From Gemmatimonadaceae bacterium (lineage in GTDB: Bacteria > Gemmatimonadota > Gemmatimonadetes > Gemmatimonadales > Gemmatimonadaceae), in contig JAUQWM010000023.1 of NCBI GenBank assembly GCA_030835125.1, positions 1-64,000 on the forward strand: a stretch of DNA of 64,000 nucleotides, written 5' to 3'. The position numbers and the translations under genes are program-made. Below the pieces are notes generated by a model that searched no databases, had not been told where the DNA came from, and saw only the letters and a list, made by a program, of their open reading frames with translations. Positions 1-64,000 of the stretch are shown one piece after another; the first letter of the stretch is position 1, and the number at the start of each line of letters is the position of its first letter.

Positions 1-2064
1 CCGCACATCGGCGGGGCGGCGCAGCAGGTGATCATGAAGATCATCACCGAGCCGGCGCAGCCGGTGACCGCGCTGCGGAAGACGGTGCCACCGAACGTGG
101 CGGCGGCCGTCGCGAAGGCGCTCGAGAAGCTGCCCGCCGACCGGTTCGTGTCGGCCGCGGAGTTTGCCCGTGCGCTCGGCGACGCGAGCTTCCAGAGGGC
201 AGGCGGACCGGAAACCACCAGGGCGGCAGCCACACGTCGGATCCTTCCATGGAAGCTCGCCGCGACAAGCGTGGTCCTGCTGGGCGCCGGGACGGTGCTT
301 GGCAGCCTGCTCTCGAGGACTGAAACGCCGCCGCGGCAGGTGGTGCGGTTCACCGTCCCAATCCCACCCTCGCTGCAACTCCCGGGCAATCCCAGCTGGG
401 ACGCACCCTTTGCGCTCTCGCAGGACGGAAGCCGCCTCGCCTACCTCGCGTCGGATTCGGCAGTCACTTCATACCGTGTCCGCGTTCGGCACCTGGACCA
501 GTTCACCTCCATGGTCCTTCCGGGGACGGAAGACGCCGTCAATCCCTTCTTTTCACCGGATGGGAAGTGGATCGGGTTTGTCGGGCGCGGCAACGTGCTC
601 CGGAAGGTGGCGGCGACCGGAGGTCCGGTCAGCCCACTCGGTCCACCGGATGCCGCCACCGGATCCGGCGCCGCGTCGTGGGGAGACGATGGATTCATCG
701 TCTATCCTCGCCTCAATCAACTTGCGCGGATCAGCGAAGGCGGTGGCGAGGTCACGATGATCACCGATTCGGCGACCGTTGCCTATGCGGGGGCGCCGAC
801 GGTCCTGCCCGGCGGACGCTCCGTGCTGACGGTGGCCTGCGTGAAGCAGCCTGAGTCGGATTCGTGTGCCTCCGGACTCTATGTGCTCGACGTTTCGACG
901 AGGAAGCTGACGCTGCTGATTGACCGGGCGTCGCGTGGCTGGTACCTGCCGGACGGACACCTCGTGTATGGCACGGTCGAAGGGGCGCTCTATGCCATGC
1001 GCTTCGATCCCGGGAAGCTCGCGGTCAGCGGCGCACCGGTTGCGCTGCTCGACGGCGTCGCAATCTCCCAGGGCCGGTTCGCGCGGGTCGCCCTCGCCCC
1101 GGCGACTGGCGCGATGGCGTATCTCCCCAATGTCGGCAACGAGCAGGTGGTCATCGTCAGGGTCGACCGCGATGGGCGCGAACAGGTGCTCGTCGATGCA
1201 CCAGGATCGTACGCCGGCGTGCGGCTTTCTCCGAATGAGCGGCGCATCCTCCTGACGATGCCGGACGCGAGCGGCGGACTGCAGGCGTGGATCCACGACC
1301 GTGCGTCGGCAACGACCACGCAGCTGACCTTCGACGGAACGAATATCCGCCCGGCATGGTCGCCGTCAGGCGACCGTATCGCCTTCACGTCGAATCGCCG
1401 CACCAGGTTCTATCTCTGGACCATGCCGTCTGATGGTTCGGACAAGGGCGAACGTGCGGGAGAGGGACCGGAGATCAATGGGCCCACGTCGGTACACTGG
1501 ACGCGCGACGGCAAATGGCTCGTGGTCGACGGGGCACCGGAGGACGGAAAGAGCCCCGGGGGCGAGGACATCTTTGCGATTCCCACAGCGGGTCAGCGGA
1601 CGATGCTTCCAGTGGTGGCAACGGCAGCAAGCGAGCAGTCCGGTGAAGTGTCTCCCGACGGCAAGTGGATAGCGTACCTGTCCAATGACACCGGGCGGTA
1701 CCATCTCTATGTGCAACCGTTCCTGGCGCCGGGCGGACGCACCCTGATTTCGGCGGGCGGCGCGCAGGAGCCCGCGTGGGTGTCGAATCACGAAATCGCG
1801 TACGTGAACACCGACGTCGACAGCATGGTCGTGGCCCGGCTCGAGTTCGGCCCGACGATCACGGTCAGTCGCACCACGCTCTTCGATCATCGGCCGTACC
1901 AGTCAGGCGGAATTTCCCAGCGCAGCTACGACGTCATGCGGGACGGCCGGACGTTCATCTTTGCCCGCCCCGTGAACGAGCGTCACGTCGTGGGGCCCAT
2001 CGTCGTGCTCAACTGGGTCCAGGAAGTGCGTCGCCTGATGGCAGCCGCGGGAGTGAAGGAGTGA
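1..2064 (+). CDS. Ser/Thr protein kinase, C-terminal part, fused to TolB-like beta-propeller (5' truncated)
   Basis: The frame is open from the first base, so the gene begins outside the window. The first ~60 codons match the end of a eukaryotic-type kinase C-lobe (ALEKLPADRF, like the usual LAKDPADRF). A hydrophobic segment at about bases 240-312 is the likely single membrane helix. The remaining ~560 residues carry repeated PD40/TolB-type blades (ALSQDGSRLAYL, FFSPDGKWIGFV, AWSPSGDRIAFT, EVSPDGKWIAYL). The inferred layout is a cytoplasmic kinase, one membrane helix and a periplasmic propeller sensor, a common form in Gemmatimonadota and Acidobacteriota. Kinase activity cannot be judged because the catalytic loop is off the window. 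Confidence 0.88.
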   Translation, partial: PHIGGAAQQVIMKIITEPAQPVTALRKTVPPNVAAAVAKALEKLPADRFVSAAEFARALGDASFQRAGGPETTRAAATRRILPWKLAATSVVLLGAGTVLGSLLSRTETPPRQVVRFTVPIPPSLQLPGNPSWDAPFALSQDGSRLAYLASDSAVTSYRVRVRHLDQFTSMVLPGTEDAVNPFFSPDGKWIGFVGRGNVLRKVAATGGPVSPLGPPDAATGSGAASWGDDGFIVYPRLNQLARISEGGGEVTMITDSATVAYAGAPTVLPGGRSVLTVACVKQPESDSCASGLYVLDVSTRKLTLLIDRASRGWYLPDGHLVYGTVEGALYAMRFDPGKLAVSGAPVALLDGVAISQGRFARVALAPATGAMAYLPNVGNEQVVIVRVDRDGREQVLVDAPGSYAGVRLSPNERRILLTMPDASGGLQAWIHDRASATTTQLTFDGTNIRPAWSPSGDRIAFTSNRRTRFYLWTMPSDGSDKGERAGEGPEINGPTSVHWTRDGKWLVVDGAPEDGKSPGGEDIFAIPTAGQRTMLPVVATAASEQSGEVSPDGKWIAYLSNDTGRYHLYVQPFLAPGGRTLISAGGAQEPAWVSNHEIAYVNTDVDSMVVARLEFGPTITVSRTTLFDHRPYQSGGISQRSYDVMRDGRTFIFARPVNERHVVGPIVVLNWVQEVRRLMAAAGVKE

Positions 2065-2160
2065 CAACAGGGGTGCGGATCGCGCGACGCTCGAGGAACG
2101 CATGAACGAGGAACTCGAGACCATCGCCTTCACGGACCAGGGCGGGTCGCCAGAGGCGTC

Positions 2161-2811
2161 TTACCGCTCCCGCGCGGCTTTCGCTCCCTCCCTTCGGAGC
2201 AAGAGTCCCTGGAACGCCTGCACCGCGGAGCCCGCACCGGCGGACAGCGCGAAGAGCGCGGATGAAGAGCTGAGGAACCACACCGTGAAGCCGGCGGCGA
2301 GGACCAGCGTGAACAACGGCGCGGTCTTCCCCGGTTCGGCCGCCGGCGCGGCGGCAAGGCTCGCCGCTGCCATCCCACCCATGAAGAGCGTCAGCCCCAG
2401 GCTCGGCAGTGACGTGTCGCCGATCCACAGGAATCGAACCCCCGCCCCGAGTCCCTTCCGCAGCGCCGAGTAGAGCGCGGCGAAGACGGGCGCCTGCGCC
2501 AGCGCGCCGAGCAGGCCCGCGGAATCGACCTGGGACATCCCACGGTTGCGGTAGAACGCCGCCGTCTCGCGCATCTGCGCCGCCGGGTCCTTCGCATAAC
2601 GACGTTGCAGGCGCTCCAGCTCCGGCTTGAGCTCCGCCATCCGCCGCTGCCGCGCGAGCGCGCGACGCGCCAGGCGCAGGGTCAGGGGGAGCAGCGCCAG
2701 CCGGATCGCCAGGGTCACCAGGATCACCGCGACGCCGATGCTGCCATTGGTGACGTGCGCAATGCCGAAGATGAGCGCGCGAAGCATTTCGATCAGGTCG
2801 GACCAGTCCAT
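2161..2811 (-). CDS. YidC/Oxa1-like membrane protein insertase (short form)
   Basis: 216 residues from an ATG preceded by a GGGGAA ribosome binding site. A longer upstream reading frame exists but is low-complexity and lacks a better start. The protein has an N-terminal membrane helix, a charged amphipathic stretch (RRMAELKPELERLQRRY), a short loop with FYRNRGMS, and three or four further hydrophobic segments. This order and the helix pair after the first TM match the conserved Oxa1/YidC core. It lacks the large periplasmic domain of Gram-negative YidC and is probably an accessory insertase rather than the main housekeeping copy. It is convergent with the kinase gene and divergent from the amidohydrolase. 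Confidence 0.7.
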   Translation of the reverse strand: MDWSDLIEMLRALIFGIAHVTNGSIGVAVILVTLAIRLALLPLTLRLARRALARQRRMAELKPELERLQRRYAKDPAAQMRETAAFYRNRGMSQVDSAGLLGALAQAPVFAALYSALRKGLGAGVRFLWIGDTSLPSLGLTLFMGGMAAASLAAAPAAEPGKTAPLFTLVLAAGFTVWFLSSSSALFALSAGAGSAVQAFQGLLLRREGAKAARER

Positions 2812-2963
2812 GGTTCCCCGGCGGTGAAGGCAAGCCAGCGCTTGAACGTGGACCCCCGCGGACCGGCGGCGCAAGTGGATCGCCGGCGGCCCTGGTGGCG
2901 TCGGATGGCATGGAATTCGCGCGGCCGGCACCGCATGTTGGCGCAGACTCCTTCCCATCCTCC

Positions 2964-4211
2964 ATGCGACCCTGTGTCGGCACGCTCCTCTTCGCCCTCG
3001 GCACCCTGCTCCCGGTGGCGCCGGGCCAGGCCCAGTCGGCTCGCGTCAAGGCGTTCACCGGGCTCACGCTCATCGACGGCACGGCCCGCGCAGGAGTCGC
3101 CAACGCGGTGATCGTGGTCCGCGACGGCCGCGTCGTGGCGGCCGGTCCCGCCACGGGCGTCAGTATCCCGGCCGGCGCCGAGCGGCATGCGCTCGATGGC
3201 AAGGTGGTCATCCCTGGGCTGATCAACGCGCACGGCCATGTGAACACGCCCGCCGACCTGCAGACATACGCGGCATACGGCGTCACCACCGTGGTCAGCC
3301 TTGGCGGGGAGACCGACGCGACCTTCGCCGCGCGGGCAGCACAGGATACCCCTGCGCTCGATCGCGCGCGCGTGTACGTCGCCGGTCCGGTGCTCACACC
3401 GGCAACGCCTGACGAGGCCCGCGCCATGGTCGCCGGGGTCGCGGCGCAGCACGTGGATTGGGTCAAGATCCGCATCGACGACAATCTCGGCACCACCGCA
3501 AAGATGCCGCCCGAGGTGTATCGCGCGGTCATCGATGAATCGCACAGGCGAAACCTCAGGGTCGCTGTCCACCTGTTCTACCTGGATGACGCGAAGTCCC
3601 TGCTGCAGGCCGGCGCGGACTTCATCGCGCACAGCGTGCGCGACCGGGAGGTGGACGCGGTGTTCATGGACGCGCTCAAGGCGTCCGGTCGCTGCTATTC
3701 TCCGACCCTGATGCGCGAAGTCTCGACCTTCGTCTATGAGTCCACGCCCTCGTTCTTCTCCGACCCCGCGTTCCTTGCGCACGCCAACAAGGAGTGGGTG
3801 GCGTCGTTGCGCGAGCCGGCGCGGCAGGAAGCCACGCGCACGAACGTGGCGGCCCAGCGGTACAAGGCAGCGCTGCCGGTCGCCATTCGAAACCTCAAGC
3901 GCCTGTTCGATGCCGGCGTCCCGATCGCGATGGGCACCGACACGGGACCGACGGGCCGCTTTCAAGGCTGGTTCGAGTTGATGGAACTCGAGATGATGGT
4001 GCAGGCCGGGTTCACGCCCGCGCAGGTGATCGCGTCGGCCACGTCGGTCGCGGCGCGATGCATGGGACTCGATCGCGACCTGGGGAGCATCGCCAGCGGG
4101 AAGTGGGCGGACTTCATCGTCCTCGACGCCAATCCGCTGGCCGACATCGCCAACGTGAAGCGCATCTCGTCGGTGTGGATCGCCGGGAACCGGGTGGGCG
4201 CCGGGCGCTGA
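2964..4211 (+). CDS. Secreted metal-dependent amidohydrolase (imidazolonepropionase/prolidase-like)
   Basis: About 415 residues from the ATG that starts a clean signal peptide (MRPCVGTLLFALG followed by an Ala/Gln cleavage region, GQAQ). A TIM-barrel amidohydrolase: metal-binding HGHVN after VVIPGLINA, later His in AVHLFYL and FIAHSV, and Asp in AMGTDTGP. A composite beta-sandwich (C-terminal GKWADFIVLDANPL) is typical of the family. It probably acts in the periplasm on a peptide or cyclic amide, but the substrate cannot be read from the sequence. Confidence 0.85.
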   Translation: MRPCVGTLLFALGTLLPVAPGQAQSARVKAFTGLTLIDGTARAGVANAVIVVRDGRVVAAGPATGVSIPAGAERHALDGKVVIPGLINAHGHVNTPADLQTYAAYGVTTVVSLGGETDATFAARAAQDTPALDRARVYVAGPVLTPATPDEARAMVAGVAAQHVDWVKIRIDDNLGTTAKMPPEVYRAVIDESHRRNLRVAVHLFYLDDAKSLLQAGADFIAHSVRDREVDAVFMDALKASGRCYSPTLMREVSTFVYESTPSFFSDPAFLAHANKEWVASLREPARQEATRTNVAAQRYKAALPVAIRNLKRLFDAGVPIAMGTDTGPTGRFQGWFELMELEMMVQAGFTPAQVIASATSVAARCMGLDRDLGSIASGKWADFIVLDANPLADIANVKRISSVWIAGNRVGAGR

Positions 4212-4261
4212 CCGTCCCTCTGTCGTGATCGCTGCGGGTGCGACCAGATGCCTGACGTGGA

Positions 4262-7200
4262 CTAGACCGCCTCGGCACGCTGGAGACGCTGATAGAGCTC
4301 CGCCGATTCGCGCGCTGGCGCGGAGCCTTCCCGCCGCAGGACCGCCTCGAGCCGGCGGAACTCCCGCAACGCGCCATCGCGGTCCCCTCCCCGCGCCCGT
4401 GCCATCATCAGGGTGCGGTATCCCCCCTCGCTCAACGGGTCCTTCGCCACGAGTTGCTCCGCCGCCGCGATGGCCTCGTCATGGCGACCCGCCGACAGCA
4501 GCGCGGCGCCTGACGCGGCGAGCGCGTCGGCATGCAACCGCGCCAGCCGGTCCCGCACCTCGAAGTGCCAGTCGCCGACCGGCTCCCCGTCGAGGAAGTC
4601 GCCACGGTAGAGTGACAGGGCGTCGCGAACCGCGTCGACCGGGAAGGCGCCGCGGCGTGCCGCGCGCATGGCCTTCGTCACCGCATCCTCGAAGTCGCGC
4701 GCGTCGAACCTGACCGCTCCCTGGACATCGAGGCGGTACCGATCCCGCTCGAACCGCACCCACTCCGCGTGATGGAGCGCGCGACGGAGGTGGTGCAGGG
4801 CCACGTGGAAGTTGTTCCGGACCTGCGCCGACGAGGCCTCGGGCCACAGCGCCGCCCCGACCTGCTCCCGGGTCCGCCCGTCCTCGTGCACCAGCAGGAA
4901 GAGCAACAGCTCCCGGGTCTTGGCGTAGCCCCAGTTCCGCTCAGACAGCGGTGTGCCGTCGACTGCCACCTCGAGGGCGCCGAGTGCACGCACCGCGACT
5001 GCGGGGGCCGGGGTCGTGCTCCGGGGCACGGCCCGCCTCGCGAGTTCCGGGATTTCGTACTCCGCCGTGTCGGTGGACCGGTCGGGCGTCGTGGGTGCGC
5101 CGAGCCGCTCCCCAACCGCGAGCGCGAGGTCGATGGCCGCGTCGCGGTCCATCGCGCGACCCGCGGCATGCAGACGCTCGAACTCCGCGACTCCGAGGGA
5201 GGCGCGTGCGGCATCCATGAACGGCGCGTGCTGCTCCCGATCCACGCTCCACATCAGCGCGCCCATCGCGTCACGAATCGCCTGCGCGGCGCCGTACAGC
5301 CGGGCCGCGTCGGCGGGTTCGTCACCGACCACCGCGCACGAGCCCATGAGTTCCAGCCCGCGCGAGATGAAGAGCAGCAGCGGGTCGCGCCGCATGGTCA
5401 CGAGAGCGTCGCGCAGGAGCGCCCTCGCGCGCGGCCAGTCGCCCGACCGCGCCACGATCGTGGCCAGTTGCTGCAGGGCGATGGCCAGCTCGCGGTCCAG
5501 GCCGAACACCCGCGCCACGCGCACTCCTTCCTCACTTGCCTCGATGGCGCCAGCGAGGTCTCCCCTGGCCATGAGCGCCACGCCATGCAGCAGGTAGTTG
5601 AGGCGCAGGGAATAGAGGTCGTTGTGCTCACGCATCCACGTTCTGGCGCGCAGGAGCACCGCCTCGGTCGCAGGGTCCGCCGTCTGGTTGAGCGCCATCG
5701 CCAGGAAATTCCTCACGTCGGCCAGGAGGACCTGGTCGTCCACCCGGTCAGCGATGACTTCCGCTTCCTCGAGGAGCGCGCGTGCCTCGGCACTGTGCGC
5801 CTGCAGGGCCGCCAGGCTTCCGGCCGAGAAGAGCAGCGCCGCCCGGTCGTGCGTTGGCGCCTGGGCCACCGGGAGCGCCAGTGCGTCGCGAAGCCGCTGG
5901 CGCGCCTCGGGCCACTGCCCGGTCGAGAACCAGAACCAGTGCAGGAGGCCGACGATCCTCACGTGCGTCTGTGGATCGCCTTCACGACTCCACGCGAGGG
6001 CATACCGGAGGTTGTCGAGTTCCGGGAGCAGGCGTGCCAGCCAGGCCGGCCGCTGCGTGGTGCGGAAGTGCGGTGCTGCTTCGCTCGCGAGCGCGCCGAA
6101 CAGTTCGGCGTGCAACCTCGCCCGCGACTCGACCTCGCCGCACTCGGCGAGTCGCTCGCTCGCGTACTCGCGAACGGTCTCGAGCAGCCGGTAGCGCGCC
6201 AGCCCTGACGACTCGATGACATCCACGAGCGACTGGTCGACGAGGGCCGAGAGGATGTCGAGCACGTCGTCGGCCGCCACCGGGTCACCGGCGCACACGA
6301 ATTCCGCCGCCTCGAGCGTGAAGCTCCCGCGGAACGCCGCCAGGCGGGCGAAGACGCGACGTTCCTGCGCCTCGAGCAGGCCATAGCTCCAGTCCATGGC
6401 CGCGCGCAGCGTCTGGTGGCGCGGCAAGGCGGCCCGATTCCCGGTCGACAGCAGGCGGAACCGGTCGTCGAGGCGGGCCGCGATCTGCTCCGGGGTCAGG
6501 ACACGGAGCCGCGCCGCCGCCAGTTCGAGGGCCAGCGGCAGGCCGTCCAGCCGGGCGCAGACCTGTTCCACCGCCTGGCGATTCGCACTCGTCAGGCGGA
6601 ACGCCGGTTGCACCGCGCGGGCCGATTGCACGAACAGCTGCACCGCTTCCGACGCGTTCGCGGCGTCGCCTCCGCTCGCCCGTTGCGACAGCGGGGGCAC
6701 GAGCCATGCCGTTTCGCCGGCGACGCCCAGCGCCGACCGGCTGGTCACCACGATCCGGAGCGCCGGAGCACCGCGGAGGAGGCCGTCGACGAACGCCGCG
6801 CACGCGTCGACGAGGTGTTCGGCGTTGTCGAGGACAAGGAGGAACCGTCGGTCACCCAGCAGCGAGACCAGCCGCTCGAGCGCCGGGACGTCGGCCTCGT
6901 CGCGGAGACCCATCGCCGCAAGCACCGCATCGCCCACCAGTGCCGGATCCAGCACCGGGGCGAGTTCGACCCAGGCACCCGCCAGCCCGGAGGCCGCGAC
7001 TTCGCGTGTCACGGCCTCGAGCGCGAGACGCGTCTTGCCACTGCCCCCAGCGCCAGTGAGCGTGAGCAGTCGCGTGGAGGCGAGGGCCGCGCGGATGGCG
7101 GCGATCTCATGGTCCCGGCCGATGAAGGCCGTGAGGGGTGCAGGCGCTCCACGGAGCAGTGCAGAAGCCTGTTCCGTGGCTTGTCCTGATGGCGTGGAGG

Positions 7201-7354
7201 AGATCGCGTCCGGGGCGGTCATCGCGCGCTTGAAGTTGCTGCCTGTTCGCCTGAATTCACCGCGCGGCACCCCCGTCCCACGGGGTGCAGGCCGGACGGC
7301 GAACGGAAAGCTGGGACTGGTCATCCGCCAGTCAATCCTCGTCCGCGCGGTCAT
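4262..7354 (-). CDS. Large transcriptional regulator: ATPase (NB-ARC-like) then winged helix and BTAD domain
   Basis: 1030 residues from the ATG at 7354, which overlaps the stop of the upstream gene as ATGA; a second ATG at 7222 would give 986 residues, and neither has a clear ribosome binding site. Walker A (TGAGGSGKTRLALEA) is near residue 100 and Walker B (RFLLVLDNAEH) near 175, followed by a predicted-ATPase/TPR-like helical middle. From about residue 790 comes an OmpR/SARP-type winged helix (VRALGALEVAVDG, LWPEASSAQVRNNFHVALH) and then a BTAD helical domain to the end. In AfsR-type SARPs the DNA-binding and BTAD domains come first, so the order here is inverted. It probably controls the divergent promoter region at 7862-7926. 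Confidence 0.85.
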   Translation of the reverse strand: MTARTRIDWRMTSPSFPFAVRPAPRGTGVPRGEFRRTGSNFKRAMTAPDAISSTPSGQATEQASALLRGAPAPLTAFIGRDHEIAAIRAALASTRLLTLTGAGGSGKTRLALEAVTREVAASGLAGAWVELAPVLDPALVGDAVLAAMGLRDEADVPALERLVSLLGDRRFLLVLDNAEHLVDACAAFVDGLLRGAPALRIVVTSRSALGVAGETAWLVPPLSQRASGGDAANASEAVQLFVQSARAVQPAFRLTSANRQAVEQVCARLDGLPLALELAAARLRVLTPEQIAARLDDRFRLLSTGNRAALPRHQTLRAAMDWSYGLLEAQERRVFARLAAFRGSFTLEAAEFVCAGDPVAADDVLDILSALVDQSLVDVIESSGLARYRLLETVREYASERLAECGEVESRARLHAELFGALASEAAPHFRTTQRPAWLARLLPELDNLRYALAWSREGDPQTHVRIVGLLHWFWFSTGQWPEARQRLRDALALPVAQAPTHDRAALLFSAGSLAALQAHSAEARALLEEAEVIADRVDDQVLLADVRNFLAMALNQTADPATEAVLLRARTWMREHNDLYSLRLNYLLHGVALMARGDLAGAIEASEEGVRVARVFGLDRELAIALQQLATIVARSGDWPRARALLRDALVTMRRDPLLLFISRGLELMGSCAVVGDEPADAARLYGAAQAIRDAMGALMWSVDREQHAPFMDAARASLGVAEFERLHAAGRAMDRDAAIDLALAVGERLGAPTTPDRSTDTAEYEIPELARRAVPRSTTPAPAVAVRALGALEVAVDGTPLSERNWGYAKTRELLLFLLVHEDGRTREQVGAALWPEASSAQVRNNFHVALHHLRRALHHAEWVRFERDRYRLDVQGAVRFDARDFEDAVTKAMRAARRGAFPVDAVRDALSLYRGDFLDGEPVGDWHFEVRDRLARLHADALAASGAALLSAGRHDEAIAAAEQLVAKDPLSEGGYRTLMMARARGGDRDGALREFRRLEAVLRREGSAPARESAELYQRLQRAEAV

Positions 7355-7815
7355 GGGCGATCGAGTGCCGCCGCAATCCCGATCAGCGAGCGCGTGATTT
7401 CGGCCGTGGTATCCTCCGGCTCCTGGCCGCCTTCCTGGAGGACCACCACGGCGCGTACCCGTTCGGGCGCGGCGGCCGAATACGCCAGCGATGCATCGCC
7501 AAACCTGGCATCAGCCACGATCCAGGCCTGCGTGATGCCGAGCGCATCGAGGAATCCGTCGATCCAACCCGGGAAATCGGCGCGACGGGAATCGTGGGCA
7601 GTGGCGCCATCCGTGTCGTTCCCCTCGGGCGCTGCGGGAACCGGCGCAAGGACATGGAAGTGGCGCGGCACGGCGGAAAGCACCGTGGCGAGCCATGACG
7701 GCGCCCTCGACAGCAGGATCACGGCAGGGCCGCGGCCCGCGGCGAGATACGGAGTGCGGAGGCCGCCGGCCACCACGCTGGCGTGGACGACGTCCCCGGG
7801 AATGACGTGCGACAT
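7351..7815 (-). CDS. Half-size alpha/beta-hydrolase-like protein lacking the nucleophile
   Basis: 154 residues, start ATG with AGGAAG six bases upstream. The chain aligns by eye with the N-terminal half of an alpha/beta hydrolase: strand/loop AVILLSRAPSW where active enzymes have LLHG, then FLDALGITQAWIV, then VADARFGD where the nucleophile elbow normally reads VGHSLGG, then AAPERVRAVVVL. The catalytic Ser is replaced by Ala and the oxyanion HG is lost. The second half with the acid and His is absent. It is therefore probably not an enzyme. Its stop overlaps the regulator start by ATGA, so the two are translationally coupled; a sensory or partner role is inference. Confidence 0.6.
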   Translation of the reverse strand: MSHVIPGDVVHASVVAGGLRTPYLAAGRGPAVILLSRAPSWLATVLSAVPRHFHVLAPVPAAPEGNDTDGATAHDSRRADFPGWIDGFLDALGITQAWIVADARFGDASLAYSAAAPERVRAVVVLQEGGQEPEDTTAEITRSLIGIAAALDRP

Positions 7816-7861
7816 GGAGTCTTCCTGGCTTCGTAATGACGGCCGAATGGTCGCGCCCCGT

Positions 7862-7926
7862 GCTTAAGCCCCGCTTAATGGCGCCGCCTGCCCGCGGCCC
7901 CGGACCGCGCTAAGCGTCAGCTAAGC
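7862..7926. promoter_or_regulatory. SARP-type operator: two pairs of heptamer direct repeats
   Basis: Between the divergent genes lie GCTTAAG (7862-7868), a 4-bp spacer, GCTTAAT (7873-7879), and then GCTAAGC (7909-7915), a 4-bp spacer, GCTAAGC (7920-7926). Each pair has an 11-bp period, and the second pair is roughly the reverse complement of the first (GCTTAGC). SARP/BTAD regulators are known to bind heptameric direct repeats with 4-bp spacers. The neighbouring gene encodes a BTAD regulator, so this is its probable binding region, facing both transcription units. Confidence 0.6.
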
Positions 7927-7984
7927 AGTCCCTGGCAGAATCCCCCGCGTCGGACCGCACACGAACCACGGGAGAAGCCAGCAT

Positions 7985-9997
7985 ATGCCATACATCGCTC
8001 GAATGTCCTCGATTCCACGGCCGTCGCTCGACGGCCTGCGCACGGTGTTGTTCCCGCTGTTGCTGTCGCTGCTCGTCGCGTGCAGCGACGGGAGTACCGG
8101 CCCGGACTCAGGGCCCGTTGTCGACCGCGTTGTCGTCGAGCCGGCGCAGCACGCGCTCGTCGTCGGCGACCAGAAGGCCTACACCGTCCGCGTCCTCGAT
8201 GCCGCGGGCGACGAGATCGAGGGGCGCGCGATCGCCTGGTCCTCGACGTCGCCGCACGTGGCCACGGTGTCGAACGGCGGCGTCGTGACTGCCCTCGCGG
8301 TGGGCGCCACGTCCATCCGCGCGGTGGTCGACGGGAAGTCCGCCTCGGGCATCCTGGACGTGTCGCTGGCGCCGGTGGCCAGCGTGCAGGTCGAGCCCGC
8401 GGTGCTGACCCTCGTCGAGGGGAGCCAGCGCCTGCTCGGCGCGGTCGCCCGGGACGCCGCGGGGCGCCTGCTGAACGAACGCACCGCGACATGGACCACG
8501 ACCGATGCGTCGGTGGCGACGGTGTCCGCCGCGGGCACCCTCACCGCGCACTCGTCAGGCACCGCCACCATCCGGGCCACGATCGAGGGCGTGACCGCCG
8601 AATCGTTCGTGACCGTCGCCCTGGCGGTGGTCGACCAGGTGGAGCTGTCGCAGACCGACCTGTCGATCGAGGAAGGCGAGGCCGGCACGATCATCGCCGT
8701 CGCCAGGGATGCGGCGGGTCGCGTCGTCGACGGGCGCACGATCACCTGGGAGAGCAGCGATCCAGCGATCGTCGAGGTGGACGCCGGCGGACGCCTGCTC
8801 GGCAGGCAGAACGGTCGCGCGTACGTGACCGCCAGTGTGCAGGGGCGCAGCGCCACCGCCACCGTGAACGTGAGACTCGCGGCCGTGGCGTGGATCGGGA
8901 TCACCCCGACCCCGGTGGTCCTCGAGATCGGCGAGACGCGCCAGCTCCAGGCCATCCTCAAGGATGCCCGGGGTGCCGTCCTGCATGGGCGCACCGTCCA
9001 GTGGTCCGTCGATGGTCCGGCGGCCGCGGTCAATCCCGCTGGAATCGTGACCGGGAAGCAGAACGGCTACGTCACGATCTTCGCGAGGAGCGGTGGCATG
9101 ACCGGGGCGATCGCGGGGACGATCACCGAAGCCGGATCGTACGAGTTCGACCTCGTCTACTATCGCATGACCAATACCGGGCAGTCGGAGCTGTTCACGC
9201 TTCCCCTCGGCGCCGGTGCGGCGCCCGTCAAGCTGAATGCCGGGAACGTCTCGCGGTCGCCGTCGCCCTCGCCGGACGGGTCACGCATCGCCTTCGCCGT
9301 GTCGATGGACGTGCTGGGCAGCGGCGAGCGCATCGACGACATCTTCGCCGTCGATCGCAACGGGCTCAACATGCGCCGCCTGACCACCGCCGCCGGCGCG
9401 GACGACCAGCCGGCGTGGTCGCCGGCGGGGGGACGCATCGCCTATCACCACTGGGAGTGGGAGACGGCGGGCCGCTCCGACATCTGGATCATGAACGCCG
9501 ATGGCAGCGGCCAGGAAAACCTCACCGGCGACATGCCGGCAACCGGACAGCGCTCCTCGCCGGCCTGGACGCGCGACGGGTCGCGGATCGCGTTCGCCCA
9601 GTACGACAACACCGGGAGCGGGACGGTCGCGTCGATCTGGACGATGCGCGCCGACGGCTCCGACAAGCGGCAGGTCACCAGCACGTTGTCCGGATTCGAC
9701 GCCCTGCCGACGTGGAACCCGGACGGCATTCACATCGCCTTCATGCGCCACTACGCCAGCGACACCGACATCACGGTGGTCAACACGATCACGGGTGCGC
9801 TCCAGCGCCTGATCCTGCCGGGCCGCCAGTCGGATCCCGCCTGGTCGCCCGACGGCTCCCTGATCGCGTTCATGCAGCCGGACGGACCCGTGAACAACCT
9901 CTATACCATGCAGCCTAACGGGAGTCGCGTGCGACTCCGGACCCTCGATCCTGCCTGGGGCGGCGGACTCGGCCCCGCGTGGATCAACCGGCAATAG
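7985..9997 (+). CDS. BIG2 (Ig-like) repeat lipoprotein with C-terminal TolB-like propeller
   Basis: 670 residues; ATG start with GGGAGAAG upstream. The lipoprotein signal ends in LLSLLVAC (lipobox). About four tandem bacterial Ig-like group 2 domains follow (residues ~45-375), each with the pattern of a linker (VASVQVEPA), a WxSxDxxVA core (ITWESSDPAIVEV) and a GxATI ending. The C-terminal ~290 residues are PD40 blades (SPDGSRIAFA, WSPAGGRIAYH, WTRDGSRIAFA, WNPDGIHIAFM, WSPDGSLIAFM). It is probably an exposed, surface- or periplasm-anchored binding protein. It sits next to the putative SARP operator and is followed 14 bp later by another lipoprotein gene, so the two are likely co-transcribed. 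Confidence 0.88.
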   Translation: MPYIARMSSIPRPSLDGLRTVLFPLLLSLLVACSDGSTGPDSGPVVDRVVVEPAQHALVVGDQKAYTVRVLDAAGDEIEGRAIAWSSTSPHVATVSNGGVVTALAVGATSIRAVVDGKSASGILDVSLAPVASVQVEPAVLTLVEGSQRLLGAVARDAAGRLLNERTATWTTTDASVATVSAAGTLTAHSSGTATIRATIEGVTAESFVTVALAVVDQVELSQTDLSIEEGEAGTIIAVARDAAGRVVDGRTITWESSDPAIVEVDAGGRLLGRQNGRAYVTASVQGRSATATVNVRLAAVAWIGITPTPVVLEIGETRQLQAILKDARGAVLHGRTVQWSVDGPAAAVNPAGIVTGKQNGYVTIFARSGGMTGAIAGTITEAGSYEFDLVYYRMTNTGQSELFTLPLGAGAAPVKLNAGNVSRSPSPSPDGSRIAFAVSMDVLGSGERIDDIFAVDRNGLNMRRLTTAAGADDQPAWSPAGGRIAYHHWEWETAGRSDIWIMNADGSGQENLTGDMPATGQRSSPAWTRDGSRIAFAQYDNTGSGTVASIWTMRADGSDKRQVTSTLSGFDALPTWNPDGIHIAFMRHYASDTDITVVNTITGALQRLILPGRQSDPAWSPDGSLIAFMQPDGPVNNLYTMQPNGSRVRLRTLDPAWGGGLGPAWINRQ

Positions 9998-10011
9998 CAG
10001 GAGCCCTGATC

Positions 10012-10956
10012 ATGCCAACCAACAGGACCATTCAGGCGCTCGCCCCGGCCGCGCTGCTCGTGACGCTGGCGGCGTGCGCATCGGCCGGCGCGACCTTCCA
10101 CAGCGGCGTTGGCGACACGTACCTCGAGCGCCCGCCATACTCGGCGGGTGCGTCCATGGCGGTGGTGGGCGCCGACGGTGGACGTATCGGGCACGTGCCG
10201 ATCGCCTTCCAGCGCGGGGCGGCGCAGGAACCGATGTTCGACCCACGCCATGGGCGCGGCACACCCATCGACTCACTGCTCGATGAAATGAATGCCTGGC
10301 TCGACGGTCTCGGGGCCTCCACCACCCTCGTGGCCGCCACCGACCCCACGCTATCCCGCGTCGAGCGGCGGATCCCGCCCGATGTACGGTTTGGCTGCAT
10401 CACGGAATCCGGCGCGCCGGGGAACGACTGCGCCGAGCGCGGCGACAGTGCACTCGGTCGCGGGCCACAGCGCATGCTGCTCGCCGTTGGACGCCCTTCC
10501 GCGGCCTGGACGGCATGGATCGGTGACGCGATGCGAGCGTCACAGGTCGATCGCGCGCTCGTGATCACGCTGGAGGTGGGCAACTACCTCATGAAGCAGG
10601 AAGGACTGTCTGGATCGAAGTTCGTCGAACTCGGGACCGGAAATCGCGCGCGACTGCCCTGGCTGACGTCGCTGGAGACCCCGGTGAGCGTGCTGCAGCT
10701 GACGGCCGCGCTGGTGGATGGTGCGGGCAAGGCCGTTCGGATTGGTGCCGAGGGGTTCTACGCACTGCGCACCCGCCTGGTCGTGAGCGCGATCGGCGGC
10801 CAGGAACTGCTGGGCGATGGCGACGTGCGGAGCGCGGGATCGTCGCGTCGCGACGACTTGCCCGGTGCACCACTCGCCTGGCAGGTGGCGCTCCGCGAAC
10901 TGGTCGGGCGGGTCACGGGCCGCGAGGTCGCCACGACGGCCGGCGCCGCGCGGTAA
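10012..10956 (+). CDS. Lipoprotein of unknown function
   Basis: 314 residues from ATG with a GCAGGAG ribosome binding site. N-terminal lipoprotein signal (APAALLVTLAAC). The mature part is globular, without recognisable catalytic motif; it has two Cys (FGCITESGAPGNDCAERG) that could form a disulphide. I do not recognise a family. Position directly after the BIG2/propeller lipoprotein suggests a shared transcript and envelope location. Confidence 0.75.
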   Translation: MPTNRTIQALAPAALLVTLAACASAGATFHSGVGDTYLERPPYSAGASMAVVGADGGRIGHVPIAFQRGAAQEPMFDPRHGRGTPIDSLLDEMNAWLDGLGASTTLVAATDPTLSRVERRIPPDVRFGCITESGAPGNDCAERGDSALGRGPQRMLLAVGRPSAAWTAWIGDAMRASQVDRALVITLEVGNYLMKQEGLSGSKFVELGTGNRARLPWLTSLETPVSVLQLTAALVDGAGKAVRIGAEGFYALRTRLVVSAIGGQELLGDGDVRSAGSSRRDDLPGAPLAWQVALRELVGRVTGREVATTAGAAR

Positions 10957-10971
10957 TCCGTCCGGGCAGCG

Positions 10972-11000
10972 ATCGACCGGCGCTCATGGTGCCGGTCGAT
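10972..11000 (+). terminator. 10-bp perfect hairpin after the lipoprotein gene
   Basis: ATCGACCGGC (10972-10981) pairs perfectly with GCCGGTCGAT (10991-11000) across a 9-nt loop. It lies 16 bp after the lipoprotein stop. There is no U-run, so it may be a terminator of weak type, an RNA end-protecting stem or an operator for the next gene, whose candidate -10 follows 10 bp later. Confidence 0.4.
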
Positions 11001-11009
11001 TCGCGCTGG

Positions 11010-11015
11010 CATAAT
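11010..11015 (+). promoter_or_regulatory. Candidate -10 element (CATAAT) five bases before the next ATG
   Basis: CATAAT is one base off TATAAT and is an AT-rich patch in a GC-rich spacer. The ATG of the exonuclease gene begins at 11021, so transcription from this element would start at or near the start codon and give a leaderless or nearly leaderless mRNA. No convincing -35 is seen. Confidence 0.3.
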
Positions 11016-11020
11016 CCGCC

Positions 11021-11890
11021 ATGCGCATTCACCTCGTTGACGGCACCTATGAGCTGTTTCGCTCCTACTTCGGCGCCCCGAAGGTCCTGCACGACGGTCG
11101 GGAAGTCGGGGCGACGCGCGGCATCATGCGGTCCCTGCTCTCGCTGCTTCGCGAGGACGGCGTCACCCACGTCGGGATCGCCTTCGATACGGTGATCGAG
11201 TCGTTTCGCAATGACCTGTTCGCCGGCTACAAGACCGGCGAGGGTGTGCCGGAGGACCTGATGTCGCAGTTCCCGCTCGCCGAACGGGCCGCCGAGGCGC
11301 TGGGGGTGACCGTGTGGCGGATGGTGGAGTTCGAGTGCGATGACGCGCTCGCGACCTTTGCCGCGCGCGCTGCAGAAGATCCCGCGGTGGAGCAGGTCGT
11401 CATCTGCTCTCCGGACAAGGACCTCACGCAGTGCGTGCGCGGTTCGCGCGTGGTCTGCTACGATCGCATGCGCCGCCGGATGCTCGATGAAGCCGGTGTC
11501 GTGGAGAAGTTCGGTATCCCGCCGGCTTCCATTCCCGACTGGCTGGCACTCGTCGGCGATGATGCCGACGGGATCCCGGGCGTTCCGCGCTGGGGCGCGC
11601 GTTCGGCCTCCGTTGTCCTGGCCTGCTACGGACATGTCGACGCCATCCCGGACGAGGCCTCGAAATGGAAGGTCGCTGTGCGTGGTGCCCCGGCGCTCGC
11701 CGAAAGCCTGCGCCATCACCGGATCGAGGTCGGTCTCTACCGGACGCTGGCGACCCTGCGCACCGATGTCCCGCTCACCGAGGCCGTCGGCGACCTCCGC
11801 TGGCACGGTGCGGTGGGGCCGCTGATGGAGGCGGTCTGCCGTGAGACCGGTGACGATGAGCTCGTCGGGCGCGTGGACCGATGGCGTTGA
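11021..11890 (+). CDS. 5'-3' exonuclease / flap endonuclease-like protein
   Basis: 289 residues. The sequence matches the stand-alone 5' nuclease (PIN/FEN) fold: N-terminal HLVDGTYELFRSYF with the first metal Asp, the arch-region lysine/arginine stretch (FAGYKTGE), the central acidic cluster FECDDALA and ICSPDKDLTQCV, and the helix-hairpin-helix entrance WLALVGDDADGIPGVPRWG. It corresponds to the exonuclease domain found at the N-terminus of DNA polymerase I, here as a separate protein. Probable role: removal of flaps or RNA primers in the cytoplasm. Confidence 0.88.
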   Translation: MRIHLVDGTYELFRSYFGAPKVLHDGREVGATRGIMRSLLSLLREDGVTHVGIAFDTVIESFRNDLFAGYKTGEGVPEDLMSQFPLAERAAEALGVTVWRMVEFECDDALATFAARAAEDPAVEQVVICSPDKDLTQCVRGSRVVCYDRMRRRMLDEAGVVEKFGIPPASIPDWLALVGDDADGIPGVPRWGARSASVVLACYGHVDAIPDEASKWKVAVRGAPALAESLRHHRIEVGLYRTLATLRTDVPLTEAVGDLRWHGAVGPLMEAVCRETGDDELVGRVDRWR

Positions 11891-11943
11891 ACCGCGCGCG
11901 GTGTTGATTGTACCACTGACACCGCACGGGCCGGAGGGATCGT

Positions 11944-12771
11944 ATGCGTTGGCAGGATCTCAAGCGCAGCAGCAACGTCCAGGACCGCCGCGGCATGCGA
12001 GGCGGCCTTCCCGTCACGGGCGGGCTCGGACTCGTCGTCGTCCTCATCGTTGCACTGGTCACCGGGGTGAACCCGCTCACCCTGCTCGAGGGCGGTGGCA
12101 CGGCACCGGGCACGGAGGTGGCGGGCCCACCGGGAGAGGATCCCATGCGCGACTTCATCTCGGCGGTGCTCGGCAGCACCGAGGAGACCTGGGGATCGCT
12201 CTTCTCGGCTTCGGGGCAGGCGTATCGCGAACCGGCGCTCGTGATCTTCAGCGGTGCGACGCAGTCCGGCTGCGGCGTCGGCCAGTCGGCGATGGGGCCG
12301 TTCTACTGCCCGAACGACCAGACGGTGTACATCGACCTTTCCTTCTATGACGACCTCCGGAGCCGCTTCCAGGCGCCCGGAGACTTCGCCCAGGCCTATG
12401 TGATCGCGCACGAGGTGGGTCACCACGTGCAGAACCTGCTGGGCACGATGGACCAGGTTCACCAGGCGCGGGGCTCGCAGGACGAGGTGGCGGCGAACGC
12501 GATGTCCGTGCGACTCGAACTCCAGGCCGACTGCTACGCGGGGCTGTGGGCGCACCACGCCGAGCGCGCGCGGGCGATCCTGGAATCGGGCGACGTCGAG
12601 GAGGCACTGGGCGCCGCGAGCGCGATCGGTGACGACCGGATCCAGCGACAGACGCAGGGGACCATCGTCCCCGAGAGCTTCACCCACGGCACGTCGGCGC
12701 AACGGGTGGAGTGGTTCCGCCGTGGGCTGCAGCAGGGCACCACCAGCGCCTGCAATACGTTCGACCGGTAG
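11944..12771 (+). CDS. YpfJ/KPN_02809-family neutral zinc metallopeptidase
   Basis: 275 residues. A membrane helix near residues 27-43 follows a short basic N-terminus (MRWQDLKRSSNVQDRRG), a hallmark of the family. Metallopeptidase signature HEVGHH (HExxH) is in the middle, with downstream RLELQADCYAGLWAHH providing the third ligand region. The two Cys around SGCGVGQSAMGPFYCP are conserved in the family. The active domain is predicted outside the cytoplasm. Physiological substrate is unknown. Confidence 0.88.
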   Translation: MRWQDLKRSSNVQDRRGMRGGLPVTGGLGLVVVLIVALVTGVNPLTLLEGGGTAPGTEVAGPPGEDPMRDFISAVLGSTEETWGSLFSASGQAYREPALVIFSGATQSGCGVGQSAMGPFYCPNDQTVYIDLSFYDDLRSRFQAPGDFAQAYVIAHEVGHHVQNLLGTMDQVHQARGSQDEVAANAMSVRLELQADCYAGLWAHHAERARAILESGDVEEALGAASAIGDDRIQRQTQGTIVPESFTHGTSAQRVEWFRRGLQQGTTSACNTFDR

Positions 12772-12890
12772 CTGGGCGGGATAGATCCCCTGGGACGGAC
12801 GGCCTGAACCGATTGCCGCCCACCCGGCGCCGGGGCATACTCAAGCGTCGAGCAGTATCCGCAACTCTCTGATGAATGGAGTCTATCACC

Positions 12891-13286
12891 ATGAAAGCGG
12901 TCTCCCGCGCGCTCATTGCGCTCACCATGCTGGCGGTCCTGGTCGTGCCCGCCGCCGCGCAGAACGCGCCGAAGCTGGACCTCACCGGCAGTTGGGCCTT
13001 CACGGTGGTCTATGAAGGCGGATCGGGTTCACCGACCGTCACGCTGACCCAGAAAGGCGACTCGCTGACCGGACGCTACAGCTCCCAGGTCTTTGGTGAA
13101 CTCGAGGTCAAGGGGAGCATCAAGGGCGCGGAATTCTCGTTTGGCTTCACGACGGCCGCCGGTGGCGACTCGTTCTCCATGACGTTCACGGGCACGCAGG
13201 AGAATGCCGATGCGCTGAAGGGCTCGGTGAGCATGGGTGAGATGGGGTCCGGCACCTTCACGGCGAAGCGAAACAAGAGCCCGTAA
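12891..13286 (+). CDS. Small secreted beta-rich protein (paralogue of 33852-34235)
   Basis: 131 residues with a signal peptide (ALTMLAVLVVPAAAQ). The mature part reads LDLTGSWAFTVVYEGG, VTLTQKGDSLTGRYSS, GELEVKGSIKG and GTFTAKRN, a repeating strand pattern that suggests a small beta-barrel or lipocalin-like sandwich. The same GxW...LxQxGDSLxGRY...GxLEVxGxxKG framework appears in the gene at 33852. No catalytic residues are apparent; a periplasmic binding role is plausible. Single gene, start chosen at the ATG that begins the signal peptide. Confidence 0.75.
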   Translation: MKAVSRALIALTMLAVLVVPAAAQNAPKLDLTGSWAFTVVYEGGSGSPTVTLTQKGDSLTGRYSSQVFGELEVKGSIKGAEFSFGFTTAAGGDSFSMTFTGTQENADALKGSVSMGEMGSGTFTAKRNKSP

Positions 13287-13342
13287 GCCGGCAGCGGCGA
13301 GCGCGGGATCCCGAACACTGGCATGGTCGTGTCCGGGGTCCC

Positions 13343-14521
13343 TCAGAGGTTGCGAGCCGCCTCCCTCGCGCACTCGGCCAGCACGGCGGCACCGACGAAG
13401 ATGCTCGCCTCGGCCGCGACGAACCCCGGACTGTGTGCCGGCGCCGGTGATCCGCCGGGCTCCCGTGCGCCGATGCGCAGGAAGCAGCCGGGGATGTGTT
13501 CCATGTAGCAGGCGAAGTCCTCGCCGCCCATGTTCGTCACACCGAACGGCACTACGCTCCCGGTGCCCAGCACCCGCTCGGCGGCCGCACGGGCCCAGCG
13601 CGCCTCACGGGCGGGATTGACGATCGGCGGCGGGCCACGCTCGATCGTCACCAGCGCGGACGCCCCGTGCGCTGCCGCGACCGCCGTGGCGACGGCCCCG
13701 ACCTCGTCGTGCAGCAGGCGGCGCACGTCGGGGTGCATCGCCCGCAGCGTGCCGGAGAGGTCCACCCGTTCCGGGATCACGTTAGGCGCACTGCCACCGT
13801 GGATCGAACCGACGGAGACCACCGCGGCCGCGCCGGGATCCAGCCGCCGCGAGACGATGGTCTGCAGCGCCAGCACGATCGCCGATGCCGCCACGACGGG
13901 GTCCACCCCCTCGTGCGGGCGGGCCCCGTGCGCCCCCTTCCCCTGGACGACGATCGAGAATGCGTCGGCCGACGCCGCCAGCGGCCCGGCCTCGGCCACG
14001 ACCTGCCCCACCGGGAAGCGCCGGTCCACGTGACCGCCGAAGATCGCCGAGACGCCATCCAGGGCGCCGCTCGCCAGGATCGCCGCCGCCCCCGCGCCCA
14101 CTTCCTCCGCGGGCTGGAGCACGATCACGACGTCGCCTCGCGCCGGCGCGCGCACCAGCAGCATCGCCGCACCCACCGCCCAGGTCGCGTGCACGTCGTG
14201 GCCGCACGCGTGCATGACCCCGTCGACCTCCGACGCGAAGGGAAGGCCCGTCGCCTCCTGGATCGGCAGCGCGTCGATGTCGCCGCGGACGGCGACCACC
14301 GGCGCCGCCGGGTCCGTCCCGCGCACCCGGGCCACGACGCCGGTTCCCGCGACACGCCGGACCTCGGAGAGCCCGAGCTCGCCTAGCGCCTCCTCGAGCC
14401 GCGCGGCGGTGCGCTCCTCCTTCCAGGAGAGCTCCGGGTGCCGGTGGAGGGCGCGTCGGAGGCTGACGAGCCGCTCACGCTCGTCGTCCGTGAAGTGCCG
14501 CTCTGCCGAGTCCGGGGACAT
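13343..14521 (-). CDS. M20 family amidohydrolase (N-acyl-amino-acid deacylase type)
   Basis: 392 residues from ATG at 14521; frame extension further upstream only translates tandem repeat DNA, so it was rejected. Family features: MHACGHDVHATWAVGA (metal-binding His/Asp), QPAEEVGAGAAAIL (catalytic Glu pair), FGGHVDRRFPVG, GAHGARPHEGVDP in the lid/dimer domain, and NMGGEDFACY near the C-terminus. M20D members hydrolyse N-acyl amino acids or hippurate. It follows a racemase and a GNAT gene on the same strand, fitting the L-desuccinylase step of the known N-succinylamino-acid pathway. Confidence 0.85.
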   Translation of the reverse strand: MSPDSAERHFTDDERERLVSLRRALHRHPELSWKEERTAARLEEALGELGLSEVRRVAGTGVVARVRGTDPAAPVVAVRGDIDALPIQEATGLPFASEVDGVMHACGHDVHATWAVGAAMLLVRAPARGDVVIVLQPAEEVGAGAAAILASGALDGVSAIFGGHVDRRFPVGQVVAEAGPLAASADAFSIVVQGKGAHGARPHEGVDPVVAASAIVLALQTIVSRRLDPGAAAVVSVGSIHGGSAPNVIPERVDLSGTLRAMHPDVRRLLHDEVGAVATAVAAAHGASALVTIERGPPPIVNPAREARWARAAAERVLGTGSVVPFGVTNMGGEDFACYMEHIPGCFLRIGAREPGGSPAPAHSPGFVAAEASIFVGAAVLAECAREAARNL

Positions 14522-14527
14522 GAGGGC

Positions 14528-14602
<75 letters not shown>

Positions 14603-14606
<4 letters not shown>

Positions 14607-15718
14607 GAACACCGGTGTTTCCGCACGGTGAGCGCCTCCACCCGTTCCACGTCCACCTCGACTCCCAATCCTGCGGTCTTCGGCACCATGATCGTTCCGT
14701 GATCGGTCATCGTCCATTCCGGCGTGACGATGTCGCGCTCCCAGTAGCGCGCGCTGGGTGAGACGTCACCCGGCTTCACGAAACCGGGGAGCGAGGCCAG
14801 CGCGACGTTATAAGCCCGGCCGATTCCGCTCTCGAGCATGCCGCCACACCAGACCGGGATGCCGTTCGACGCGCAGAAGTCGTGGATGGCCACTGAGGCC
14901 GCCAGTCCGCCGACGCGGCCCGGCTTGATGTTCACGATCCGCCCGCTCCCCAGCGCCACCATGTCCTGCGCCCGCTCGAGCGAGGTGATCGACTCGTCGA
15001 GGCAGATCGGCGTCCGTAGCCGGCGCTGGAGCTCGGCATGCCTGACGAGGTCGTCCCACGCCAGCGGCTGCTCGATCATCATCAGCCCCAGGTCGTCGAG
15101 CGCCGCCAGCGACTCGGCGTTGTCGAGCGTGTAGGCATTGTTGGCGTCGGCCATCAGGGGCGCGTCCGGGCCGGCCGCGGTGCGGGCGGCCCGGACGTAC
15201 TCCACGTCCGCTCCCGGCTGGATCTTGATCTTCACCTTGCGATACCCGCCCGCCAGCGCGGCCATCACCCGGGTGACCAGCGCCTCCGGCGAGGACTGGA
15301 TGCCGAGCGAGATCCCGACCTCGATCTCACGTCGCGTCCCGCCCAGCAATTGCGATAGCGGGAGGCCCAGCATCGTCGCCTCGAGGCCCCACATCCCCAT
15401 CTCCACCGCGGCCTTCGCCATCAGGTGGCCACGGATGTCCTGCTCCAGGTGCGGCAGGACGGCCGGTGCCTCGATCTCATGGCCGAGAACCCGCGGCGCC
15501 AGCCACTCGGTGATCGCGTGCCAGGCGGTATCGATCGTCTCCGGCGAGTAGTTGGGCGTCTCGCCCGCCACGCATTCGCTCCAGGCCACCGCCCCGGACA
15601 CGTCCCGCAATTCGAGCAGCGCGATCCGCCGCTCGGACACCACGCCTGACGAGATCCGGAATGGTTCCTTGAGCGGGAGCCGGATCTCGCGCAGGGTGAT
15701 CGTTTCGAGTCGGATCAT
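14603..15718 (-). CDS. o-Succinylbenzoate synthase / N-succinylamino-acid racemase (enolase superfamily)
   Basis: 371 residues from the ATG at 15718 (ATGA overlap with the GNAT gene). All enolase-superfamily residues for OSBS/NSAR are present: KVKIKIQPG (K163, K165), MADANNAY (D191), IEQPLAWDD (E216), CLDES (D241) and NIKPGRVGG (K265). The numbering is close to that of the Amycolatopsis enzyme. OSBS makes the menaquinone precursor; the same fold also racemises N-succinylamino acids. The flanking GNAT and M20 deacylase genes favour the racemase role, but a UbiA/MenA gene at 41932 keeps menaquinone synthesis possible. The last codon overlaps a 7-bp repeat array. Confidence 0.85.
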
Positions 15719-16524
15719 GCGCTTGCTGGTCCGCGGGGTTCGAGTCGGTAGAACGGCAGGCCGCCGGAGGGCCGGGTGAACGCCGTCACAACGTAGCCCG
15801 CGGAGAGCCACGCCGTCATGACCTCGCGGATGGCGAGCCGCCAGCGCATCGCGAACGTCCGCCCGAGCGACTGAATGGCGCCGAGGTCCGTCGGAACCTG
15901 GACGCCGATCGCCGGCGGGCGTTGCCCGAAGGCAGGGAGGAGTGCCGTCGTTGGCAGGCCATCGACGCCGAGCGGATTCGCCAGGGGACCCTCACCACGG
16001 TCGGCGGGCCTCGAATCCGGCCTCGCAACGTCGGTCAGCTTCCACAGAACCACGAACCGGTCGGTCGGGAGTGACCCGTGCAGCGTGCTTCCCGTGTTCG
16101 ACCCGTACATGTCGACCACGTACTCGACCGGCACGGCCCCGAGGCGGTTGATGTTGAAGTGCGCATTGCCCGCCTGGAGCGGGTCGAAGGTCCAGAGCAT
16201 CGAACGCACCCCGAGGGCAACCACCTTGTCGCGCTGGAAGGCCTTGAGTTGCTCGCCGATCCCCTGGCCACGCAGCACATGCTTTACCGCGAGCATGTCC
16301 GACCAGTGCACGAGTTCCCCGTCGCGAACGCCTGTGAGCCCGAAGACGAAGCCGACCATTTCATCATTGTCATTGAACGCACCGGCGGCGACCCCGCCGA
16401 TCTTCTGCGTGACTCGCAGGATGGCCGTGGGCACACGTTCCGAGAACCCGGCGCCCCAGGTCTCCTCCTGCAGGGCGACACAGGCGGCGTAGTCGTCGAG
16501 CGAACTGAGGTCGCGAATCTTCAA
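15715..16524 (-). CDS. GNAT-family acyltransferase (COG3375-like)
   Basis: 269 residues, starting at TTG (16524) immediately next to a heptad repeat; no classical ribosome binding site is visible. N-terminal GNAT elements: VALQEETWGAGFSERVP, a strand with MVGFVFGLTG, and the acyl-CoA loop VLRGQGIGEQLKAFQRD (RGxGIG). Then FDPLQAGNAHFNINRLGAVPVEYV, the signature of this predicted acetyltransferase family often found with OSBS/NSAR genes. Proposed role: N-succinylation of amino acids for the downstream racemase. Overlap ATGA with the racemase indicates coupled translation. Confidence 0.82.
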   Translation of the reverse strand: MKIRDLSSLDDYAACVALQEETWGAGFSERVPTAILRVTQKIGGVAAGAFNDNDEMVGFVFGLTGVRDGELVHWSDMLAVKHVLRGQGIGEQLKAFQRDKVVALGVRSMLWTFDPLQAGNAHFNINRLGAVPVEYVVDMYGSNTGSTLHGSLPTDRFVVLWKLTDVARPDSRPADRGEGPLANPLGVDGLPTTALLPAFGQRPPAIGVQVPTDLGAIQSLGRTFAMRWRLAIREVMTAWLSAGYVVTAFTRPSGGLPFYRLEPRGPASA

Positions 16525-16532
16525 GGGGTCGG

Positions 16533-16574
16533 GAATCGGGAATCGGGAATCGGGATTCGTGACTCGTGACTCGG
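16533..16574. repeat. Heptanucleotide array GAATCGG / GACTCGT (6 units)
   Basis: Six consecutive 7-bp units: GAATCGG three times, then GATTCGT, GACTCGT, GACTCGG. The array begins 8 bp upstream of the TTG start of the leftward GNAT gene and occupies the space where its ribosome binding site would lie. A unit closely related to GAATCGG also forms the array at 40956. Confidence 0.88.
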
Positions 16575-16674
16575 CAGGTCAACTGCACGCCGGCGCGAGG
16601 TGGACAGGACTGGTCGCTGCCTGCAAGATCAGGCATCTCCCGCCGCGAGGCCAGACGTTGCTCAGCCGAGTCAG

Positions 16675-16695
16675 GCGTCACGAGTCACGAATCAC
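16675..16695. repeat. Heptanucleotide array GCGTCAC, GAGTCAC, GAATCAC (3 units)
   Basis: Three 7-bp units directly before the probable TTG start of the D-aminoacylase lipoprotein. Same family as the arrays at 14565, 19869, 22738 and 56380. Confidence 0.75.
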
Positions 16696-16696
16696 G

Positions 16697-18349
16697 TTGG
16701 CGGCTGTCGCGCTGATGCTCGCATGCGCCCCGGGTCCGGCCATCCGGACCGGGACCATCCCCTCCGTGCCGACTGACGTCGGTGCGCTCACCGGGCCCGC
16801 CGAGTACGACGTGGTCATCCGCAACGGTCGCGTCCTGGACGGCATGGGGAATCCATGGATCGTTGCCGATGTCGGCATCCGCGACGGAAAGTTTGCCAGG
16901 ATTGGCCATGTGCTCGGCCGCGGGGAGCGCGAGATCGACGCCCGTGGCTTGTATGTCTCTCCCGGCTGGATCGACGTGATGGACCAGTCGGGCGGGGTGC
17001 TGCCGCGCAACGGGCTGGCCGAGAACAAGCTCCGGATGGGCGTGACCACAGCGATCGGCGGTGAAGGCGGATTCCCCGTGTCCGCGAGCCGGATTCCCGA
17101 GTACTTCGAGACGCTCGAGCGCCAGGGGATCAGCATCAACTTCGGCAGCTACTTCAGCCAGACGCAGGCGCGGGTGGCGGTGCTCGGCCAGTCGGCGCGC
17201 GCCCCCAGCGCCGCCGAACTGGATCGCATGCGCGCGATCATGGACACCGCCATGCGCGCCGGCGCGATGGGCATGACCACCGCGCTCATCTACCCGCCCA
17301 GCAGCTATACCACGACCGACGAGCTGGTGGAGGTCGCGAAGGCGGTGGCGAAGTACGGCGGAACGTACGCGAGCCACATCCGCGGCGAGGGCAAGGAGGT
17401 CGTGCAGTCGGTCGGCGAGGTCATCGCGATCGCCGAGCGCGCAGGCCTGGCGGGCGAGGTCTTCCACCTCAAGGCCGCCTACCAGCCCGGCTGGGGAATC
17501 CTGATGGACAGTGTCAGGCAGCTTGTGGACGCGGCGCGCGGACGTGGGGTCGACGTCGCCGCGAACATCTATGTGTACACGGCTGGCGGCACCGGACTCG
17601 AGGCGACGATTCCCTCCTGGGCGTTCGAGGGCGGCAGTGATTCCCTGCGCGCCCGGCTTCTGGACCCGGCGATCCGCGACCGGTTGAAGCGCGAACTCCA
17701 GACGGGATCACCCGGATGGTGGAACATCGTGGAGGCAGCGGGGGGCTGGAACGGCGTGGTCCTCGCCAACGCGCGCAACCCGCAGAACGCGAAGTACAAC
17801 GGCATGCGGATCCCGGACATCGCGAAGGCGATGGGGAAGGGCGAGGCCGACGCCGCCTGGGACCTGGTGCTCGCGGGCCAGGGCCGCGTGATGGCGATCT
17901 ACCACATGATGAGCGAGCAGGACGTCGAGACCGCCCTGCGGTTTCCGTGGACCAGCATCGGCTCCGATGCCGGCGCCGCGCTCAGTGCCACCCAGGGTGA
18001 CGACCTCGGCCTCCCGCATCCTCGCGCGTATGGCAACCACGTGCGCGTCATCAGTCGTTATGTGAAGGACCGCAAGGTCATCACCCTCGAGGAAGGGGTG
18101 CGGAAGATGACCTCATGGCCCGCGACCAGGATGCGCCTCGCGAACCGCGGGTCGATCAAGGAGGGACACTGGGCCGACGTGGTGATCTTCGATCTCGCCA
18201 CACTGGACGATCGTGCGACGTATGAACAGCCGACCCTCTATCCGACCGGAATCGAGTACGTGCTGGTGAACGGCGCGATAACGATCGAGCACGGCAAACA
18301 CACCGGCGCGAAGGCGGGGAAGGTGCTGTATGGACCGGGGAAGCCGTAA
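16697..18349 (+). CDS. N-acyl-D-amino-acid deacylase (D-aminoacylase) lipoprotein
   Basis: About 550 residues if translation starts at the TTG at 16697, which gives a compact lipoprotein signal (LAAVALMLAC). The frame stays open upstream to 16559, but that part is compositionally odd. Amidohydrolase-3 features: VVIRNGRVLDGMGNPW, GWIDVMD, VTTAIGGEGG, a conserved SHIRGEG with metal His, EVFHLKAAYQ, IGSDAGA, and C-terminal GHWADVVIFD. The family removes acyl groups from N-acyl-D-amino acids and releases D-amino acids in the periplasm. The usual HxH of the N-terminal strand reads VMDQSGG here, so metal binding may differ. It is divergent from the GNAT-racemase-M20 operon. Confidence 0.8.
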   Translation: MAAVALMLACAPGPAIRTGTIPSVPTDVGALTGPAEYDVVIRNGRVLDGMGNPWIVADVGIRDGKFARIGHVLGRGEREIDARGLYVSPGWIDVMDQSGGVLPRNGLAENKLRMGVTTAIGGEGGFPVSASRIPEYFETLERQGISINFGSYFSQTQARVAVLGQSARAPSAAELDRMRAIMDTAMRAGAMGMTTALIYPPSSYTTTDELVEVAKAVAKYGGTYASHIRGEGKEVVQSVGEVIAIAERAGLAGEVFHLKAAYQPGWGILMDSVRQLVDAARGRGVDVAANIYVYTAGGTGLEATIPSWAFEGGSDSLRARLLDPAIRDRLKRELQTGSPGWWNIVEAAGGWNGVVLANARNPQNAKYNGMRIPDIAKAMGKGEADAAWDLVLAGQGRVMAIYHMMSEQDVETALRFPWTSIGSDAGAALSATQGDDLGLPHPRAYGNHVRVISRYVKDRKVITLEEGVRKMTSWPATRMRLANRGSIKEGHWADVVIFDLATLDDRATYEQPTLYPTGIEYVLVNGAITIEHGKHTGAKAGKVLYGPGKP

Positions 18350-18353
18350 GTTC

Positions 18354-18381
18354 GTGAATCGTGAATCGTGAATCGTGAATC
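18354..18381. repeat. Heptanucleotide array GTGAATC (4 units)
   Basis: Four perfect copies of GTGAATC, beginning 4 bp after the D-aminoacylase stop and ending 10 bp before the sulfatase ATG. The array fills nearly the whole 42-bp junction. Confidence 0.9.
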
Positions 18382-18391
18382 GACACTTCCG

Positions 18392-19828
18392 ATGAGACTC
18401 CTCTCTGTCGCTCTCGTGGCGGGCTTGCTGGCAATGACTGCCTGCCAGCGCTCGGCTGATCGCCCACCGAATGTGGTCGTCATCCTCGTCGACGACCTGC
18501 GCTGGGATGACATCGGCGTCGCCGGCCACCCGTTCGTCGAGACACCCGCCATCGATCGCCTCGCCCGCGAGGGCGCGCGCTTCCTGAATGCGTTCGCCAG
18601 CACCCCGCTCTGCAGCCCGAGCCGCGCCGCCATCCTCACCGGACAGCACGTCCACACCAACGGGATCATCGACAACACCGCGCGCGACTCGGCCAGTCAC
18701 CGCCTCAGTACCTTCGCCCTCCCGCTGCAACAGGCCGGCTACCAGACCGGCTTCTTCGGCAAGTGGCACATGGGGAACGATGACTCGCGCCGACCGGGCT
18801 GGTCGCACTGGGTGGCGATGAAGGGCCAGGGCGAGGCGAACGATCCCAACCTCAATATCGACGGCGAGCGGAAGGTCGTGCCCGGATACGTCACCGATGT
18901 GCTCACGGAGCACGTCGTCCAGTTCATGGAACGCTCGCGGGGAACGCCGTTCCTGGTGTTCCTCGCGCACAAGGCGCTGCACCCCAACGTCGAGCAGCGC
19001 GACGACGGCTCGGTCGCCCCGGGGCAGGGCGGTGGGTTCGTCCCGGCCCCTCGGCACCGCGGTCGTTATGCCGATGCCGTGGTGCCCCGCCGACAGAGCG
19101 CACTGGTGGCGCCGACGGGAAAGCCCGCGCTCGAGCGCGCCATCGCCGGCCTCCCTCCGCTCGGGCCGGACAGCGGCGGCACGCCGGAGGGGGATGTCCG
19201 CGCCAGGCTCGAGATGCTGCTCGGCGTCGACGAGAGCCTCGCACGGATCGAGCAGAGCCTGCGCGAGATGGGTGAGCTGGACAACACGCTCATCGTCTTC
19301 ACCAGCGACCACGGGTACTTCTATGGAGAGCACGGGCTGAACGAGGAACGCCGCCTTGCCTACGAGGAGACCGCGCGCATCCCGCTCATCATCCGGTATC
19401 CGCGATTCGCACAGGCCGGCGACACGCTCGCGCCGATGGTGCAGACCCTGGACCTCGCCCCGACGATCCTGGCCGCCGCCGGTATCCGCGACACCGTCAG
19501 CCGTCACGGCTTCTCGCTCGTCCCGCTGCTCGACCACAGCGCACCCTCACTCCGCCAGTCCCTGCTGCTGGAGTACTACAGCGATCGCGTCTTCCCGCGC
19601 ATGCTCAACATGGGGTACCAGGCCGTGCGCACCGAACGGCACAAATACATCCACTATGTGGACCTGCAGGGGATGGACGAGCTGTACGACCTGCAGACGG
19701 ACCCCTTCGAGCTGAACAACCTGATCGCCACCGACGAAGGGAAGCGGCGGCTGCCGACGCTCCAGGACGAGCTGGCGAAGCTGCAGCGTGAGACCGGTTA
19801 TCGTGCCGACTTCAGGGGCTATCGTTAG
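18392..19828 (+). CDS. Type I sulfatase, lipoprotein
   Basis: 478 residues from ATG; the signal ends in a lipobox (GLLAMTAC). Metal Asp pair in VVVILVDDLRWDD (residues 28-40). The formylglycine site is the Cys of TPLCSPSRAAILTG (C74 in CxPSR), so it is a Cys-type sulfatase needing post-translational oxidation. Further active-site parts are GKWHMGND and TSDHGYFYGEHGL. It cleaves sulphate esters, probably from polysaccharide or glycan fragments at the cell envelope. The activating enzyme is encoded directly downstream, and the two genes touch (TAG then GTG). Confidence 0.92.
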   Translation: MRLLSVALVAGLLAMTACQRSADRPPNVVVILVDDLRWDDIGVAGHPFVETPAIDRLAREGARFLNAFASTPLCSPSRAAILTGQHVHTNGIIDNTARDSASHRLSTFALPLQQAGYQTGFFGKWHMGNDDSRRPGWSHWVAMKGQGEANDPNLNIDGERKVVPGYVTDVLTEHVVQFMERSRGTPFLVFLAHKALHPNVEQRDDGSVAPGQGGGFVPAPRHRGRYADAVVPRRQSALVAPTGKPALERAIAGLPPLGPDSGGTPEGDVRARLEMLLGVDESLARIEQSLREMGELDNTLIVFTSDHGYFYGEHGLNEERRLAYEETARIPLIIRYPRFAQAGDTLAPMVQTLDLAPTILAAAGIRDTVSRHGFSLVPLLDHSAPSLRQSLLLEYYSDRVFPRMLNMGYQAVRTERHKYIHYVDLQGMDELYDLQTDPFELNNLIATDEGKRRLPTLQDELAKLQRETGYRADFRGYR

Positions 19829-20917
19829 GTGCCAGGGACAGAGGCGGGAGGGCAGAGGCCACGGCGCCGAGTCACGAATCAGGAATCACGAGTCACGATC
19901 CTGGTGCTGCTCCTGGCGCTTGGGTGCGCCCCGCGGCCATCCGGGGCGCCGGGCCCGGCCCCGGAAGGGATGGTCTGGATCCCCGGCGGCCGGTTCACCA
20001 TGGGCAGCGACGGCGAGCACGCCCTCCCGGCCGAGCAGCCCCGTCACGAGGTCGTCGTCGACGGGTTCTTCATGGACACCACCACGGTCACGAATCGCCA
20101 GTTCGCGGTGTTCGTCGCCGCGACCGGCTACGTCACCGTGGCCGAGCGCGCACCGGACGCGGCCGAACTGCTTCGACAGATGCCACCGGGGACCGCCGCT
20201 CCGCCGCCCGAAGCGCTGGTGCCTGGTTCCCTGGTGTTCGCGCCCACCGGTGCCGCGGTCGGGTTGCGCGACTGGTCGCAATGGTGGCGCTGGCAACCGG
20301 GGGCGGACTGGCGTCATCCCGATGGGCCGGCGAGTTCCATCGAGGGCAGGGAGGACTATCCGGTCGTGCACGTCGCGTGGGACGATGCGGTCGCCTATGC
20401 GGAGTGGGCCGGGAAGCGGCTGCCGACGGAGGCCGAGTGGGAGTACGCCGCGCGAGGGGGACTCGAGGAGGCGGAGCATGCCTGGGGCGACGCCCCTCAC
20501 GATCCCGCCCATCCGCAGGCGCGCATCTACGATGGTGCGTTCCCGACGCACGCGGCCGCGCCCGGCCCGGTCGCATCGTACGCGCCTAACGGGTACGGCC
20601 TGTACGACATGGCCGGGAACGTCTGGCAGTGGACGAGCGACTGGTTCAGCGAGACGACGTACGGCGAGGACCGCCGCCGTGGTCGCGTTCGGAACCCTGT
20701 CGGCCCGGCCGAAGCCGCCGACCGGCAGCAGTTGAAGACATTGCGAGGCGGGTCGTACCTGTGCAGTGACTCGTACTGCCGCGGCTACCGCGTCAGCGCG
20801 CGCAGCCCGAACGCGCGTGACAGCGGCGCGTCGCATATCGGGTTCCGGACGGTGATGACGAGCGAGCAGTGGCGAGCGCGGACGGAAGCCCGGGACGTCG
20901 GCCTTGCCGTGCCGTAG
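19829..20917 (+). CDS. Formylglycine-generating enzyme (sulfatase-modifying factor), lipoprotein form
   Basis: 362 residues if GTG at 19829, next to the sulfatase stop, is the start. The N-terminus then carries basic residues and a lipobox (LVLLLALGC, C33). The FGE-sulfatase domain is complete: GGRFTMGSDGEH, DGFFMDTTTVTN, KRLPTEAEWEYAARGG, NGYGLYDMAGNVWQWTSD, and the active region RGGSYLCSDSYCRGYR with both catalytic Cys (about residues 312 and 317), then GASHIGFRT. It oxidises the sulfatase Cys to formylglycine. Most bacterial FGEs act in the cytoplasm; here an export signal is predicted, so modification may occur after secretion. A 7-bp repeat lies within the signal-peptide codons. Confidence 0.9.
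   Translation: MPGTEAGGQRPRRRVTNQESRVTILVLLLALGCAPRPSGAPGPAPEGMVWIPGGRFTMGSDGEHALPAEQPRHEVVVDGFFMDTTTVTNRQFAVFVAATGYVTVAERAPDAAELLRQMPPGTAAPPPEALVPGSLVFAPTGAAVGLRDWSQWWRWQPGADWRHPDGPASSIEGREDYPVVHVAWDDAVAYAEWAGKRLPTEAEWEYAARGGLEEAEHAWGDAPHDPAHPQARIYDGAFPTHAAAPGPVASYAPNGYGLYDMAGNVWQWTSDWFSETTYGEDRRRGRVRNPVGPAEAADRQQLKTLRGGSYLCSDSYCRGYRVSARSPNARDSGASHIGFRTVMTSEQWRARTEARDVGLAVP
19869..19896. repeat. Heptanucleotide array GAGTCAC / GAATCAG (4 units) inside coding start
   Basis: Four 7-bp units GAGTCAC, GAATCAG, GAATCAC, GAGTCAC. If the FGE starts at the GTG at 19829, the array encodes part of the signal-peptide n-region (RVTNQESRVT). Confidence 0.85.
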
Positions 20918-21001
20918 GGGCTACTGCCGCCAATGCTCCGTCGGCGCGTTCGCCGTGTGACCGGGCGCGGAGTGTCGGCCGGGCCTTGTCACGCGCGGGC
21001 G

Positions 21002-21457
21002 TCAGGCGTCCAGCTTCGCCGCGCGGCGCACCGCGGCGAGGAGGCCGACAGGATCATCGGTGCCAATGCGATAACTGCGACCGCTGGTGAGTTCGATCTC
21101 CACCGCATTCAGGCCGGTGACGCTGAACAGCCAGCCATGGGGCGTCAGGCGGATGCCCCAGCCGTAGTACCACTTGTTCCGGACCTGGCGTGCTGCCCGG
21201 ATCTCCCGGGCCGAGAAGGTCTTGCGGATCAGACCGGGACCGAACCAGAGACGCAGGTGCTCGTCCGTCACTTCCACCGTGAGGGACCAGAAGAAGACGA
21301 CCAGCGCCGCCATGACCACGGTGATGGCCGTCAGCCCGACCCCGAGCGCCGCGGGGCCAACGGTCGCTGACAGCATCACCATCAGTGCGAGAAACGCACC
21401 GCTTCCCACGGCGACAATCGTGAACGTCCCGAACTGCGTATGACGGTAGTTGGTCAT
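21002..21457 (-). CDS. Two-TM membrane protein with PH-like domain
   Basis: 151 residues; ATG with GAGGA upstream. Two adjacent hydrophobic helices (about residues 12-57: TIVAVGSGAFLALMVML, ITVVMAALVVFFW) are followed by a cytosolic ~95-residue domain with alternating strands (LTVEVTDEHLRLWFGPG, WYYGWGIRLTPHGWLF, AVEIELTSGRSYRIGTDDP) and a terminal helix. This is the pattern of bacterial PH (bPH) proteins. No partner is suggested by context; it is convergent with the FGE gene. Confidence 0.7.
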   Translation of the reverse strand: MTNYRHTQFGTFTIVAVGSGAFLALMVMLSATVGPAALGVGLTAITVVMAALVVFFWSLTVEVTDEHLRLWFGPGLIRKTFSAREIRAARQVRNKWYYGWGIRLTPHGWLFSVTGLNAVEIELTSGRSYRIGTDDPVGLLAAVRRAAKLDA

Positions 21458-21546
21458 GGATCGGGATCCTCCCTCGGTCACAAGGTAGCGTGTCGCGGTC
21501 CGCAGGCCGAGCGTGCCGGCAACGTTTCCTCAGCGCGAACGCGGGT

Positions 21547-22530
21547 TCAGGCCAGCACGGACGCCTGCCCCCCCGTGTGCCAGAACAGCACCGACCCGGC
21601 CGCGTCGAACTCGCCGCCGCGCGCCCGCGCGATGAGCCCGGCCAGGGCCTTGGCCGTGTACCAGTGATCGGTGATGACCGCCTCCGTGCGCGCCGCGAGT
21701 GCCTGCGCCTCGCGTGACGCCGCCGACGGGATCCCGTAGCCTTCGCCGATCATCGTGTCATCCACGGTGACGCCTGCCGCGGAGCCTAACGCTCCACGCG
21801 TGAGCCCGAGCGCCTCCTCCATGCCCGCCAGGAGGGCCAGCACCGTGCGCTGGATCTCGACGGCAGGATCGTCGGCGCTGACGCCGATCACCCGCGTCCC
21901 CGGCGCATGGAGCGCGCAGCCGGCGACCAGCCCTGCCTGCGTCCCGCCTGACGAGCTGGCGTGGACGATCACGCCGGGGGTGACGCCCTGCGCCACCATC
22001 TCGCCCACGCCCCGCGCGATCGCCATCGCCCCGAGCGGCGTCGAGGCGCCGAGCGGGATGATCCACGGCCTGCGGCCCTGGGCGCGCAGTTCGGAGGCAA
22101 GGCGTTCCATCGTCGGCGCGCGTTCCTGCCGTGATTCCACATACGTCACCTCCGCGCCGTACAACGCCACCAGAAGCGCATTCCCCGTCGAGCGTTCGGG
22201 CCGCGCGCCGTTCGCCACGATGCGACAGGCCAGGCCCAGCTTCGCGGCAGCGGCCGCGGTCGCGCGACAATGGTTCGACTGCACGCCACCGCAGGTGATC
22301 AGCGTGTCCGCGCCGTCGGCGACCGCCTGCGCCGCCACCAGCGTCAGCTTCCTGATCTTGTTCCCACCGAACCCGAACGACATCGCATCGTCGCGCTTCG
22401 CCAGGAGTCGCGCCTTGAGCCCGATTGCCTCGCGCAGGCGGGCCAACTCGTCGATTGGCGTCGGCAGGTGGCCGAGCGACACCGAGGGAATCGACTCGAG
22501 ACGCTTTCGCGCCGCATCAAGTGTGGACAT
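21547..22530 (-). CDS. PLP-dependent D-cysteine desulfhydrase / ACC deaminase-like enzyme
   Basis: 327 residues. Fold type II PLP enzyme of the DcyD/AcdS group: LPTPIDELARLREAIG, LLAKRDDAMSFGFGGNKIRKL with the PLP lysine (NKIRK), ITCGGVQSNHCRATAAAAA, phosphate-cup HASSSGGTQAGL, and VDDTMIGEGYGIPS near the end. DcyD converts D-cysteine to pyruvate, sulphide and ammonia; related enzymes open the ACC ring. The surrounding genes (N-acylamino-acid racemase, D-aminoacylase) support a D-amino acid substrate. Confidence 0.85.
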   Translation of the reverse strand: MSTLDAARKRLESIPSVSLGHLPTPIDELARLREAIGLKARLLAKRDDAMSFGFGGNKIRKLTLVAAQAVADGADTLITCGGVQSNHCRATAAAAAKLGLACRIVANGARPERSTGNALLVALYGAEVTYVESRQERAPTMERLASELRAQGRRPWIIPLGASTPLGAMAIARGVGEMVAQGVTPGVIVHASSSGGTQAGLVAGCALHAPGTRVIGVSADDPAVEIQRTVLALLAGMEEALGLTRGALGSAAGVTVDDTMIGEGYGIPSAASREAQALAARTEAVITDHWYTAKALAGLIARARGGEFDAAGSVLFWHTGGQASVLA

Positions 22531-22737
22531 CTGGGAATGGGTTCAGGCCGTTGGCTCCCTCAGCCTGCGCGCCGTTCCCCCCGCGCGCCACCCCCAACCC
22601 CAGCCCCAGCGTCACGGATGGACGCAGGAGAGCTGGCGCGGAAAGCCGGGAAACCGGGTCGCGGTTGGTTGCGGACCCTCGGGGGGGATGGTATTTCCGG
22701 ACCCACGTCCCCGGGCCCTGGATCGGTCCGCAGTGCC

Positions 22738-22786
22738 GAGTCACAAGCCACGAGTCACAAGTCACGAGTCACAAGTCACGAATCAC
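22738..22786. repeat. Heptanucleotide array GARTCAC (7 units) abutting a start codon
   Basis: Seven 7-bp units alternate between GAGTCAC and AAGTCAC/AAGCCAC and end with GAATCAC. The ATG of the Nramp-like gene follows without a gap at 22787, so the array completely replaces the usual ribosome binding region. Confidence 0.92.
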
Positions 22787-24250
22787 ATGACGCCAGAATC
22801 CCGCTCCGGCCTCGACCCCTGGAAGACCGCCGAGCTCCCCGAGCCCCCGCGGCCGAAGGGGCTGCAGTGGATGGGCGTCGTCGGTCCCGGCGTCATCGTG
22901 CTGGGCGCGTCGATCGGGAGCGGCGAGTTCCTGCTCGGCCCCGCCAACTTCGTGAAGTATGGGCTCACGCTGTTATGGGTGACGCTCGTGGCCGTGCTGT
23001 TGCAGACCAACTTCAACGCCGAGTTGATGCGGTACACCATGGCCACCGGGGAGCCCGCGGTGACCGGCTTCATGCGCACGCGACCGCGATCGACGCTCTG
23101 GGCGGTGGTGTATGGGGTGCTCTACTTCTTCCAGGTGGGCTGGCCCGCGTGGGCGGGTGCCGCGTCAGGCGCGTTCTATTTTCTCGCCACCAAGCGGATT
23201 GCCGGCCCGGAGGACGCGGGCACCGTGTACCTGATTGGCGTAGCGACGTTCCTGTTGTGCGTCGCCATCCTGCTGGTGGGTCGCCGGATCGAGCGCACGC
23301 TCGAGATCCTGAACTGGATCCTCGTGATTGCCATTATTGGCAGTTTCCTCGTGCTGTCGGTCATCTTTGTTGCCCCGGTGACGTGGATCGCGGCGGCGAC
23401 CGGGTTCTTCGGCTTCGCGCCGTCGACGGGCAGGTTCATGTTCCTGCCCGCGGGCGCGGACTATTTCCTGATCGGCGCGTTCGCCGGGTTCTGCGGCGCC
23501 GGCGGCGTCATCAACATCACCCTGTCCAACTGGGCGCGCGACAAGGGCTACGGGATGGGTGGGGTGGCCGGGTACATCCCCGCCGCGGTGGGCGGGAAGA
23601 AGGTCAACCTGGCGCACACCGGGTTCACGTTCCCGCCTGACGAGAAGTCGATGGAGCGGTGGCGGGGCTGGTGGCGCGTCGTGCATATGGACCAATGGGT
23701 GATCTATTTCATTGGAGCCCTGCTGGGCATGATGCTGCCGGCGGTGCTGTACGTGACGTTTCTCGAGCCCGGGCTCGACATCCGCGGGTACGGGATCGCG
23801 GCGACGCTGGCGAATGCGATGGAGGCGCGCCTGCCGCTCATGGGCGGCGTGATGGCGTTCCTGGGGGCGTGGATCCTGTTCAAGACCCAGCTCGACGTCA
23901 TGGAGGGGATGGTCCGCGCGGTGACGGACATCCTGTGGACCGGGAGCAAGCGGATCCGCGGCTGGCGGGGCGGGGATGTGCGGGCGATCTACTACGCGCT
24001 GCTGGGCGTGGTGGTGATCTGGGGGATGATCGCGCTCAAGCTGGCGCAGCCGATCCTGCTGCTGCAGATCTCGGCGAATGTCGCAGGGGTGACGTTTGTT
24101 ATAGCGGGGATCCACCTGTACTACGTGAACACGCGGCTGTTGCCGGAGGCGGTCAGGCCGAGTTTCTGGCCGAGGGTGGGTTTGGTGGCCTTGGTGATGT
24201 TCTACGGGATGTTCTCGTTCATGTCGATTCAGGCACTCCTAACGCGGTAA
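22787..24250 (+). CDS. Nramp-like transporter lacking canonical metal motifs
   Basis: 487 residues with about 11 hydrophobic helices. Overall similarity to the Nramp/MntH fold: GVVGPGVIVLGASIGSGEF in TM1, then TNFNAELMRYTMATGE, FAGFCGAGGVINITLSNWA in TM6. The DPGN motif in TM1 and MPH motif in TM6, which bind Mn/Fe in true Nramps, are absent; TM1 has GASIGSGEF instead. The substrate is therefore open. A large cytoplasmic loop (about residues 245-310) is present. The start ATG directly follows the heptad array, and the next upstream gene is divergent. Confidence 0.8.
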   Translation: MTPESRSGLDPWKTAELPEPPRPKGLQWMGVVGPGVIVLGASIGSGEFLLGPANFVKYGLTLLWVTLVAVLLQTNFNAELMRYTMATGEPAVTGFMRTRPRSTLWAVVYGVLYFFQVGWPAWAGAASGAFYFLATKRIAGPEDAGTVYLIGVATFLLCVAILLVGRRIERTLEILNWILVIAIIGSFLVLSVIFVAPVTWIAAATGFFGFAPSTGRFMFLPAGADYFLIGAFAGFCGAGGVINITLSNWARDKGYGMGGVAGYIPAAVGGKKVNLAHTGFTFPPDEKSMERWRGWWRVVHMDQWVIYFIGALLGMMLPAVLYVTFLEPGLDIRGYGIAATLANAMEARLPLMGGVMAFLGAWILFKTQLDVMEGMVRAVTDILWTGSKRIRGWRGGDVRAIYYALLGVVVIWGMIALKLAQPILLLQISANVAGVTFVIAGIHLYYVNTRLLPEAVRPSFWPRVGLVALVMFYGMFSFMSIQALLTR

Positions 24251-24306
24251 CAACGATGCGAACGCTGGGCGGCTTCTGCCACTGTTTGAGTGACTTCCGC
24301 TCCCAC

Positions 24307-24540
24307 CTATCTGAGACCAAATGCCTCACCGATCAGAGCGTATAGTCTCTTTGCCGCGCTCTCGTCAAGTTGAATGGTTTGGCTGACCTTCCCCTGGATC
24401 TTTCGCGCCGCAGAACCGCTAGTGTCCAACTGCAGGATTGTTCTTCCGTCTATCTCAAAAACTGTGACCGAACAAGAAACCCCTCCGTGCAGAGTGTGTC
24501 GTCCGCGGTCACCAGATAAGAATTCAGTGATTAGCGCCAT
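24307..24540 (-). CDS. Small conserved protein (77 aa) at the edge of the defence island
   Basis: 77 residues from ATG with AGGAAG upstream. It resembles a widespread short uncharacterised family with a pattern GxHTLHG...LQLDTxGSxxR...GKVSQTIQLDE (here GRHTLHGGVSC, LQLDTSGSAARK, KVSQTIQLDESAAKRL). No function is known to me. Its base composition is AT-richer than the flanks, like the ATPase and methyltransferase genes. Subtracting the IS, it would begin about 180 bp after the 116-aa gene on the same strand, so it may belong to the same transcript. Confidence 0.7.
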   Translation of the reverse strand: MALITEFLSGDRGRHTLHGGVSCSVTVFEIDGRTILQLDTSGSAARKIQGKVSQTIQLDESAAKRLYALIGEAFGLR

Positions 24541-24698
24541 GTCCACTTCCTGGTTGAGATTGATGTATTTCCGAGTCGAATCCTGCTCACGCTGATTGCG
24601 GCGACCTAACCAGACGTTCGGTTTCCTGCCACTTGCGCGAAATCCGAGTCGTGTGCAGCGTGCGCTTACCAGGTGATGCGGAAGGGTAAGCTCCCCCG

Positions 24699-25523
24699 TC
24701 AAGTAGACAGTCGGGAAGTAGACTTTCGAGGTACGTTAGGCCTTGGCAGGAAGGTGAGCGGCGGCACCCGGCCAAGGCTGTCGTGGGGCCGCTCGGTGTT
24801 GTAGGTGGTGAGGAAGTCGCTGCTCACGGTCCGCACATCGTCCAGATGGGTGAACACGTAGGCGTCGAGGACTTCGGTCCGATAGGTCCGGTTGAAGCGC
24901 TCCATGAAGGCGTTCTGCTGCGGCTTCCCAGGTTGGATGTAGCGGACCGCGATCCCGTGGGCTTCGCACCAGGACGTCAAGGCCGTCGAGGTGAGTTCCG
25001 GTCCGTTGTCCATGCGCAGGGCGTGCGGAGCGCCATGCACCGCGCGGAGCTGGTCGAGGAGCGCCACCAAGCGCCCGCTGGGCAGCGACACGCCGATGTC
25101 GATGGCCAGACCCTCACGGTTGCCCTCGTCGATCACGTTCAGGATCCGATAGCGCCGACCGTCGTACAGGGTGTCGCACATGTAGTCGATCGCCCAGGTC
25201 CGGTTCAGCACCGGGGGCGCCTCAAGCGGATGCTGGATCCGTTGAGGCAGCCGGCGCCGCGTGCGCCGCGGCAGGTTGAGCCGGAGGGCGCAGTACACCC
25301 GATGGACGCGCTTGTGATTCCACCCGTGACCGTCGAGCGTCAGGCGGTCAAAGCACTTCCAGAAGCCCCAGCGCGTGCGCTTGGCCACGATCGCCTGCAG
25401 GGCATCGATCACGGGCTGATCCTGGACCAAGCGATCCCGCGGCGGCCGGTAGAACGCCGCCCGCGACAATCGCACCGCCCGACACGCCCGGTGAATCGAC
25501 AGCTGGTGGGGCTGGTCGGTCAT
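24699..25523 (-). CDS. IS3-family transposase, orfB (DDE catalytic part)
   Basis: The frame is open from 25703 and the first ATG is at 25523 (MTDQPHQLSIHRACR). Features: HTH_21-like start, WAIDYMCDTLYDG (first Asp), RMDNGPELTSTALT (second Asp), QNAFMERFNRTYRTEVLD (Glu), and C-terminal YNTERPHDSLGRVPP. These are the rve-domain catalytic residues of IS3 transposases. The overlap of this frame with orfA suggests a programmed -1 frameshift fusion near 25560-25600. A GCCTAACG motif lies in the last codons. Confidence 0.92.
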   Translation of the reverse strand: MTDQPHQLSIHRACRAVRLSRAAFYRPPRDRLVQDQPVIDALQAIVAKRTRWGFWKCFDRLTLDGHGWNHKRVHRVYCALRLNLPRRTRRRLPQRIQHPLEAPPVLNRTWAIDYMCDTLYDGRRYRILNVIDEGNREGLAIDIGVSLPSGRLVALLDQLRAVHGAPHALRMDNGPELTSTALTSWCEAHGIAVRYIQPGKPQQNAFMERFNRTYRTEVLDAYVFTHLDDVRTVSSDFLTTYNTERPHDSLGRVPPLTFLPRPNVPRKSTSRLST

Positions 25524-25555
25524 GATCGCGATGGCCTGCCGCTTCGCGGACGGCG

Positions 25556-25822
25556 TCACAACTTTCGGGAGAGCACGTCTTTGATCGCGGCGTTCTCGAG
25601 CGCGAGTTCCGCGTACATCCGCTTCAACTTGGCGTTCTCCGCCTCCAGTTCTTTCAGGCGGGTCAGATCCTTCACCGTCGCCCCACCATACTTGGATCGC
25701 CACAGGAAGTAGGTCGGGCGGCTAATCCCATGCTTCCGGATGATGTCCGCCACGGGTACGCCGGCCTCGCCCTCCTTCAACACCGCCACGATCTGGGATT
25801 CGGTAAATCGGGACTTCCTCAT
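25556..25822 (-). CDS. IS3-family transposase, orfA (HTH/leucine zipper)
   Basis: 88 residues. Typical IS3 orfA: MRKSRFTESQIVAVLKE, GVPVADIIRKHGISRPTYF (HTH) and YGGATVKDLTRLKELEAENAKLKRM split by a leucine-zipper heptad pattern. It binds the element ends and joins orfB by frameshifting. Confidence 0.92.
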   Translation of the reverse strand: MRKSRFTESQIVAVLKEGEAGVPVADIIRKHGISRPTYFLWRSKYGGATVKDLTRLKELEAENAKLKRMYAELALENAAIKDVLSRKL

Positions 25823-25934
25823 CGGGGAATGCCTCCTGATGGCACCCCGAAAGTCTAAAGCTCAACGGTCGACCTGATAGGGGAGCTTACCGAAGGCCGG
25901 GCGGTTCGGAGCCGGCCTCCCACATCCGTTCGGA

Positions 25935-26285
25935 TTATCGCCTGGTCTTGGTTCGCCTGCGCGAGAGCTTGCGTTCGATCGCCTTCTTTGACTTGGCCAT
26001 CTCGGTGTGCACCACCTCGAAGGTTTGTCGGACTCCATCCCGCACGCCCTGGAGGTATGCCGCTTCAACGATTTGCGTGATTCGGGCGGCTTCGTACAGC
26101 GAGACGCTCGCGGCGATATCCCGAACAGCGTCGCTCACCTGCTGTGAGGCGTAGATCTCAAAAAGCACACCGCCGCGCCCATTCGCATCGTTGCCATCGG
26201 CGGTCGGGAGACCAAGTAACTCGGTTCTGTGCCTCGAGACAGTCTTCGTCCCAGTTGGCGTAGAGGGTGCGCAGTTAGTCGACAT
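25935..26285 (-). CDS. Small protein (116 aa) coupled to the GHKL ATPase
   Basis: 116 residues; ATG at 26285 overlaps the last codons of the ATPase gene by 11 bp, so translation is coupled. Not recognised. The N-terminal third looks disordered (polar, Gly/Asn-rich), then a helical part (EIYASQQVSDAVRDIAASVSLY, split over two helices) and a very basic tail (AKSKKAIERKLSRRRTKTRR). The tail suggests DNA or RNA binding. It may be the accessory subunit of the ATPase; this is inference from overlap only. Confidence 0.7.
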   Translation of the reverse strand: MSTNCAPSTPTGTKTVSRHRTELLGLPTADGNDANGRGGVLFEIYASQQVSDAVRDIAASVSLYEAARITQIVEAAYLQGVRDGVRQTFEVVHTEMAKSKKAIERKLSRRRTKTRR

Positions 26286-28224
26286 CAGCCACCTCACCAA
26301 CCCGGCCAAACTTACTGCCGAGTTCACGCTTGATAGCTTTGTCGATGTGGTACCGAGGAAGAATCGCGGCCGTCAATGCCTCACTGCTCCACAGCTTGTC
26401 TTCGACTTCGGTGTCCGTCCAGTGGGCGCTACCAGCAAGTACACGGCCGGTCATCACCGCCTCGATGAGCTGCTGCGAGAACCACTCCCGTACGCGCTCC
26501 CGAATGTAGAGCTTCGCGGTTTCGTTACCTCGATAGTTCCGCTCCCACCTGGACCGCATGTCGACAAAAACGCGGAAGTCCTCGTTGACCAAGAGCAGGT
26601 TATCGGCGGAAACGAACCTCGCCGCGCGGTCTTCCAAATCGCCAGATTGGCGCGTTTCGTTCTCGATCGAGATAAACTGTACTTCCGGAACCTTGTCGGT
26701 GACTTCCACCTGCTCTGCGATCACTGACGACGCATCAGAATCATCGAGCAGATCGGAATAGAACTTGCTTGCCCGAACGGCCTTTTTCCGTGACTCGCCA
26801 GGTTCACTGACGTCTCCGTCGAAAGACGAGTCACCGGCATCGTTCGCCGATTCACCCGTAGCTGCCTCGGCCGAATCCGACAGGACCCTGTAAGGTCCTT
26901 TCGGCGAACGGCGATAGCGCGAAAGCTTGAACAGGTCGAGGTTCAGTTTGAGGCGCTCGACGATGTTTTTCCGAACATCACCGGCACTTGCTCGAGCTGC
27001 GGCGTCCTGCTGGAGGTCTTCCAGTTGAGGCGGGAGGCTTTCACGGAACTCACGAGCCCACTCCGACCAGGGGAGCGGCCCGCCATCGATCAAGAGACGG
27101 GCCCGCGCAGTATCTGATGTCAATGAGGGATACTTCTTCGAATCGGGTTCCAGAACAAGTACGACCCGTTTGGTCTCAAAGACGACCCCGAACGCGATCA
27201 TCCGTGGATTGGATGTCGCGCCTGTTACCATGTCGTAGAGTTCGTCCTGCCACAACGCGGCCACGATACCCAGATTCGGATAGTGCCCCGACGCCGGGTC
27301 TGTGCCCTCCTTCAGAATGAACCAGTGAGCAACCGCCCCCGTCAGGCGCACAGTGCCGGATGAATTGGAGCTCTGCTGCAACCAGTGCTCAAGTCCGCGA
27401 ATTCGGCGCGGGTCTTCGCGGCCTCCGTCCTCCCTCTCGACTTCGACCCGCAGGTCAACGCCCTTTGGGACCCGGAAAAAACGGCTGTAGAGATACTTGA
27501 ACAGCCATCGCTTCTTTCCAGTAACGCCATCCGGGGCATCAGTGGTATCCTGGCTCTCTGAATTACCGAGGAGAAGCACCTGCGTCCCGTGATCCCGAAT
27601 CTCCGCCGGCAGTTTCGCATTCGCTACGCGAGCCCAAAGCGAGAACTGTCCAGCTGAATACTGCTGCTTGATCCCGTACTTCCGAGTATTCGGATCGAGC
27701 CACAAATGGACGAGAGCACCGTCCTTCTCGCCGTGTTTCTTCGAGATGTACACCATCCCGATCTTGTTGAGGGGGAGAGCCGAGATCTTGGCGCCCACTC
27801 CATAGTTGAATGCGTTGCCCTGCCGCCGGCCGCTCGCAGACAGGCGGTTGATATGGTCAACCATCTCAGGCCCCGTCATGCCGATGCCTGTGTCGGTGAG
27901 TACGAGCTTCTTGACGCCGTCCTTAACCTGATAATTCCACGTCACAGCACACTGACTCCCGTCCTCTGCGGCAATCAGGTCCTCCGCAGCCTGGATGCTG
28001 TTCTTCGTGAGCTCCCGAACAAACTGCGCTCGAGCGCAATCGGCATGGAGCCGGTCGACGAGGAAGGTCATGTCGTCAACCGTCATTTCGTGAGTGCGGG
28101 TGTCTTCGCGCACCGTCATTGAGGTTTCCTCGTTCCCAGCGTATTCACTCGGATACGTGATTTCGCCGTTCGCAACCCGCGAGCGCAGGCGACGCTCGCT
28201 CCTCTTTCTTCTTGTGGTCGTCAT
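26275..28224 (-). CDS. MutL/MORC-type GHKL (Hsp90-like) ATPase of an R-M-like system
   Basis: 649 residues, ATG with GAGGAA six bases upstream. GHKL motifs: N-box FVRELTKNSIQAAED (E71, N75), G1 LTDTGIGMTGPE (D111), G2 FNYGVGAKISAL (about 140-150). The remaining ~480 residues are not recognised; they contain a Ser/Asp-rich acidic linker near residues 440-470. Such MutL/MORC-like ATPases were described beside C5 methylases and Vsr nucleases in predicted restriction-modification systems (Iyer and colleagues). It is divergent from the Dcm/Vsr pair and coupled to the 116-aa gene. Composition is AT-richer than flanks, a sign of transfer. Confidence 0.85.
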   Translation of the reverse strand: MTTTRRKRSERRLRSRVANGEITYPSEYAGNEETSMTVREDTRTHEMTVDDMTFLVDRLHADCARAQFVRELTKNSIQAAEDLIAAEDGSQCAVTWNYQVKDGVKKLVLTDTGIGMTGPEMVDHINRLSASGRRQGNAFNYGVGAKISALPLNKIGMVYISKKHGEKDGALVHLWLDPNTRKYGIKQQYSAGQFSLWARVANAKLPAEIRDHGTQVLLLGNSESQDTTDAPDGVTGKKRWLFKYLYSRFFRVPKGVDLRVEVEREDGGREDPRRIRGLEHWLQQSSNSSGTVRLTGAVAHWFILKEGTDPASGHYPNLGIVAALWQDELYDMVTGATSNPRMIAFGVVFETKRVVLVLEPDSKKYPSLTSDTARARLLIDGGPLPWSEWAREFRESLPPQLEDLQQDAAARASAGDVRKNIVERLKLNLDLFKLSRYRRSPKGPYRVLSDSAEAATGESANDAGDSSFDGDVSEPGESRKKAVRASKFYSDLLDDSDASSVIAEQVEVTDKVPEVQFISIENETRQSGDLEDRAARFVSADNLLLVNEDFRVFVDMRSRWERNYRGNETAKLYIRERVREWFSQQLIEAVMTGRVLAGSAHWTDTEVEDKLWSSEALTAAILPRYHIDKAIKRELGSKFGRVGEVADVD

Positions 28225-28664
28225 AATTCCTCGCGCTCAGAGGCAGTAGCCTGGAGCAGGAGTGCTCGTAAATGCCACCGATGCGGGGTCGACAAAAGCG
28301 TCGACGCGGCTGCGATGGCAGTCCGAGCGTGGAAAGTGAGAACTGGGGTCTAAAAGGCCGGTGAAAACGGCCACTGGAACCCGGTGTCGTCGCGGGCTTC
28401 CTGTTCGGCGGGCATGCCGCCCCGGCGCGCCACTGCGCGCGTGTCGTCATAGATCGTCCTCATCGCTGGGGCTGGGCCACGGAGCTGATGCTGGCACCCT
28501 TGAACCACGAACGCGGATCCAAAGACACAGGATGGGCTCGTGATACCTCGAGTGCACGGTGAAATTTACTCGATGCGGCTCTTGGCCGCGCCCCAACTAG
28601 GTAAGTCGGTGCCTGACTGACTTCACTGTGGTGTAACCTGTTGCCATAGAGAGAGTTGCGCGAC
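28225..28664. other. Divergent control region of the defence island
   Basis: No gene seen. It separates the ATPase gene (left) and the Dcm gene (right) and must hold both promoters. A visible element is two copies of the palindrome GTCGAC (28288-28293 and 28300-28305) separated by AAAAGC, a possible operator. A GAGAGAG ribosome binding site lies just before the Dcm ATG. I could not identify -10/-35 boxes with confidence. Confidence 0.45.
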
Positions 28665-29750
28665 ATGTACAAGAGCGTGGAGCTTTTCGCGGGAGCTGGG
28701 GGAATGGCGATAGGCTTAAGTCGAGCCGGCTTCTCCCATGCCGCTCTCGTAGAGTCTGACCCAGCAGCCTTCGCGACGTTGGTGGCAAATGCCGAACTGT
28801 TCGGTGGTGCGGACGACTTCGTCTTCGACGAAGTGCAGAACGTCGACTACAGACAGTACAAAAACGTGGACCTTTTGGCTGCCGGAGCCCCCTGTCAGCC
28901 ATGGTCCCAGGCCGGCAAGCGACTACAGGATCGCGACCATCGAAACCTGTTTCCAGAAGTCTTACGCGCGCAGTCGGAACTTCTCCCGCGCGCAGTTCTG
29001 ATCGAGAATGTGAGAGGGCTCGCAGCGGCCAGGTCAGGGTTATTCGTTGAACGCTTGAGTCTCGCGCTTGAGCATCCCCAATCCGCCGTCGCCGTTGGGC
29101 CAGCTATCTGGCGCGCAGTGCCCGAAGACCTGAGACGTGAACTTGACGCGGCGCCGACCAACAACGTCCGCTACCGCGTTAGGTGGGCAACGCTCCAAGC
29201 CGCTGATTATGGCATCCCACAGATGCGCAGTCGTCTCTTTCTCGTTGCGCTGCGGAATGATGTTGTTGGCGACTGGATTCCACCGGTTCCCACGCACCGC
29301 AGGAAGGGAGTTGCCGGACTGAAGAATCAAGCTAGAGTCGCGACGAATGGTCATCCACTCCTCCCAGGATGGCGAACGGTGCAAGAGGCCATCGGAGACC
29401 TGCCGTCGCCAACTAGGTCGGATGTCGTGAGGCCCTCGTGGCATTTTCACCAGCCTGGAGCACGGAGCTACAACGGACACACTGGTAGCCGACCCGATAG
29501 GCCCGCGAAAACGTTGAAAGCAGGGGTCCATGGCGTCGCTGGGGGTGAGAACACGCTTCGGCTGCGAAACGGGAGAGTGCGGTACTTCACAATCCGAGAA
29601 GCGGCGAGACTCCAAACGTTTCCAGACGCGCACGAGTTCGCAGGCAGCTGGTGCGATGCGGTTCGCCAAGTTGGGAACGCCGTTCCGGTTGTTCTGGCTG
29701 AGGCCGTGGGGAGGAGCATCATGAGTGTACTGACAGAGTCTTCTGTCTAG
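28665..29750 (+). CDS. dcm: C5 cytosine DNA methyltransferase
   Basis: 361 residues from ATG (a TTG nine bases upstream is possible). All catalytic motifs are present: I FAGAGGMAIGLSRAG, IV GAPCQPWS with catalytic Cys about residue 77, VI ENVRG (114-118), VIII IPQMRSRLFLVAL, and X RQVGNAVPVVLAEA at the C-terminus. The target recognition region lies between VIII and IX (about residues 220-290). It protects a host site or makes 5mC; the recognition sequence is unknown. The Vsr-like gene starts one base after its stop. Confidence 0.95.
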   Translation: MYKSVELFAGAGGMAIGLSRAGFSHAALVESDPAAFATLVANAELFGGADDFVFDEVQNVDYRQYKNVDLLAAGAPCQPWSQAGKRLQDRDHRNLFPEVLRAQSELLPRAVLIENVRGLAAARSGLFVERLSLALEHPQSAVAVGPAIWRAVPEDLRRELDAAPTNNVRYRVRWATLQAADYGIPQMRSRLFLVALRNDVVGDWIPPVPTHRRKGVAGLKNQARVATNGHPLLPGWRTVQEAIGDLPSPTRSDVVRPSWHFHQPGARSYNGHTGSRPDRPAKTLKAGVHGVAGGENTLRLRNGRVRYFTIREAARLQTFPDAHEFAGSWCDAVRQVGNAVPVVLAEAVGRSIMSVLTESSV

Positions 29751-29751
29751 C

Positions 29752-30219
29752 GTGGCACACTTGAAAAGACCCAGAAGGCCATACCGGCCTCGAGACAAGG
29801 CCGCCACATCCCGAATCATGTCGTCCGTCAAAGCAAGGGACGGCAAAGCAGAGCTGGCCATACGGTCCGCGCTTTGGAGGCTAGGAATGCGATTCCGTGT
29901 GCACTCGAGCGAACTCATAGGTCGGCCAGACCTGGTCTTCGCGCGTTCCAGAGTAGTGCTGTTCGTTGACGGAGATTTCTGGCACGGTAGGGCGGTGCGG
30001 CTTCACGGAAGCCGCGCTTACCGGTGGCTATTCCGCTCATCAAATCGTGCGTTCTGGGTGAAGAAGATCCGCGAGAACATCCGTCGCGACGATCTGGTTA
30101 CGCGAATGCTACGCGAAGAAGGATGGCGAGTAATTCGACTGTGGGAGAGCAGTGTGTTGCGCGATCCGGCATTGGCGGCCGCACGCGTAGCGTCGGTCAT
30201 TCGCAGTCGCCTGCCATGA
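29752..30219 (+). CDS. Vsr-type endonuclease, zinc-less FVDGDFWHG subfamily
   Basis: 155 residues, GTG start one base after the Dcm stop. Family features: SRIMSSVKARDGKAE near the N-terminus, LGMRFRVHSSELIGRPDLVF with the catalytic Asp, VVLFVDGDFWHG, RAFWVKKIRENIRRDD, and GWRVIRLWES. In E. coli Vsr the centre reads THGCFWH and zinc is bound by Cys/His; here the first Cys is Asp and the later zinc Cys/His are absent. This fits a separate subfamily that may act as the restriction nuclease of the Dcm pair rather than mismatch repair. That function is inference. Confidence 0.85.
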   Translation: MAHLKRPRRPYRPRDKAATSRIMSSVKARDGKAELAIRSALWRLGMRFRVHSSELIGRPDLVFARSRVVLFVDGDFWHGRAVRLHGSRAYRWLFRSSNRAFWVKKIRENIRRDDLVTRMLREEGWRVIRLWESSVLRDPALAAARVASVIRSRLP

Positions 30220-30531
30220 ACTAGGTGCGGCTGATGGCGATGTTGTAGTACGGGAAGCTGGGATTGTCTGGATTCTCAATAGACACCCGTTGAGTTCACA
30301 GCCTCTGGTAGACCCGTCGGGGGAGCCTCGGGACCAAGCGAACTACTTGTTCCTGCCAAGCTAGTGGTTGCCGGTTACGACGCTATGACGGTGCCGCGTC
30401 CCAAGTTCGGCAAGCTTCATTCTGGTGGTGATGTCCTATCAGGAACCGGGGTTAGGCGGCGACGACCGTGCTTGGTGCCACGCGCGTCTGGGCAAGGAAT
30501 CAGTCCGCGCTGTCCCATCAAGGCCGCTCGC
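30220..30531. other. Right edge of the island; possible gene remnant
   Basis: No intact gene. On the minus strand an open stretch ends with codons for NPDNPSFPYYNIAISRT and a TAG at 30223-30225, but a stop closes it after about 25 codons. It may be the decayed C-terminus of an older gene. The rest looks like AT-richer, non-coding sequence that returns to high GC near 30440. Confidence 0.3.
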
Positions 30532-31092
30532 TCAGTGAGGCGTCCTGACGCGCCGAACGACGAAGCGACCGAGCACACCCACCACCAGGAGCGCAATCGT
30601 CACCGCCACGACCGGCACCAGCAGCGCCACCACGATAGCCCCCACGCTGATCCCATCCTCGGCGACACTCACCGCCGGATTCAGCGCCCCGCCACTCACC
30701 ACCGTGCTCTTCAGGCGCGCCGTGGCCGCGATCGCGTGAACCCCGCCGGCCACCGGCGCGCCTAACGCCAGCGCCAGGAGCATCGCCACCGCCGGCGGAA
30801 AGCCGCCCCACACGCTGAACGCAACTACCGCACCGGCGACCGGACCCACGAGCGTGTGCACGGCGTCCAGCGCATTGTCCACCACCGGGACCTTGTCGGC
30901 CGCCAGCTCGAGCAGCGTCGCCAGGCCCAGCCCCACCAGGCCGGCGTCCGACGACAGCCAGTCCATCCCCGGCGCCATGGTCCAGTCGAGGTACCGCGCC
31001 GCCAGCCCGGCGCCGAACAACGGCATGAATGCCCGCAACCCGGCCGAGGCGGCCAGCACGATCCCGGCCGCCCCCGCCATCAACAGGTCCAT
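30532..31092 (-). CDS. DUF4126 family membrane protein
   Basis: 186 residues, Ala/Gly-rich with about five hydrophobic helices. Characteristic DUF4126 parts: AASAGLRAFMPLFG, LELAADKVPVVDNALDAVHTLVGPVAGA, GAPVAGGVHAIAATARL and TVVSGGALNPAVS. Function unknown. It lies directly right of the defence island, on the same strand as and 10 bp from the dodecin gene upstream. Confidence 0.85.
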   Translation of the reverse strand: MDLLMAGAAGIVLAASAGLRAFMPLFGAGLAARYLDWTMAPGMDWLSSDAGLVGLGLATLLELAADKVPVVDNALDAVHTLVGPVAGAVVAFSVWGGFPPAVAMLLALALGAPVAGGVHAIAATARLKSTVVSGGALNPAVSVAEDGISVGAIVVALLVPVVAVTIALLVVGVLGRFVVRRVRTPH

Positions 31093-31102
31093 CGCCGCCG
31101 CG

Positions 31103-31306
31103 TCAGTCGTCCAGGATGAACGTCACCTTCAGGATCACGCGATACTCCGTGATCTTCCCCTTCGAGATCTTCACCTTCTGGTCCTTCACCCACGCGCCGC
31201 TCACGTTGCGCAGCGTCTCGTCAGCGCGCTTGATGCCGGACTTGATGGCATCCTCGAAGCTCTTGGGGGACGACGCCTGGATCTCGGTGATCTTGGCAAC
31301 AGACAT
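31103..31306 (-). CDS. Dodecin family protein
   Basis: 67 residues. Typical dodecin: MSVAKITEIQASSPKSFEDA, then IKRADETLRNVSGAWV with the flavin-stacking Trp and KISKGKITEYRVILKVTF. Dodecins form dodecamers that store and protect flavins in the cytoplasm. It shares strand and a 10-bp junction with the DUF4126 gene. Confidence 0.92.
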   Translation of the reverse strand: MSVAKITEIQASSPKSFEDAIKSGIKRADETLRNVSGAWVKDQKVKISKGKITEYRVILKVTFILDD

Positions 31307-31488
31307 TGGTGTGCTCCGGTGTGGGAATCCCTGGCAACCCCTCCCCGCGAAGCAACGCCCGAATCAGGGTCCCCGCAAGGATCTGTCCGGGACACACCAC
31401 ACTCCACTCCGCCTCGAAGACCGTGGTGTCACACGGGGGCCCGGGACCCATCATCGCCCTTCGCAATCGCAGCCAGGACACCACGCGC

Positions 31489-33657
31489 TCACTCCCTGCC
31501 GAGCGACCACCGCACTCCCGCGTTCATCACGAACCCGTCCAGTGGCGCCCACACATCGTTCGTCCAGCGCCCACCCTTCCCGATCGATGGCCGCACCAGC
31601 GGATCCCACTTTGTCTGTCGCACATCCAGCAGGTTCTCGGCGTTCACGAACAACCGCGCCGACCCGAACGCGCGCTCCACGAGCGCACCGACATACAGGA
31701 ACGGCTTCCCCTGCGACCGGAACGGATCGTCGTCGAGCCCCTGGCGCCCCGTGTAGTAGAACTCCAGCCCGGCTCGCATCACGCCCTCGCTCTCGTACGA
31801 GGCGACCAGCCCGGCCTGGTGACGCGGTGTGAGCGGCGAGACTCGGCGGGCCCCGGTCTCGGGGTCCGCCTCCGTGGATTGCACGTGCGTGTACGTGAGC
31901 GTCACCCGCAGGGGATCGGCATGCCACCGCGCCAGCAACTCCCCACCCACGGTCCTCGTGTCGAGGCCCAGGTTCACCAGCTCCACCCGCGGCACCGCCG
32001 TCAAGGCATCGCGCACACCAATGGGATCGCGGATCACCGACGCAAAACCCGTCGCGTTCAACTCCACGCTCCCCACCTGTCCACCGACATCGAGCGACCC
32101 GCCCACGGCGCGCTCGGCGCCAAGCCCGACCAGTGGACGCATCGCCGAGAGGCCGACGACCTCGGTCTCCTCCGTGAATGGGGTCGGCGCGAAGAACCCG
32201 CTCCCCACCGACGCGCGCAACGTCCACGGCTCGGTGAGCCGGTACAGCACGGACAGTCGTGGACTGGCGAACGCGCCATACTCGCTGTGCCAGTCGGCGC
32301 GGACGGAACCCGTCAGCGAAACGCGATCGCCAACATCCGTCGTCAACTGCGTGAACACACCCGGGGTCGTGAACGAAAAGTCGAAGCCATCCAGGTCCCG
32401 CGCGTCGTATGACTCGGCGAGCATTGCCGCGCCGAACACCCACGTTTGCCTCCCGCGCATGGCGGTGAATGCCGCCTCTCCGAACCAGGTCCGGTGCTCG
32501 TCGCGCTCGCGCACCGAGCCGAACACATGCCGGTGATCCTGCGTGCTGAAGGACCCGCGCAGGCTGAGCAGGCCTGAACCACCCACGAGCCCCCGATACG
32601 TGCCGCCGGCGTCGAATCGCCGCGTCCGCAAACGCTCGGGATAGGGCGAGCCGTCGGGCGCCAGCCCCTCGGGCATCGTCCCGCCGTTCCGGCTCTCGAA
32701 GGTGGTGCCGGCGGTGAGCATCGCCGCGCCGCCGTCCTCCGACGACCAGAACAGGCGCGGGCGGATGACGCCTCGCGAATAGCCCGGCAGGTCGGTCCAA
32801 TCGTCTCCGTCGCGGTCCTTCTGCGCCTGCGAATGCGCGCCGGCGAGCAGGGTGTAACTCCAGTCCCCGAGCATGTTGCCCAGGAACGCCACCCCATCCG
32901 TCCCGCCGAGCGACGTCTGGTTGAGCAGGAGGTCGCGGATCGGACCCTCGGTGGGGCGGCGGGACTGCAGGTTCACGACGCCGCCTAACGCAGTCCCGCC
33001 GTACAGCGCCGACGCCACGCCCTTGATGACCTCGACCCCGCCCAGGTCCATGGGCGGGACCTGGAGGAGGCCGAGTCCGCCGGTCTGCCCGCCGTACAAC
33101 GGCAACCCGTCGGACAGCAGTTGCGTGTACCGGCCGCGCAGTCCCTGCACCCGTACCGACGCGCCCCCCAGCGACGGCGACGACACCTGGACGCGCAATC
33201 CGCTGGTCTCGTTCAGCATCATGGTGATGTCGCCAGGCGTCATGAGCAGCTTCTCGACCACCTCTTCCGCACCTAACGCCTCTACGCGCACGGGGTCGTC
33301 CTCGATGCGCCGTTCGCTCCGGGTGGCGCTGACGACGACACCGGTCAACTCGGTCTCGCGCTCGCGCAGCACGAACGTCACCATCGTGTCGGACCCCGGC
33401 CGCAGGTCCAGCGCCACCGAATCGGGTGCGAAGCCCAGCGCCGTCACCACGATCTGCCGCGCGCCGCTCACGAGCGACAGCCGGCCCTCGCCCGACGCAC
33501 CGGTCCGGGCCCGCACCGTGTCGGCGCGAACGAGGGCCCCGTGGATCGGTGTCGAGTCTGGCCTCAGCGCGCGGACACGCACGGTGGCGCTCCCCTGCGC
33601 CGCCGCCGTGTGGCCCGCCGTCAGCACCAGCACCGCAAGAATCAGGAAACGGATCAT
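31489..33657 (-). CDS. TonB-dependent outer membrane receptor
   Basis: 722 residues; the start is the ATG opening a signal peptide (MIRFLILAVLVLTAG). An N-terminal carboxypeptidase-regulatory-like beta-sandwich (VRVRALRPDSTPIHGA) is followed by a plug domain (about 120-230: VEALGAEEVVEKLLMTP, LRVQVSSPSLGGASVRVQGL, GGVEVIKGVASALYGGTALGG) and a barrel of repeated strands ending in FVMNAGVRWSLGRE. The sequence resembles siderophore/vitamin receptors, but the ligand is not readable. A GCCTAACG motif encodes the Leu-Gly pair of ALGG. Confidence 0.9.
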   Translation of the reverse strand: MIRFLILAVLVLTAGHTAAAQGSATVRVRALRPDSTPIHGALVRADTVRARTGASGEGRLSLVSGARQIVVTALGFAPDSVALDLRPGSDTMVTFVLRERETELTGVVVSATRSERRIEDDPVRVEALGAEEVVEKLLMTPGDITMMLNETSGLRVQVSSPSLGGASVRVQGLRGRYTQLLSDGLPLYGGQTGGLGLLQVPPMDLGGVEVIKGVASALYGGTALGGVVNLQSRRPTEGPIRDLLLNQTSLGGTDGVAFLGNMLGDWSYTLLAGAHSQAQKDRDGDDWTDLPGYSRGVIRPRLFWSSEDGGAAMLTAGTTFESRNGGTMPEGLAPDGSPYPERLRTRRFDAGGTYRGLVGGSGLLSLRGSFSTQDHRHVFGSVRERDEHRTWFGEAAFTAMRGRQTWVFGAAMLAESYDARDLDGFDFSFTTPGVFTQLTTDVGDRVSLTGSVRADWHSEYGAFASPRLSVLYRLTEPWTLRASVGSGFFAPTPFTEETEVVGLSAMRPLVGLGAERAVGGSLDVGGQVGSVELNATGFASVIRDPIGVRDALTAVPRVELVNLGLDTRTVGGELLARWHADPLRVTLTYTHVQSTEADPETGARRVSPLTPRHQAGLVASYESEGVMRAGLEFYYTGRQGLDDDPFRSQGKPFLYVGALVERAFGSARLFVNAENLLDVRQTKWDPLVRPSIGKGGRWTNDVWAPLDGFVMNAGVRWSLGRE

Positions 33658-33783
33658 CCCGGAGGCGTGGATGGTTCGTGGCAGGTGACGCGGGAACCTG
33701 AACGGGGGGAACGACGACCGTCGGTGTGACACTGGTGAACTTGTAGCCGGGGTCCGGGGTCTGCATACTGCAATCGACGAGGC

Positions 33784-33831
33784 ATCAGGCATCAGGCATC
33801 AGGCATCAACATCGGGCATCAGGCATCAGGT
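33784..33831. repeat. Heptanucleotide array ATCAGGC (7 units, one shortened)
   Basis: Units ATCAGGC three times, ATCAAC (6 bp), ATCGGGC, ATCAGGC and ATCAGGT. Lies between the divergent TonB receptor and the small secreted protein, 20 bp before the ATG of the latter. Confidence 0.85.
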
Positions 33832-33851
33832 TCTCACAGGCAGACGTCGAC

Positions 33852-34235
33852 ATGCATATTCTCCGCGCGCTCTTCGCGATGGCCATTGTGGCCACGCCGG
33901 TACTGGCTCAGACGAAAGGCCAGGACAAGGTTGACCTTACCGGGAAGTGGGACCTCACCGCCATGTCGCAGGGGGAGACCGGTGCCGCCGAAGTGACGCT
34001 CATCCAGCGCGGCGACTCGCTGATCGGACGTTACGCCCACAAGACCCTCGGGGACCTGGAGGTCGTGGGCAACGTGAAAGGGCGCGACTTCGCCTTCGTC
34101 TTCAACGCGCCCTTCAACGGGCAGCAACTGCCCATGAACATCAAGGGCGTGGCCCAGACCCCGGACTCGCTTACCGGCACCGCGACCATGGGGCCGCTCG
34201 GTTCGGCGACCTTCTTCGCGAAGCGACGCCGCTGA
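33852..34235 (+). CDS. Small secreted beta-rich protein (paralogue of 12891-13286)
   Basis: 127 residues. Signal peptide MHILRALFAMAIVATPVLAQ; the mature part has VDLTGKWDLTAMSQGE, VTLIQRGDSLIGRYAH, GDLEVVGNVKG and SATFFAKRRR, matching the protein at 12891 strand by strand. Likely the same periplasmic fold. The two copies are 20 kb apart and clearly diverged, so an old duplication. Confidence 0.75.
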   Translation: MHILRALFAMAIVATPVLAQTKGQDKVDLTGKWDLTAMSQGETGAAEVTLIQRGDSLIGRYAHKTLGDLEVVGNVKGRDFAFVFNAPFNGQQLPMNIKGVAQTPDSLTGTATMGPLGSATFFAKRRR

Positions 34236-34404
34236 CGCACTTGCCGGACCTCGCCCCGCGCCGCATCATCGGGTCGGCGCGCAGGGCGCCTCCGGTCCGC
34301 GGGAAGGACAGAGTCCACCTGGGCAGTTGAATCACCAAGGCCGGGTTCCACGACCCTCCTTGCCCGACGCCAGCGGACCACGGGCACTCACAAGGAGGCT
34401 CGTC

Positions 34405-35676
34405 GTGCCGCATCGTGACCTGCCCGTCCGTCCCGACCTGGACCAGCTCAAGCGCCAGGCGAAGGACCTGCTCCGGGCCATTCACGCGGGGGAAGGCCCC
34501 GCGCTCGCGGAGCTGGCGGAGTTCCATCCCGACCCGATCGACCCGGCGAACGCCCGGCTTGCCGACGCGCAACTCGTCCTCGCGCGCAGCTACCACGCCT
34601 CGAGTTGGCCGCGACTCGCGCAGGCGGTCGAGCTCGTCACCGCCATCCACGCCGACGACCTCGACACGGTGCGTCGCCTCGTGACCGCGAACCCCAGGCT
34701 CATCCCGGAGCCGGCGCTCATCCGGACGAACAGCAACTGGGGCCCCCCCATGACCTACGCGGCCAACCTTGGCCGCGACCGCATCATCCGCCTGCTGAGC
34801 GACCTGGGCGCCACGGACCACCGGTCGGCGATGGCACGCGCCGTCCTCCAGGGCCAGGTCGCCACCGCGAACATGATCCACGCGATGCTCGGCAAGCCGA
34901 AGCCGCCGGACGACGCGCTCGGCGGGCCCGCGTATACGCTGAGCGTCGAGGGCACCGCGCTTCTCTTCCACCTGGGCGTCCGCGTCCACGACGAGGCCGG
35001 CCGTCTCACGGCGCCCGTCGAGACCGTCCTCCAGACGGATGGACGCAACCCGGAGGCCAAGCACGCCATCCTCGAGTTGTACGCGCGGCACGGGGTCCGC
35101 TTTCCCGACACGGCGCCGATGGCGCTGCACCGCGGGCGCATCGACCTGCTCGAGCAACACCTCGCACGCAAGCCGGGCCTGCTCAACCGGACCTTCACGC
35201 ACCGGGAGGTCTACCCGGCCGAGATGCTGTGCCGCGACGAGATCGACGCGACGGTCGGGACGCCGTTAGGCGGCACGACGCTGCTCCACATGTGCGTCGA
35301 GTTCGACGAGCTGGAGATCGCGCGGTGGCTGGTCGCTCGGGGCGCCGACGTCAACGCGCGCGCCGAGGTGGGGGCGAGCGGCTTCGGCGGGTACACCCCG
35401 CTCTTCAATACCGTGGTCTCGCAGCCGAACTTCTGGATGAACTACCGGAAGCGCGGCCCGTGGCAGGCCCCGTTCACGGAACTGCTGCTCGCGCATGGTG
35501 CCGATCCCAACGCCAGGGCGTCGATCTGGAAGCGGCTCCACCCGGGGCACGGCGACCCGACGCGCCACGACTATCGCGATGTGACGCCGCTGTCCTGGGG
35601 ACGGCGCTTTCACGCGCCGATCTTCGTCAGCGAACCGGCGATGCGGCTCATCGAGGCGGCCGGGGGGGTGGAGTAG
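34405..35676 (+). CDS. Ankyrin-repeat protein
   Basis: 423 residues from GTG at 34405, supported by a perfect AAGGAGG (34392-34398). Ankyrin-type helix-turn-helix repeats run from about residue 80 to the end (PMTYAANLGRDRIIRLLSDLGA, split; GTTLLHMCVEFDELEIARWL; GYTPLFNTVVSQP; ELLLAHGADPNARA). No enzymatic domain or signal peptide. Probably a cytoplasmic protein-protein adaptor. A TTA-GGC pair occurs in PLGG. Confidence 0.85.
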   Translation: MPHRDLPVRPDLDQLKRQAKDLLRAIHAGEGPALAELAEFHPDPIDPANARLADAQLVLARSYHASSWPRLAQAVELVTAIHADDLDTVRRLVTANPRLIPEPALIRTNSNWGPPMTYAANLGRDRIIRLLSDLGATDHRSAMARAVLQGQVATANMIHAMLGKPKPPDDALGGPAYTLSVEGTALLFHLGVRVHDEAGRLTAPVETVLQTDGRNPEAKHAILELYARHGVRFPDTAPMALHRGRIDLLEQHLARKPGLLNRTFTHREVYPAEMLCRDEIDATVGTPLGGTTLLHMCVEFDELEIARWLVARGADVNARAEVGASGFGGYTPLFNTVVSQPNFWMNYRKRGPWQAPFTELLLAHGADPNARASIWKRLHPGHGDPTRHDYRDVTPLSWGRRFHAPIFVSEPAMRLIEAAGGVE

Positions 35677-35770
35677 CAGGGATCCCCGTCGGGCTGGCGC
35701 AAGGCCGCCCTCGCCGCCAATCTCCCTGCCGACCCGTCACGCGCCGCACCGCACCGCCGAGGGAATCGCC

Positions 35771-36319
35771 ATGATGAAGGTCATCGCCGCCATCCTGCTG
35801 GCCCTGGTCGCGATCGGGGGGATCATCGCGCTGATCGGCTCGCGCCTGCCCGTGAACCACGTGGCCACGCGGTCCGTCACCATCGCGGCGCCTGCGGACC
35901 AGGTCTTCGGCACGATCACCGATTTCACCGGCTCGCCCACGTGGCGTACGGAACTCAAGGCGGTCGCGGTGCACACCGACGCCGCCAGCGGCCGCACGCG
36001 CGTCACCGAGAAATCCTCGACCGGGGACCTGACGATGGAAGTGGAGGAGCAGGTGCCGCCGACGCGACTCGTAATGCGGATCGTCGGCGACGGCCTGCCG
36101 TACGGCGGCGCATGGGCATATGCCGTGGAGACGCTGGGGAACATGACCCGGGTCACGATCACCGAGCATGGCGAGGTCTACAACCCGGTCTTCCGCTTCA
36201 TCTCGTCGTACCTCATGGGTCACACCGGTTCGCTCGAGACGTACCTGGCGAACCTCGGGCGCAAGTACGGTGCCGACGTGCTGCCGGTGGACGCCCCGCC
36301 CGTGCCCCTGCGCCCGTGA
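35771..36319 (+). CDS. Membrane-anchored SRPBCC (START-like) protein
   Basis: 182 residues. N-terminal hydrophobic anchor (ILLALVAIGGIIALIG), then a SRPBCC/polyketide-cyclase-like domain: RSVTIAAPADQVFGTITDF, WRTELKAVAV, VTITEHGEVYNPVFRF. The ligand-binding pocket fold is general, and no function can be assigned. Stop TGA overlaps the GTG start of the next gene (GTGA), indicating an operon. Confidence 0.8.
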   Translation: MMKVIAAILLALVAIGGIIALIGSRLPVNHVATRSVTIAAPADQVFGTITDFTGSPTWRTELKAVAVHTDAASGRTRVTEKSSTGDLTMEVEEQVPPTRLVMRIVGDGLPYGGAWAYAVETLGNMTRVTITEHGEVYNPVFRFISSYLMGHTGSLETYLANLGRKYGADVLPVDAPPVPLRP

Positions 36320-36894
36320 CGGAGTGGCGGCCCCAGTCGGGCATCTTCGTCCTGGTCAACCTGCAGGGCGAACTGGCGGGAAAGGTCCATGCGATCCAGG
36401 AGCGTTATGACCCGCGCATGGCCAACTTCGCCGCGCCCCACTTCACGCTCATCGGCTCGTCAGGCGCCGGGCCGATCGATGCCGATACCAGCGTCGCGGA
36501 CCTGAGGACGGCCCTGGAGCCGATCGCCCGGACCACCGAACCGATGACGCTGCATTTCGAGCGGCCGGTGCGGTACATGCAGACCAACACGTTCACGCTT
36601 CCACTGGATCCCCACGGCCCGTTACGGGAACTGCACGACCGCATCAAGCGGAGCGGCCTGCGGTTCGCGCGCCCGAAACACGCGTTCACGCCGCACGTGA
36701 CCCTGAGCCACTACCGGACGCCGACGGATGAGGAAGCGCGCGAGCTGCTGGCCATCCGGATCGACGAGCCATTCGTGGTGGACCACCTGGTGGTGTCGCT
36801 GACGGCGGAGCCGAGGGCGCCGAGGGAGTTGTTTGCGTTGGAACTCAGTGGGGAGCGCAAGGCGCATAGCGCAAAGCGCAAAGGGTCGGGGTAG
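36316..36894 (+). CDS. 2H phosphoesterase (2'-5' RNA ligase-like)
   Basis: 192 residues from the GTG at 36316 that overlaps the previous stop. Two HxT motifs: PHFTLIG (H42, T44) and PHVTLSH (H127, T129). These line the active site of the 2H superfamily, acting on 2',3'-cyclic or 2',5'-linked phosphates. The C-terminal codons run into a 7-bp repeat array (GERKAHSAKRKGSG), so the natural end may differ among strains. Confidence 0.85.
   Translation: MTEWRPQSGIFVLVNLQGELAGKVHAIQERYDPRMANFAAPHFTLIGSSGAGPIDADTSVADLRTALEPIARTTEPMTLHFERPVRYMQTNTFTLPLDPHGPLRELHDRIKRSGLRFARPKHAFTPHVTLSHYRTPTDEEARELLAIRIDEPFVVDHLVVSLTAEPRAPRELFALELSGERKAHSAKRKGSG
36855..36882. repeat. Heptanucleotide array GCGCAAR (4 units) inside the 3' end of a gene
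   Basis: GCGCAAG, GCGCATA, GCGCAAA, GCGCAAA in frame at the end of the 2H phosphoesterase gene. The same unit recurs at 40991 (reverse orientation), 41891 and 42918. Confidence 0.88.
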
Positions 36895-36908
36895 AAAGCG
36901 CTTACCGC

Positions 36909-37403
36909 TTACCGCACCGCTTTCGCCACCGCGGCGTCGATATCCTGGTTCGCGCCCAGTCCCGTATACACGACCTTCCCCTTTCCGTCGACCACCACGA
37001 TGTACGACGTCGCCGCGACCTCGTACGCATCGGCGGCGTGGCCCTTCCGGTCGTATACGATGGCGTGCGTCATGTGATACTTGTCGCGATACGCCTTGAT
37101 GCGGTCCACCGTCTGGTTCACCGAGACGGCCACCGCCACGAACTGCACCGTCGAGCCGTACTTCGCGATCGCGGCGTTGATCTTCGGCTCGAGCGCCTTG
37201 CAGTTGGAGCACCAGGTGGCCCAGAACTGCAGCAGTGTCGGGCCCTTCTTCACGTATTCGGCGAGGTCGAACGGCTTACCGTCCAGCGTCTCGACCGCGG
37301 CGCTGGGAGCGTCGCTCCCGACCTCAATCCCCGACTCCTGCGCCTGGAGAACCGGCGCTGACAGCAGGCTGAGCCCCAGCACCATCGAACAGATCATCTT
37401 CAT
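36909..37403 (-). CDS. TlpA/ResA-like thioredoxin-fold protein, periplasmic
   Basis: 164 residues from ATG at 37403 with a signal peptide (MKMICSMVLGLSLLS). Redoxin features: APSAAVETLDGKPFDL, LLQFWATWCSNCKALEPK (CxxC, C65/C68), VDRIKAYRDKYHMTHA, TSYIVVVDGKGKVVYTG. It probably reduces disulfides on exported proteins or supplies cytochrome c maturation. ATGA overlap with the CcdA-like gene, its likely electron donor. Confidence 0.9.
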   Translation of the reverse strand: MKMICSMVLGLSLLSAPVLQAQESGIEVGSDAPSAAVETLDGKPFDLAEYVKKGPTLLQFWATWCSNCKALEPKINAAIAKYGSTVQFVAVAVSVNQTVDRIKAYRDKYHMTHAIVYDRKGHAADAYEVAATSYIVVVDGKGKVVYTGLGANQDIDAAVAKAVR

Positions 37404-38113
37404 AGCAGCACCTGTCCCATCTTCACGAGGTAGTACTCGGCCACGGCCAGCATGACGAACCCGAAGACCTTCTTGACGCGGATCATCCAGACGCCGGCGC
37501 GTGGAAGGCGGGCGGCGCTCCCGGAAGATACCCCCACGGCCACCAGCAGGGCACACATGCCGAGGGAGAAGACGAAGAGGTAGAGGAACCCCAGGAACGC
37601 ACTCTGGGTCCGCGTGACCCAGGTCAGGACGGCCGCCATCACGGGGGCGGAGCAGGGAGCGGCGACCAGTCCCGAGACGGCACCCATCGCGAACGCCGGG
37701 GCATACCGCCCGCCACCGCCGACCCGCGCGGCCCACTCCATCGTGGATGCGGGCAAGGTCACGGTGAAGACGTCGAGCATCGCCAGCCCGGCCAGCAGCA
37801 GGACGTTGGCCTGCAGGAAGTACAGCCACGGGTTGGAGCTGATGGTGCCGAAGATCGTCCCGCTCAACCCGGCGATGAGTCCCAGCAGCGCGTACACCAG
37901 CGACAGGCCCACGACGTACGACATCGTGAGAGCGAGCGGCCGCCACTTCGGCATCGACGCGCCCATCGACTCGCGCCCGACCAGCGCCACCGTGATCGGG
38001 ATCATCGGGTAGACACACGGCGTCAGGCTCGTCAGCAACCCCGCCACGAACAGCAGCGGGATGGCCGTCAACGGGCTGGAGCCCAGCGTCTCGGTGATGC
38101 CGGAGAAGTTCAC
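37400..38113 (-). CDS. ccdA: CcdA/DsbD-type thiol-disulfide transmembrane carrier
   Basis: 237 residues, about six helices. Active-site Cys in LTSLTPCVYPMIPIT (C33) and GLVAAPCSAPVMAA; these carry electrons across the membrane in CcdA/DsbD-beta proteins. The PCVYPMIP sequence is closer to DsbD beta domain than to small CcdA. Coupled to the TlpA-like protein by a 4-bp overlap. Confidence 0.88.
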   Translation of the reverse strand: MNFSGITETLGSSPLTAIPLLFVAGLLTSLTPCVYPMIPITVALVGRESMGASMPKWRPLALTMSYVVGLSLVYALLGLIAGLSGTIFGTISSNPWLYFLQANVLLLAGLAMLDVFTVTLPASTMEWAARVGGGGRYAPAFAMGAVSGLVAAPCSAPVMAAVLTWVTRTQSAFLGFLYLFVFSLGMCALLVAVGVSSGSAARLPRAGVWMIRVKKVFGFVMLAVAEYYLVKMGQVLL

Positions 38114-38121
38114 GAACTCGT

Positions 38122-40401
38122 CTAATTCCGGAACTGGTACGCGAGCTTGAGGAAAAACCCATCCTGTCCGCGGCGCAACCGCGACAGGCCGTCGGTCTCC
38201 GGCCGTTCGAGCGTGCTTCCGTACCCGAAGAAAGCCACGGTGCCAGGGGAAGGTTCATACGACACCAGCCAGTCCGTCCGGAGTCGCCGGTCGCGCCTGG
38301 CCTCCGACCGGAACCCATCCACGAAGAGCACCGCCGGGCTGTTCGCGGCGCGCAGGGCGCCGGTGTCCTCATCCCGCAGCTCGCTGACGACGCGGAAGAA
38401 GAGCGACCGCGCCGGCTGGTACTCCACCTTCAGGCGCGGGATCGCGGTCGTCGAGTACTCCGAGCCGTCGTGCGACCGCGTGAGCCGGGCCAGGGCGGCG
38501 AGGGCCTCGAAGCGGATCCCTGGCGTGGGCCGGTAGCCTAACGACGCATCGACCCGCTGCACCTGCCCACGGCTCCCCTCGGCGAAGATGGCCACCGCGC
38601 CCTGCGTGTACGTGACCGACGCCGACATCGTCCGCAGGTTCGGCGTCCCCACCGTGACCGTGCCGTTCCAGAGGTTCTCGAGGCGCGACGGTGGCAGGTA
38701 GGGCTCCAGCGCGCCCTCGATTGTCTGGAGGGCGTACCCCGCGTACTCCCCCGGCTCGAGCGTGAAGAAGTTGCGCGTCACCTCGGCGTTCACGCGCCAC
38801 CCGCCACGCAGGTTGACCATCGTGCGCAGTTGCTCCTCGCCCTCCAGCGGGGCGGTGTCGCCGAAGTCCCTGAAGCGCCACAGCCGGGTCGGGCCGCCGA
38901 AGAGCCAGACGCTCTGGAAGAGGTCCGTCGGTGAGCGTCCATAGAACGCGAGGCGGTTGAAGATGCGCAGGTCGACGTTGTCGTTGCGCGGCACGAAGCC
39001 CGCCTCGCTGGCGAAGTCCTCCCCGAACCCGGTGAGCTGGTAGTGAAAGCCCCACAGCGGACCGGTACGATCGACGGCGGCGTTGAACATCGGCGACGCC
39101 CTCGTGATCCCGGCATCGCGGGTGAGGCTCTGCCCGTACTGGCCCTCGAAGTAGTAGAAGCCGCCGAACACCAGTCGCGTGTCGGCCGCGATCACCGAGT
39201 TGGCGTGGCCGTCGCGCCGGCGGTCGGTGAGCGTGATGCCGGCCACCGAGTTGCCGCCAAGGTCGGTGCGCAGCCGCGAGATGTTGAACAGCGCGTCGGC
39301 GCCCGGGCGGTCATCCAGCGCCGTCAGGTGGGCGATCCCGAATCGCCCGACCTTGCCGGTGAGCTTCACGCCGGCGGACGGCGCGATGACCTGGCGCGTG
39401 TAGACGAGCTGGTTCGGGGTGCTGAACAGCTCGATGCCCTCGAGGAAGAACGGCCGTTTCTCCGGGATGAAGAGCGCGAACCGCTCGTTGGCGGTGACCT
39501 GCCCGACGTCACTCTCCACCTGGCTGAAGTCGGGATTGATCGTCGCGTCGAGTGACACGGCGGGGAAACCGAGCCTGAGGTTGATGCCGGCGTCGGTCTG
39601 CGCGCTGCCGCGCGCGAAGTCGCCGGTGCCGGGATCGCGGTTGCCGTTGAGCGCCGTCGTCACGAACGGCTGCCATTCGGTGACGACGCCGCGCTCGACC
39701 TCGGTGATGCCCCGCATGGTCCCCACCTGCGTGAGGAAGCTTGCCGACGCGCGGCGCGTGTCCACCCAGGTGTCGATCGTGTTCGACGAGGGCGTGACGC
39801 GCGAGATGTTGATCCCCCACTCCTGTACCTTGGTGGACGGGAAGCGGAGGCTCTTGAACGGGATGCGGATCTCGACGATGTAGCCGCTGTCGCTGACGAC
39901 CCCGCGTGACTCGTAGTGGAAGTCCGGGCTCCAGTCCTCGCCGCCGCCGAACATGCGCCCCGCGGTGCCCGAGCCCTCGCTGCGAACGCCATCGACCTGG
40001 ACGCCATACGGGTTCACGCCAAACACGAAGGCGCGCCGGCGGTCGTTGAACGTGTCCAGGTAGATGAGCACCCGGTCGTCGTTCAGGATGTTGTCGCGCT
40101 TGGAGACCGTGGCGTTGAGGTTCGAGCCGGGTCGCACGTGGGCGACGATCCCGAAATACAGCGCGCGCGCGGTGTAGAAGGCGCGCACTTCGGTCGCCTG
40201 TGTCGCCGGCTGGCCGTCGGACGGCTCATACTGGAAGAACCCGGTCAGCCGCGCCGCCGAGCTCCAGGCCGCGTCGGCGAGGCTTCCGTCGATCTCGGGA
40301 TCTGCTGACGCACGCGGGATATCGAAGGCGGGTTCGCTGCTGCCGCGGACCACGGGCGCAGCCCCGGCCACCTGGAGCGCAAAAAGGCTGGTGAGAATCA
40401 T
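38122..40401 (-). CDS. DUF5916 outer membrane protein with CBM9-like N-terminus
   Basis: 759 residues. Signal-like start (MILTSLFALQVAGAA), then a carbohydrate-binding-like domain (DPEIDGSLADAAWSSAARL, VRAFYTARALYFGIVAHV, IEIRIPFKSLRFPS) that typifies this family, then DUF5916 (TINPDFSQVESDVGQVTANERF, FIPEKRPFFLEGIELFSTP) and an array of barrel strands. Function unknown; widespread in Gemmatimonadota and Bacteroidota. Convergent with CcdA across 8 bp. Confidence 0.9.
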   Translation of the reverse strand: MILTSLFALQVAGAAPVVRGSSEPAFDIPRASADPEIDGSLADAAWSSAARLTGFFQYEPSDGQPATQATEVRAFYTARALYFGIVAHVRPGSNLNATVSKRDNILNDDRVLIYLDTFNDRRRAFVFGVNPYGVQVDGVRSEGSGTAGRMFGGGEDWSPDFHYESRGVVSDSGYIVEIRIPFKSLRFPSTKVQEWGINISRVTPSSNTIDTWVDTRRASASFLTQVGTMRGITEVERGVVTEWQPFVTTALNGNRDPGTGDFARGSAQTDAGINLRLGFPAVSLDATINPDFSQVESDVGQVTANERFALFIPEKRPFFLEGIELFSTPNQLVYTRQVIAPSAGVKLTGKVGRFGIAHLTALDDRPGADALFNISRLRTDLGGNSVAGITLTDRRRDGHANSVIAADTRLVFGGFYYFEGQYGQSLTRDAGITRASPMFNAAVDRTGPLWGFHYQLTGFGEDFASEAGFVPRNDNVDLRIFNRLAFYGRSPTDLFQSVWLFGGPTRLWRFRDFGDTAPLEGEEQLRTMVNLRGGWRVNAEVTRNFFTLEPGEYAGYALQTIEGALEPYLPPSRLENLWNGTVTVGTPNLRTMSASVTYTQGAVAIFAEGSRGQVQRVDASLGYRPTPGIRFEALAALARLTRSHDGSEYSTTAIPRLKVEYQPARSLFFRVVSELRDEDTGALRAANSPAVLFVDGFRSEARRDRRLRTDWLVSYEPSPGTVAFFGYGSTLERPETDGLSRLRRGQDGFFLKLAYQFRN

Positions 40402-40452
40402 CCGCCAAACCTAGCCATGGGCACACTCGAGGGGTGCCGTCGACCTCCCGGA

Positions 40453-40950
40453 TCAGGCTCCGGTCGACCGATCCAGGACCTCGGCTTCGGTGAGCCCGAA
40501 AATGGGAGGCGTGGCCACCCCCAGAAGCCCGAGCAGGAAATAGACCTGGCCCCGATGGTGGGCCTCGTGCTCGACCATGGCCCGCGCCCACTTCCAGGCG
40601 CTGATCGACGTGCCCGCCGGAGTGAGCGCCCTGCCACGCCATTGCCCGGGCGTGAGCGACCGGAAAAGGACCATCGATTCGTCATGGCATCGGTCGTGGT
40701 ACGCGATGACGGCGTCGAGTCCGTCGGCCAGTTCCCGGCCATGGCCGGGGTACCGCGTCGGCCGACCCTGGAGATTCTCGGCGTACATCCAGCGCTCGAT
40801 GCTGGCCAGGTGACGGACCGTGTCGCCTAACGACCAGCGACCGGGGGAAGGGACCCACTCCAGCCGGTCGCCGGGGATGAGCGGCAGGAGTCGCCGGGTG
40901 CGGCCGCGCACGGACGGCCAGTAGTCGAGGAAGTCTGGCAGTTCGGTCAT
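40453..40950 (-). CDS. DinB family protein
   Basis: 165 residues. Four-helix DinB/YfiT-like metal hydrolase fold: GRWSLGDTVRHLASIERWM (first His), AYHDRCHDESM, and MVEHEAHHRGQVYFLLGLLG (HxxxH). Such proteins are often thiol transferases or metal-dependent hydrolases; the role here is not clear. Its ATG is separated by 5 bp from a GAATCGG array upstream. Confidence 0.88.
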   Translation of the reverse strand: MTELPDFLDYWPSVRGRTRRLLPLIPGDRLEWVPSPGRWSLGDTVRHLASIERWMYAENLQGRPTRYPGHGRELADGLDAVIAYHDRCHDESMVLFRSLTPGQWRGRALTPAGTSISAWKWARAMVEHEAHHRGQVYFLLGLLGVATPPIFGLTEAEVLDRSTGA

Positions 40951-40955
40951 GTCGG

Positions 40956-41018
40956 GAATCGGGAATCGGGAATCGGGAATCGCGGCCCCCTGCGCTTTGC
41001 GCCTTGCGCTTTGCGCTG
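40956..41018. repeat. Two back-to-back heptanucleotide arrays (GAATCGG x4, TGCGCTT x4)
   Basis: GAATCGG, GAATCGG, GAATCGG, GAATCGC (40956-40983) and, 7 bp later, TGCGCTT, TGCGCCT, TGCGCTT, TGCGCTG (40991-41018). The second is the reverse complement of the GCGCAAR family. They fill the junction of the divergent DinB and DUF350 genes, and the second overlaps the -35 region of the candidate promoter at 41019. Confidence 0.92.
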
Positions 41019-41024
41019 TATACT
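41019..41024 (+). promoter_or_regulatory. Candidate -10 element (TATACT) before the DUF350 gene
   Basis: TATACT is AT-rich in a GC-rich junction, 28 bp before the ATG at 41052 (with GAGGAA as ribosome binding site). The sequence TTGCGC, a weak -35 match, recurs every 7 bp in the adjacent array (40997, 41004, 41011); the copy at 40997 has a 16-bp spacer. Changing the number of repeats would therefore shift promoter spacing. Confidence 0.4.
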
Positions 41025-41051
41025 CAACCCGCGCCCCGCACGAGGAACGAC

Positions 41052-41255
41052 ATGCAGCTCTCGATCATCGCGCTGAACTTCGCCTACGCCATCCTTGGCG
41101 TCACCCTGATGTTCATCGCGTACCGGGTGATCGACAAGTTGACACCCGAGGTCAACTTCCCGGAGGAACTGCGCAAGGGCAACATCGCCGTGGCCATTTT
41201 CGTGGCGGCGATCTTCCTCTCGGTGGCGATGGTGGTCGCGGGAGCGCTCAACTGA
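41052..41255 (+). CDS. Small DUF350-like membrane protein
   Basis: 67 residues, ATG with GAGGAA upstream. Two hydrophobic helices: IIALNFAYAILGVTLMFIAY, and AVAIFVAAIFLSVAMVVAGA, joined by the loop VIDKLTPEVNFPEELRKGN. This matches DUF350 proteins. Function unknown. The next frame begins at its stop. Confidence 0.85.
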   Translation: MQLSIIALNFAYAILGVTLMFIAYRVIDKLTPEVNFPEELRKGNIAVAIFVAAIFLSVAMVVAGALN

Positions 41256-41272
41256 GGCTCCCGGGTGGGTCG

Positions 41273-41884
41273 TTGCTGCTGGTCGTGCTGGCGACAATCC
41301 CGCTCGCGACGACGGAGCGGCAGGGGGCGCCGCCGGCGTCAGCCACCCGCGCCCGCGGCCCCGTGGTCCCCAGGCGGAACACCACCCGCTACGACGACAC
41401 CTTCCGGAAGTACACCAAGCGGTACTTCGGGGTGGGCTTCGACTGGCGGCTGTTCAAGGCACAGGGCATGGCCGAGAGCAACCTCGATTCGGCCGCGCTC
41501 AGCTGGGTTGGCGCGCGCGGGATCATGCAGTTGATGCCGACCACCTTCAGCGAAATAGCGTCACGCAACCCGGAGATCGCGCACATCGACGATCCCGAGT
41601 GGAACATCGCGGCCGGGATCTTCTACGACCGCACGCTCTGGCGACTCTGGGAGCAGGATTCCGTCGCGAGCCACCGGAAGGAGTTCATGCTCGCCAGCTA
41701 CAACGCCGGGCGGGGGACGATCCTCCGTGCGCAACTGCGTGCCCGGCTCGACTCCATGGACTACCGGACCTGGCCGGCGATCGAACGGGTCGCGCCGAAG
41801 GTGGGTCGCTGGCGCTACACCGAGACGCTGGGGTACGTGCGGCGCATTGATTCACTGCACACTGCGCTGCTGAAACGGCGATGA
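41273..41884 (+). CDS. Lytic transglycosylase (SLT domain)
   Basis: About 203 residues from TTG at 41273; a CTG at 41252 overlapping the previous stop would add seven residues, so the exact start is uncertain. Signal-like N-terminus (LLLVVLATIPLATT). The SLT domain has the catalytic Glu in FKAQGMAESNLDS, VGARGIMQLMP, WNIAAGIFYDRTLW and FMLASYNAGRGTI. It cleaves peptidoglycan glycan strands in the periplasm. Tight spacing suggests co-transcription with DUF350. Confidence 0.88.
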   Translation: MLLVVLATIPLATTERQGAPPASATRARGPVVPRRNTTRYDDTFRKYTKRYFGVGFDWRLFKAQGMAESNLDSAALSWVGARGIMQLMPTTFSEIASRNPEIAHIDDPEWNIAAGIFYDRTLWRLWEQDSVASHRKEFMLASYNAGRGTILRAQLRARLDSMDYRTWPAIERVAPKVGRWRYTETLGYVRRIDSLHTALLKRR

Positions 41885-41890
41885 GGTTGA

Positions 41891-41911
41891 GCGCAAAGCG
41901 CAATGCGCAAG
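41891..41911. repeat. Heptanucleotide array GCGCAAR (3 units)
   Basis: GCGCAAA, GCGCAAT, GCGCAAG between the convergent transglycosylase and UbiA genes. Confidence 0.8.
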
Positions 41912-41931
41912 GCGCCGAGGAAACCCGTTGA

Positions 41932-42903
41932 CTACCAGCGCCTGAGGGCGGCGATCAGGAATACCACGATCATCGTCACCGGGATGAGCAGCATGCCGGT
42001 GAACGCGCTCACCGCGGCGAGTTCCATCTTCTTCGGGTCGCGCCACTGACCGGTGAGGGTGATGAGCGCGCTGCGTCCCAGCATCGCCGCCGGCACGATC
42101 AGAATGGCCGCGAGCAGGGAATCCAGCATCAGGAACACCGGCACGAACAGCCCGATCGCCACGACCACCATGATGCCGAAGACCTTCGCCATCCGCTCGC
42201 GCCCGAAGATGATCGTCAGGCCGCGCTTGTCGGTGGTGCGGTCGGCTTCGTAGTCGGGAAACTCGCGGATGATCTTGAGCGCGGGGAGCGCGACGAACCA
42301 GGAGAGCGACGCGACCAGCGGCAACGGGCTGTACCCCTGCTGCACGTAATACGCGCCGAAGATCACCAGGCCCTGCCCGACGGCGATGAACAGCTCACCC
42401 AGCCCCCGGTACGAAGCGCGAATCGGTGGCGCCGTGTAGAACCACCCGATGAACACCGCCAGCACGCCGAGCGGTAGGGTGAGCGGGCCGGTGCCGAGCC
42501 CGAACTGCAGGTAGAGCCCGAAGGGGATCGCAAGCAGGAACGACACCACCGAGGCGATGAGCGCGTGCCGCCGCGGAATGAGTCCCTTCACAAGGACACG
42601 GGTTCCGCCGGTGGTGGTGATACCAACCTTGTCGTCGCCGCCAATGCGGGTCGTGTTCGCCTTGTCGTTCTCGTAGTCGAAGTACTCGTTGCCGATGTAC
42701 GTCCCGTTGGTGAGGAAGTAGAGGGCGACGAGGGCGACCCAGAAGACCGCCCAGTTGATCGTACCGGCGTCCCAGAAGGCGAGCACCGTGCCCAGCAGGA
42801 AGGGCAGGATGTTGGCCAGGTGCTTGGGGAGTTCCTGGAGCTGGATCCAGGGCCTCAGCGCGAATGGCGGGCGATGGGCGGGTAGGTTGGCGGCGGCGCG
42901 CAT
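41932..42903 (-). CDS. menA: UbiA-family prenyltransferase (MenA-like)
   Basis: 323 residues from ATG at 42903 (a further ATG at 42954 is weaker). Eight to nine helices; first Asp motif NEYFDYENDKAN (about 72-83), second FPDYEADRTTDKRGL (about 207-221). These bind Mg-pyrophosphate of the prenyl donor. Closest to 1,4-dihydroxy-2-naphthoate octaprenyltransferase, which makes demethylmenaquinone in the membrane; a related haem or chlorophyll enzyme is possible. No RBS is clear; a GCGCAAR repeat lies 14 bp before the start. Confidence 0.78.
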   Translation of the reverse strand: MRAAANLPAHRPPFALRPWIQLQELPKHLANILPFLLGTVLAFWDAGTINWAVFWVALVALYFLTNGTYIGNEYFDYENDKANTTRIGGDDKVGITTTGGTRVLVKGLIPRRHALIASVVSFLLAIPFGLYLQFGLGTGPLTLPLGVLAVFIGWFYTAPPIRASYRGLGELFIAVGQGLVIFGAYYVQQGYSPLPLVASLSWFVALPALKIIREFPDYEADRTTDKRGLTIIFGRERMAKVFGIMVVVAIGLFVPVFLMLDSLLAAILIVPAAMLGRSALITLTGQWRDPKKMELAAVSAFTGMLLIPVTMIVVFLIAALRRW

Positions 42904-42917
42904 GGTCGGAGGCTTGA

Positions 42918-42931
42918 GCGCAAGGCGCAAA
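42918..42931. repeat. Heptanucleotide array GCGCAAR (2 units)
   Basis: GCGCAAG followed by GCGCAAA, 14 bp upstream of the UbiA start. Short, but in the same position and of the same unit as the other arrays. Confidence 0.6.
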
Positions 42932-43096
42932 GGGTGAGGTCCGGACGGCTTCAAGCCGCTATCGAACCCTTATCTCCTCCCCGGGCGCGCCGCGTCAGCC
43001 AACCTACCTGTTCCTGGTGCAGGAAACCCCTGCCGGGGTCGCTGCCGTCGGTGCCGGGGAGGCTTAGATTCCCCGCCCCGGAGAGAGGAGTGTTCT

Positions 43097-43131
43097 GTCT
43101 CCCGTCTCCCGTCCCCCATCTCCCGTCCCAA
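43097..43131. repeat. Heptanucleotide array GTCTCCC (5 units) in the EttA leader
   Basis: GTCTCCC, GTCTCCC, GTCCCCC, ATCTCCC, GTCCCAA end two bases before the GTG start of the EttA gene. The leader is pyrimidine-rich here and shows no Shine-Dalgarno sequence; a purine run (GGAGAGAGGAG) lies about 40 bp upstream of the start, beyond the array. Confidence 0.9.
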
Positions 43132-43133
43132 AC

Positions 43134-44810
43134 GTGGCCCAACAGTTCATCTACGTCATGAAGGCCCTCACGAAGGTCGTTCCGCCTTCGCGAGTGATCC
43201 TGAACGATATCTGGCTCTCCTTCTACCCCGGCGCGAAGATCGGCGTCCTCGGCGCCAACGGCGCGGGAAAAAGCTCCCTCCTCCGCATCATGGCCGGCAT
43301 CGACCATGACTACAACGGCGAGGCGTGGGCGGCGCAGGGCACGAAGATCGGCTTCCTCTCCCAGGAGCCGGAGCTCGACCCGAAGCTGGACGTCCGGGGC
43401 AACGTGGAGCTGGCGGTCAAGTCGGATCGCGCCATCCTCGACCGCTACAACGCGATCGCGATGGAGTTCGCGGAGCCGATGGACGACGACAGGATGCAGA
43501 AGCTCCTCGACGAACAGGGGCGGTTGCAGGAGAAGATCGACCACCTCGATCTCTGGAACCTCGACAACAAGATCGAGGTGGCCATGGACGCGCTGCGATG
43601 CCCGCCGCCCGATGCCGACGTCACCAGGCTGTCCGGAGGCGAGAAGCGCCGGATCGCGCTCTGCCGGGTCCTGCTCGAGCACCCTGACCTGCTCCTGCTC
43701 GACGAGCCGACCAACCACCTCGATGCCGAGAGCGTGGCCTGGCTCGAGAAGCACCTCGAGACGTTCCCGGGCACGGTGGTGGCCATCACCCACGACCGAT
43801 ACTTCCTCGACAACGTCGCCAAGTGGATCCTCGAGCTGGACCGCGGGAGCGGGATCCCCTACGAGGGGAACTACTCCTCGTGGCTCGACCAGAAGCGGAC
43901 GCGCATGGCGCAGGAAGAAAAGGCGGCGAGCGCGCGACAGCGCACGCTCGAGCGCGAGCTGGAATGGGTGCGGATGGCGCCCCGCGCCCGCCAGGCGAAG
44001 AACAAGGCCCGCATCCAGAAGTACGAGGAGATGGCGAGCGAGAACCAGTTCGAGCGTATCGCCCAGAACGAGATCGTCATCCCCCCCGCGCCGCGACTCG
44101 GCAACGACGTCGTCATCGCCGAGAAGCTGAAGAAGGGCTTCGGCGACCGGCTGCTGTTCGAGAACCTGTCGTTCTCCCTGCCGCGGGGCGGCATCGTCGG
44201 GATCATCGGGCCGAACGGGGCCGGCAAGACCACGCTGTTCCGGATGATCACCGGTGCCGAGAAGCCGGATGCCGGCACGCTGAAGATCGGGGAGACGGTG
44301 GTCATCGCCTACGCGGACCAGACCCGCACCCTCGACGGGGCGCGCACGGTGTGGGACGAAATCTCCGGCGGTCGTGACTCCATCCCGGTGGGCAAGCGGG
44401 AGATCAATTCGCGCGCCTACGTCTCGGGCTTCGGCTTCCGCGGCGCCGATCAGCAGAAGCTCGTCGCCAACCTGTCAGGCGGGGAACGGAACCGGCTGCA
44501 CCTCGCCAAGACGGTGATGACGGGCGGCAACCTGCTGCTGCTCGACGAACCGACCAATGACCTGGACGTCGACACGCTGCGTGCGCTGGAGGAAGCGCTG
44601 CTCGACTTCGCCGGCTGCGCGGTGATCATCTCGCACGATCGGTGGTTCCTGGACCGGGTCGCGACGCACATCCTCGCCTTCGAGGGGGACAGCGAGGCGG
44701 TCTGGTACGAGGGGAACTACCAGGGCTACATCGAGGACCTGAAGCGCCGGAAGGGCCCGGACGCAGACCAGCCGCACAGGATCAAGTACCGGAAGCTGGT
44801 ACGGACGTAG
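43134..44810 (+). CDS. ettA: ABC-F translational factor EttA
   Basis: 558 residues from GTG. The N-terminus [18 protein letters not shown] aligns with E. coli EttA. Two ABC cassettes: Walker [10 protein letters not shown] and GPNGAGKTT, signatures [13 protein letters not shown] and [13 protein letters not shown], Walker [13 protein letters not shown] and [12 protein letters not shown]. The inter-domain linker (PtIM; residues about 245-310) is Arg/Lys-rich. It binds the ribosomal E site and regulates entry into elongation according to ATP/ADP. The start is directly preceded by a heptad array. Confidence 0.95.
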
Positions 44811-44821
44811 GGGGGACGAAC

Positions 44822-44926
44822 GCAGAGTGCAGAGTGCAGAGTGCAGAGTACAGAGTACAGAGTACAGAGTGCAGAGTGCAGAGTGCAGAGTGCAGAGTGC
44901 AGAGCGCAGAGCGCAGAGCGCAGGGC
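44822..44926. repeat. Heptanucleotide array GCAGAGT (15 units)
   Basis: Fifteen 7-bp units, mostly GCAGAGT with internal variants ACAGAGT (three in a row) and GCAGAGC (last units). It fills the gap between the convergent EttA and MaoC genes. The blocks of identical variants suggest unit-by-unit expansion. The same repeat recurs at 56249. Confidence 0.95.
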
Positions 44927-44940
44927 GAAACCTCGGCCGT

Positions 44941-45339
44941 CTATGCGAACGTGTAGCACCAGGCCTCACCCTCGAGGACCAGCGTTCCGTCGCCTCGCGA
45001 TACGCTGATCCCGAGGCGGCAGACCGGCTTTGTGGCGTGCACTTCGAGCACGGTCGCTTCGGCCGTGATCGTGTCGCCGATGTACACCGGGGCGGTGAAC
45101 TTCCAGTCCTGGCTCAGGAACACCGTGCCCGGTCCCGGCATGTCCATCGCGACCAGCGCGTGCAGGATCCCGGTGGTCAGCCCGCCCTGGGCGACCAGCC
45201 TGCCGAACTTCGTGCCCGCCGCGAAAGCCTCGTCGAAGTGGAGCGGGTTGTAGTCCCCGGTCAACTCGGCAAAGGCGCGTACGTGCTCCGCGGTCACCGT
45301 CATGGTGCGCGTGGCTTTCTGTCCGGGTGTCACGCTCAC
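44941..45339 (-). CDS. MaoC-like (R)-specific enoyl-CoA hydratase
   Basis: 132 residues from GTG at 45339 (GTGA overlap with the GNAT gene). Hot-dog fold: TVTAEHVRAFAELTGDYNPLHFDEAFA with catalytic Asp (D29) and His (H34), FGRLVAQGGLTTGILHAL, FLSQDWKFTAPVYIGDTI. PhaJ-like proteins hydrate trans-2-enoyl-CoA to (R)-3-hydroxyacyl-CoA. In an operon with a GNAT and a flavin monooxygenase; the shared pathway is unknown. Confidence 0.85.
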   Translation of the reverse strand: MSVTPGQKATRTMTVTAEHVRAFAELTGDYNPLHFDEAFAAGTKFGRLVAQGGLTTGILHALVAMDMPGPGTVFLSQDWKFTAPVYIGDTITAEATVLEVHATKPVCRLGISVSRGDGTLVLEGEAWCYTFA

Positions 45340-45830
45340 GGGTCCTCTCCTGAATCGGCCAGGGTGATTTCCATGAAGCGCGTTCCCGGCACGGGACTGA
45401 AACGGTAGGCGTCGATCTCGCGGAAGCCAAGCGATCGATACAGGGCCTGCGCCTGCTCCATCTGCGGCAGGGTGTCGAGTCGCATGCGGTCATAGCCCGC
45501 GTCCCGGGCAAAGGCGATCGCGGCCACCGTGAGCGCTCGACCGGCGCCCAGTCCCCGGCCGGCCGCGCGCACGAAGAGGCGCTTCAGTTCCGCTATCCGT
45601 TCTCCGGCCGGCCTGACTCCCACGCACCCGATGGTCTCCGCCCCCCGCCGGGCAAGGAACAACACGCCACCTGGCGGGGCGTACGGACCCGGCAGGTCGC
45701 GAAGCTCCTCGTCGAAGCCCTGGTACCCGAGGCTCACGCCTAACGAATCCGCGTACTCGAGCATCAGCGTGCGCACCAGCGCGACGTCGCCGGGCGCAAC
45801 CGCGCGGTCGAGCTGCAGCCCGCCCGTCAT
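45336..45830 (-). CDS. GNAT family N-acetyltransferase
   Basis: 164 residues from ATG at 45830, which overlaps the monooxygenase stop. GNAT core: ETIGCVGVRPAGERIAELKRLFV, RAAGRGLGAGRALTV (acetyl-CoA loop), YDRMRLDTLPQMEQAQALY and YRSLGFREIDAY. Substrate not known. Middle gene of a three-gene overlap operon. Contains a TTA-GGC motif copy. Confidence 0.88.
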   Translation of the reverse strand: MTGGLQLDRAVAPGDVALVRTLMLEYADSLGVSLGYQGFDEELRDLPGPYAPPGGVLFLARRGAETIGCVGVRPAGERIAELKRLFVRAAGRGLGAGRALTVAAIAFARDAGYDRMRLDTLPQMEQAQALYRSLGFREIDAYRFSPVPGTRFMEITLADSGEDP

Positions 45831-46975
45831 TGCGCGATCCCGCGCAGGACTGCAGTGGGCTCCTGGAGCAGCATCCCCACACTCTTCGGTGACGCGAGCA
45901 TCCCGGCCACCTGCAGCAGCACCCGGTCGCGCAGCAGCCGCCCCATGGGATTGGTCATCTCGGCGAGTCGTCCCATCTGCGCCGACGCCTGGGCAACCCG
46001 CTGCACGGCGGGACGCCGCCGCTGCTGGTACGCCGTCAGCCCCGCCGGCAGCGACGGCGCGCGACGGAGCTCGTCGAACAGGACCGCCGCATCGACGAGC
46101 GCGCTGTTCGCGCCCTGGCCGAGGTTGGGTGCCATGGCGTGCGCGGCATCGCCGACCAGGACCAGCGCGGCGTCGAACCACCGCGCGCAGTCCACGCTGA
46201 ACACCTCGTTCACGATCAGGTCGTCGAACGCGCTCACGGCGCCGAGGATCCGGCCGGCGGGCGGGTAGTTGGCGGCCCAGTGACGGCGAAAGGCGTCGAG
46301 GTCCCGGGCATCGAGCGCCGCGCTGGATTCCGGCGTGCCGCACGAGGCGAACGCATAGGTCCCCCCGTCCACCGCGAACGCGCCGAACAGGCCCGCGGGC
46401 GTCCAGGCCTCGGTGCCGGTCGCCACGTTCGCGGTCACGAGCATGCGGACGTACCGGATCCCGCTCGACCGCACCTGCGCGCCGAAGTCGCCGCACTGCC
46501 TGACGCGGGAGTGGAGGCCGTCGGCGCCAACCACCAGGTCCGCCCGGTGCGTGGACTCCTCACCATCCTGGCGGAGTGTGACGGCGCCGGCCGGGGTCGC
46601 GTCCAGCAGTTCCGTCCCGAACTTCAGGTCGATGCGGTCATCCGCCGCGATCGCATCGTGCAGCACACCCTGGAGCGTGGACCGGCGGACGAGGACGACG
46701 CGGGGCGCGTGCCCGCGCGGCGCGAGGAGCGTGCGCCCAGCGGCGTCGGTGATACGGCCCGCGGACACGGGCTGCCCCTGCGGCAGCCCCAGGCCTAACG
46801 CCTCGAGGACGGCCAGCCCGTTCTCGGCGATCGCGATGCCGGCGCCGATCGCGCGCGGCTGGGCGACCCGCTCCACGAGCGTCACCCGCGCACCCGCCCG
46901 CGCCATGAAGAGCGCCGTGGCGCATCCGCCGGTGGCGCCGCCACACACGATTACCCCGGTGCCCGCGAGGTCCAC
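45827..46975 (-). CDS. FAD-dependent monooxygenase (UbiH/salicylate hydroxylase type)
   Basis: 382 residues from GTG at 46975, chosen because AGGAGG lies at 46985-46990 with ideal spacing; upstream ATG/TTG starts at 47029 and 47056 would only add a low-complexity tail. FAD-binding VIVCGGATGGCATALFM, LVVGADGLHSRVR (DG motif), and VLVGDAAHAMAPNLGQGANSALVDA (GD motif). The Rossmann Gly pattern is GGATGG, slightly unusual. Hydroxylates an aromatic or polyprenyl ring substrate. First gene of the three-gene operon. Confidence 0.88.
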   Translation of the reverse strand: MDLAGTGVIVCGGATGGCATALFMARAGARVTLVERVAQPRAIGAGIAIAENGLAVLEALGLGLPQGQPVSAGRITDAAGRTLLAPRGHAPRVVLVRRSTLQGVLHDAIAADDRIDLKFGTELLDATPAGAVTLRQDGEESTHRADLVVGADGLHSRVRQCGDFGAQVRSSGIRYVRMLVTANVATGTEAWTPAGLFGAFAVDGGTYAFASCGTPESSAALDARDLDAFRRHWAANYPPAGRILGAVSAFDDLIVNEVFSVDCARWFDAALVLVGDAAHAMAPNLGQGANSALVDAAVLFDELRRAPSLPAGLTAYQQRRRPAVQRVAQASAQMGRLAEMTNPMGRLLRDRVLLQVAGMLASPKSVGMLLQEPTAVLRGIAQ

Positions 46976-47191
46976 GGTGATTCCCCTCCTGCCGGCGTGC
47001 CTGACGGGGGCGGTGAACGTGACCGCCATCGATCGGGAATACTCCGACCCCTGCAAGCGTCAAGGCTAAGCGGTGCAAGGGCTTCTGGCGAGCGCGGGCG
47101 GGGAGTTGGCAGGGAACCGGGAGTTCGCGGCAATGGAAACTGCACCCGCGTCACCCCGTAGTATTACGCACCCCCTTCCTCGAGCAGGAAC

Positions 47192-48379
47192 TTGTCCAGA
47201 TCAATCGTGCACCTCGCCCGCGCTTCCGCGCTGGCCGTTGTCTTCGCTGCCCAGCCCGCGCAGGCGCAGGGAGTACCGCTTCGTGACCTGCCGAAGCCGT
47301 CGCGCGAGATCGAGGATCCGTTCTCGATGGTGTCCGGCGCGATCGAGATCAAGCCGGGCCAGGTGCTGGCGGTGGACGGCACCGAAATGGAGCTCGTGCT
47401 CGTCGACTTTGCCAAAGGTTCGCGCACCACGATTGGCCGGCAGGGCAGCGGACCGGGCGAGTATCGCGCGCCTGCCGGGCTCTTCAGGCTCCAGGGCGAC
47501 ACCATCTGGGTCCTGGACGCCGCGCAGCAGCGGCTGGTGACCTTCCTTCCCGACCTCAAGCCGGGAACCACCATCCCCATGCTCACGTTCGACCAGTCGA
47601 CGATGACGGCGACGACCGCGCCGTTCTTCGGTGACCGCCGCGGCAACGTCTACGGCAGCGCGATGCTGATCCAGGTCGGTCGTGGCGGCGGCGAGGCGCA
47701 GATGTCCCTCCCCGATTCGGTGGGAATCGTCCGCCTCGACCCGCGCGATGCCACGAAGCGCACGGAACTGGCGAAAGTGCGGTTCCCGATCAGCGGAAAG
47801 CCGGAAATCAAGGTGAACGGGACGTCGATGAAGTACACGATGGCGTATCCGGGCCTGGTCGCGTCGGATCCCTGGACGGTCTTCCCCGACGGCCGGGTCG
47901 CGATCATCCGCGGCGCGGACTATTCGGTCACGTTCATCGCGGCCGACGGGAAGAAGTCGGCGCCGGTCCGCATCGCCTGGGATCCCATCAAGGTGACGGC
48001 CGCCGACCAGAAGGCCGAGATGGACGAGGCACAACGGCAGATGAAGGAACAGGGGAAGGCGGCGCAGAAGATGATGCCGCCCAACATCTCCATGGAGTTC
48101 GAGCTGCTGCCGCCCGCCACGTGGCCCGCGAACTACCCGCCGGTGTCGCCGTTAGGCGCCCTGGCGGCACCGGACGGCCGGCTGTGGGTCAAGCGCGCGA
48201 TCCCGCTTCGCCAGGGTCGCGAACAGTGGGACGTCATCGATGCCGCCGGCAAGCTGGTGGCCCGCTGGCGCCTGCCGGCGAAGACCACGATCTTCGCCCT
48301 CGGGAACGGCGTCGCCTACACGGTGCGGACCGACGAGGACGACCTCCGCTACATGCAGCGGGTCGAGATCGGCAAGTAG
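47192..48379 (+). CDS. Secreted six-bladed propeller-like protein, function unknown
   Basis: 395 residues from TTG with AGGA a few bases upstream. Signal peptide ends in AQPAQAQG. The body has blade-like repeats (IKPGQVLAVDGTEMELVLVDF, split; RLQGDTIWVLDAAQQRLVTF; GNVYGSAMLIQ; ALAAPDGRLWVKRA). This resembles the 6-bladed propeller proteins common in Gemmatimonadota and Bacteroidota. A charged helix (QKAEMDEAQRQMKEQGKAAQ) is inserted near residue 270. A GCCTAACG motif (reverse) falls in SPLGAL. Confidence 0.7.
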   Translation: MSRSIVHLARASALAVVFAAQPAQAQGVPLRDLPKPSREIEDPFSMVSGAIEIKPGQVLAVDGTEMELVLVDFAKGSRTTIGRQGSGPGEYRAPAGLFRLQGDTIWVLDAAQQRLVTFLPDLKPGTTIPMLTFDQSTMTATTAPFFGDRRGNVYGSAMLIQVGRGGGEAQMSLPDSVGIVRLDPRDATKRTELAKVRFPISGKPEIKVNGTSMKYTMAYPGLVASDPWTVFPDGRVAIIRGADYSVTFIAADGKKSAPVRIAWDPIKVTAADQKAEMDEAQRQMKEQGKAAQKMMPPNISMEFELLPPATWPANYPPVSPLGALAAPDGRLWVKRAIPLRQGREQWDVIDAAGKLVARWRLPAKTTIFALGNGVAYTVRTDEDDLRYMQRVEIGK

Positions 48380-48399
48380 TCGCTTCCCCGAGCTGAACC

Positions 48400-48428
48400 C
48401 GGCGCCCCGGTGCATAGCCGGGGCGCCG
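48400..48428 (+). terminator. GC-rich hairpin after the propeller gene
   Basis: GGCGCCCCGG (48401-48410) pairs perfectly with CCGGGGCGCC (48418-48427), extended by an outer C-G pair, with a 7-nt loop. It lies 20 bp after the stop and is followed by CGCGCCTTTGTGG, so only a short U-run. Likely a rho-independent or half-independent terminator. Confidence 0.65.
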
Positions 48429-48456
48429 CGCCTTTGTGGGCGATACGTTTCAGGTA

Positions 48457-48861
48457 ATGACATCGCCGGCCACGCCCACCCCCACCCCGCCGGTCACGCT
48501 GGGCCGTTTCGCGCTGCTCACCGCGCGCGGACTGGCGTTGCGCTGCCCGCGCTGTGGCGGGGGTTCGCTCTTCGTCTCCTGGTGGCGCCTCAAGCCACGG
48601 TGCCCCCGCTGCGGCTTCGCGCTCGATCGTGGTGAGCCCGACTTCTGGATCGGCGGCTACGCGGTCAACATCGTGGCGGCCGAGCTGCTCGTGACGGTCA
48701 TCCTCGTCGGCGTCATCGTGGTGACATGGCCCGCGGTTCCCTGGACGCTGGTGCAGTACGGCGGTGTCGCGCTGGCGATTGCGCTGCCCTTGCTCTTCTT
48801 CCCGGTGTCGCGCGTGCTCTGGCTGGCATGGGACTACTGCTTCCGGCCCGTTCGTGACTGA
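48457..48861 (+). CDS. DUF983 family membrane protein with zinc ribbon
   Basis: 134 residues from ATG at 48457. A zinc ribbon from two CxxC pairs (LRCPRCGGGSLF and PRCPRCGFAL) is followed by two membrane helices (VAAELLVTVILVGVIVV, VALAIALPLLFFP). DUF983 proteins often sit near cytochrome oxidase genes; function unknown. The acyltransferase gene follows after 46 bp. Confidence 0.88.
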   Translation: MTSPATPTPTPPVTLGRFALLTARGLALRCPRCGGGSLFVSWWRLKPRCPRCGFALDRGEPDFWIGGYAVNIVAAELLVTVILVGVIVVTWPAVPWTLVQYGGVALAIALPLLFFPVSRVLWLAWDYCFRPVRD

Positions 48862-48907
48862 TCGCCCGCACACCCGCCGTCGCGTCGAGGACACCTGAAC
48901 TCGAGCC

Positions 48908-49516
48908 ATGGACTTCTCCACCCCGACTGAGGTGATCGTCCCCCCGATGCCGGCACGCCTGCCGCGCCGGGGCCGGCACTTCCTGCAGCGACTTGGACGG
49001 CTCGGCATGCGCCTCATGGGCTGGCGGATCGAGGGCGCGTTCCCGGACCTGGAAAAGTTCGTGATCATCGTGGCCCCACACACCTCGAACTGGGACTTCA
49101 TCGCGGCGCTGTTCTGCGACCTCGCCCTCGACCTCGACGCGCACTTCCTGGCCAAGCACAGCATCTTCGTCGGGCCCTTTGGCACCTGGCTCAAGTCGCT
49201 CGGCGGGATTCCGGTGGTACGCAGCGCGTCGCACAACGTGGTCGCCCAGGCGGCGGGGGAGTTCGCGCGCCGGGAGCGGATGGTGCTGGCGATCGCCCCC
49301 GAGGGCACGCGCCGCAAGGTCGAGTCATGGAAGAGCGGATACTGGCACATCGCCCGCGCCGCCGGCGTGCCGGTCCTGCCGGTGGGCCTCGACTTCGCGA
49401 AGCGGGCGGCCGTGATCGGGACGCCACGGCTGATGACGGACTCGCTCGCGGATGACGAGGCGGCGCTGCGGCAGTTCTTCCTCAACGTGACGCCGAAGCG
49501 GCCGGAACTGCGTTAG
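48908..49516 (+). CDS. Lysophospholipid/glycerol acyltransferase
   Basis: 202 residues. Acyltransferase motif I VAPHTSNWDF (HxxxxD) and motif III AIAPEGTRR; GGIPVVRS is motif II. No membrane helix strong enough for a PlsC anchor is seen, so it is a short peripheral form. It probably acylates lyso-lipid in the inner membrane. The stop codon TAG sits inside a GCCTAACG motif. Confidence 0.88.
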   Translation: MDFSTPTEVIVPPMPARLPRRGRHFLQRLGRLGMRLMGWRIEGAFPDLEKFVIIVAPHTSNWDFIAALFCDLALDLDAHFLAKHSIFVGPFGTWLKSLGGIPVVRSASHNVVAQAAGEFARRERMVLAIAPEGTRRKVESWKSGYWHIARAAGVPVLPVGLDFAKRAAVIGTPRLMTDSLADDEAALRQFFLNVTPKRPELR

Positions 49517-49553
49517 GCCGCCGCCGTCAGGAGCGCCGGCCGAGCCGCGCGAC

Positions 49554-52208
49554 CTACGGCATGGGCGGCGTCCAGAATCCGGCGACCCCCGTCGCGCCGG
49601 CCGACACCGCGCGCGAGTAGAACAGCGAGTTGAAGACGACGCGGAACGTCCCCTGCGGCTGGCCGCGCCACTGCGGCTGGAACGCGATCAGCACGACATG
49701 TCCGTTGCCGCGCTTCACGTCGATCGCCGCCGCATGGCCGCGCATCCGCTCCTCACCGTGCAGGAAGCCCGACTGAAGGGGCGATCCCACAGCCTGGTAT
49801 TTCGCGAGCACCGATCCCTCGAAGCCGGGCAGGCTCGTGAACACCGGACTGCCGCTCACGACCACGCTGGCCTCGGCCGGCATCCCGGCCATGACGGGGT
49901 GCGTGGTGTCGACAAGTGCACGCATCACCGAGACTCCGGTGAAGTACTCCTGTCGCGAGACCCCGGCGACGACGTTCCGCACCGGCAGTTGCAGCGACGC
50001 GATCAGCGACGCGGTTCCCTGGTTCCACGCCACCACCGTGCCGCCGCCGCGCACGAACGCATCGATGGCCGCGACCCGCGCACTGTCGGTCGGGTTCACC
50101 GCCGTGGGCGCGCCACCCGCGCGGCCGCCGGCCCCTCCTCCCGCACCACCACGGCCACCACCCCGTCCGCCGGTGAGTCCCTGCGACGCCATCACGATCA
50201 CGTCGAAGCGCTGCCCAAGGGTGGTGTCCCGCATCTCGTCGGGCCCCACGGTCGTGTACCTGAAGCCATACGAGTCGAGCAGCCACTCGGTCCAGCCCTG
50301 GTCCATGTTGCCCGGCGCCGCCTTGTAGAGCGCGATGCGGGACGGGGCCGCGTGCGTCGTCACGTTGCGCGCGACGTTCATGCGCTCGCCGCTCACCGAC
50401 AGTTCCTTCGCCATCCCGTCGAGGCGCGTCGCGTTCATCCCCGCCAGCAGGTACCGCGCACCGCGGGTCGCCGTCGGCGGTGCATACCGCAGCGACGCGC
50501 CGTCGGCCAGCGCGCGGTTGATCAGCCGGAAGGCGTTGTTCTGCACCGGGTCGAGCGCGAGGGTGTTGCCGCGACCGGTGATCGTCGGCGCCAGCGGCAC
50601 GATCCCCGCGGCGATCGCGTTCGTCGTGAACGGATACTGGTCCGACGCGCCCCAGGCTTCTGGCGTTCCCTTGACCGCCACGAGGGCATCGCGGAACTCC
50701 GCCGTCAGCGGAGTCCTGGCCTCGATCGCATGCACGTGCAACTGGTAGGGCAGCGTCCATCCGGCGGCGTCGTACGGAAGGTCGTCGCCCATGTCGGGGT
50801 ACTTCTGCGGCTCCATCAGTTCGCGCACCAGCGGCGCGAACGCCTGCTCGAGCGGAACGACCCACGTGCCGGCCGGGAACCGCGTGCCGTCCTGCACGGC
50901 ATCGCGGCTGAGCTGCATGACGTCGATGCCGAGGAAGGCCAGTCGGCGCAGCAGCTCGACCGGCGCCATCGGGTCCCGCTGGCCCTGCGGCACAATCCAC
51001 GCGTACGGACCGGACGCGCGATGCGAGGCGATCGCGTCACGCCCGGACTGGTACCGGTTGTAGAGCAGTTCCTCGCGGAACTTCGCCGCATAGCGGAGCG
51101 TGGCGATCGACGCCGTCACCATGTAGTCCACCTGGTCCCGCAGCGTCCAGCGCCCTTCCTTCCACGGGCTGTTGTACATCGACGTCGGCAGCAACGCGCG
51201 ATAGTCCGACGGCAACTGGTCCAAGGTCGATGTGCGCGGGATGCCGCAGTTACCGCCCTGGGTCTCGGTCCACCAGGACGCGATGTGCTGGTACATCGGC
51301 ATGTAGTCGATGTAGCCGGGATAGTAGGCGTCGAACGTCGCCAGCATGTGCACCGCGCCCGTCTTCCCCTGCTGGTCCAGCTCCTGCGCGATCCGCATCC
51401 CGATGGTGTTCACGGTGCGCGACATGATCGGCGGCGCGTACAGGCCGATGGGATCGGCGAACGGCGGGATCCAGATGCGCGTCGGGAATGGCGACGACTG
51501 GTGGTGGACGTAGATGACCTGCGGTTCCCACTCACGCCACGTCCGCGCCACGACCCGCGACTCCACCACGTTCAGCATGTAGCTGTCGCGGTTGTTGTCG
51601 TGGCCGATGTACTTCTGGTACAGCTCCATCGGCGCCGGATTGCGCCCCGCCAGCGACTCACGACACCAGTTCACCACGATGTCCTGCCCGTCCGGATTGA
51701 TGCTCGGCCACAGGAACAGGATCGTGTTGTCGAGGATCTCCCTGGTGTCGGGCTGCGAGGCGCGGGACAGCAACTCGTACGCGAGCTGCGGCGTGTGCTG
51801 CGAGCCGGCGATCTCCGAGGCGTGCAGGCCGCCGCTGATGTCCACCAGCGGGATCCCCTCGCGCGCGAGCTGGCGCGCATCGGCATCCGTCAGCGTCTCG
51901 GGCCGGGCCAGTCGCTGGTTGATGCGGCGCAGTTCGTCGACGCGCGCCAGGTTCGCCGGGGCAGAGATGAGCGCCACGGTCCAGGGCTTCCCGAAGGAGG
52001 TCTTCCCGACCTCCAGCAACCTGACGTACGGAGACGACGCGGCCAGTCGCCGGAAGTACTCAATCGACTGCCCGTACGTGAAGAGCTGCGAATCGGCGCC
52101 CACCGGATGGCCGAAGACCGACTCGGGAGCGGGAACCGACTGGGCACCGGCCGGGTGGACCGCAAGGGCGAGGGTCAGGGTCGAACAGGCGACGGCGAGG
52201 CGGCGCAT
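49554..52208 (-). CDS. M14 family zinc carboxypeptidase, secreted
   Basis: 884 residues from ATG that starts a signal peptide (MRRLAVACSTLTLALAVHPA). The M14 domain has the zinc HxxE in DISGGLHASEIAG (H129, E132), the substrate Arg region INPDGQDIVVNW, and the third zinc His in VIYVHHQSSPFPTRIW. The long C-terminal part (about 480-884) is typical of this large family and contains a Gly/Arg-rich linker (TGGRGGGRGGAGGGAGG). It cleaves peptides in the periplasm or outside. Neighbours on the right are unrelated lipoproteins. Confidence 0.88.
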   Translation of the reverse strand: MRRLAVACSTLTLALAVHPAGAQSVPAPESVFGHPVGADSQLFTYGQSIEYFRRLAASSPYVRLLEVGKTSFGKPWTVALISAPANLARVDELRRINQRLARPETLTDADARQLAREGIPLVDISGGLHASEIAGSQHTPQLAYELLSRASQPDTREILDNTILFLWPSINPDGQDIVVNWCRESLAGRNPAPMELYQKYIGHDNNRDSYMLNVVESRVVARTWREWEPQVIYVHHQSSPFPTRIWIPPFADPIGLYAPPIMSRTVNTIGMRIAQELDQQGKTGAVHMLATFDAYYPGYIDYMPMYQHIASWWTETQGGNCGIPRTSTLDQLPSDYRALLPTSMYNSPWKEGRWTLRDQVDYMVTASIATLRYAAKFREELLYNRYQSGRDAIASHRASGPYAWIVPQGQRDPMAPVELLRRLAFLGIDVMQLSRDAVQDGTRFPAGTWVVPLEQAFAPLVRELMEPQKYPDMGDDLPYDAAGWTLPYQLHVHAIEARTPLTAEFRDALVAVKGTPEAWGASDQYPFTTNAIAAGIVPLAPTITGRGNTLALDPVQNNAFRLINRALADGASLRYAPPTATRGARYLLAGMNATRLDGMAKELSVSGERMNVARNVTTHAAPSRIALYKAAPGNMDQGWTEWLLDSYGFRYTTVGPDEMRDTTLGQRFDVIVMASQGLTGGRGGGRGGAGGGAGGRAGGAPTAVNPTDSARVAAIDAFVRGGGTVVAWNQGTASLIASLQLPVRNVVAGVSRQEYFTGVSVMRALVDTTHPVMAGMPAEASVVVSGSPVFTSLPGFEGSVLAKYQAVGSPLQSGFLHGEERMRGHAAAIDVKRGNGHVVLIAFQPQWRGQPQGTFRVVFNSLFYSRAVSAGATGVAGFWTPPMP

Positions 52209-52340
52209 TCGGGAGCTCCGGGTGGCAATGGTGAACACCAAGAACATACTTGCGAGTGGGAGGGTCAACGGGGAGGGGAGCTGCGTGCTGATTGCTGCTT
52301 ACTGCGGCTGCGGCTGCGGGCTGGGGCTGGGGCTGGATAC

Positions 52341-52381
52341 AAGAAAAAAGGCCGGTCGCCAATCCTGCGCGACCGGCCTTT
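52341..52381 (-). terminator. Strong rho-independent terminator of the LVIVD lipoprotein operon
   Basis: On the minus strand a 13-bp perfect stem (AAAGGCCGGTCGC at 52347-52359 with GCGACCGGCCTTT at 52369-52381, loop 9 nt) is followed by a run of T's (TTTTTTCTTG). It ends transcription 18 bp after the stop of the gene at 52399. The clearest terminator in the window. Confidence 0.9.
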
Positions 52382-52398
52382 CAACTCCTCCCACAACC

Positions 52399-54417
52399 CT
52401 ACGGGATGACCACGTTGTTCAGGTCATTCAGCGCCTTCTGCAGCAGCCGGACCTTGGGCTGGTCACACGAGTTGCGCGCGTCGGCTTCCAGTGACGACGC
52501 CAGCTGGGACAGGGCATTGGCCCGCGCCGGCCCCGACGACCGTTCCGCCGTGGCGATCGAGGATCGCACGGACGCGAGGCGCGAGGCGTTCAGGCACTTC
52601 GAGCGCTCGAGCTGGTCGACGTACGCCTTCGCCAGCGGGAAACTCGGCGGCCAGGCGATCTTCGGCTGCCCCTGCGCGTTGAGGTGGGTCCACCGCACCG
52701 TCTTCGCGGCGTCGATCTCGTTCTGTGTCACGTGCTCGCTCGGGACCATCTCGGCGACGTCGAGGCCGCGGGCGATCTCGGAGCTCACGATCGCGCCGTT
52801 GTACCAGTACACCGACCACGAACCGCCCATCGCCATGCGGGTCGAGTCGACCGGGCCACGATCGAAGAACGCGATCTCCTTCGGGTTCGCGGCATCCGTC
52901 CAGTCAAAGACCGAGATGCCGCCCTGGTACCAGGCCTGCACCATCACGTCGCGCCCGGGGATCGGGATCAGCGACCCGTTGTGCGCCACGCAGTTCTCCT
53001 GCGCGGTCTGCGCCGCGGGCAGCTTGTAGTAGCTCTGGAACTTCATCTTCCCGTTCACGATCGTGAAGATGGCGTCCGAGCCCCACTCCTTCTTGTCCGA
53101 GGCGCGGCACCGCGGGGCGCCACCGCCGCCCCACTCGTCCGAGAACAGGATCTTGGTGCCGTCGTTGTTGAACGTCGCCGAATGCCAGTACGCGAAGTTC
53201 GAGTCCGACACCGCGTCCAGCCGGATCGGGTTCAGGGGATCCTTGATGTCGAGCAGGAAGCCGTGGCCCTCGCACGCGCCACCGGCCAGTCCGAGCGCCG
53301 GGTAGACGGTGATGTCGTGGCACTGCCGGAACGGCGAGTTGGGCGTGACCCCGGGCACCGGCGCCGGTCCCTGGGCCCCGAAGACCCGGTTCACGACCGT
53401 CTGGACCTCCGCGCGGAGCTTGGCGCTGTCGGCGCCCGTCGGGGCGCCCGTTCCGCCGCGCAGCTTGACGAGGCTGTCGAGCTGGGCGCGCACGAACACC
53501 GATCCGAGGGCGATTTCCTGGCCGCTCTGCGGATTGAGGGCGATGAACGCCCCTGCGGCCTTCGCCGCCGCCAGCGCCCGCTGGGCGGCGGCGAGGTCCT
53601 CGGCGGCGGCGCCGTGCGAGGCGGGCGTCACCAGCCCGCTGAAGATGTTGGCCCGGTTGGCGACCGCGGCCGCGGCCGGGTTGGCCAGCGGGACCTTGAT
53701 GATCTCGATGCGCATCAGCGCCGAGTTCGGGTCCTTCTCCGGCGTGTCGCGAACGCAGCCCGGCAGTTCGTTAGGCGAACGGACGCCGGCGGAGCCCGAG
53801 ACGTAGATGTACACGTTCTCGCGGTCGTCCGGGTCTTCCAGCACCGTGTGCGTGTGCGACCCGCGGCAGGTCTGGACGTTGGCGACGAGCTTCGGGTTGC
53901 GGATGTCGCTGATGTCGAAGATGCGGACGCCGCGCATGCGCTGGGCGCTCACCGTGTCCGGCACGCCACCCGGCTTGCAGTCGATGCGGCCGTTGTTCGC
54001 CTCCGCCGACATGAACATCAGGTTGCGGTAGACGGACACGTCGTTCTGCGAGGCCGGGCATTCGTACGCGGTCACCAGCACCGGGTTGGCCGGGTTGCTG
54101 ACGTCCCAGATCACCGGGCCGTTGTAGTTGCCCTGGATCGCGTAGTTGCCGACAAAGGCCAGGTCGGAGTTGGTGATCCCGAGGAATCCCGGCGGCGAGA
54201 CCGCCTTGGCGGTGACGCGCAGGTTCCCGATCGCCTCGCCGGCGTTCGTCAGGCCGGCCTTGAGCCCGACGCGCGGGTCAACCGGCGCGGGCTGTGGCAT
54301 CGGTTCGGGGGTGGGCGGTGTGCTCCCGCCGCAGGCCGCCGACAACACGATGGCGGCAGACACTGCAAGCCGGGCAGTGATCGAGTGCGCGCGGAATGCG
54401 CGAGTGGCAAGGGTCAT
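52399..54417 (-). CDS. LVIVD-repeat lipoprotein
   Basis: 672 residues. Lipoprotein signal VSAAIVLSAACGG; an intervening Pro-rich linker (STPPTPEPMPQPAPVDP) anchors the domain. Propeller-like LVIVD repeats: GPVIWDVSNPANPVLVTAY, GVRIFDISDIRNPKLVANV, SPEHGFLLDIKDPLNPIRL (approximate), SVFDWTDAANPKEIAFFD. A Cys-rich part (ECPASQ, DCKPGG, TCRGSHTHT) may hold disulfides. The alanine-rich helix near 270-330 is an insertion. Function unknown, found widely in Gram-negative soil bacteria. Second gene of an operon after the DUF305 gene. Confidence 0.88.
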   Translation of the reverse strand: MTLATRAFRAHSITARLAVSAAIVLSAACGGSTPPTPEPMPQPAPVDPRVGLKAGLTNAGEAIGNLRVTAKAVSPPGFLGITNSDLAFVGNYAIQGNYNGPVIWDVSNPANPVLVTAYECPASQNDVSVYRNLMFMSAEANNGRIDCKPGGVPDTVSAQRMRGVRIFDISDIRNPKLVANVQTCRGSHTHTVLEDPDDRENVYIYVSGSAGVRSPNELPGCVRDTPEKDPNSALMRIEIIKVPLANPAAAAVANRANIFSGLVTPASHGAAAEDLAAAQRALAAAKAAGAFIALNPQSGQEIALGSVFVRAQLDSLVKLRGGTGAPTGADSAKLRAEVQTVVNRVFGAQGPAPVPGVTPNSPFRQCHDITVYPALGLAGGACEGHGFLLDIKDPLNPIRLDAVSDSNFAYWHSATFNNDGTKILFSDEWGGGGAPRCRASDKKEWGSDAIFTIVNGKMKFQSYYKLPAAQTAQENCVAHNGSLIPIPGRDVMVQAWYQGGISVFDWTDAANPKEIAFFDRGPVDSTRMAMGGSWSVYWYNGAIVSSEIARGLDVAEMVPSEHVTQNEIDAAKTVRWTHLNAQGQPKIAWPPSFPLAKAYVDQLERSKCLNASRLASVRSSIATAERSSGPARANALSQLASSLEADARNSCDQPKVRLLQKALNDLNNVVIP

Positions 54418-54452
54418 GTCTTCGTCCTGTGTTGGTGGAACGGGTGCGCTGG

Positions 54453-55115
54453 TCAGTCCAGCTCGAGCAGCATCTGCAGCATCCGGTTGATCTCGGTCGT
54501 CTGGTCGACCTGGACGTCGGACGCGAACTTGAACACGAATTCGTCCTGGCCGGCGCCGTGCGAATCGAACAACTCCTTCACCATCGCGACCGCGCCTCGA
54601 TGATGCTGGATCATGAAGGTCAGGAAGAGCCGGTCGAACTCGGGCCCGCGCGCCGCGTCCAGCTCCTTCATCTGGGCGTCGGTGAGCATGCCCGGCATGA
54701 GCATCACATGATCCATCCCGCCCATGGTCATCTTCATGCCGGCTGGATCAGCCTCGGGAACGGGCTGGCCACGGTCCTTGAGCCACGTCTGCATCAGCAG
54801 GATCTCGTCGGCCTGGCCGGTGAGGATACGCTCGGTCAGGCGGATCACGGCCGGACTGGCGCCGTGGGAGGGCGCCCACTGGGCCATCACCAAAGCCTGG
54901 GCATGGTGGCTGATCATGCCCGACAGGAAATGAATGTCGGCCTTCGTGTACGGGTATCGCGCACTGTCCGCGCGGGCGCGCGCGACCGCCGCCTCGTCGC
55001 CCATGGCCCCGTGCAGCGGATCCGTCGATGCGCCCCGCGCACCGCCACAGGCCGTGACCAGCGCGATGAAGGCGATGCTTCGTACGATCGGTGACTTGAG
55101 TTCGTGCACTGTCAC
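54453..55115 (-). CDS. DUF305 lipoprotein
   Basis: 220 residues from GTG at 55115 with GGAAGAGG upstream. Lipobox IALVTACGG. DUF305 features: HFLSGMISHHAQALVMAQW, ILTGQADEILLMQTWLKD, PGMLTDAQMKELDAARG, FMIQHHRGAVAMVKELF. A ferritin-like four-helix protein with many His/Met residues (MKMTMGGMDHVMLMPGM), which suggests metal (copper) binding. 35 bp before the LVIVD gene, so they are likely one operon. Confidence 0.88.
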   Translation of the reverse strand: MTVHELKSPIVRSIAFIALVTACGGARGASTDPLHGAMGDEAAVARARADSARYPYTKADIHFLSGMISHHAQALVMAQWAPSHGASPAVIRLTERILTGQADEILLMQTWLKDRGQPVPEADPAGMKMTMGGMDHVMLMPGMLTDAQMKELDAARGPEFDRLFLTFMIQHHRGAVAMVKELFDSHGAGQDEFVFKFASDVQVDQTTEINRMLQMLLELD

Positions 55116-55474
55116 AGTCCTGACCTCTTCCTTACCTCGCCGGCTGCCCGGCAGGATATGCGACCGGCCTCGCGGGGACGAACCGTGCGGTGGCCGGCAA
55201 TGTGAACACTGACAATAACCCGAACCGCGTCCGCTGGACCATTGGTTCCCTGGCTCCCTCGGGGTGACCAGCTTTCCATCGTCCTTCGGGGGCGACCATG
55301 CTGCCAGCGCACCAATCGGCCTCAGCTTTTGCCATTCCGCAACCCCGGGGACCGTGCCGCTGCCCGATTGCCGCAGCGGACGCCCTGTTGCGGGGTCCCC
55401 GACCGTTGGGCCCGGCACGTGGCGCCCCGCGAACGTGGCGATAGCTTCTCCCGCCGTCGTCCACCGGAGACTCC
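55116..55474. other. Divergent intergenic region
   Basis: No coding region seen. It carries the promoters for the leftward DUF305-LVIVD operon and the rightward DUF1028 gene. I could not identify -10/-35 boxes with confidence. No repeat array is present here, in contrast to most other long junctions. Confidence 0.5.
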
Positions 55475-56242
55475 ATGAGACGCGCGCTGCTTGCACTCCT
55501 CATCATGGCCCCCGCTGCCGGGGCGCAGGAGAAGGACTCCACGCGCGGCGGCATCGCCCCGTGGCCGCCGGTGGCGACCTTCTCCATCCTGGCCATGGAT
55601 CCCGCGACCGGCGAGATCGGCGGCGCGGTGCAATCCCGCGTGTTCTCGGTCGGGAACGGCGTCCTGTGGGCCGAGGCCGGGGTCGGCATCGCTGCCACGC
55701 AGGCGATCGTCGACGTGAGCTACGGTTCGCAGGCGCTGGCGCTGCTGCGGCAGGGACTCGGCGCGGAGCAGGTGGTGAAGCAGGTCTGGGAGTCCGACCC
55801 GGATCCGCGTCCCGCGGACTGGAGCAAGCAGGGACGCCAGTTCGCCGTCCTCGACGCGAAAGGCAACGTGTTCGCCTTCACCGGTCCGCGCGCGACCGAA
55901 TGGGCGGGTCACAGGTCATGTTCGGCGAAGGACACACCCTGCACCGCGCAAGGAAACATCCTGGCCGGGCAAGCAGTGGTTGACTCGATGGTCGCCGCCT
56001 ACGAGCGCACCGCCGGCCAGCACATCTCGCTCCGATTGATGGAGGCGCTCGAAGCGGGCCAGCGCGCCGGCGGCGACAAGCGCGGCATGCAATCCGCCGC
56101 CATGCTCATCGTGAAGAAGGGCGGCGGGGTCTGGCTGAACAACGATGTCGTGCTGCGGCTCCAGGTGGATGATAGCCCGGAGCCCATTGTCGAGTTACGC
56201 AGGCTGGTCGAGAAGGCAGCGGGCCAGCGAAGAAGACGATGA
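55475..56242 (+). CDS. DUF1028 secreted protein (Ntn-hydrolase-like)
   Basis: 255 residues; ATG with GGAG upstream, signal peptide MRRALLALLIMAPAAGAQ. DUF1028 core: ATFSILAMDPATGEIGGAVQSRV, GVGIAATQAIVDVSYG, DTPCTAQGNILAGQAVVDSM. Members are predicted N-terminal nucleophile-type hydrolases often next to amidohydrolases. Activity unknown. Followed by a long GCAGAGT array. Confidence 0.88.
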   Translation: MRRALLALLIMAPAAGAQEKDSTRGGIAPWPPVATFSILAMDPATGEIGGAVQSRVFSVGNGVLWAEAGVGIAATQAIVDVSYGSQALALLRQGLGAEQVVKQVWESDPDPRPADWSKQGRQFAVLDAKGNVFAFTGPRATEWAGHRSCSAKDTPCTAQGNILAGQAVVDSMVAAYERTAGQHISLRLMEALEAGQRAGGDKRGMQSAAMLIVKKGGGVWLNNDVVLRLQVDDSPEPIVELRRLVEKAAGQRRRR

Positions 56243-56248
56243 GCGAGT

Positions 56249-56367
56249 GCAGAGTGCAGAGTGCAGAGTGCAGAGTGCAGAGTGCAGAGTGCAGAGTGCA
56301 GAGTGCAGAGTGCAGAGTGCAGAGTGCAGAGTGCAGAGTGCAGAGTGCAGAGTGCAGATCGCAGAGC
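56249..56367. repeat. Heptanucleotide array GCAGAGT (17 units)
   Basis: Fifteen perfect GCAGAGT units, then GCAGATC and GCAGAGC, starting 6 bp after the DUF1028 stop. It is the longest array, between convergent genes, and matches the array at 44822. Confidence 0.95.
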
Positions 56368-56379
56368 GACGGCAGTGCC

Positions 56380-56421
56380 GAGTCACGAGTCACGAGTCAC
56401 AAGTCACGAGTCACGAATCAA
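56380..56421. repeat. Heptanucleotide array GARTCAC (6 units)
   Basis: GAGTCAC three times, AAGTCAC, GAGTCAC, GAATCAA. Its last unit supplies the stop codon (TGA on the minus strand) of the UPF0182 gene. Confidence 0.9.
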
Positions 56422-59165
56422 GGCCGTCCCTGCGTCAACCTTCGCACCAGCTCGCCCAGCCGGTTCATCTCATCCCCGTACTGTGCCCAGTTCCCCGCGC
56501 GCTGGGCGGCGATGGCCCGGTCGTGCGCGTCCTGCAACTGGCGCAGCAACGTGGCATCGAACCCGGGCGTCTGCGCGCGCGACACCGAGTCCCGTGCCGT
56601 CACCTCGGCGACGGCCGTGCGGCCTCCGGCTCCGCCCCCGAACAGCAACGCCAGCCCGGCGTCGAGCGTCTCGGCCATCACCACCTGGTTCTGGTGCGCC
56701 ACCACCACGCGCTTCAGCTCCGGGATCTGCCCCCCCTCGGCCCGCAGGTACAGCGGCTGCACGTAGATCAGCGATTGCTCGATCGGGATCACCAGCAGTT
56801 CGCCGCGAATCACCTCCGACCCGCGCTGGTCCCACAGCGTGACCTGTCGCGCGATCTCGGTGTCCTGGTTGATCCGGTTCACGATCTGCCGCGGCCCGAA
56901 GACGAGGCTCTGCTTCGGGAAGCGATACACGAGCAGCTTGCCATAGTGCTCGCCATCGCTGCGCGCCACCATCCACGCCGCCAGGTTGTCCTTCTGCCGC
57001 GGCGTGAACGGCGTCATGAAGATGTACTCGGCGGTATCCTCGTCAGGCAGCCGCATCACGATGTGCCGCATGAACGGGTTGCGTTCGCCTCCCTGGTCCA
57101 CCACCGGGATCTGCCACTGGTCCTCGCGGTGGTAGAACAGTTCGGGCTCGGTCATGTGGTACGTCGTGTACAGCGTCGCCTGCGTCCGGTACAGATCCTC
57201 GGGGTACCGCAGGTGACGCCGCACGTCCGACGGCATCGAGTCGAGGGGCAGCAGGATCCCGGGGAAGATCCGTGCCTGCGTGCGGATCAGCGGGTCAGCG
57301 GCGTCGGCGATGTAGGCGCGGACGGTGCCATGGTACGCGTCGACCGTCACCTTCACGCTGTTGCGCATGTACGTCGTGCCGTCCGGAAGGCGTGCGGCAT
57401 ACGGATACCGCGTCGTGCTCGTGTAGGCGTCGATGATCCAGGTCAGTTCACCGGCATCGGTCAGGACGAGGTACGGGTCGCCATCGAGCCGCACAAACGG
57501 GAGCGCGCGCCGCGCCCGCTGCACCACGTTGCGATGGTACAGGATCTTGCTCGACGATGTGATGTCGCCCGACAGCAGCATCTTGAGCGACGAGAAGTGC
57601 CAGGCCAGCACGCTGCGCCGCCAGAACGTGAGCGGCACGCCGCCGCGTCCTTCATACGTCGCCGTGATGTTCTCGTCACCGGACGGATGGTCGAACTCCG
57701 GCAGGCGCGTCCCGGTGATCGCGAACGTGTTGGTCAGCTCGCCGTAATAGATCTGCGGCCGGGTCACGTTCAGCGTGACCGTTGACGCGGGGGGCAGGTC
57801 CTTGATGAACAGGACCGGCAATCCCTCGGTGGTCACCTGGTTCACCGGCGCGAGCGTGATGCCCATGCCGTGCGTGAACGTGAGGTGATCGTTGATGAAC
57901 GACCGCGTCGGCAGCGAGCCGGTGTTGAGCTCGCGCGCCGACAGGAGCACCTGGCGATACCGGCCGTCGATGACATACCGGTCGTCGTCGACCGAGATGA
58001 AGTCGTAGTAGGTCCGGATCTCCTGGAGCTGCCCGAACGTCTGCAGCAGCGGCTCGCGGTCCCAGAGCCTGACGTTCTCGATCGTCGGCCCGTTGGCACG
58101 GATGTCGTCCAGCGTCAGCGCGATGTCGCCGGGCAGGTCGCGCGTGGCCACGCTGTCGATGCCCCAGGCCACGCGCGTGGCCTTGATGTGGTTCTCGATG
58201 AACGGGCGCTCGCGTCCCAGCTCGGTCGGCGCCACGACCAGGCGCTGGATGATCGACGGGTATGCGGTACGGCCGAGAAACCCCACCGCGACGTAAGCGA
58301 CGAGCGCGATCGGGACCGCGGGAAGCGCCCGGCGCCGGGCGATGCCCAGCGCGATGAACGCCGCCCCGAGGAGGGCCGTGATCGCGGCGGCGTGCATGCC
58401 CGGACGGCGCGCGTGCATGTCGGCGTAACTCGCGCCGGTGAACGGCCCGGTCGTCGAGTAGACCAGCTCCGGAATCTGCACGACCCAGGTGCGCACCGCC
58501 GCCAGGACGAGGAACGCCGCCACCAGGAGGCCGAGGTGCATCGCCGCCTTCGGCGACAGGTACAGCCGCGGCGACGGGGGACGGATGTCCCCGCGCACGA
58601 GGTACACGAACCCCGCGAGCAGCGCCGACAGCACCGTGAGCGCACTGAGGAGGCCGAGCACCATCGAGTACGCCGGCATCGCGAACGTGTAGAACCCGAT
58701 GTCGCGCCCGAAGACCGGGTCGGTGGCGCCGAACGGTGTCCCGTTGAGGAACTGCAACGCGGTCATCCACGCCGCCGCGCCCGAGATCCCCGTCAGCACC
58801 GCGAAGACCGCGGCGGCGGGCGTCGTCAGGCGGGGCAGGCGCTCGATCAGTTCCACCAGGTTCGGCGGCAACTGGCCGGTGAAGACCGTGTGGGGCGGAC
58901 CGCCCCGCCGTGCAATGCGCAGGTTCAGCGCGAGCACGGCATACGCCACCACCGTCACGAGCACGAACAGCACGCCCTTGGCCAGCAGCTCCGTCGTGAA
59001 GACGCGCTCGAACCCGATCTCCCGGAACCAGAACAGGTCGGCGGCCAGGCGAACCGTCGCCGGGAAGACGAAGAGGACCAGCAGGACAACCGCGATCAGG
59101 ACGCGGAGGGCGCCGCGACTGCCAGGGCCTCCCGGTACCAGCCGGAGCTGCGGAGCATCATCCAT
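56418..59165 (-). CDS. UPF0182 family membrane protein
   Basis: 915 residues. Seven N-terminal membrane helices (about residues 20-330) and a large extracytoplasmic domain. Family motifs: WFREIGFERVFTTELLAKG, DPVFGRDIGFYTFAMPAY, ENHIKATRVAWGID, FINDHLTFTHGMGI, KILYHRNVVQRARRALPF, WIIDAYTSTTRYPYA. C-terminal helix for protein contacts. Function unknown; found in many bacteria. Its stop falls within a repeat unit. Confidence 0.92.
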   Translation of the reverse strand: MDDAPQLRLVPGGPGSRGALRVLIAVVLLVLFVFPATVRLAADLFWFREIGFERVFTTELLAKGVLFVLVTVVAYAVLALNLRIARRGGPPHTVFTGQLPPNLVELIERLPRLTTPAAAVFAVLTGISGAAAWMTALQFLNGTPFGATDPVFGRDIGFYTFAMPAYSMVLGLLSALTVLSALLAGFVYLVRGDIRPPSPRLYLSPKAAMHLGLLVAAFLVLAAVRTWVVQIPELVYSTTGPFTGASYADMHARRPGMHAAAITALLGAAFIALGIARRRALPAVPIALVAYVAVGFLGRTAYPSIIQRLVVAPTELGRERPFIENHIKATRVAWGIDSVATRDLPGDIALTLDDIRANGPTIENVRLWDREPLLQTFGQLQEIRTYYDFISVDDDRYVIDGRYRQVLLSARELNTGSLPTRSFINDHLTFTHGMGITLAPVNQVTTEGLPVLFIKDLPPASTVTLNVTRPQIYYGELTNTFAITGTRLPEFDHPSGDENITATYEGRGGVPLTFWRRSVLAWHFSSLKMLLSGDITSSSKILYHRNVVQRARRALPFVRLDGDPYLVLTDAGELTWIIDAYTSTTRYPYAARLPDGTTYMRNSVKVTVDAYHGTVRAYIADAADPLIRTQARIFPGILLPLDSMPSDVRRHLRYPEDLYRTQATLYTTYHMTEPELFYHREDQWQIPVVDQGGERNPFMRHIVMRLPDEDTAEYIFMTPFTPRQKDNLAAWMVARSDGEHYGKLLVYRFPKQSLVFGPRQIVNRINQDTEIARQVTLWDQRGSEVIRGELLVIPIEQSLIYVQPLYLRAEGGQIPELKRVVVAHQNQVVMAETLDAGLALLFGGGAGGRTAVAEVTARDSVSRAQTPGFDATLLRQLQDAHDRAIAAQRAGNWAQYGDEMNRLGELVRRLTQGRP

Positions 59166-59301
59166 CGTGGCCTCGTGGTGGTGGTGCCAGCCCTCGCCCC
59201 CGCCAGGCGGGCGCGGAAGGGACAGTTGGAATCTGCGCCGTGTCGCGCTCGGGGGTCAATCGACACTTGGCGCGCGGCGCGCGAAAAGCCTTCTTTGTCG
59301 A

Positions 59302-60888
59302 GTGCTGACGACCCCATTCCTGCTCCGCCGCGGGGGACGCCTGGCGTGCCTGCTGCCCCTGGCGTTGCTGGCCGCGTCCACGGCCGCCGCGCAGGGCCGG
59401 CCGGATCGCATTCGCGCCGTCATCGTGCAGAACGACCCGGTCTTCGACGCGACCGAGGCGCGGTTCTGGCCGTGGCGACTGGCGAACGCGCTCCACGTCG
59501 AGACGCGCGAGTACGTCATTCGGCGCGAGCTGCTGTTCGACGTCGGCGACCCGGTGGACGACGCCCTCATCGCCGAGTCCGAGCGCAACCTCCGCGCGCT
59601 GGGCATCTTCCGGGATGTCGTGATCCTCGGCCAGGACACCGACAGCGGCGTGGTGATGATCGTGCGCACGGCCGATGCCTGGACCACCACGCTGGGCATG
59701 GGGATCGCCACCAGCGGCTCGCAGTCGGCCATCGACCTGTCGGTGCAGGAAGGAAACCTGCTCGGCACGCGGACCGTGGCGCTGCTCGCCTATCGCAACG
59801 ACACCGATCGCAGCTCGGTCGCGCTCGCGTTCGACACGCCGCGCGCGATCGGCGACCGGATCGGGGTCGGGGCCTCCTTCATCGAGCGCTCCGATGGCCG
59901 GGCCGGCACGGGGTCGCTGCGCCTCCCGTTCCTCAGCCTCTCGTCGCGGGTGGGGGCGTCGCTGAATGCGTCGGCGTTCCAGGGACGCGTGCTCCAGTTC
60001 GCGAACGGCACGATCACCGATTCGCTCTGGCGCGAGTCGGCGGTCCTCCGCGGCGACGCCGCGGTCGCGGTGGTGGCCGGCCCGCGCGGCTTCCTCCGCG
60101 TCGGCCTCCTGGGCCAGTGGCTGCGCGACGACCTCATCGCGCTCGAGGCGAAGGCGGCGATCCCGCGCACGCGGACCGCGGTGGTCGGACCCTACCTGAG
60201 CGCGCGGGTGCCGCGGTACATCCGGGTCCGCAACGTCGAGCGCATGGAGCGCACCGAGGACATCGACCTTGGCGTCTCGGCCAACGCGGCGCTGCTGGCC
60301 GCCCCGTCCGCGTGGGGCTACCGCCGCAACGGGGTTGGTGCTTCGTTAGGCGTCGCGGTGGGCGTCCGGCTCCCGACGGGCTTCGCGCGCCTCGGCGCCA
60401 GCGGCTCGATCCTCCAGACCAGCGAGGGGACGGACTCCGCCACCGCCCTCGCCGCCGGCACCATCATCGCCCAGCCCGGGTTGCGCCACCTCGTGGTCCT
60501 CCATGCCTCGGGGGGCATGCAGCGCAACGCGGTTCCCGGCCGGGAGTTCGACCTCGGCCTCGGCGCCGGGCTTCGCGCCTGGCCCGCGCACGCCTTCACC
60601 GGGGACCGCTACTACGTGCTGGCGGCGGAGTATCGCGCGCTCGTCCTGCCGCAGCTGTTCGGCGTGGTCGGGGTCGGGGTGGCGGCGTTCGCGGGGCAGG
60701 GGGGCGCCTGGAATGACGGCGACCCGGTCCGCGCCGGGACGGAGGCGGGCCTGGGCCTCCGCATCGCGTCGCTGCGCGAGGCCGGCGGCGTCTGGCGCCT
60801 CGACCTGTCCCGGCGCGTCGCCGGCCATGGCTACGCCGGCGGCTGGGTGATGTCGTTAGGCCGCGGCTTCGTCTTCGGGCGGATCTGA
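59302..60888 (+). CDS. POTRA plus outer membrane beta-barrel protein (Omp85-like)
   Basis: 528 residues from GTG at 59302; an upstream long open frame is a shadow of UPF0182. Signal peptide LACLLPLALLAAS. A POTRA-like domain (about residues 50-110: VETREYVIRRELLFDVGDP, ESERNLRALGIFRDV) is followed by a beta-barrel with aromatic strand ends (SVALAFDTPRAIGDRIG, VVGPYLSARVPRYIRVR, VLAAEYRALVLPQLFG). Such surface-antigen proteins transport or assemble outer membrane proteins. Two TTA-GGC motifs are in the barrel. Confidence 0.8.
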   Translation: MLTTPFLLRRGGRLACLLPLALLAASTAAAQGRPDRIRAVIVQNDPVFDATEARFWPWRLANALHVETREYVIRRELLFDVGDPVDDALIAESERNLRALGIFRDVVILGQDTDSGVVMIVRTADAWTTTLGMGIATSGSQSAIDLSVQEGNLLGTRTVALLAYRNDTDRSSVALAFDTPRAIGDRIGVGASFIERSDGRAGTGSLRLPFLSLSSRVGASLNASAFQGRVLQFANGTITDSLWRESAVLRGDAAVAVVAGPRGFLRVGLLGQWLRDDLIALEAKAAIPRTRTAVVGPYLSARVPRYIRVRNVERMERTEDIDLGVSANAALLAAPSAWGYRRNGVGASLGVAVGVRLPTGFARLGASGSILQTSEGTDSATALAAGTIIAQPGLRHLVVLHASGGMQRNAVPGREFDLGLGAGLRAWPAHAFTGDRYYVLAAEYRALVLPQLFGVVGVGVAAFAGQGGAWNDGDPVRAGTEAGLGLRIASLREAGGVWRLDLSRRVAGHGYAGGWVMSLGRGFVFGRI

Positions 60889-62274
60889 GTGACGCCGGGA
60901 CTGGCAGGCCTCCTCGCCTACCTGGCCCTGCAACTGGGCATCGGCGCCTGGGTGTCGCGACGCATCAGGGACGAGGCCGATTACCTTCTCGCCGGCCGCA
61001 GCCTCGGGTACACCCTGGCCACGTTCTCCATCTTCGCCACCTGGTTCGGGTCGGAGACGGTCGTGGGATCGGCCGGCAACGCGTTCCGCGACGGCGTCTC
61101 GCTGGCCTCGGCGGAACCGTTCGGCTACGGGCTCTGCCTCATCCTGATGGGGTTCCTCTTCGCCGGCCCGCTCTGGCGCCGCCGCCTGACGACGCTCGCC
61201 GACCTCTTCCGGCAGCGCTACTCGGTGGGCGTGGAGCGACTGGCCGCCGTGATCCTGATCCCCGGCTCGATCCTCTGGGCGGCCGCGCAGATCCGCGGTT
61301 TCGGATACGTGCTGTCGACCGTGACGGACAGCATTCCGATCGACGTCGCCATCGCCATCGCCGCGGGCTTCACCATGCTCTACACCGTCTTCGGCGGACT
61401 CCTCGCCGATGCCATGACCGACGTGATCCAGGGGGTGATGCTGGCGGTCGGACTGGTGGTCGTCCTGGTCGGGGTACTGCTGCAGGTGCATAACGACGGG
61501 GGCGTGGCGGCCACGCTCGCGCAGGTCGGTCCGGTGTCGCTGGTTCCCCCCGGGACCTCGCTGCTGGCGCTCGCGGAGGAATGGGCCATCCCGGTCTGCG
61601 GTTCGGTGATCGCAACGGAACTGGTGGGCCGGATCATAGCCACGAAGACGCCGAACGTCGCCCGGCGCTCCTCGTGGATGGCCGGGACCATGTACATCGC
61701 GATCGGGATCATCCCGCTCGTCATCGGCCTGCTGGGCCAACGGGTCGTGCCTGGCCTCGCGGAACCGGAGCAGGTGATCCCCGCCGTCGCCCACGCCCTC
61801 CTCCCGACGGTGTTCTTCGCGATCTTCGCCGGCGCGCTCGTCTCCGCCATCCTCTCCACGGTGGACAGCACGCTGCTCGTCGCCTCCGGACTCCTGTCGC
61901 ACAACCTGCTCGTCCCGGCCTTCCGCGTCACCAACGAACGCACCAAGGTGCGGCTGGCGCGGGCCGGCGTGCTCGCGTTCGGGGTGCTGGCCTATGTCCA
62001 GGCCGTCCGCGCCGACGGTGTCTTCGAGCTGGTGGAGGAAGCGTCGGCGTTCGGATCGGGCGGTGTCCTGGTGACCGTGTGCTTCGCGCTGTTCACGAAG
62101 GTTGGCGGCCCGATGGCGGCGACCGGCACGCTGCTCTGCGGGTTGGCGGCGTACCTGCTCGCCACGGCGACGGGGTTTGCGTATCCGTTCCTGCTCTCGC
62201 TGGCGGTGTCGCTGGCGTCGTACCTGCTCGTCGCCCCCATGGAGCGAGTCGCCGGGAGGATGCGCCGTGCCTGA
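60889..62274 (+). CDS. Sodium:solute symporter (SSS family)
   Basis: 461 residues; GTG immediately after the previous stop. About 13 helices. SSS features: EADYLLAGRSLGYTLATFSI, ATWFGSETVVGSAGNAFRDG, GFGYVLSTVTDSIP, YTVFGGLLADAMTDVIQGV, and AGALVSAILSTVDSTLLVAS. Substrate open; it could be an amino acid, sugar or organic acid, taken up with Na+. The next gene starts 8 bp inside its 3' end. Confidence 0.9.
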   Translation: MTPGLAGLLAYLALQLGIGAWVSRRIRDEADYLLAGRSLGYTLATFSIFATWFGSETVVGSAGNAFRDGVSLASAEPFGYGLCLILMGFLFAGPLWRRRLTTLADLFRQRYSVGVERLAAVILIPGSILWAAAQIRGFGYVLSTVTDSIPIDVAIAIAAGFTMLYTVFGGLLADAMTDVIQGVMLAVGLVVVLVGVLLQVHNDGGVAATLAQVGPVSLVPPGTSLLALAEEWAIPVCGSVIATELVGRIIATKTPNVARRSSWMAGTMYIAIGIIPLVIGLLGQRVVPGLAEPEQVIPAVAHALLPTVFFAIFAGALVSAILSTVDSTLLVASGLLSHNLLVPAFRVTNERTKVRLARAGVLAFGVLAYVQAVRADGVFELVEEASAFGSGGVLVTVCFALFTKVGGPMAATGTLLCGLAAYLLATATGFAYPFLLSLAVSLASYLLVAPMERVAGRMRRA

Positions 62275-64000
62275 CGCCCACGACTTCCTGGCCAACCTCG
62301 CGCTCGTCCTCTGCGTCGCCGCCATAACGAGCCTCGTCTTCCAGCGCCTCCGGCAGCCGGTCGTCTTCGGCTACCTGGTCGCCGGCATGATCATCGGGCC
62401 GTACATCCCGATCCCGCTGGTCGCGGACGAGGCGATGGTGAAGGCGTTCTCCGAGCTCGGCGTCGTCCTGCTGATGTTCTCGATCGGGCTCGAGTTCAAC
62501 CTGCGCAAGCTGATGGCGGTCGGCGGCCCGGCCGGCGTGGTGGCGATGGTGCAGTCCTCGGCACTCATCGGGCTGGGGTACCTCGTGGGACGTCTCTTCG
62601 GGTGGACGACGATCGAGAGCCTCTTCGCCGGGGCCGCCATCGCCATCTCGAGCACGACCATCATCGCCAAGGCGTTCGCCGAGCAGGGCATCCGCGGTCG
62701 CATGGCCGACATCGTGCTGGGGATCCTCATCGTCGAGGACCTCATCGCGATCCTGCTGATCGCGATCCTCACCGCGGTCGGTGAGGGCGGCGGGTTGTCC
62801 CCGCGGGAGGTCGTGGGGACGACCCTCCGGCTGGTCCTCTTCCTGGCGGGGCTGATCGGGGTCGGGCTGCTGGTGGTGCCCCGCCTGATCCGGGCCGCGG
62901 TCCGCTCCGAGCGCTCGGAGACGATCCTGGTCACCAGTATGGGCGTGTGCTTCGCGGCGGCGCTGCTGGCGCTCTCGCTCGGGTACTCCGTGGCGTTAGG
63001 CGCGTTCATCGCCGGGTCGCTCGTCGGGGAGTCCGGGCAGGAGAAGGTGGTCGAGCACCTGGTCGCGCCCGTCCGGGACCTGCTGGTGGCCGTGTTCTTC
63101 GTCTCGGTCGGCATGCTCCTCGACCCGACCGTGGTGGTCGAGCATTGGCCGGCCATCCTCCTGCTGGTCGTGGTCGTGGTGGTCGGGAACGTGGTGGCGG
63201 TGTCCGCCGGGGTATTCCTGATCGGCGAGGGCCTGCGCCCGGCGGTGCAGGCGGGAATGAGCCTTGCCCAGATCGGCGAGTTCTCGTTCATCATTGCGTC
63301 GGTGGGCATCGCGACCGGCGCCACCCGCGAATTCCTGTACCCGGTGATGGTGGCCGTCTGCGCGATCACGACCCTGTTCACCCCGTACCTCATCCGGTCC
63401 GCGCCGCGGGTGGCTGCGCGCGTGGACGCCAGCCTGCCGGGGGCGCTCCAGACGTTCGTCGCGCTCTACGGCTCCTGGCTGGAGCGGCTGCGGACGAGCC
63501 CGGGGGTGGGCGGGCGAAGTCGCACGCAGCGACTCGTCAGGGTGATGGCGATCGACACCGTGCTGCTCGCGGTGCTGTTCATCGGCGTGTCGGTGGAGTT
63601 TCCACGGCTCGTCGGGCTGCTCGACGACGTGGCCTGGCTCACGGGATCGGCCGCGCGCGCGGTCGTCCTCGTCGTCGCCGCCGCGCTCGCCGCGCCGCTG
63701 GTGGTCGGGCTCGTGCGCACCACCCATCTGCTGGGCATGGCCCTCGCCGTGCGCGCGCTGCCCGCGCCCGAGGAGCGGAAGGTCGATATGGCGCGCGCGC
63801 CGCGCCGCGCACTGGAGGTCACGCTGCAGTTCGGGCTGCTGTTCGCGATGGTCGCGCTGCTCGTGGCCGTCACGCAGCCGTTCGCGCCGCGCATCCCCGG
63901 GATCGTGGTCATCCTCGCCGCGGGGGTGGTGATGGTGCTTGCCGTCTGGCGCAGCGCGAAGAACCTGCACGGGCACGCCGTGGCCGGCGCCGAGGTGATC
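62267..64000 (+). CDS. Kef-type monovalent cation:proton antiporter (3' truncated)
   Basis: 578 codons without a stop to the window edge, starting at GTG with GGGAGGA seven bases upstream. CPA2 antiporter: FQRLRQPVVFGYLVAGMIIGP, SIGLEFNLRKLM, AISSTTIIAKAFAEQGIRG, LGILIVEDLIAILLIAILT, and GAFIAGSLVGESG. It exchanges K+ or Na+ for H+ across the inner membrane. The C-terminal regulatory (TrkA/RCK) part, if present, is off the window. Overlaps the SSS gene and is likely in one operon with it and the barrel gene. Confidence 0.9.
   Translation, partial: MPDAHDFLANLALVLCVAAITSLVFQRLRQPVVFGYLVAGMIIGPYIPIPLVADEAMVKAFSELGVVLLMFSIGLEFNLRKLMAVGGPAGVVAMVQSSALIGLGYLVGRLFGWTTIESLFAGAAIAISSTTIIAKAFAEQGIRGRMADIVLGILIVEDLIAILLIAILTAVGEGGGLSPREVVGTTLRLVLFLAGLIGVGLLVVPRLIRAAVRSERSETILVTSMGVCFAAALLALSLGYSVALGAFIAGSLVGESGQEKVVEHLVAPVRDLLVAVFFVSVGMLLDPTVVVEHWPAILLLVVVVVVGNVVAVSAGVFLIGEGLRPAVQAGMSLAQIGEFSFIIASVGIATGATREFLYPVMVAVCAITTLFTPYLIRSAPRVAARVDASLPGALQTFVALYGSWLERLRTSPGVGGRSRTQRLVRVMAIDTVLLAVLFIGVSVEFPRLVGLLDDVAWLTGSAARAVVLVVAAALAAPLVVGLVRTTHLLGMALAVRALPAPEERKVDMARAPRRALEVTLQFGLLFAMVALLVAVTQPFAPRIPGIVVILAAGVVMVLAVWRSAKNLHGHAVAGAEVI

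What the first reader, a model, noticed from the sequence alone, without database searches (positions are those of the whole stretch)
24307..30219. Compact GHKL-ATPase / Dcm / Vsr-like defence locus without helicase or separate restriction enzyme
Seen: a MutL/MORC-type ATPase (N-box, DTGIGM, GVGAKISAL) coupled by an 11-bp overlap to a 116-aa basic protein; a divergent C5 methyltransferase with all motifs; a Vsr-type nuclease one base after it; a 77-aa conserved protein; AT-richer composition. Known: such ATPases occur in predicted R-M systems with Z1 helicases and nucleases. Here neither helicase nor another nuclease is visible, so the ATPase, the small protein and the Vsr-like nuclease may form the whole effector. 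Inference: a reduced or new restriction system in which the ATPase gates the nuclease.
Basis: partly seen in the sequence, partly recalled or inferred. Interest (0 to 1): 0.78.

Follow-up and report, generated by a model that had tools for sequence, protein, structure and literature searches.

The report
Compact methylase–nuclease–ATPase locus, no helicase
This small genomic island pairs a DNA methylase and a repair-type nuclease with an unnamed ATPase that usually sits alone in other bacteria; the same three genes form a movable cassette in distant planctomycetes, so it may be a stripped-down restriction system, though the ATPase's role is untested.

Summary
The genes are real: a GHKL ATPase (26278-28224 -), a 116-aa helical protein overlapping its end, a C5 methyltransferase with a Vsr-type nuclease one base behind it, and a 77-aa protein. 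No relative of the restriction genes probed (two helicases, Z1, Eco29kI, GIY-YIG, NgoMIV, DUF262) lies on the contig. The ATPase belongs to an unnamed GHKL+S5 family with no nuclease motif, found in more than ten phyla. Of 54 well-flanked homologous loci, 52 lack the methylase and Vsr, and neither small protein accompanies it anywhere, so the five-gene system is rejected. But two Phycisphaerae genomes share exactly one block, C5 methylase + Vsr + this ATPase (3.6 kb, 71% identical), between unrelated flanks, without helicase or restriction enzyme. The window is a separate ATPase lineage with another gene order, so the combination arose at least twice. Best reading: a compact, helicase-less variant of the known MORC/paraMORC restriction kind, with Vsr as the likely nuclease (confidence 0.45). 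Main rival: an orphan methylase-Vsr pair beside a stand-alone ATPase. The small proteins have relatives in other contexts.

The parts
26275..28224 (-). GHKL (HSP90/MutL/MORC-like) ATPase with S5-like middle and an unnamed C-terminal domain, 649 aa; likely DNA-responsive ATP clamp
   Evidence: HATPase_c 1e-4 and HATPase_c_3 in 48 of 49 aligned members; AlphaFold pLDDT 83, Foldseek to HSP90 N+middle domains; 62 genome loci; no PADLOC match, no NCBIfam model above cut-off
25935..26285 (-). 116-aa basic, all-helical small protein overlapping the ATPase gene by 11 bp; lineage-specific partner
   Evidence: single-sequence model, pLDDT 64; long C-terminal helix better predicted; one convincing relative, in G129 (3.7e-10)
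28656..29750 (+). C5-cytosine methyltransferase (ATG start at 28665)
   Evidence: Pfam 7e-55, TIGR00675; nearest kin 40-44% in Vsr-MTase-Eco29kI/GIY-YIG and Vsr-MTase-helicase-GHKL operons
29752..30219 (+). Vsr-like endonuclease without the zinc ligands of E. coli Vsr
   Evidence: Vsr 4e-23, TIGR00632; alignments to 1cw0 and relatives
24307..24540 (-). 77-aa protein of a small family found beside restriction/defence genes elsewhere; not shown to belong to the unit
24685..25891 (.). IS3-family insertion sequence, intruder between the 77-aa gene and the rest
   Evidence: transpos_IS3 5e-57; terminal repeats and GAAG duplication; 50-bp end also at two other places in the genome
28225..28655 (.). 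430-bp divergent intergenic region between the two transcription units
   Evidence: no sigma-70-like site or terminator by consensus scan

Best explanation
A compact, helicase-less variant of the GHKL (MORC/paraMORC) kind of restriction-modification locus. Shown: a C5 methyltransferase, a Vsr-type nuclease and an ATPase of one unnamed GHKL+S5 family are neighbours here, and as a discrete three-gene block in two Phycisphaerae genomes, with no recognised helicase or restriction enzyme. Inferred: the methyltransferase marks host DNA; the ATPase dimerises on ATP into a clamp on DNA and, on unmarked DNA, recruits or licenses the only nuclease present, the Vsr-like protein. The 116-aa helical protein is probably a lineage-specific adaptor of the ATPase. 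The 77-aa gene and the IS3 element are bystanders or late additions.
For: Phycisphaerae L170 and L171 align only over 12149-15725 / 3084-6656 (71.5% DNA identity), the three genes exactly; their flanks are unrelated. ATPase tree: window and Phycisphaerae lineages are separate, so the combination arose at least twice. In both the methylase belongs to the subfamily (40-53%) that elsewhere lies in Vsr-MTase-Eco29kI/GIY-YIG operons or in Vsr-MTase-Mrr/helicase-GHKL operons. ATPase and 116-aa gene overlap by 11 bp and the nuclease starts one base after the methylase. A phage contig carries a distant ATPase overlapping a C5 methylase by one base. Prior report of GHKL-methylase-Vsr neighbourhoods, a minority without helicase (PMC2292703).
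Against: Of 54 ATPase loci with at least 3 kb on both sides, only L025 and L026 have the methylase and Vsr. The other three ATPase-positive genomes of the phylum sample are not among those with a Vsr-like gene. The two halves are divergent transcription units. Gene order differs from Phycisphaerae, whose Vsr differs at the zinc-site positions. Two independent juxtapositions could still reflect defence-island clustering. No experiment; gating is inference.
Confidence: 0.45

Rival explanations
1. Two unrelated modules side by side in a small island: an orphan methylase with its Vsr-like protein, doing very-short-patch repair of deaminated 5mC or acting as a self-stabilising pair as ScmA/VsrA in Caulobacter, and a stand-alone GHKL ATPase gene with a private small partner and its own, unknown (perhaps anti-phage) function.
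For: ATPase without methylase or Vsr in 52 of 54 flanked loci and no neighbour family shared by more than 4 of 73 loci; Vsr absent from the hit list for three ATPase-positive genomes; the closest Vsr and methylase relatives sit together without this ATPase; ScmA/VsrA precedent (PMC12907096).
Against: The exact three-gene block in two Phycisphaerae at unrelated sites is not expected of unrelated neighbours; the Vsr lacks the zinc ligands and T63/H64 of E. coli Vsr, so canonical repair is doubtful.
Confidence: 0.38
2. A decayed type II restriction system: methylase and Vsr are left from a Vsr-MTase-Eco29kI/GIY-YIG or MTase-Mrr-helicase-GHKL operon whose nuclease genes were lost, and the ATPase arrived independently.
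For: Nearest methylase relatives lie in such operons; an IS3 element has landed in the island.
Against: All five ORFs are intact, with no fragment of the probed restriction enzymes or helicases on the contig and no relative of the L177 Eco29kI enzyme elsewhere in the genome; the reduced form recurs in Phycisphaerae.
Confidence: 0.12
3. The ATPase is an HSP90- or RIIA-like chaperone or phage-conflict protein unrelated to DNA restriction.
For: Foldseek matches to HSP90, and to phage RIIA proteins in the viral library; distant relatives in phage contigs.
Against: TM about 0.3-0.37 reflects only the shared GHKL+S5 scaffold; no chaperone family above cut-off.
Confidence: 0.05

Closest known systems
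MORC/paraMORC restriction-modification neighbourhoods (Iyer, Abhiman and Aravind 2008, PMC2292703), e.g. Rhodococcus L179, Deinococcus L182
   Same: GHKL+S5 ATPase with C5 methylase (and Vsr in L179); a minority reported without helicase
   Different: L179 and L182 carry an Mrr-ResIII helicase and a ~190-200-aa gene and their ATPase is of another family (only the GHKL module aligns); none of this in the window
Vsr-MTase-Eco29kI/GIY-YIG type II systems (L177, L178, L180)
   Same: Same methylase subfamily (40-42%) with adjacent Vsr
   Different: No GIY-YIG enzyme in the window; gene order MTase then Vsr
Mza (MzaB GHKL + MzaC Z1) systems, e.g. Acetoanaerobium L136
   Same: A relative of the 77-aa protein lies directly upstream of MzaB-MzaC there
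   Different: Window ATPase does not match MzaB and no Z1 gene is present
Dcm-Vsr repair pair and Caulobacter ScmA/VsrA (PMC12907096)
   Same: Methylase and Vsr-type nuclease without cognate restriction enzyme
   Different: ScmA and VsrA are unlinked; the window Vsr lacks the zinc site of E. coli Vsr; an ATPase is adjacent
GHKL-Shedu VcSduA (PMC12137116)
   Same: GHKL ATPase proposed to control a nuclease; experimentally anti-phage
   Different: Nuclease is fused (DUF4263) there; window ATPase has no nuclease domain

Membership tests
MORC/paraMORC restriction neighbourhood (Iyer 2008) | GHKL ATPase with C-terminal S5-type domain | tested here: met
   motifs invariant in 49 aligned sequences; model matches HSP90 N+middle domains
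MORC/paraMORC restriction neighbourhood (Iyer 2008) | C5 methylase and/or Vsr neighbour | tested here: met
MORC/paraMORC restriction neighbourhood (Iyer 2008) | SFII helicase neighbour (about 70% of published cases) | tested here: not met
   no L179/L182 helicase or Z1 relative on the contig; only generic helicase-domain matches elsewhere in the genome
MORC/paraMORC restriction neighbourhood (Iyer 2008) | RE-fold restriction endonuclease other than Vsr | tested here: not met
   no relative of the REases probed on the contig; a novel or unrelated REase was not excluded
paraMORC3 | C-terminal E-D-ExK nuclease domain | tested here: not met
   no such motif in P0001, a loose one in 5 of 49; no Pfam nuclease
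Mza | MzaB-type GHKL protein | tested here: not met
   no PADLOC match at 0.1; hhalign aligns only the GHKL core
Mza | Z1 protein MzaC | tested here: not met
Canonical Vsr | Catalytic D51/H69-type positions and wedge F67/W68 | tested here: met
   aligned to 1cw0: GRPD, FWH retained
Canonical Vsr | T63/H64 and zinc ligands C66, H71, C73, C117 | tested here: not met
   VDGDFWHG and WESS in place of THGCFWHHH and WECA; residue roles from general knowledge
Eco29kI-type R-M | GIY-YIG endonuclease gene | tested here: not met
   none on the contig, no match in own genome
Shedu (GHKL type) | DUF4263 nuclease domain | tested here: not met
   no Pfam match in any of the 49 aligned sequences
Restriction system in general | Cuts unmodified DNA and modifies its own | not testable with these tools
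   needs experiment

The most novel reading that the evidence does not exclude
A minimal restriction type in which a GHKL ATPase clamp replaces both helicase and restriction enzyme and licenses a Vsr-type repair nuclease to cut DNA lacking the partner methylase's mark; assembled independently at least twice, by an ATPase family that otherwise works alone.
Probability: 0.25. Interest if true: 0.72.

Novelty: new variant of a known kind. Interest (0 to 1): 0.45.

Why it matters
It would tie Vsr proteins, thought of as repair enzymes, to ATP-controlled DNA restriction with three genes, and would give a small model for how MORC-type ATPases sense DNA modification. Even if the trio is fortuitous, the survey exposes an unnamed, widely scattered stand-alone GHKL ATPase family not covered by a specific model in Pfam, NCBIfam or PADLOC, with no assigned function.

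Tried and rejected
Five-gene system: rejected, neither small protein accompanies the ATPase elsewhere. Nuclease domain in the ATPase C-terminus: no motif, no Pfam hit. Known named system: no PADLOC match for the ATPase, 116-aa or 77-aa proteins; two of 49 aligned ATPases weakly match MzaB. Prophage origin: no phage-collection match and no PHROG for the ATPase. Orthologous transfer of the trio between Phycisphaerae and window: rejected by ATPase tree and gene order; the methylase tree does not group the two either, but is poorly resolved. CCGCGG avoidance as a hint of specificity: none (97 seen, 96 expected). Empty-site search in relatives: the nearest flank homologue (G048) carried only the DUF4126 gene of the four flank genes probed. 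Rfam and tRNA scans: nothing.

Full report
Observation. The reported genes are present with the stated spacings. Pfam, NCBIfam and PADLOC identify the C5 methyltransferase and Vsr; the ATPase matches HATPase_c only weakly by itself (1.3e-4) but 48 of the 49 aligned members match HATPase_c_3. The composition dip is real. Without it the 77-aa gene would lie about 190 bp downstream of the 116-aa gene, same strand.

The ATPase. tblastn, phylum and collection searches gave 62 genome loci in more than ten phyla, plus plasmid and phage relatives. It occurs in 4 of 395 genomes sampled from the window's phylum. The model (pLDDT 83) resembles HSP90 N+middle domains followed by a C-terminal domain with conserved W517, D532, R533, N547, D549, E588 and W602 (column majority; position 517 is F in the window) but no nuclease motif. 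Only the GHKL core aligns with MzaB or with the L179 MORC-type ATPase. I take it as an unnamed paraMORC-like family.

Neighbourhoods. Across 73 loci no neighbouring family occurs in more than four; immediate neighbours are diverse, some of them defence genes (HamA, DUF5677, OLD-like). Methylase and Vsr relatives occur only at L025 and L026, 2 of 54 loci with 3 kb on both sides. Other ATPase-positive genomes of the phylum sample (G006, G074, G250) are not among the 79 with a Vsr-like gene. So the family usually works without them.

The recurring trio. Larger stretches of the two Phycisphaerae genomes align only over the block methylase (+) / Vsr (-) / ATPase (+), 3.6 kb at 71.5% identity; one is flanked by a peptidase-like and a cobalamin adenosyltransferase-like gene, the other by genes that look prophage-derived and an MscL-like gene, named from sequence. 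Moving or being kept as a unit suggests joint function. The window ATPase is a separate lineage, its methylase does not group with theirs in a poorly resolved tree, and its order differs, so the combination probably arose twice. Chance estimate (inference): about 0.3 Vsr hits per 4-Mb genome in the phylum sample gives roughly 0.05 expected for 54 loci; clustering of defence genes could raise this tenfold, and the window itself was preselected, so significance is modest.

Methylase and Vsr. Nearest methylase kin (40-44%) lie in Vsr-MTase-Eco29kI/GIY-YIG operons (L177, L178, L180) or with an Mrr-ResIII helicase and a GHKL ATPase (L179, L182). The nine closest Vsr relatives in the phylum sit near other C5 methylases, several with a NgoMIV-like gene (recognised from sequence). 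The window Vsr keeps GRPD and FWH but lacks T63/H64 and the zinc ligands of E. coli Vsr.

Small proteins. The 116-aa protein's one convincing relative (3.7e-10, G129; one further match at 3e-6 lies inside a 698-aa frame) sits in an array of spaced direct repeats that look like integron attC sites. The 77-aa family has relatives directly upstream of MzaB-MzaC (L136), beside a DUF262-type gene (L135; named from sequence, PADLOC HEC-06) and in a second such array (L169).

Literature. Iyer et al. 2008 described GHKL-methylase-Vsr neighbourhoods, a minority without helicase, and stand-alone paraMORC3 genes that carry nuclease domains. Bellieny-Rabelo et al. 2021 link GHKL genes with C5 methylases and Vsr. 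VcSduA shows a GHKL-nuclease fusion acting against phage. ScmA/VsrA shows a Vsr-like protein penalising loss of a solitary methylase.

Conclusion. Three-gene compact unit 0.45; adjacent independent modules 0.38; decayed system 0.12; chaperone or phage-conflict protein 0.05. The five-gene form is rejected. Gating of Vsr by the ATPase is untested.

Noticed in passing
window 24685-25891: Intact IS3 element with GAAG target duplication; a 50-bp end also occurs on contigs C16 and C59 of the same genome, perhaps collapsed copies.
   Followed up: partly
L136 7965-12459: A relative of the 77-aa protein sits between a small HTH-like gene and an MzaB-MzaC (GHKL-Z1) pair, suggesting an unannotated small accessory of Mza systems.
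   Followed up: partly
L131 5448-12498 and L169 1-12000: Arrays of short genes with attC-like repeats (9-25 copies) in genomes of the window's phylum; each carries a relative of one of the window's small proteins.
   Followed up: partly
L122-L130: Vsr-like proteins with VDGD(Y/F)WH-type motifs instead of the zinc site sit near C5 methylases, several with a NgoMIV-like gene; a possible zinc-less Vsr subfamily.
   Followed up: partly
L081 9813-10600: Phage contig in which a distant GHKL ATPase gene overlaps a C5 methylase gene by one base.
   Followed up: no
L007 and L008, 9998-16500: Distant ATPase relatives on alphaproteobacterial plasmids precede an ATP-binding protein + UvrD-helicase pair that looks Gabija-like, with a small ORF upstream.
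   Followed up: no
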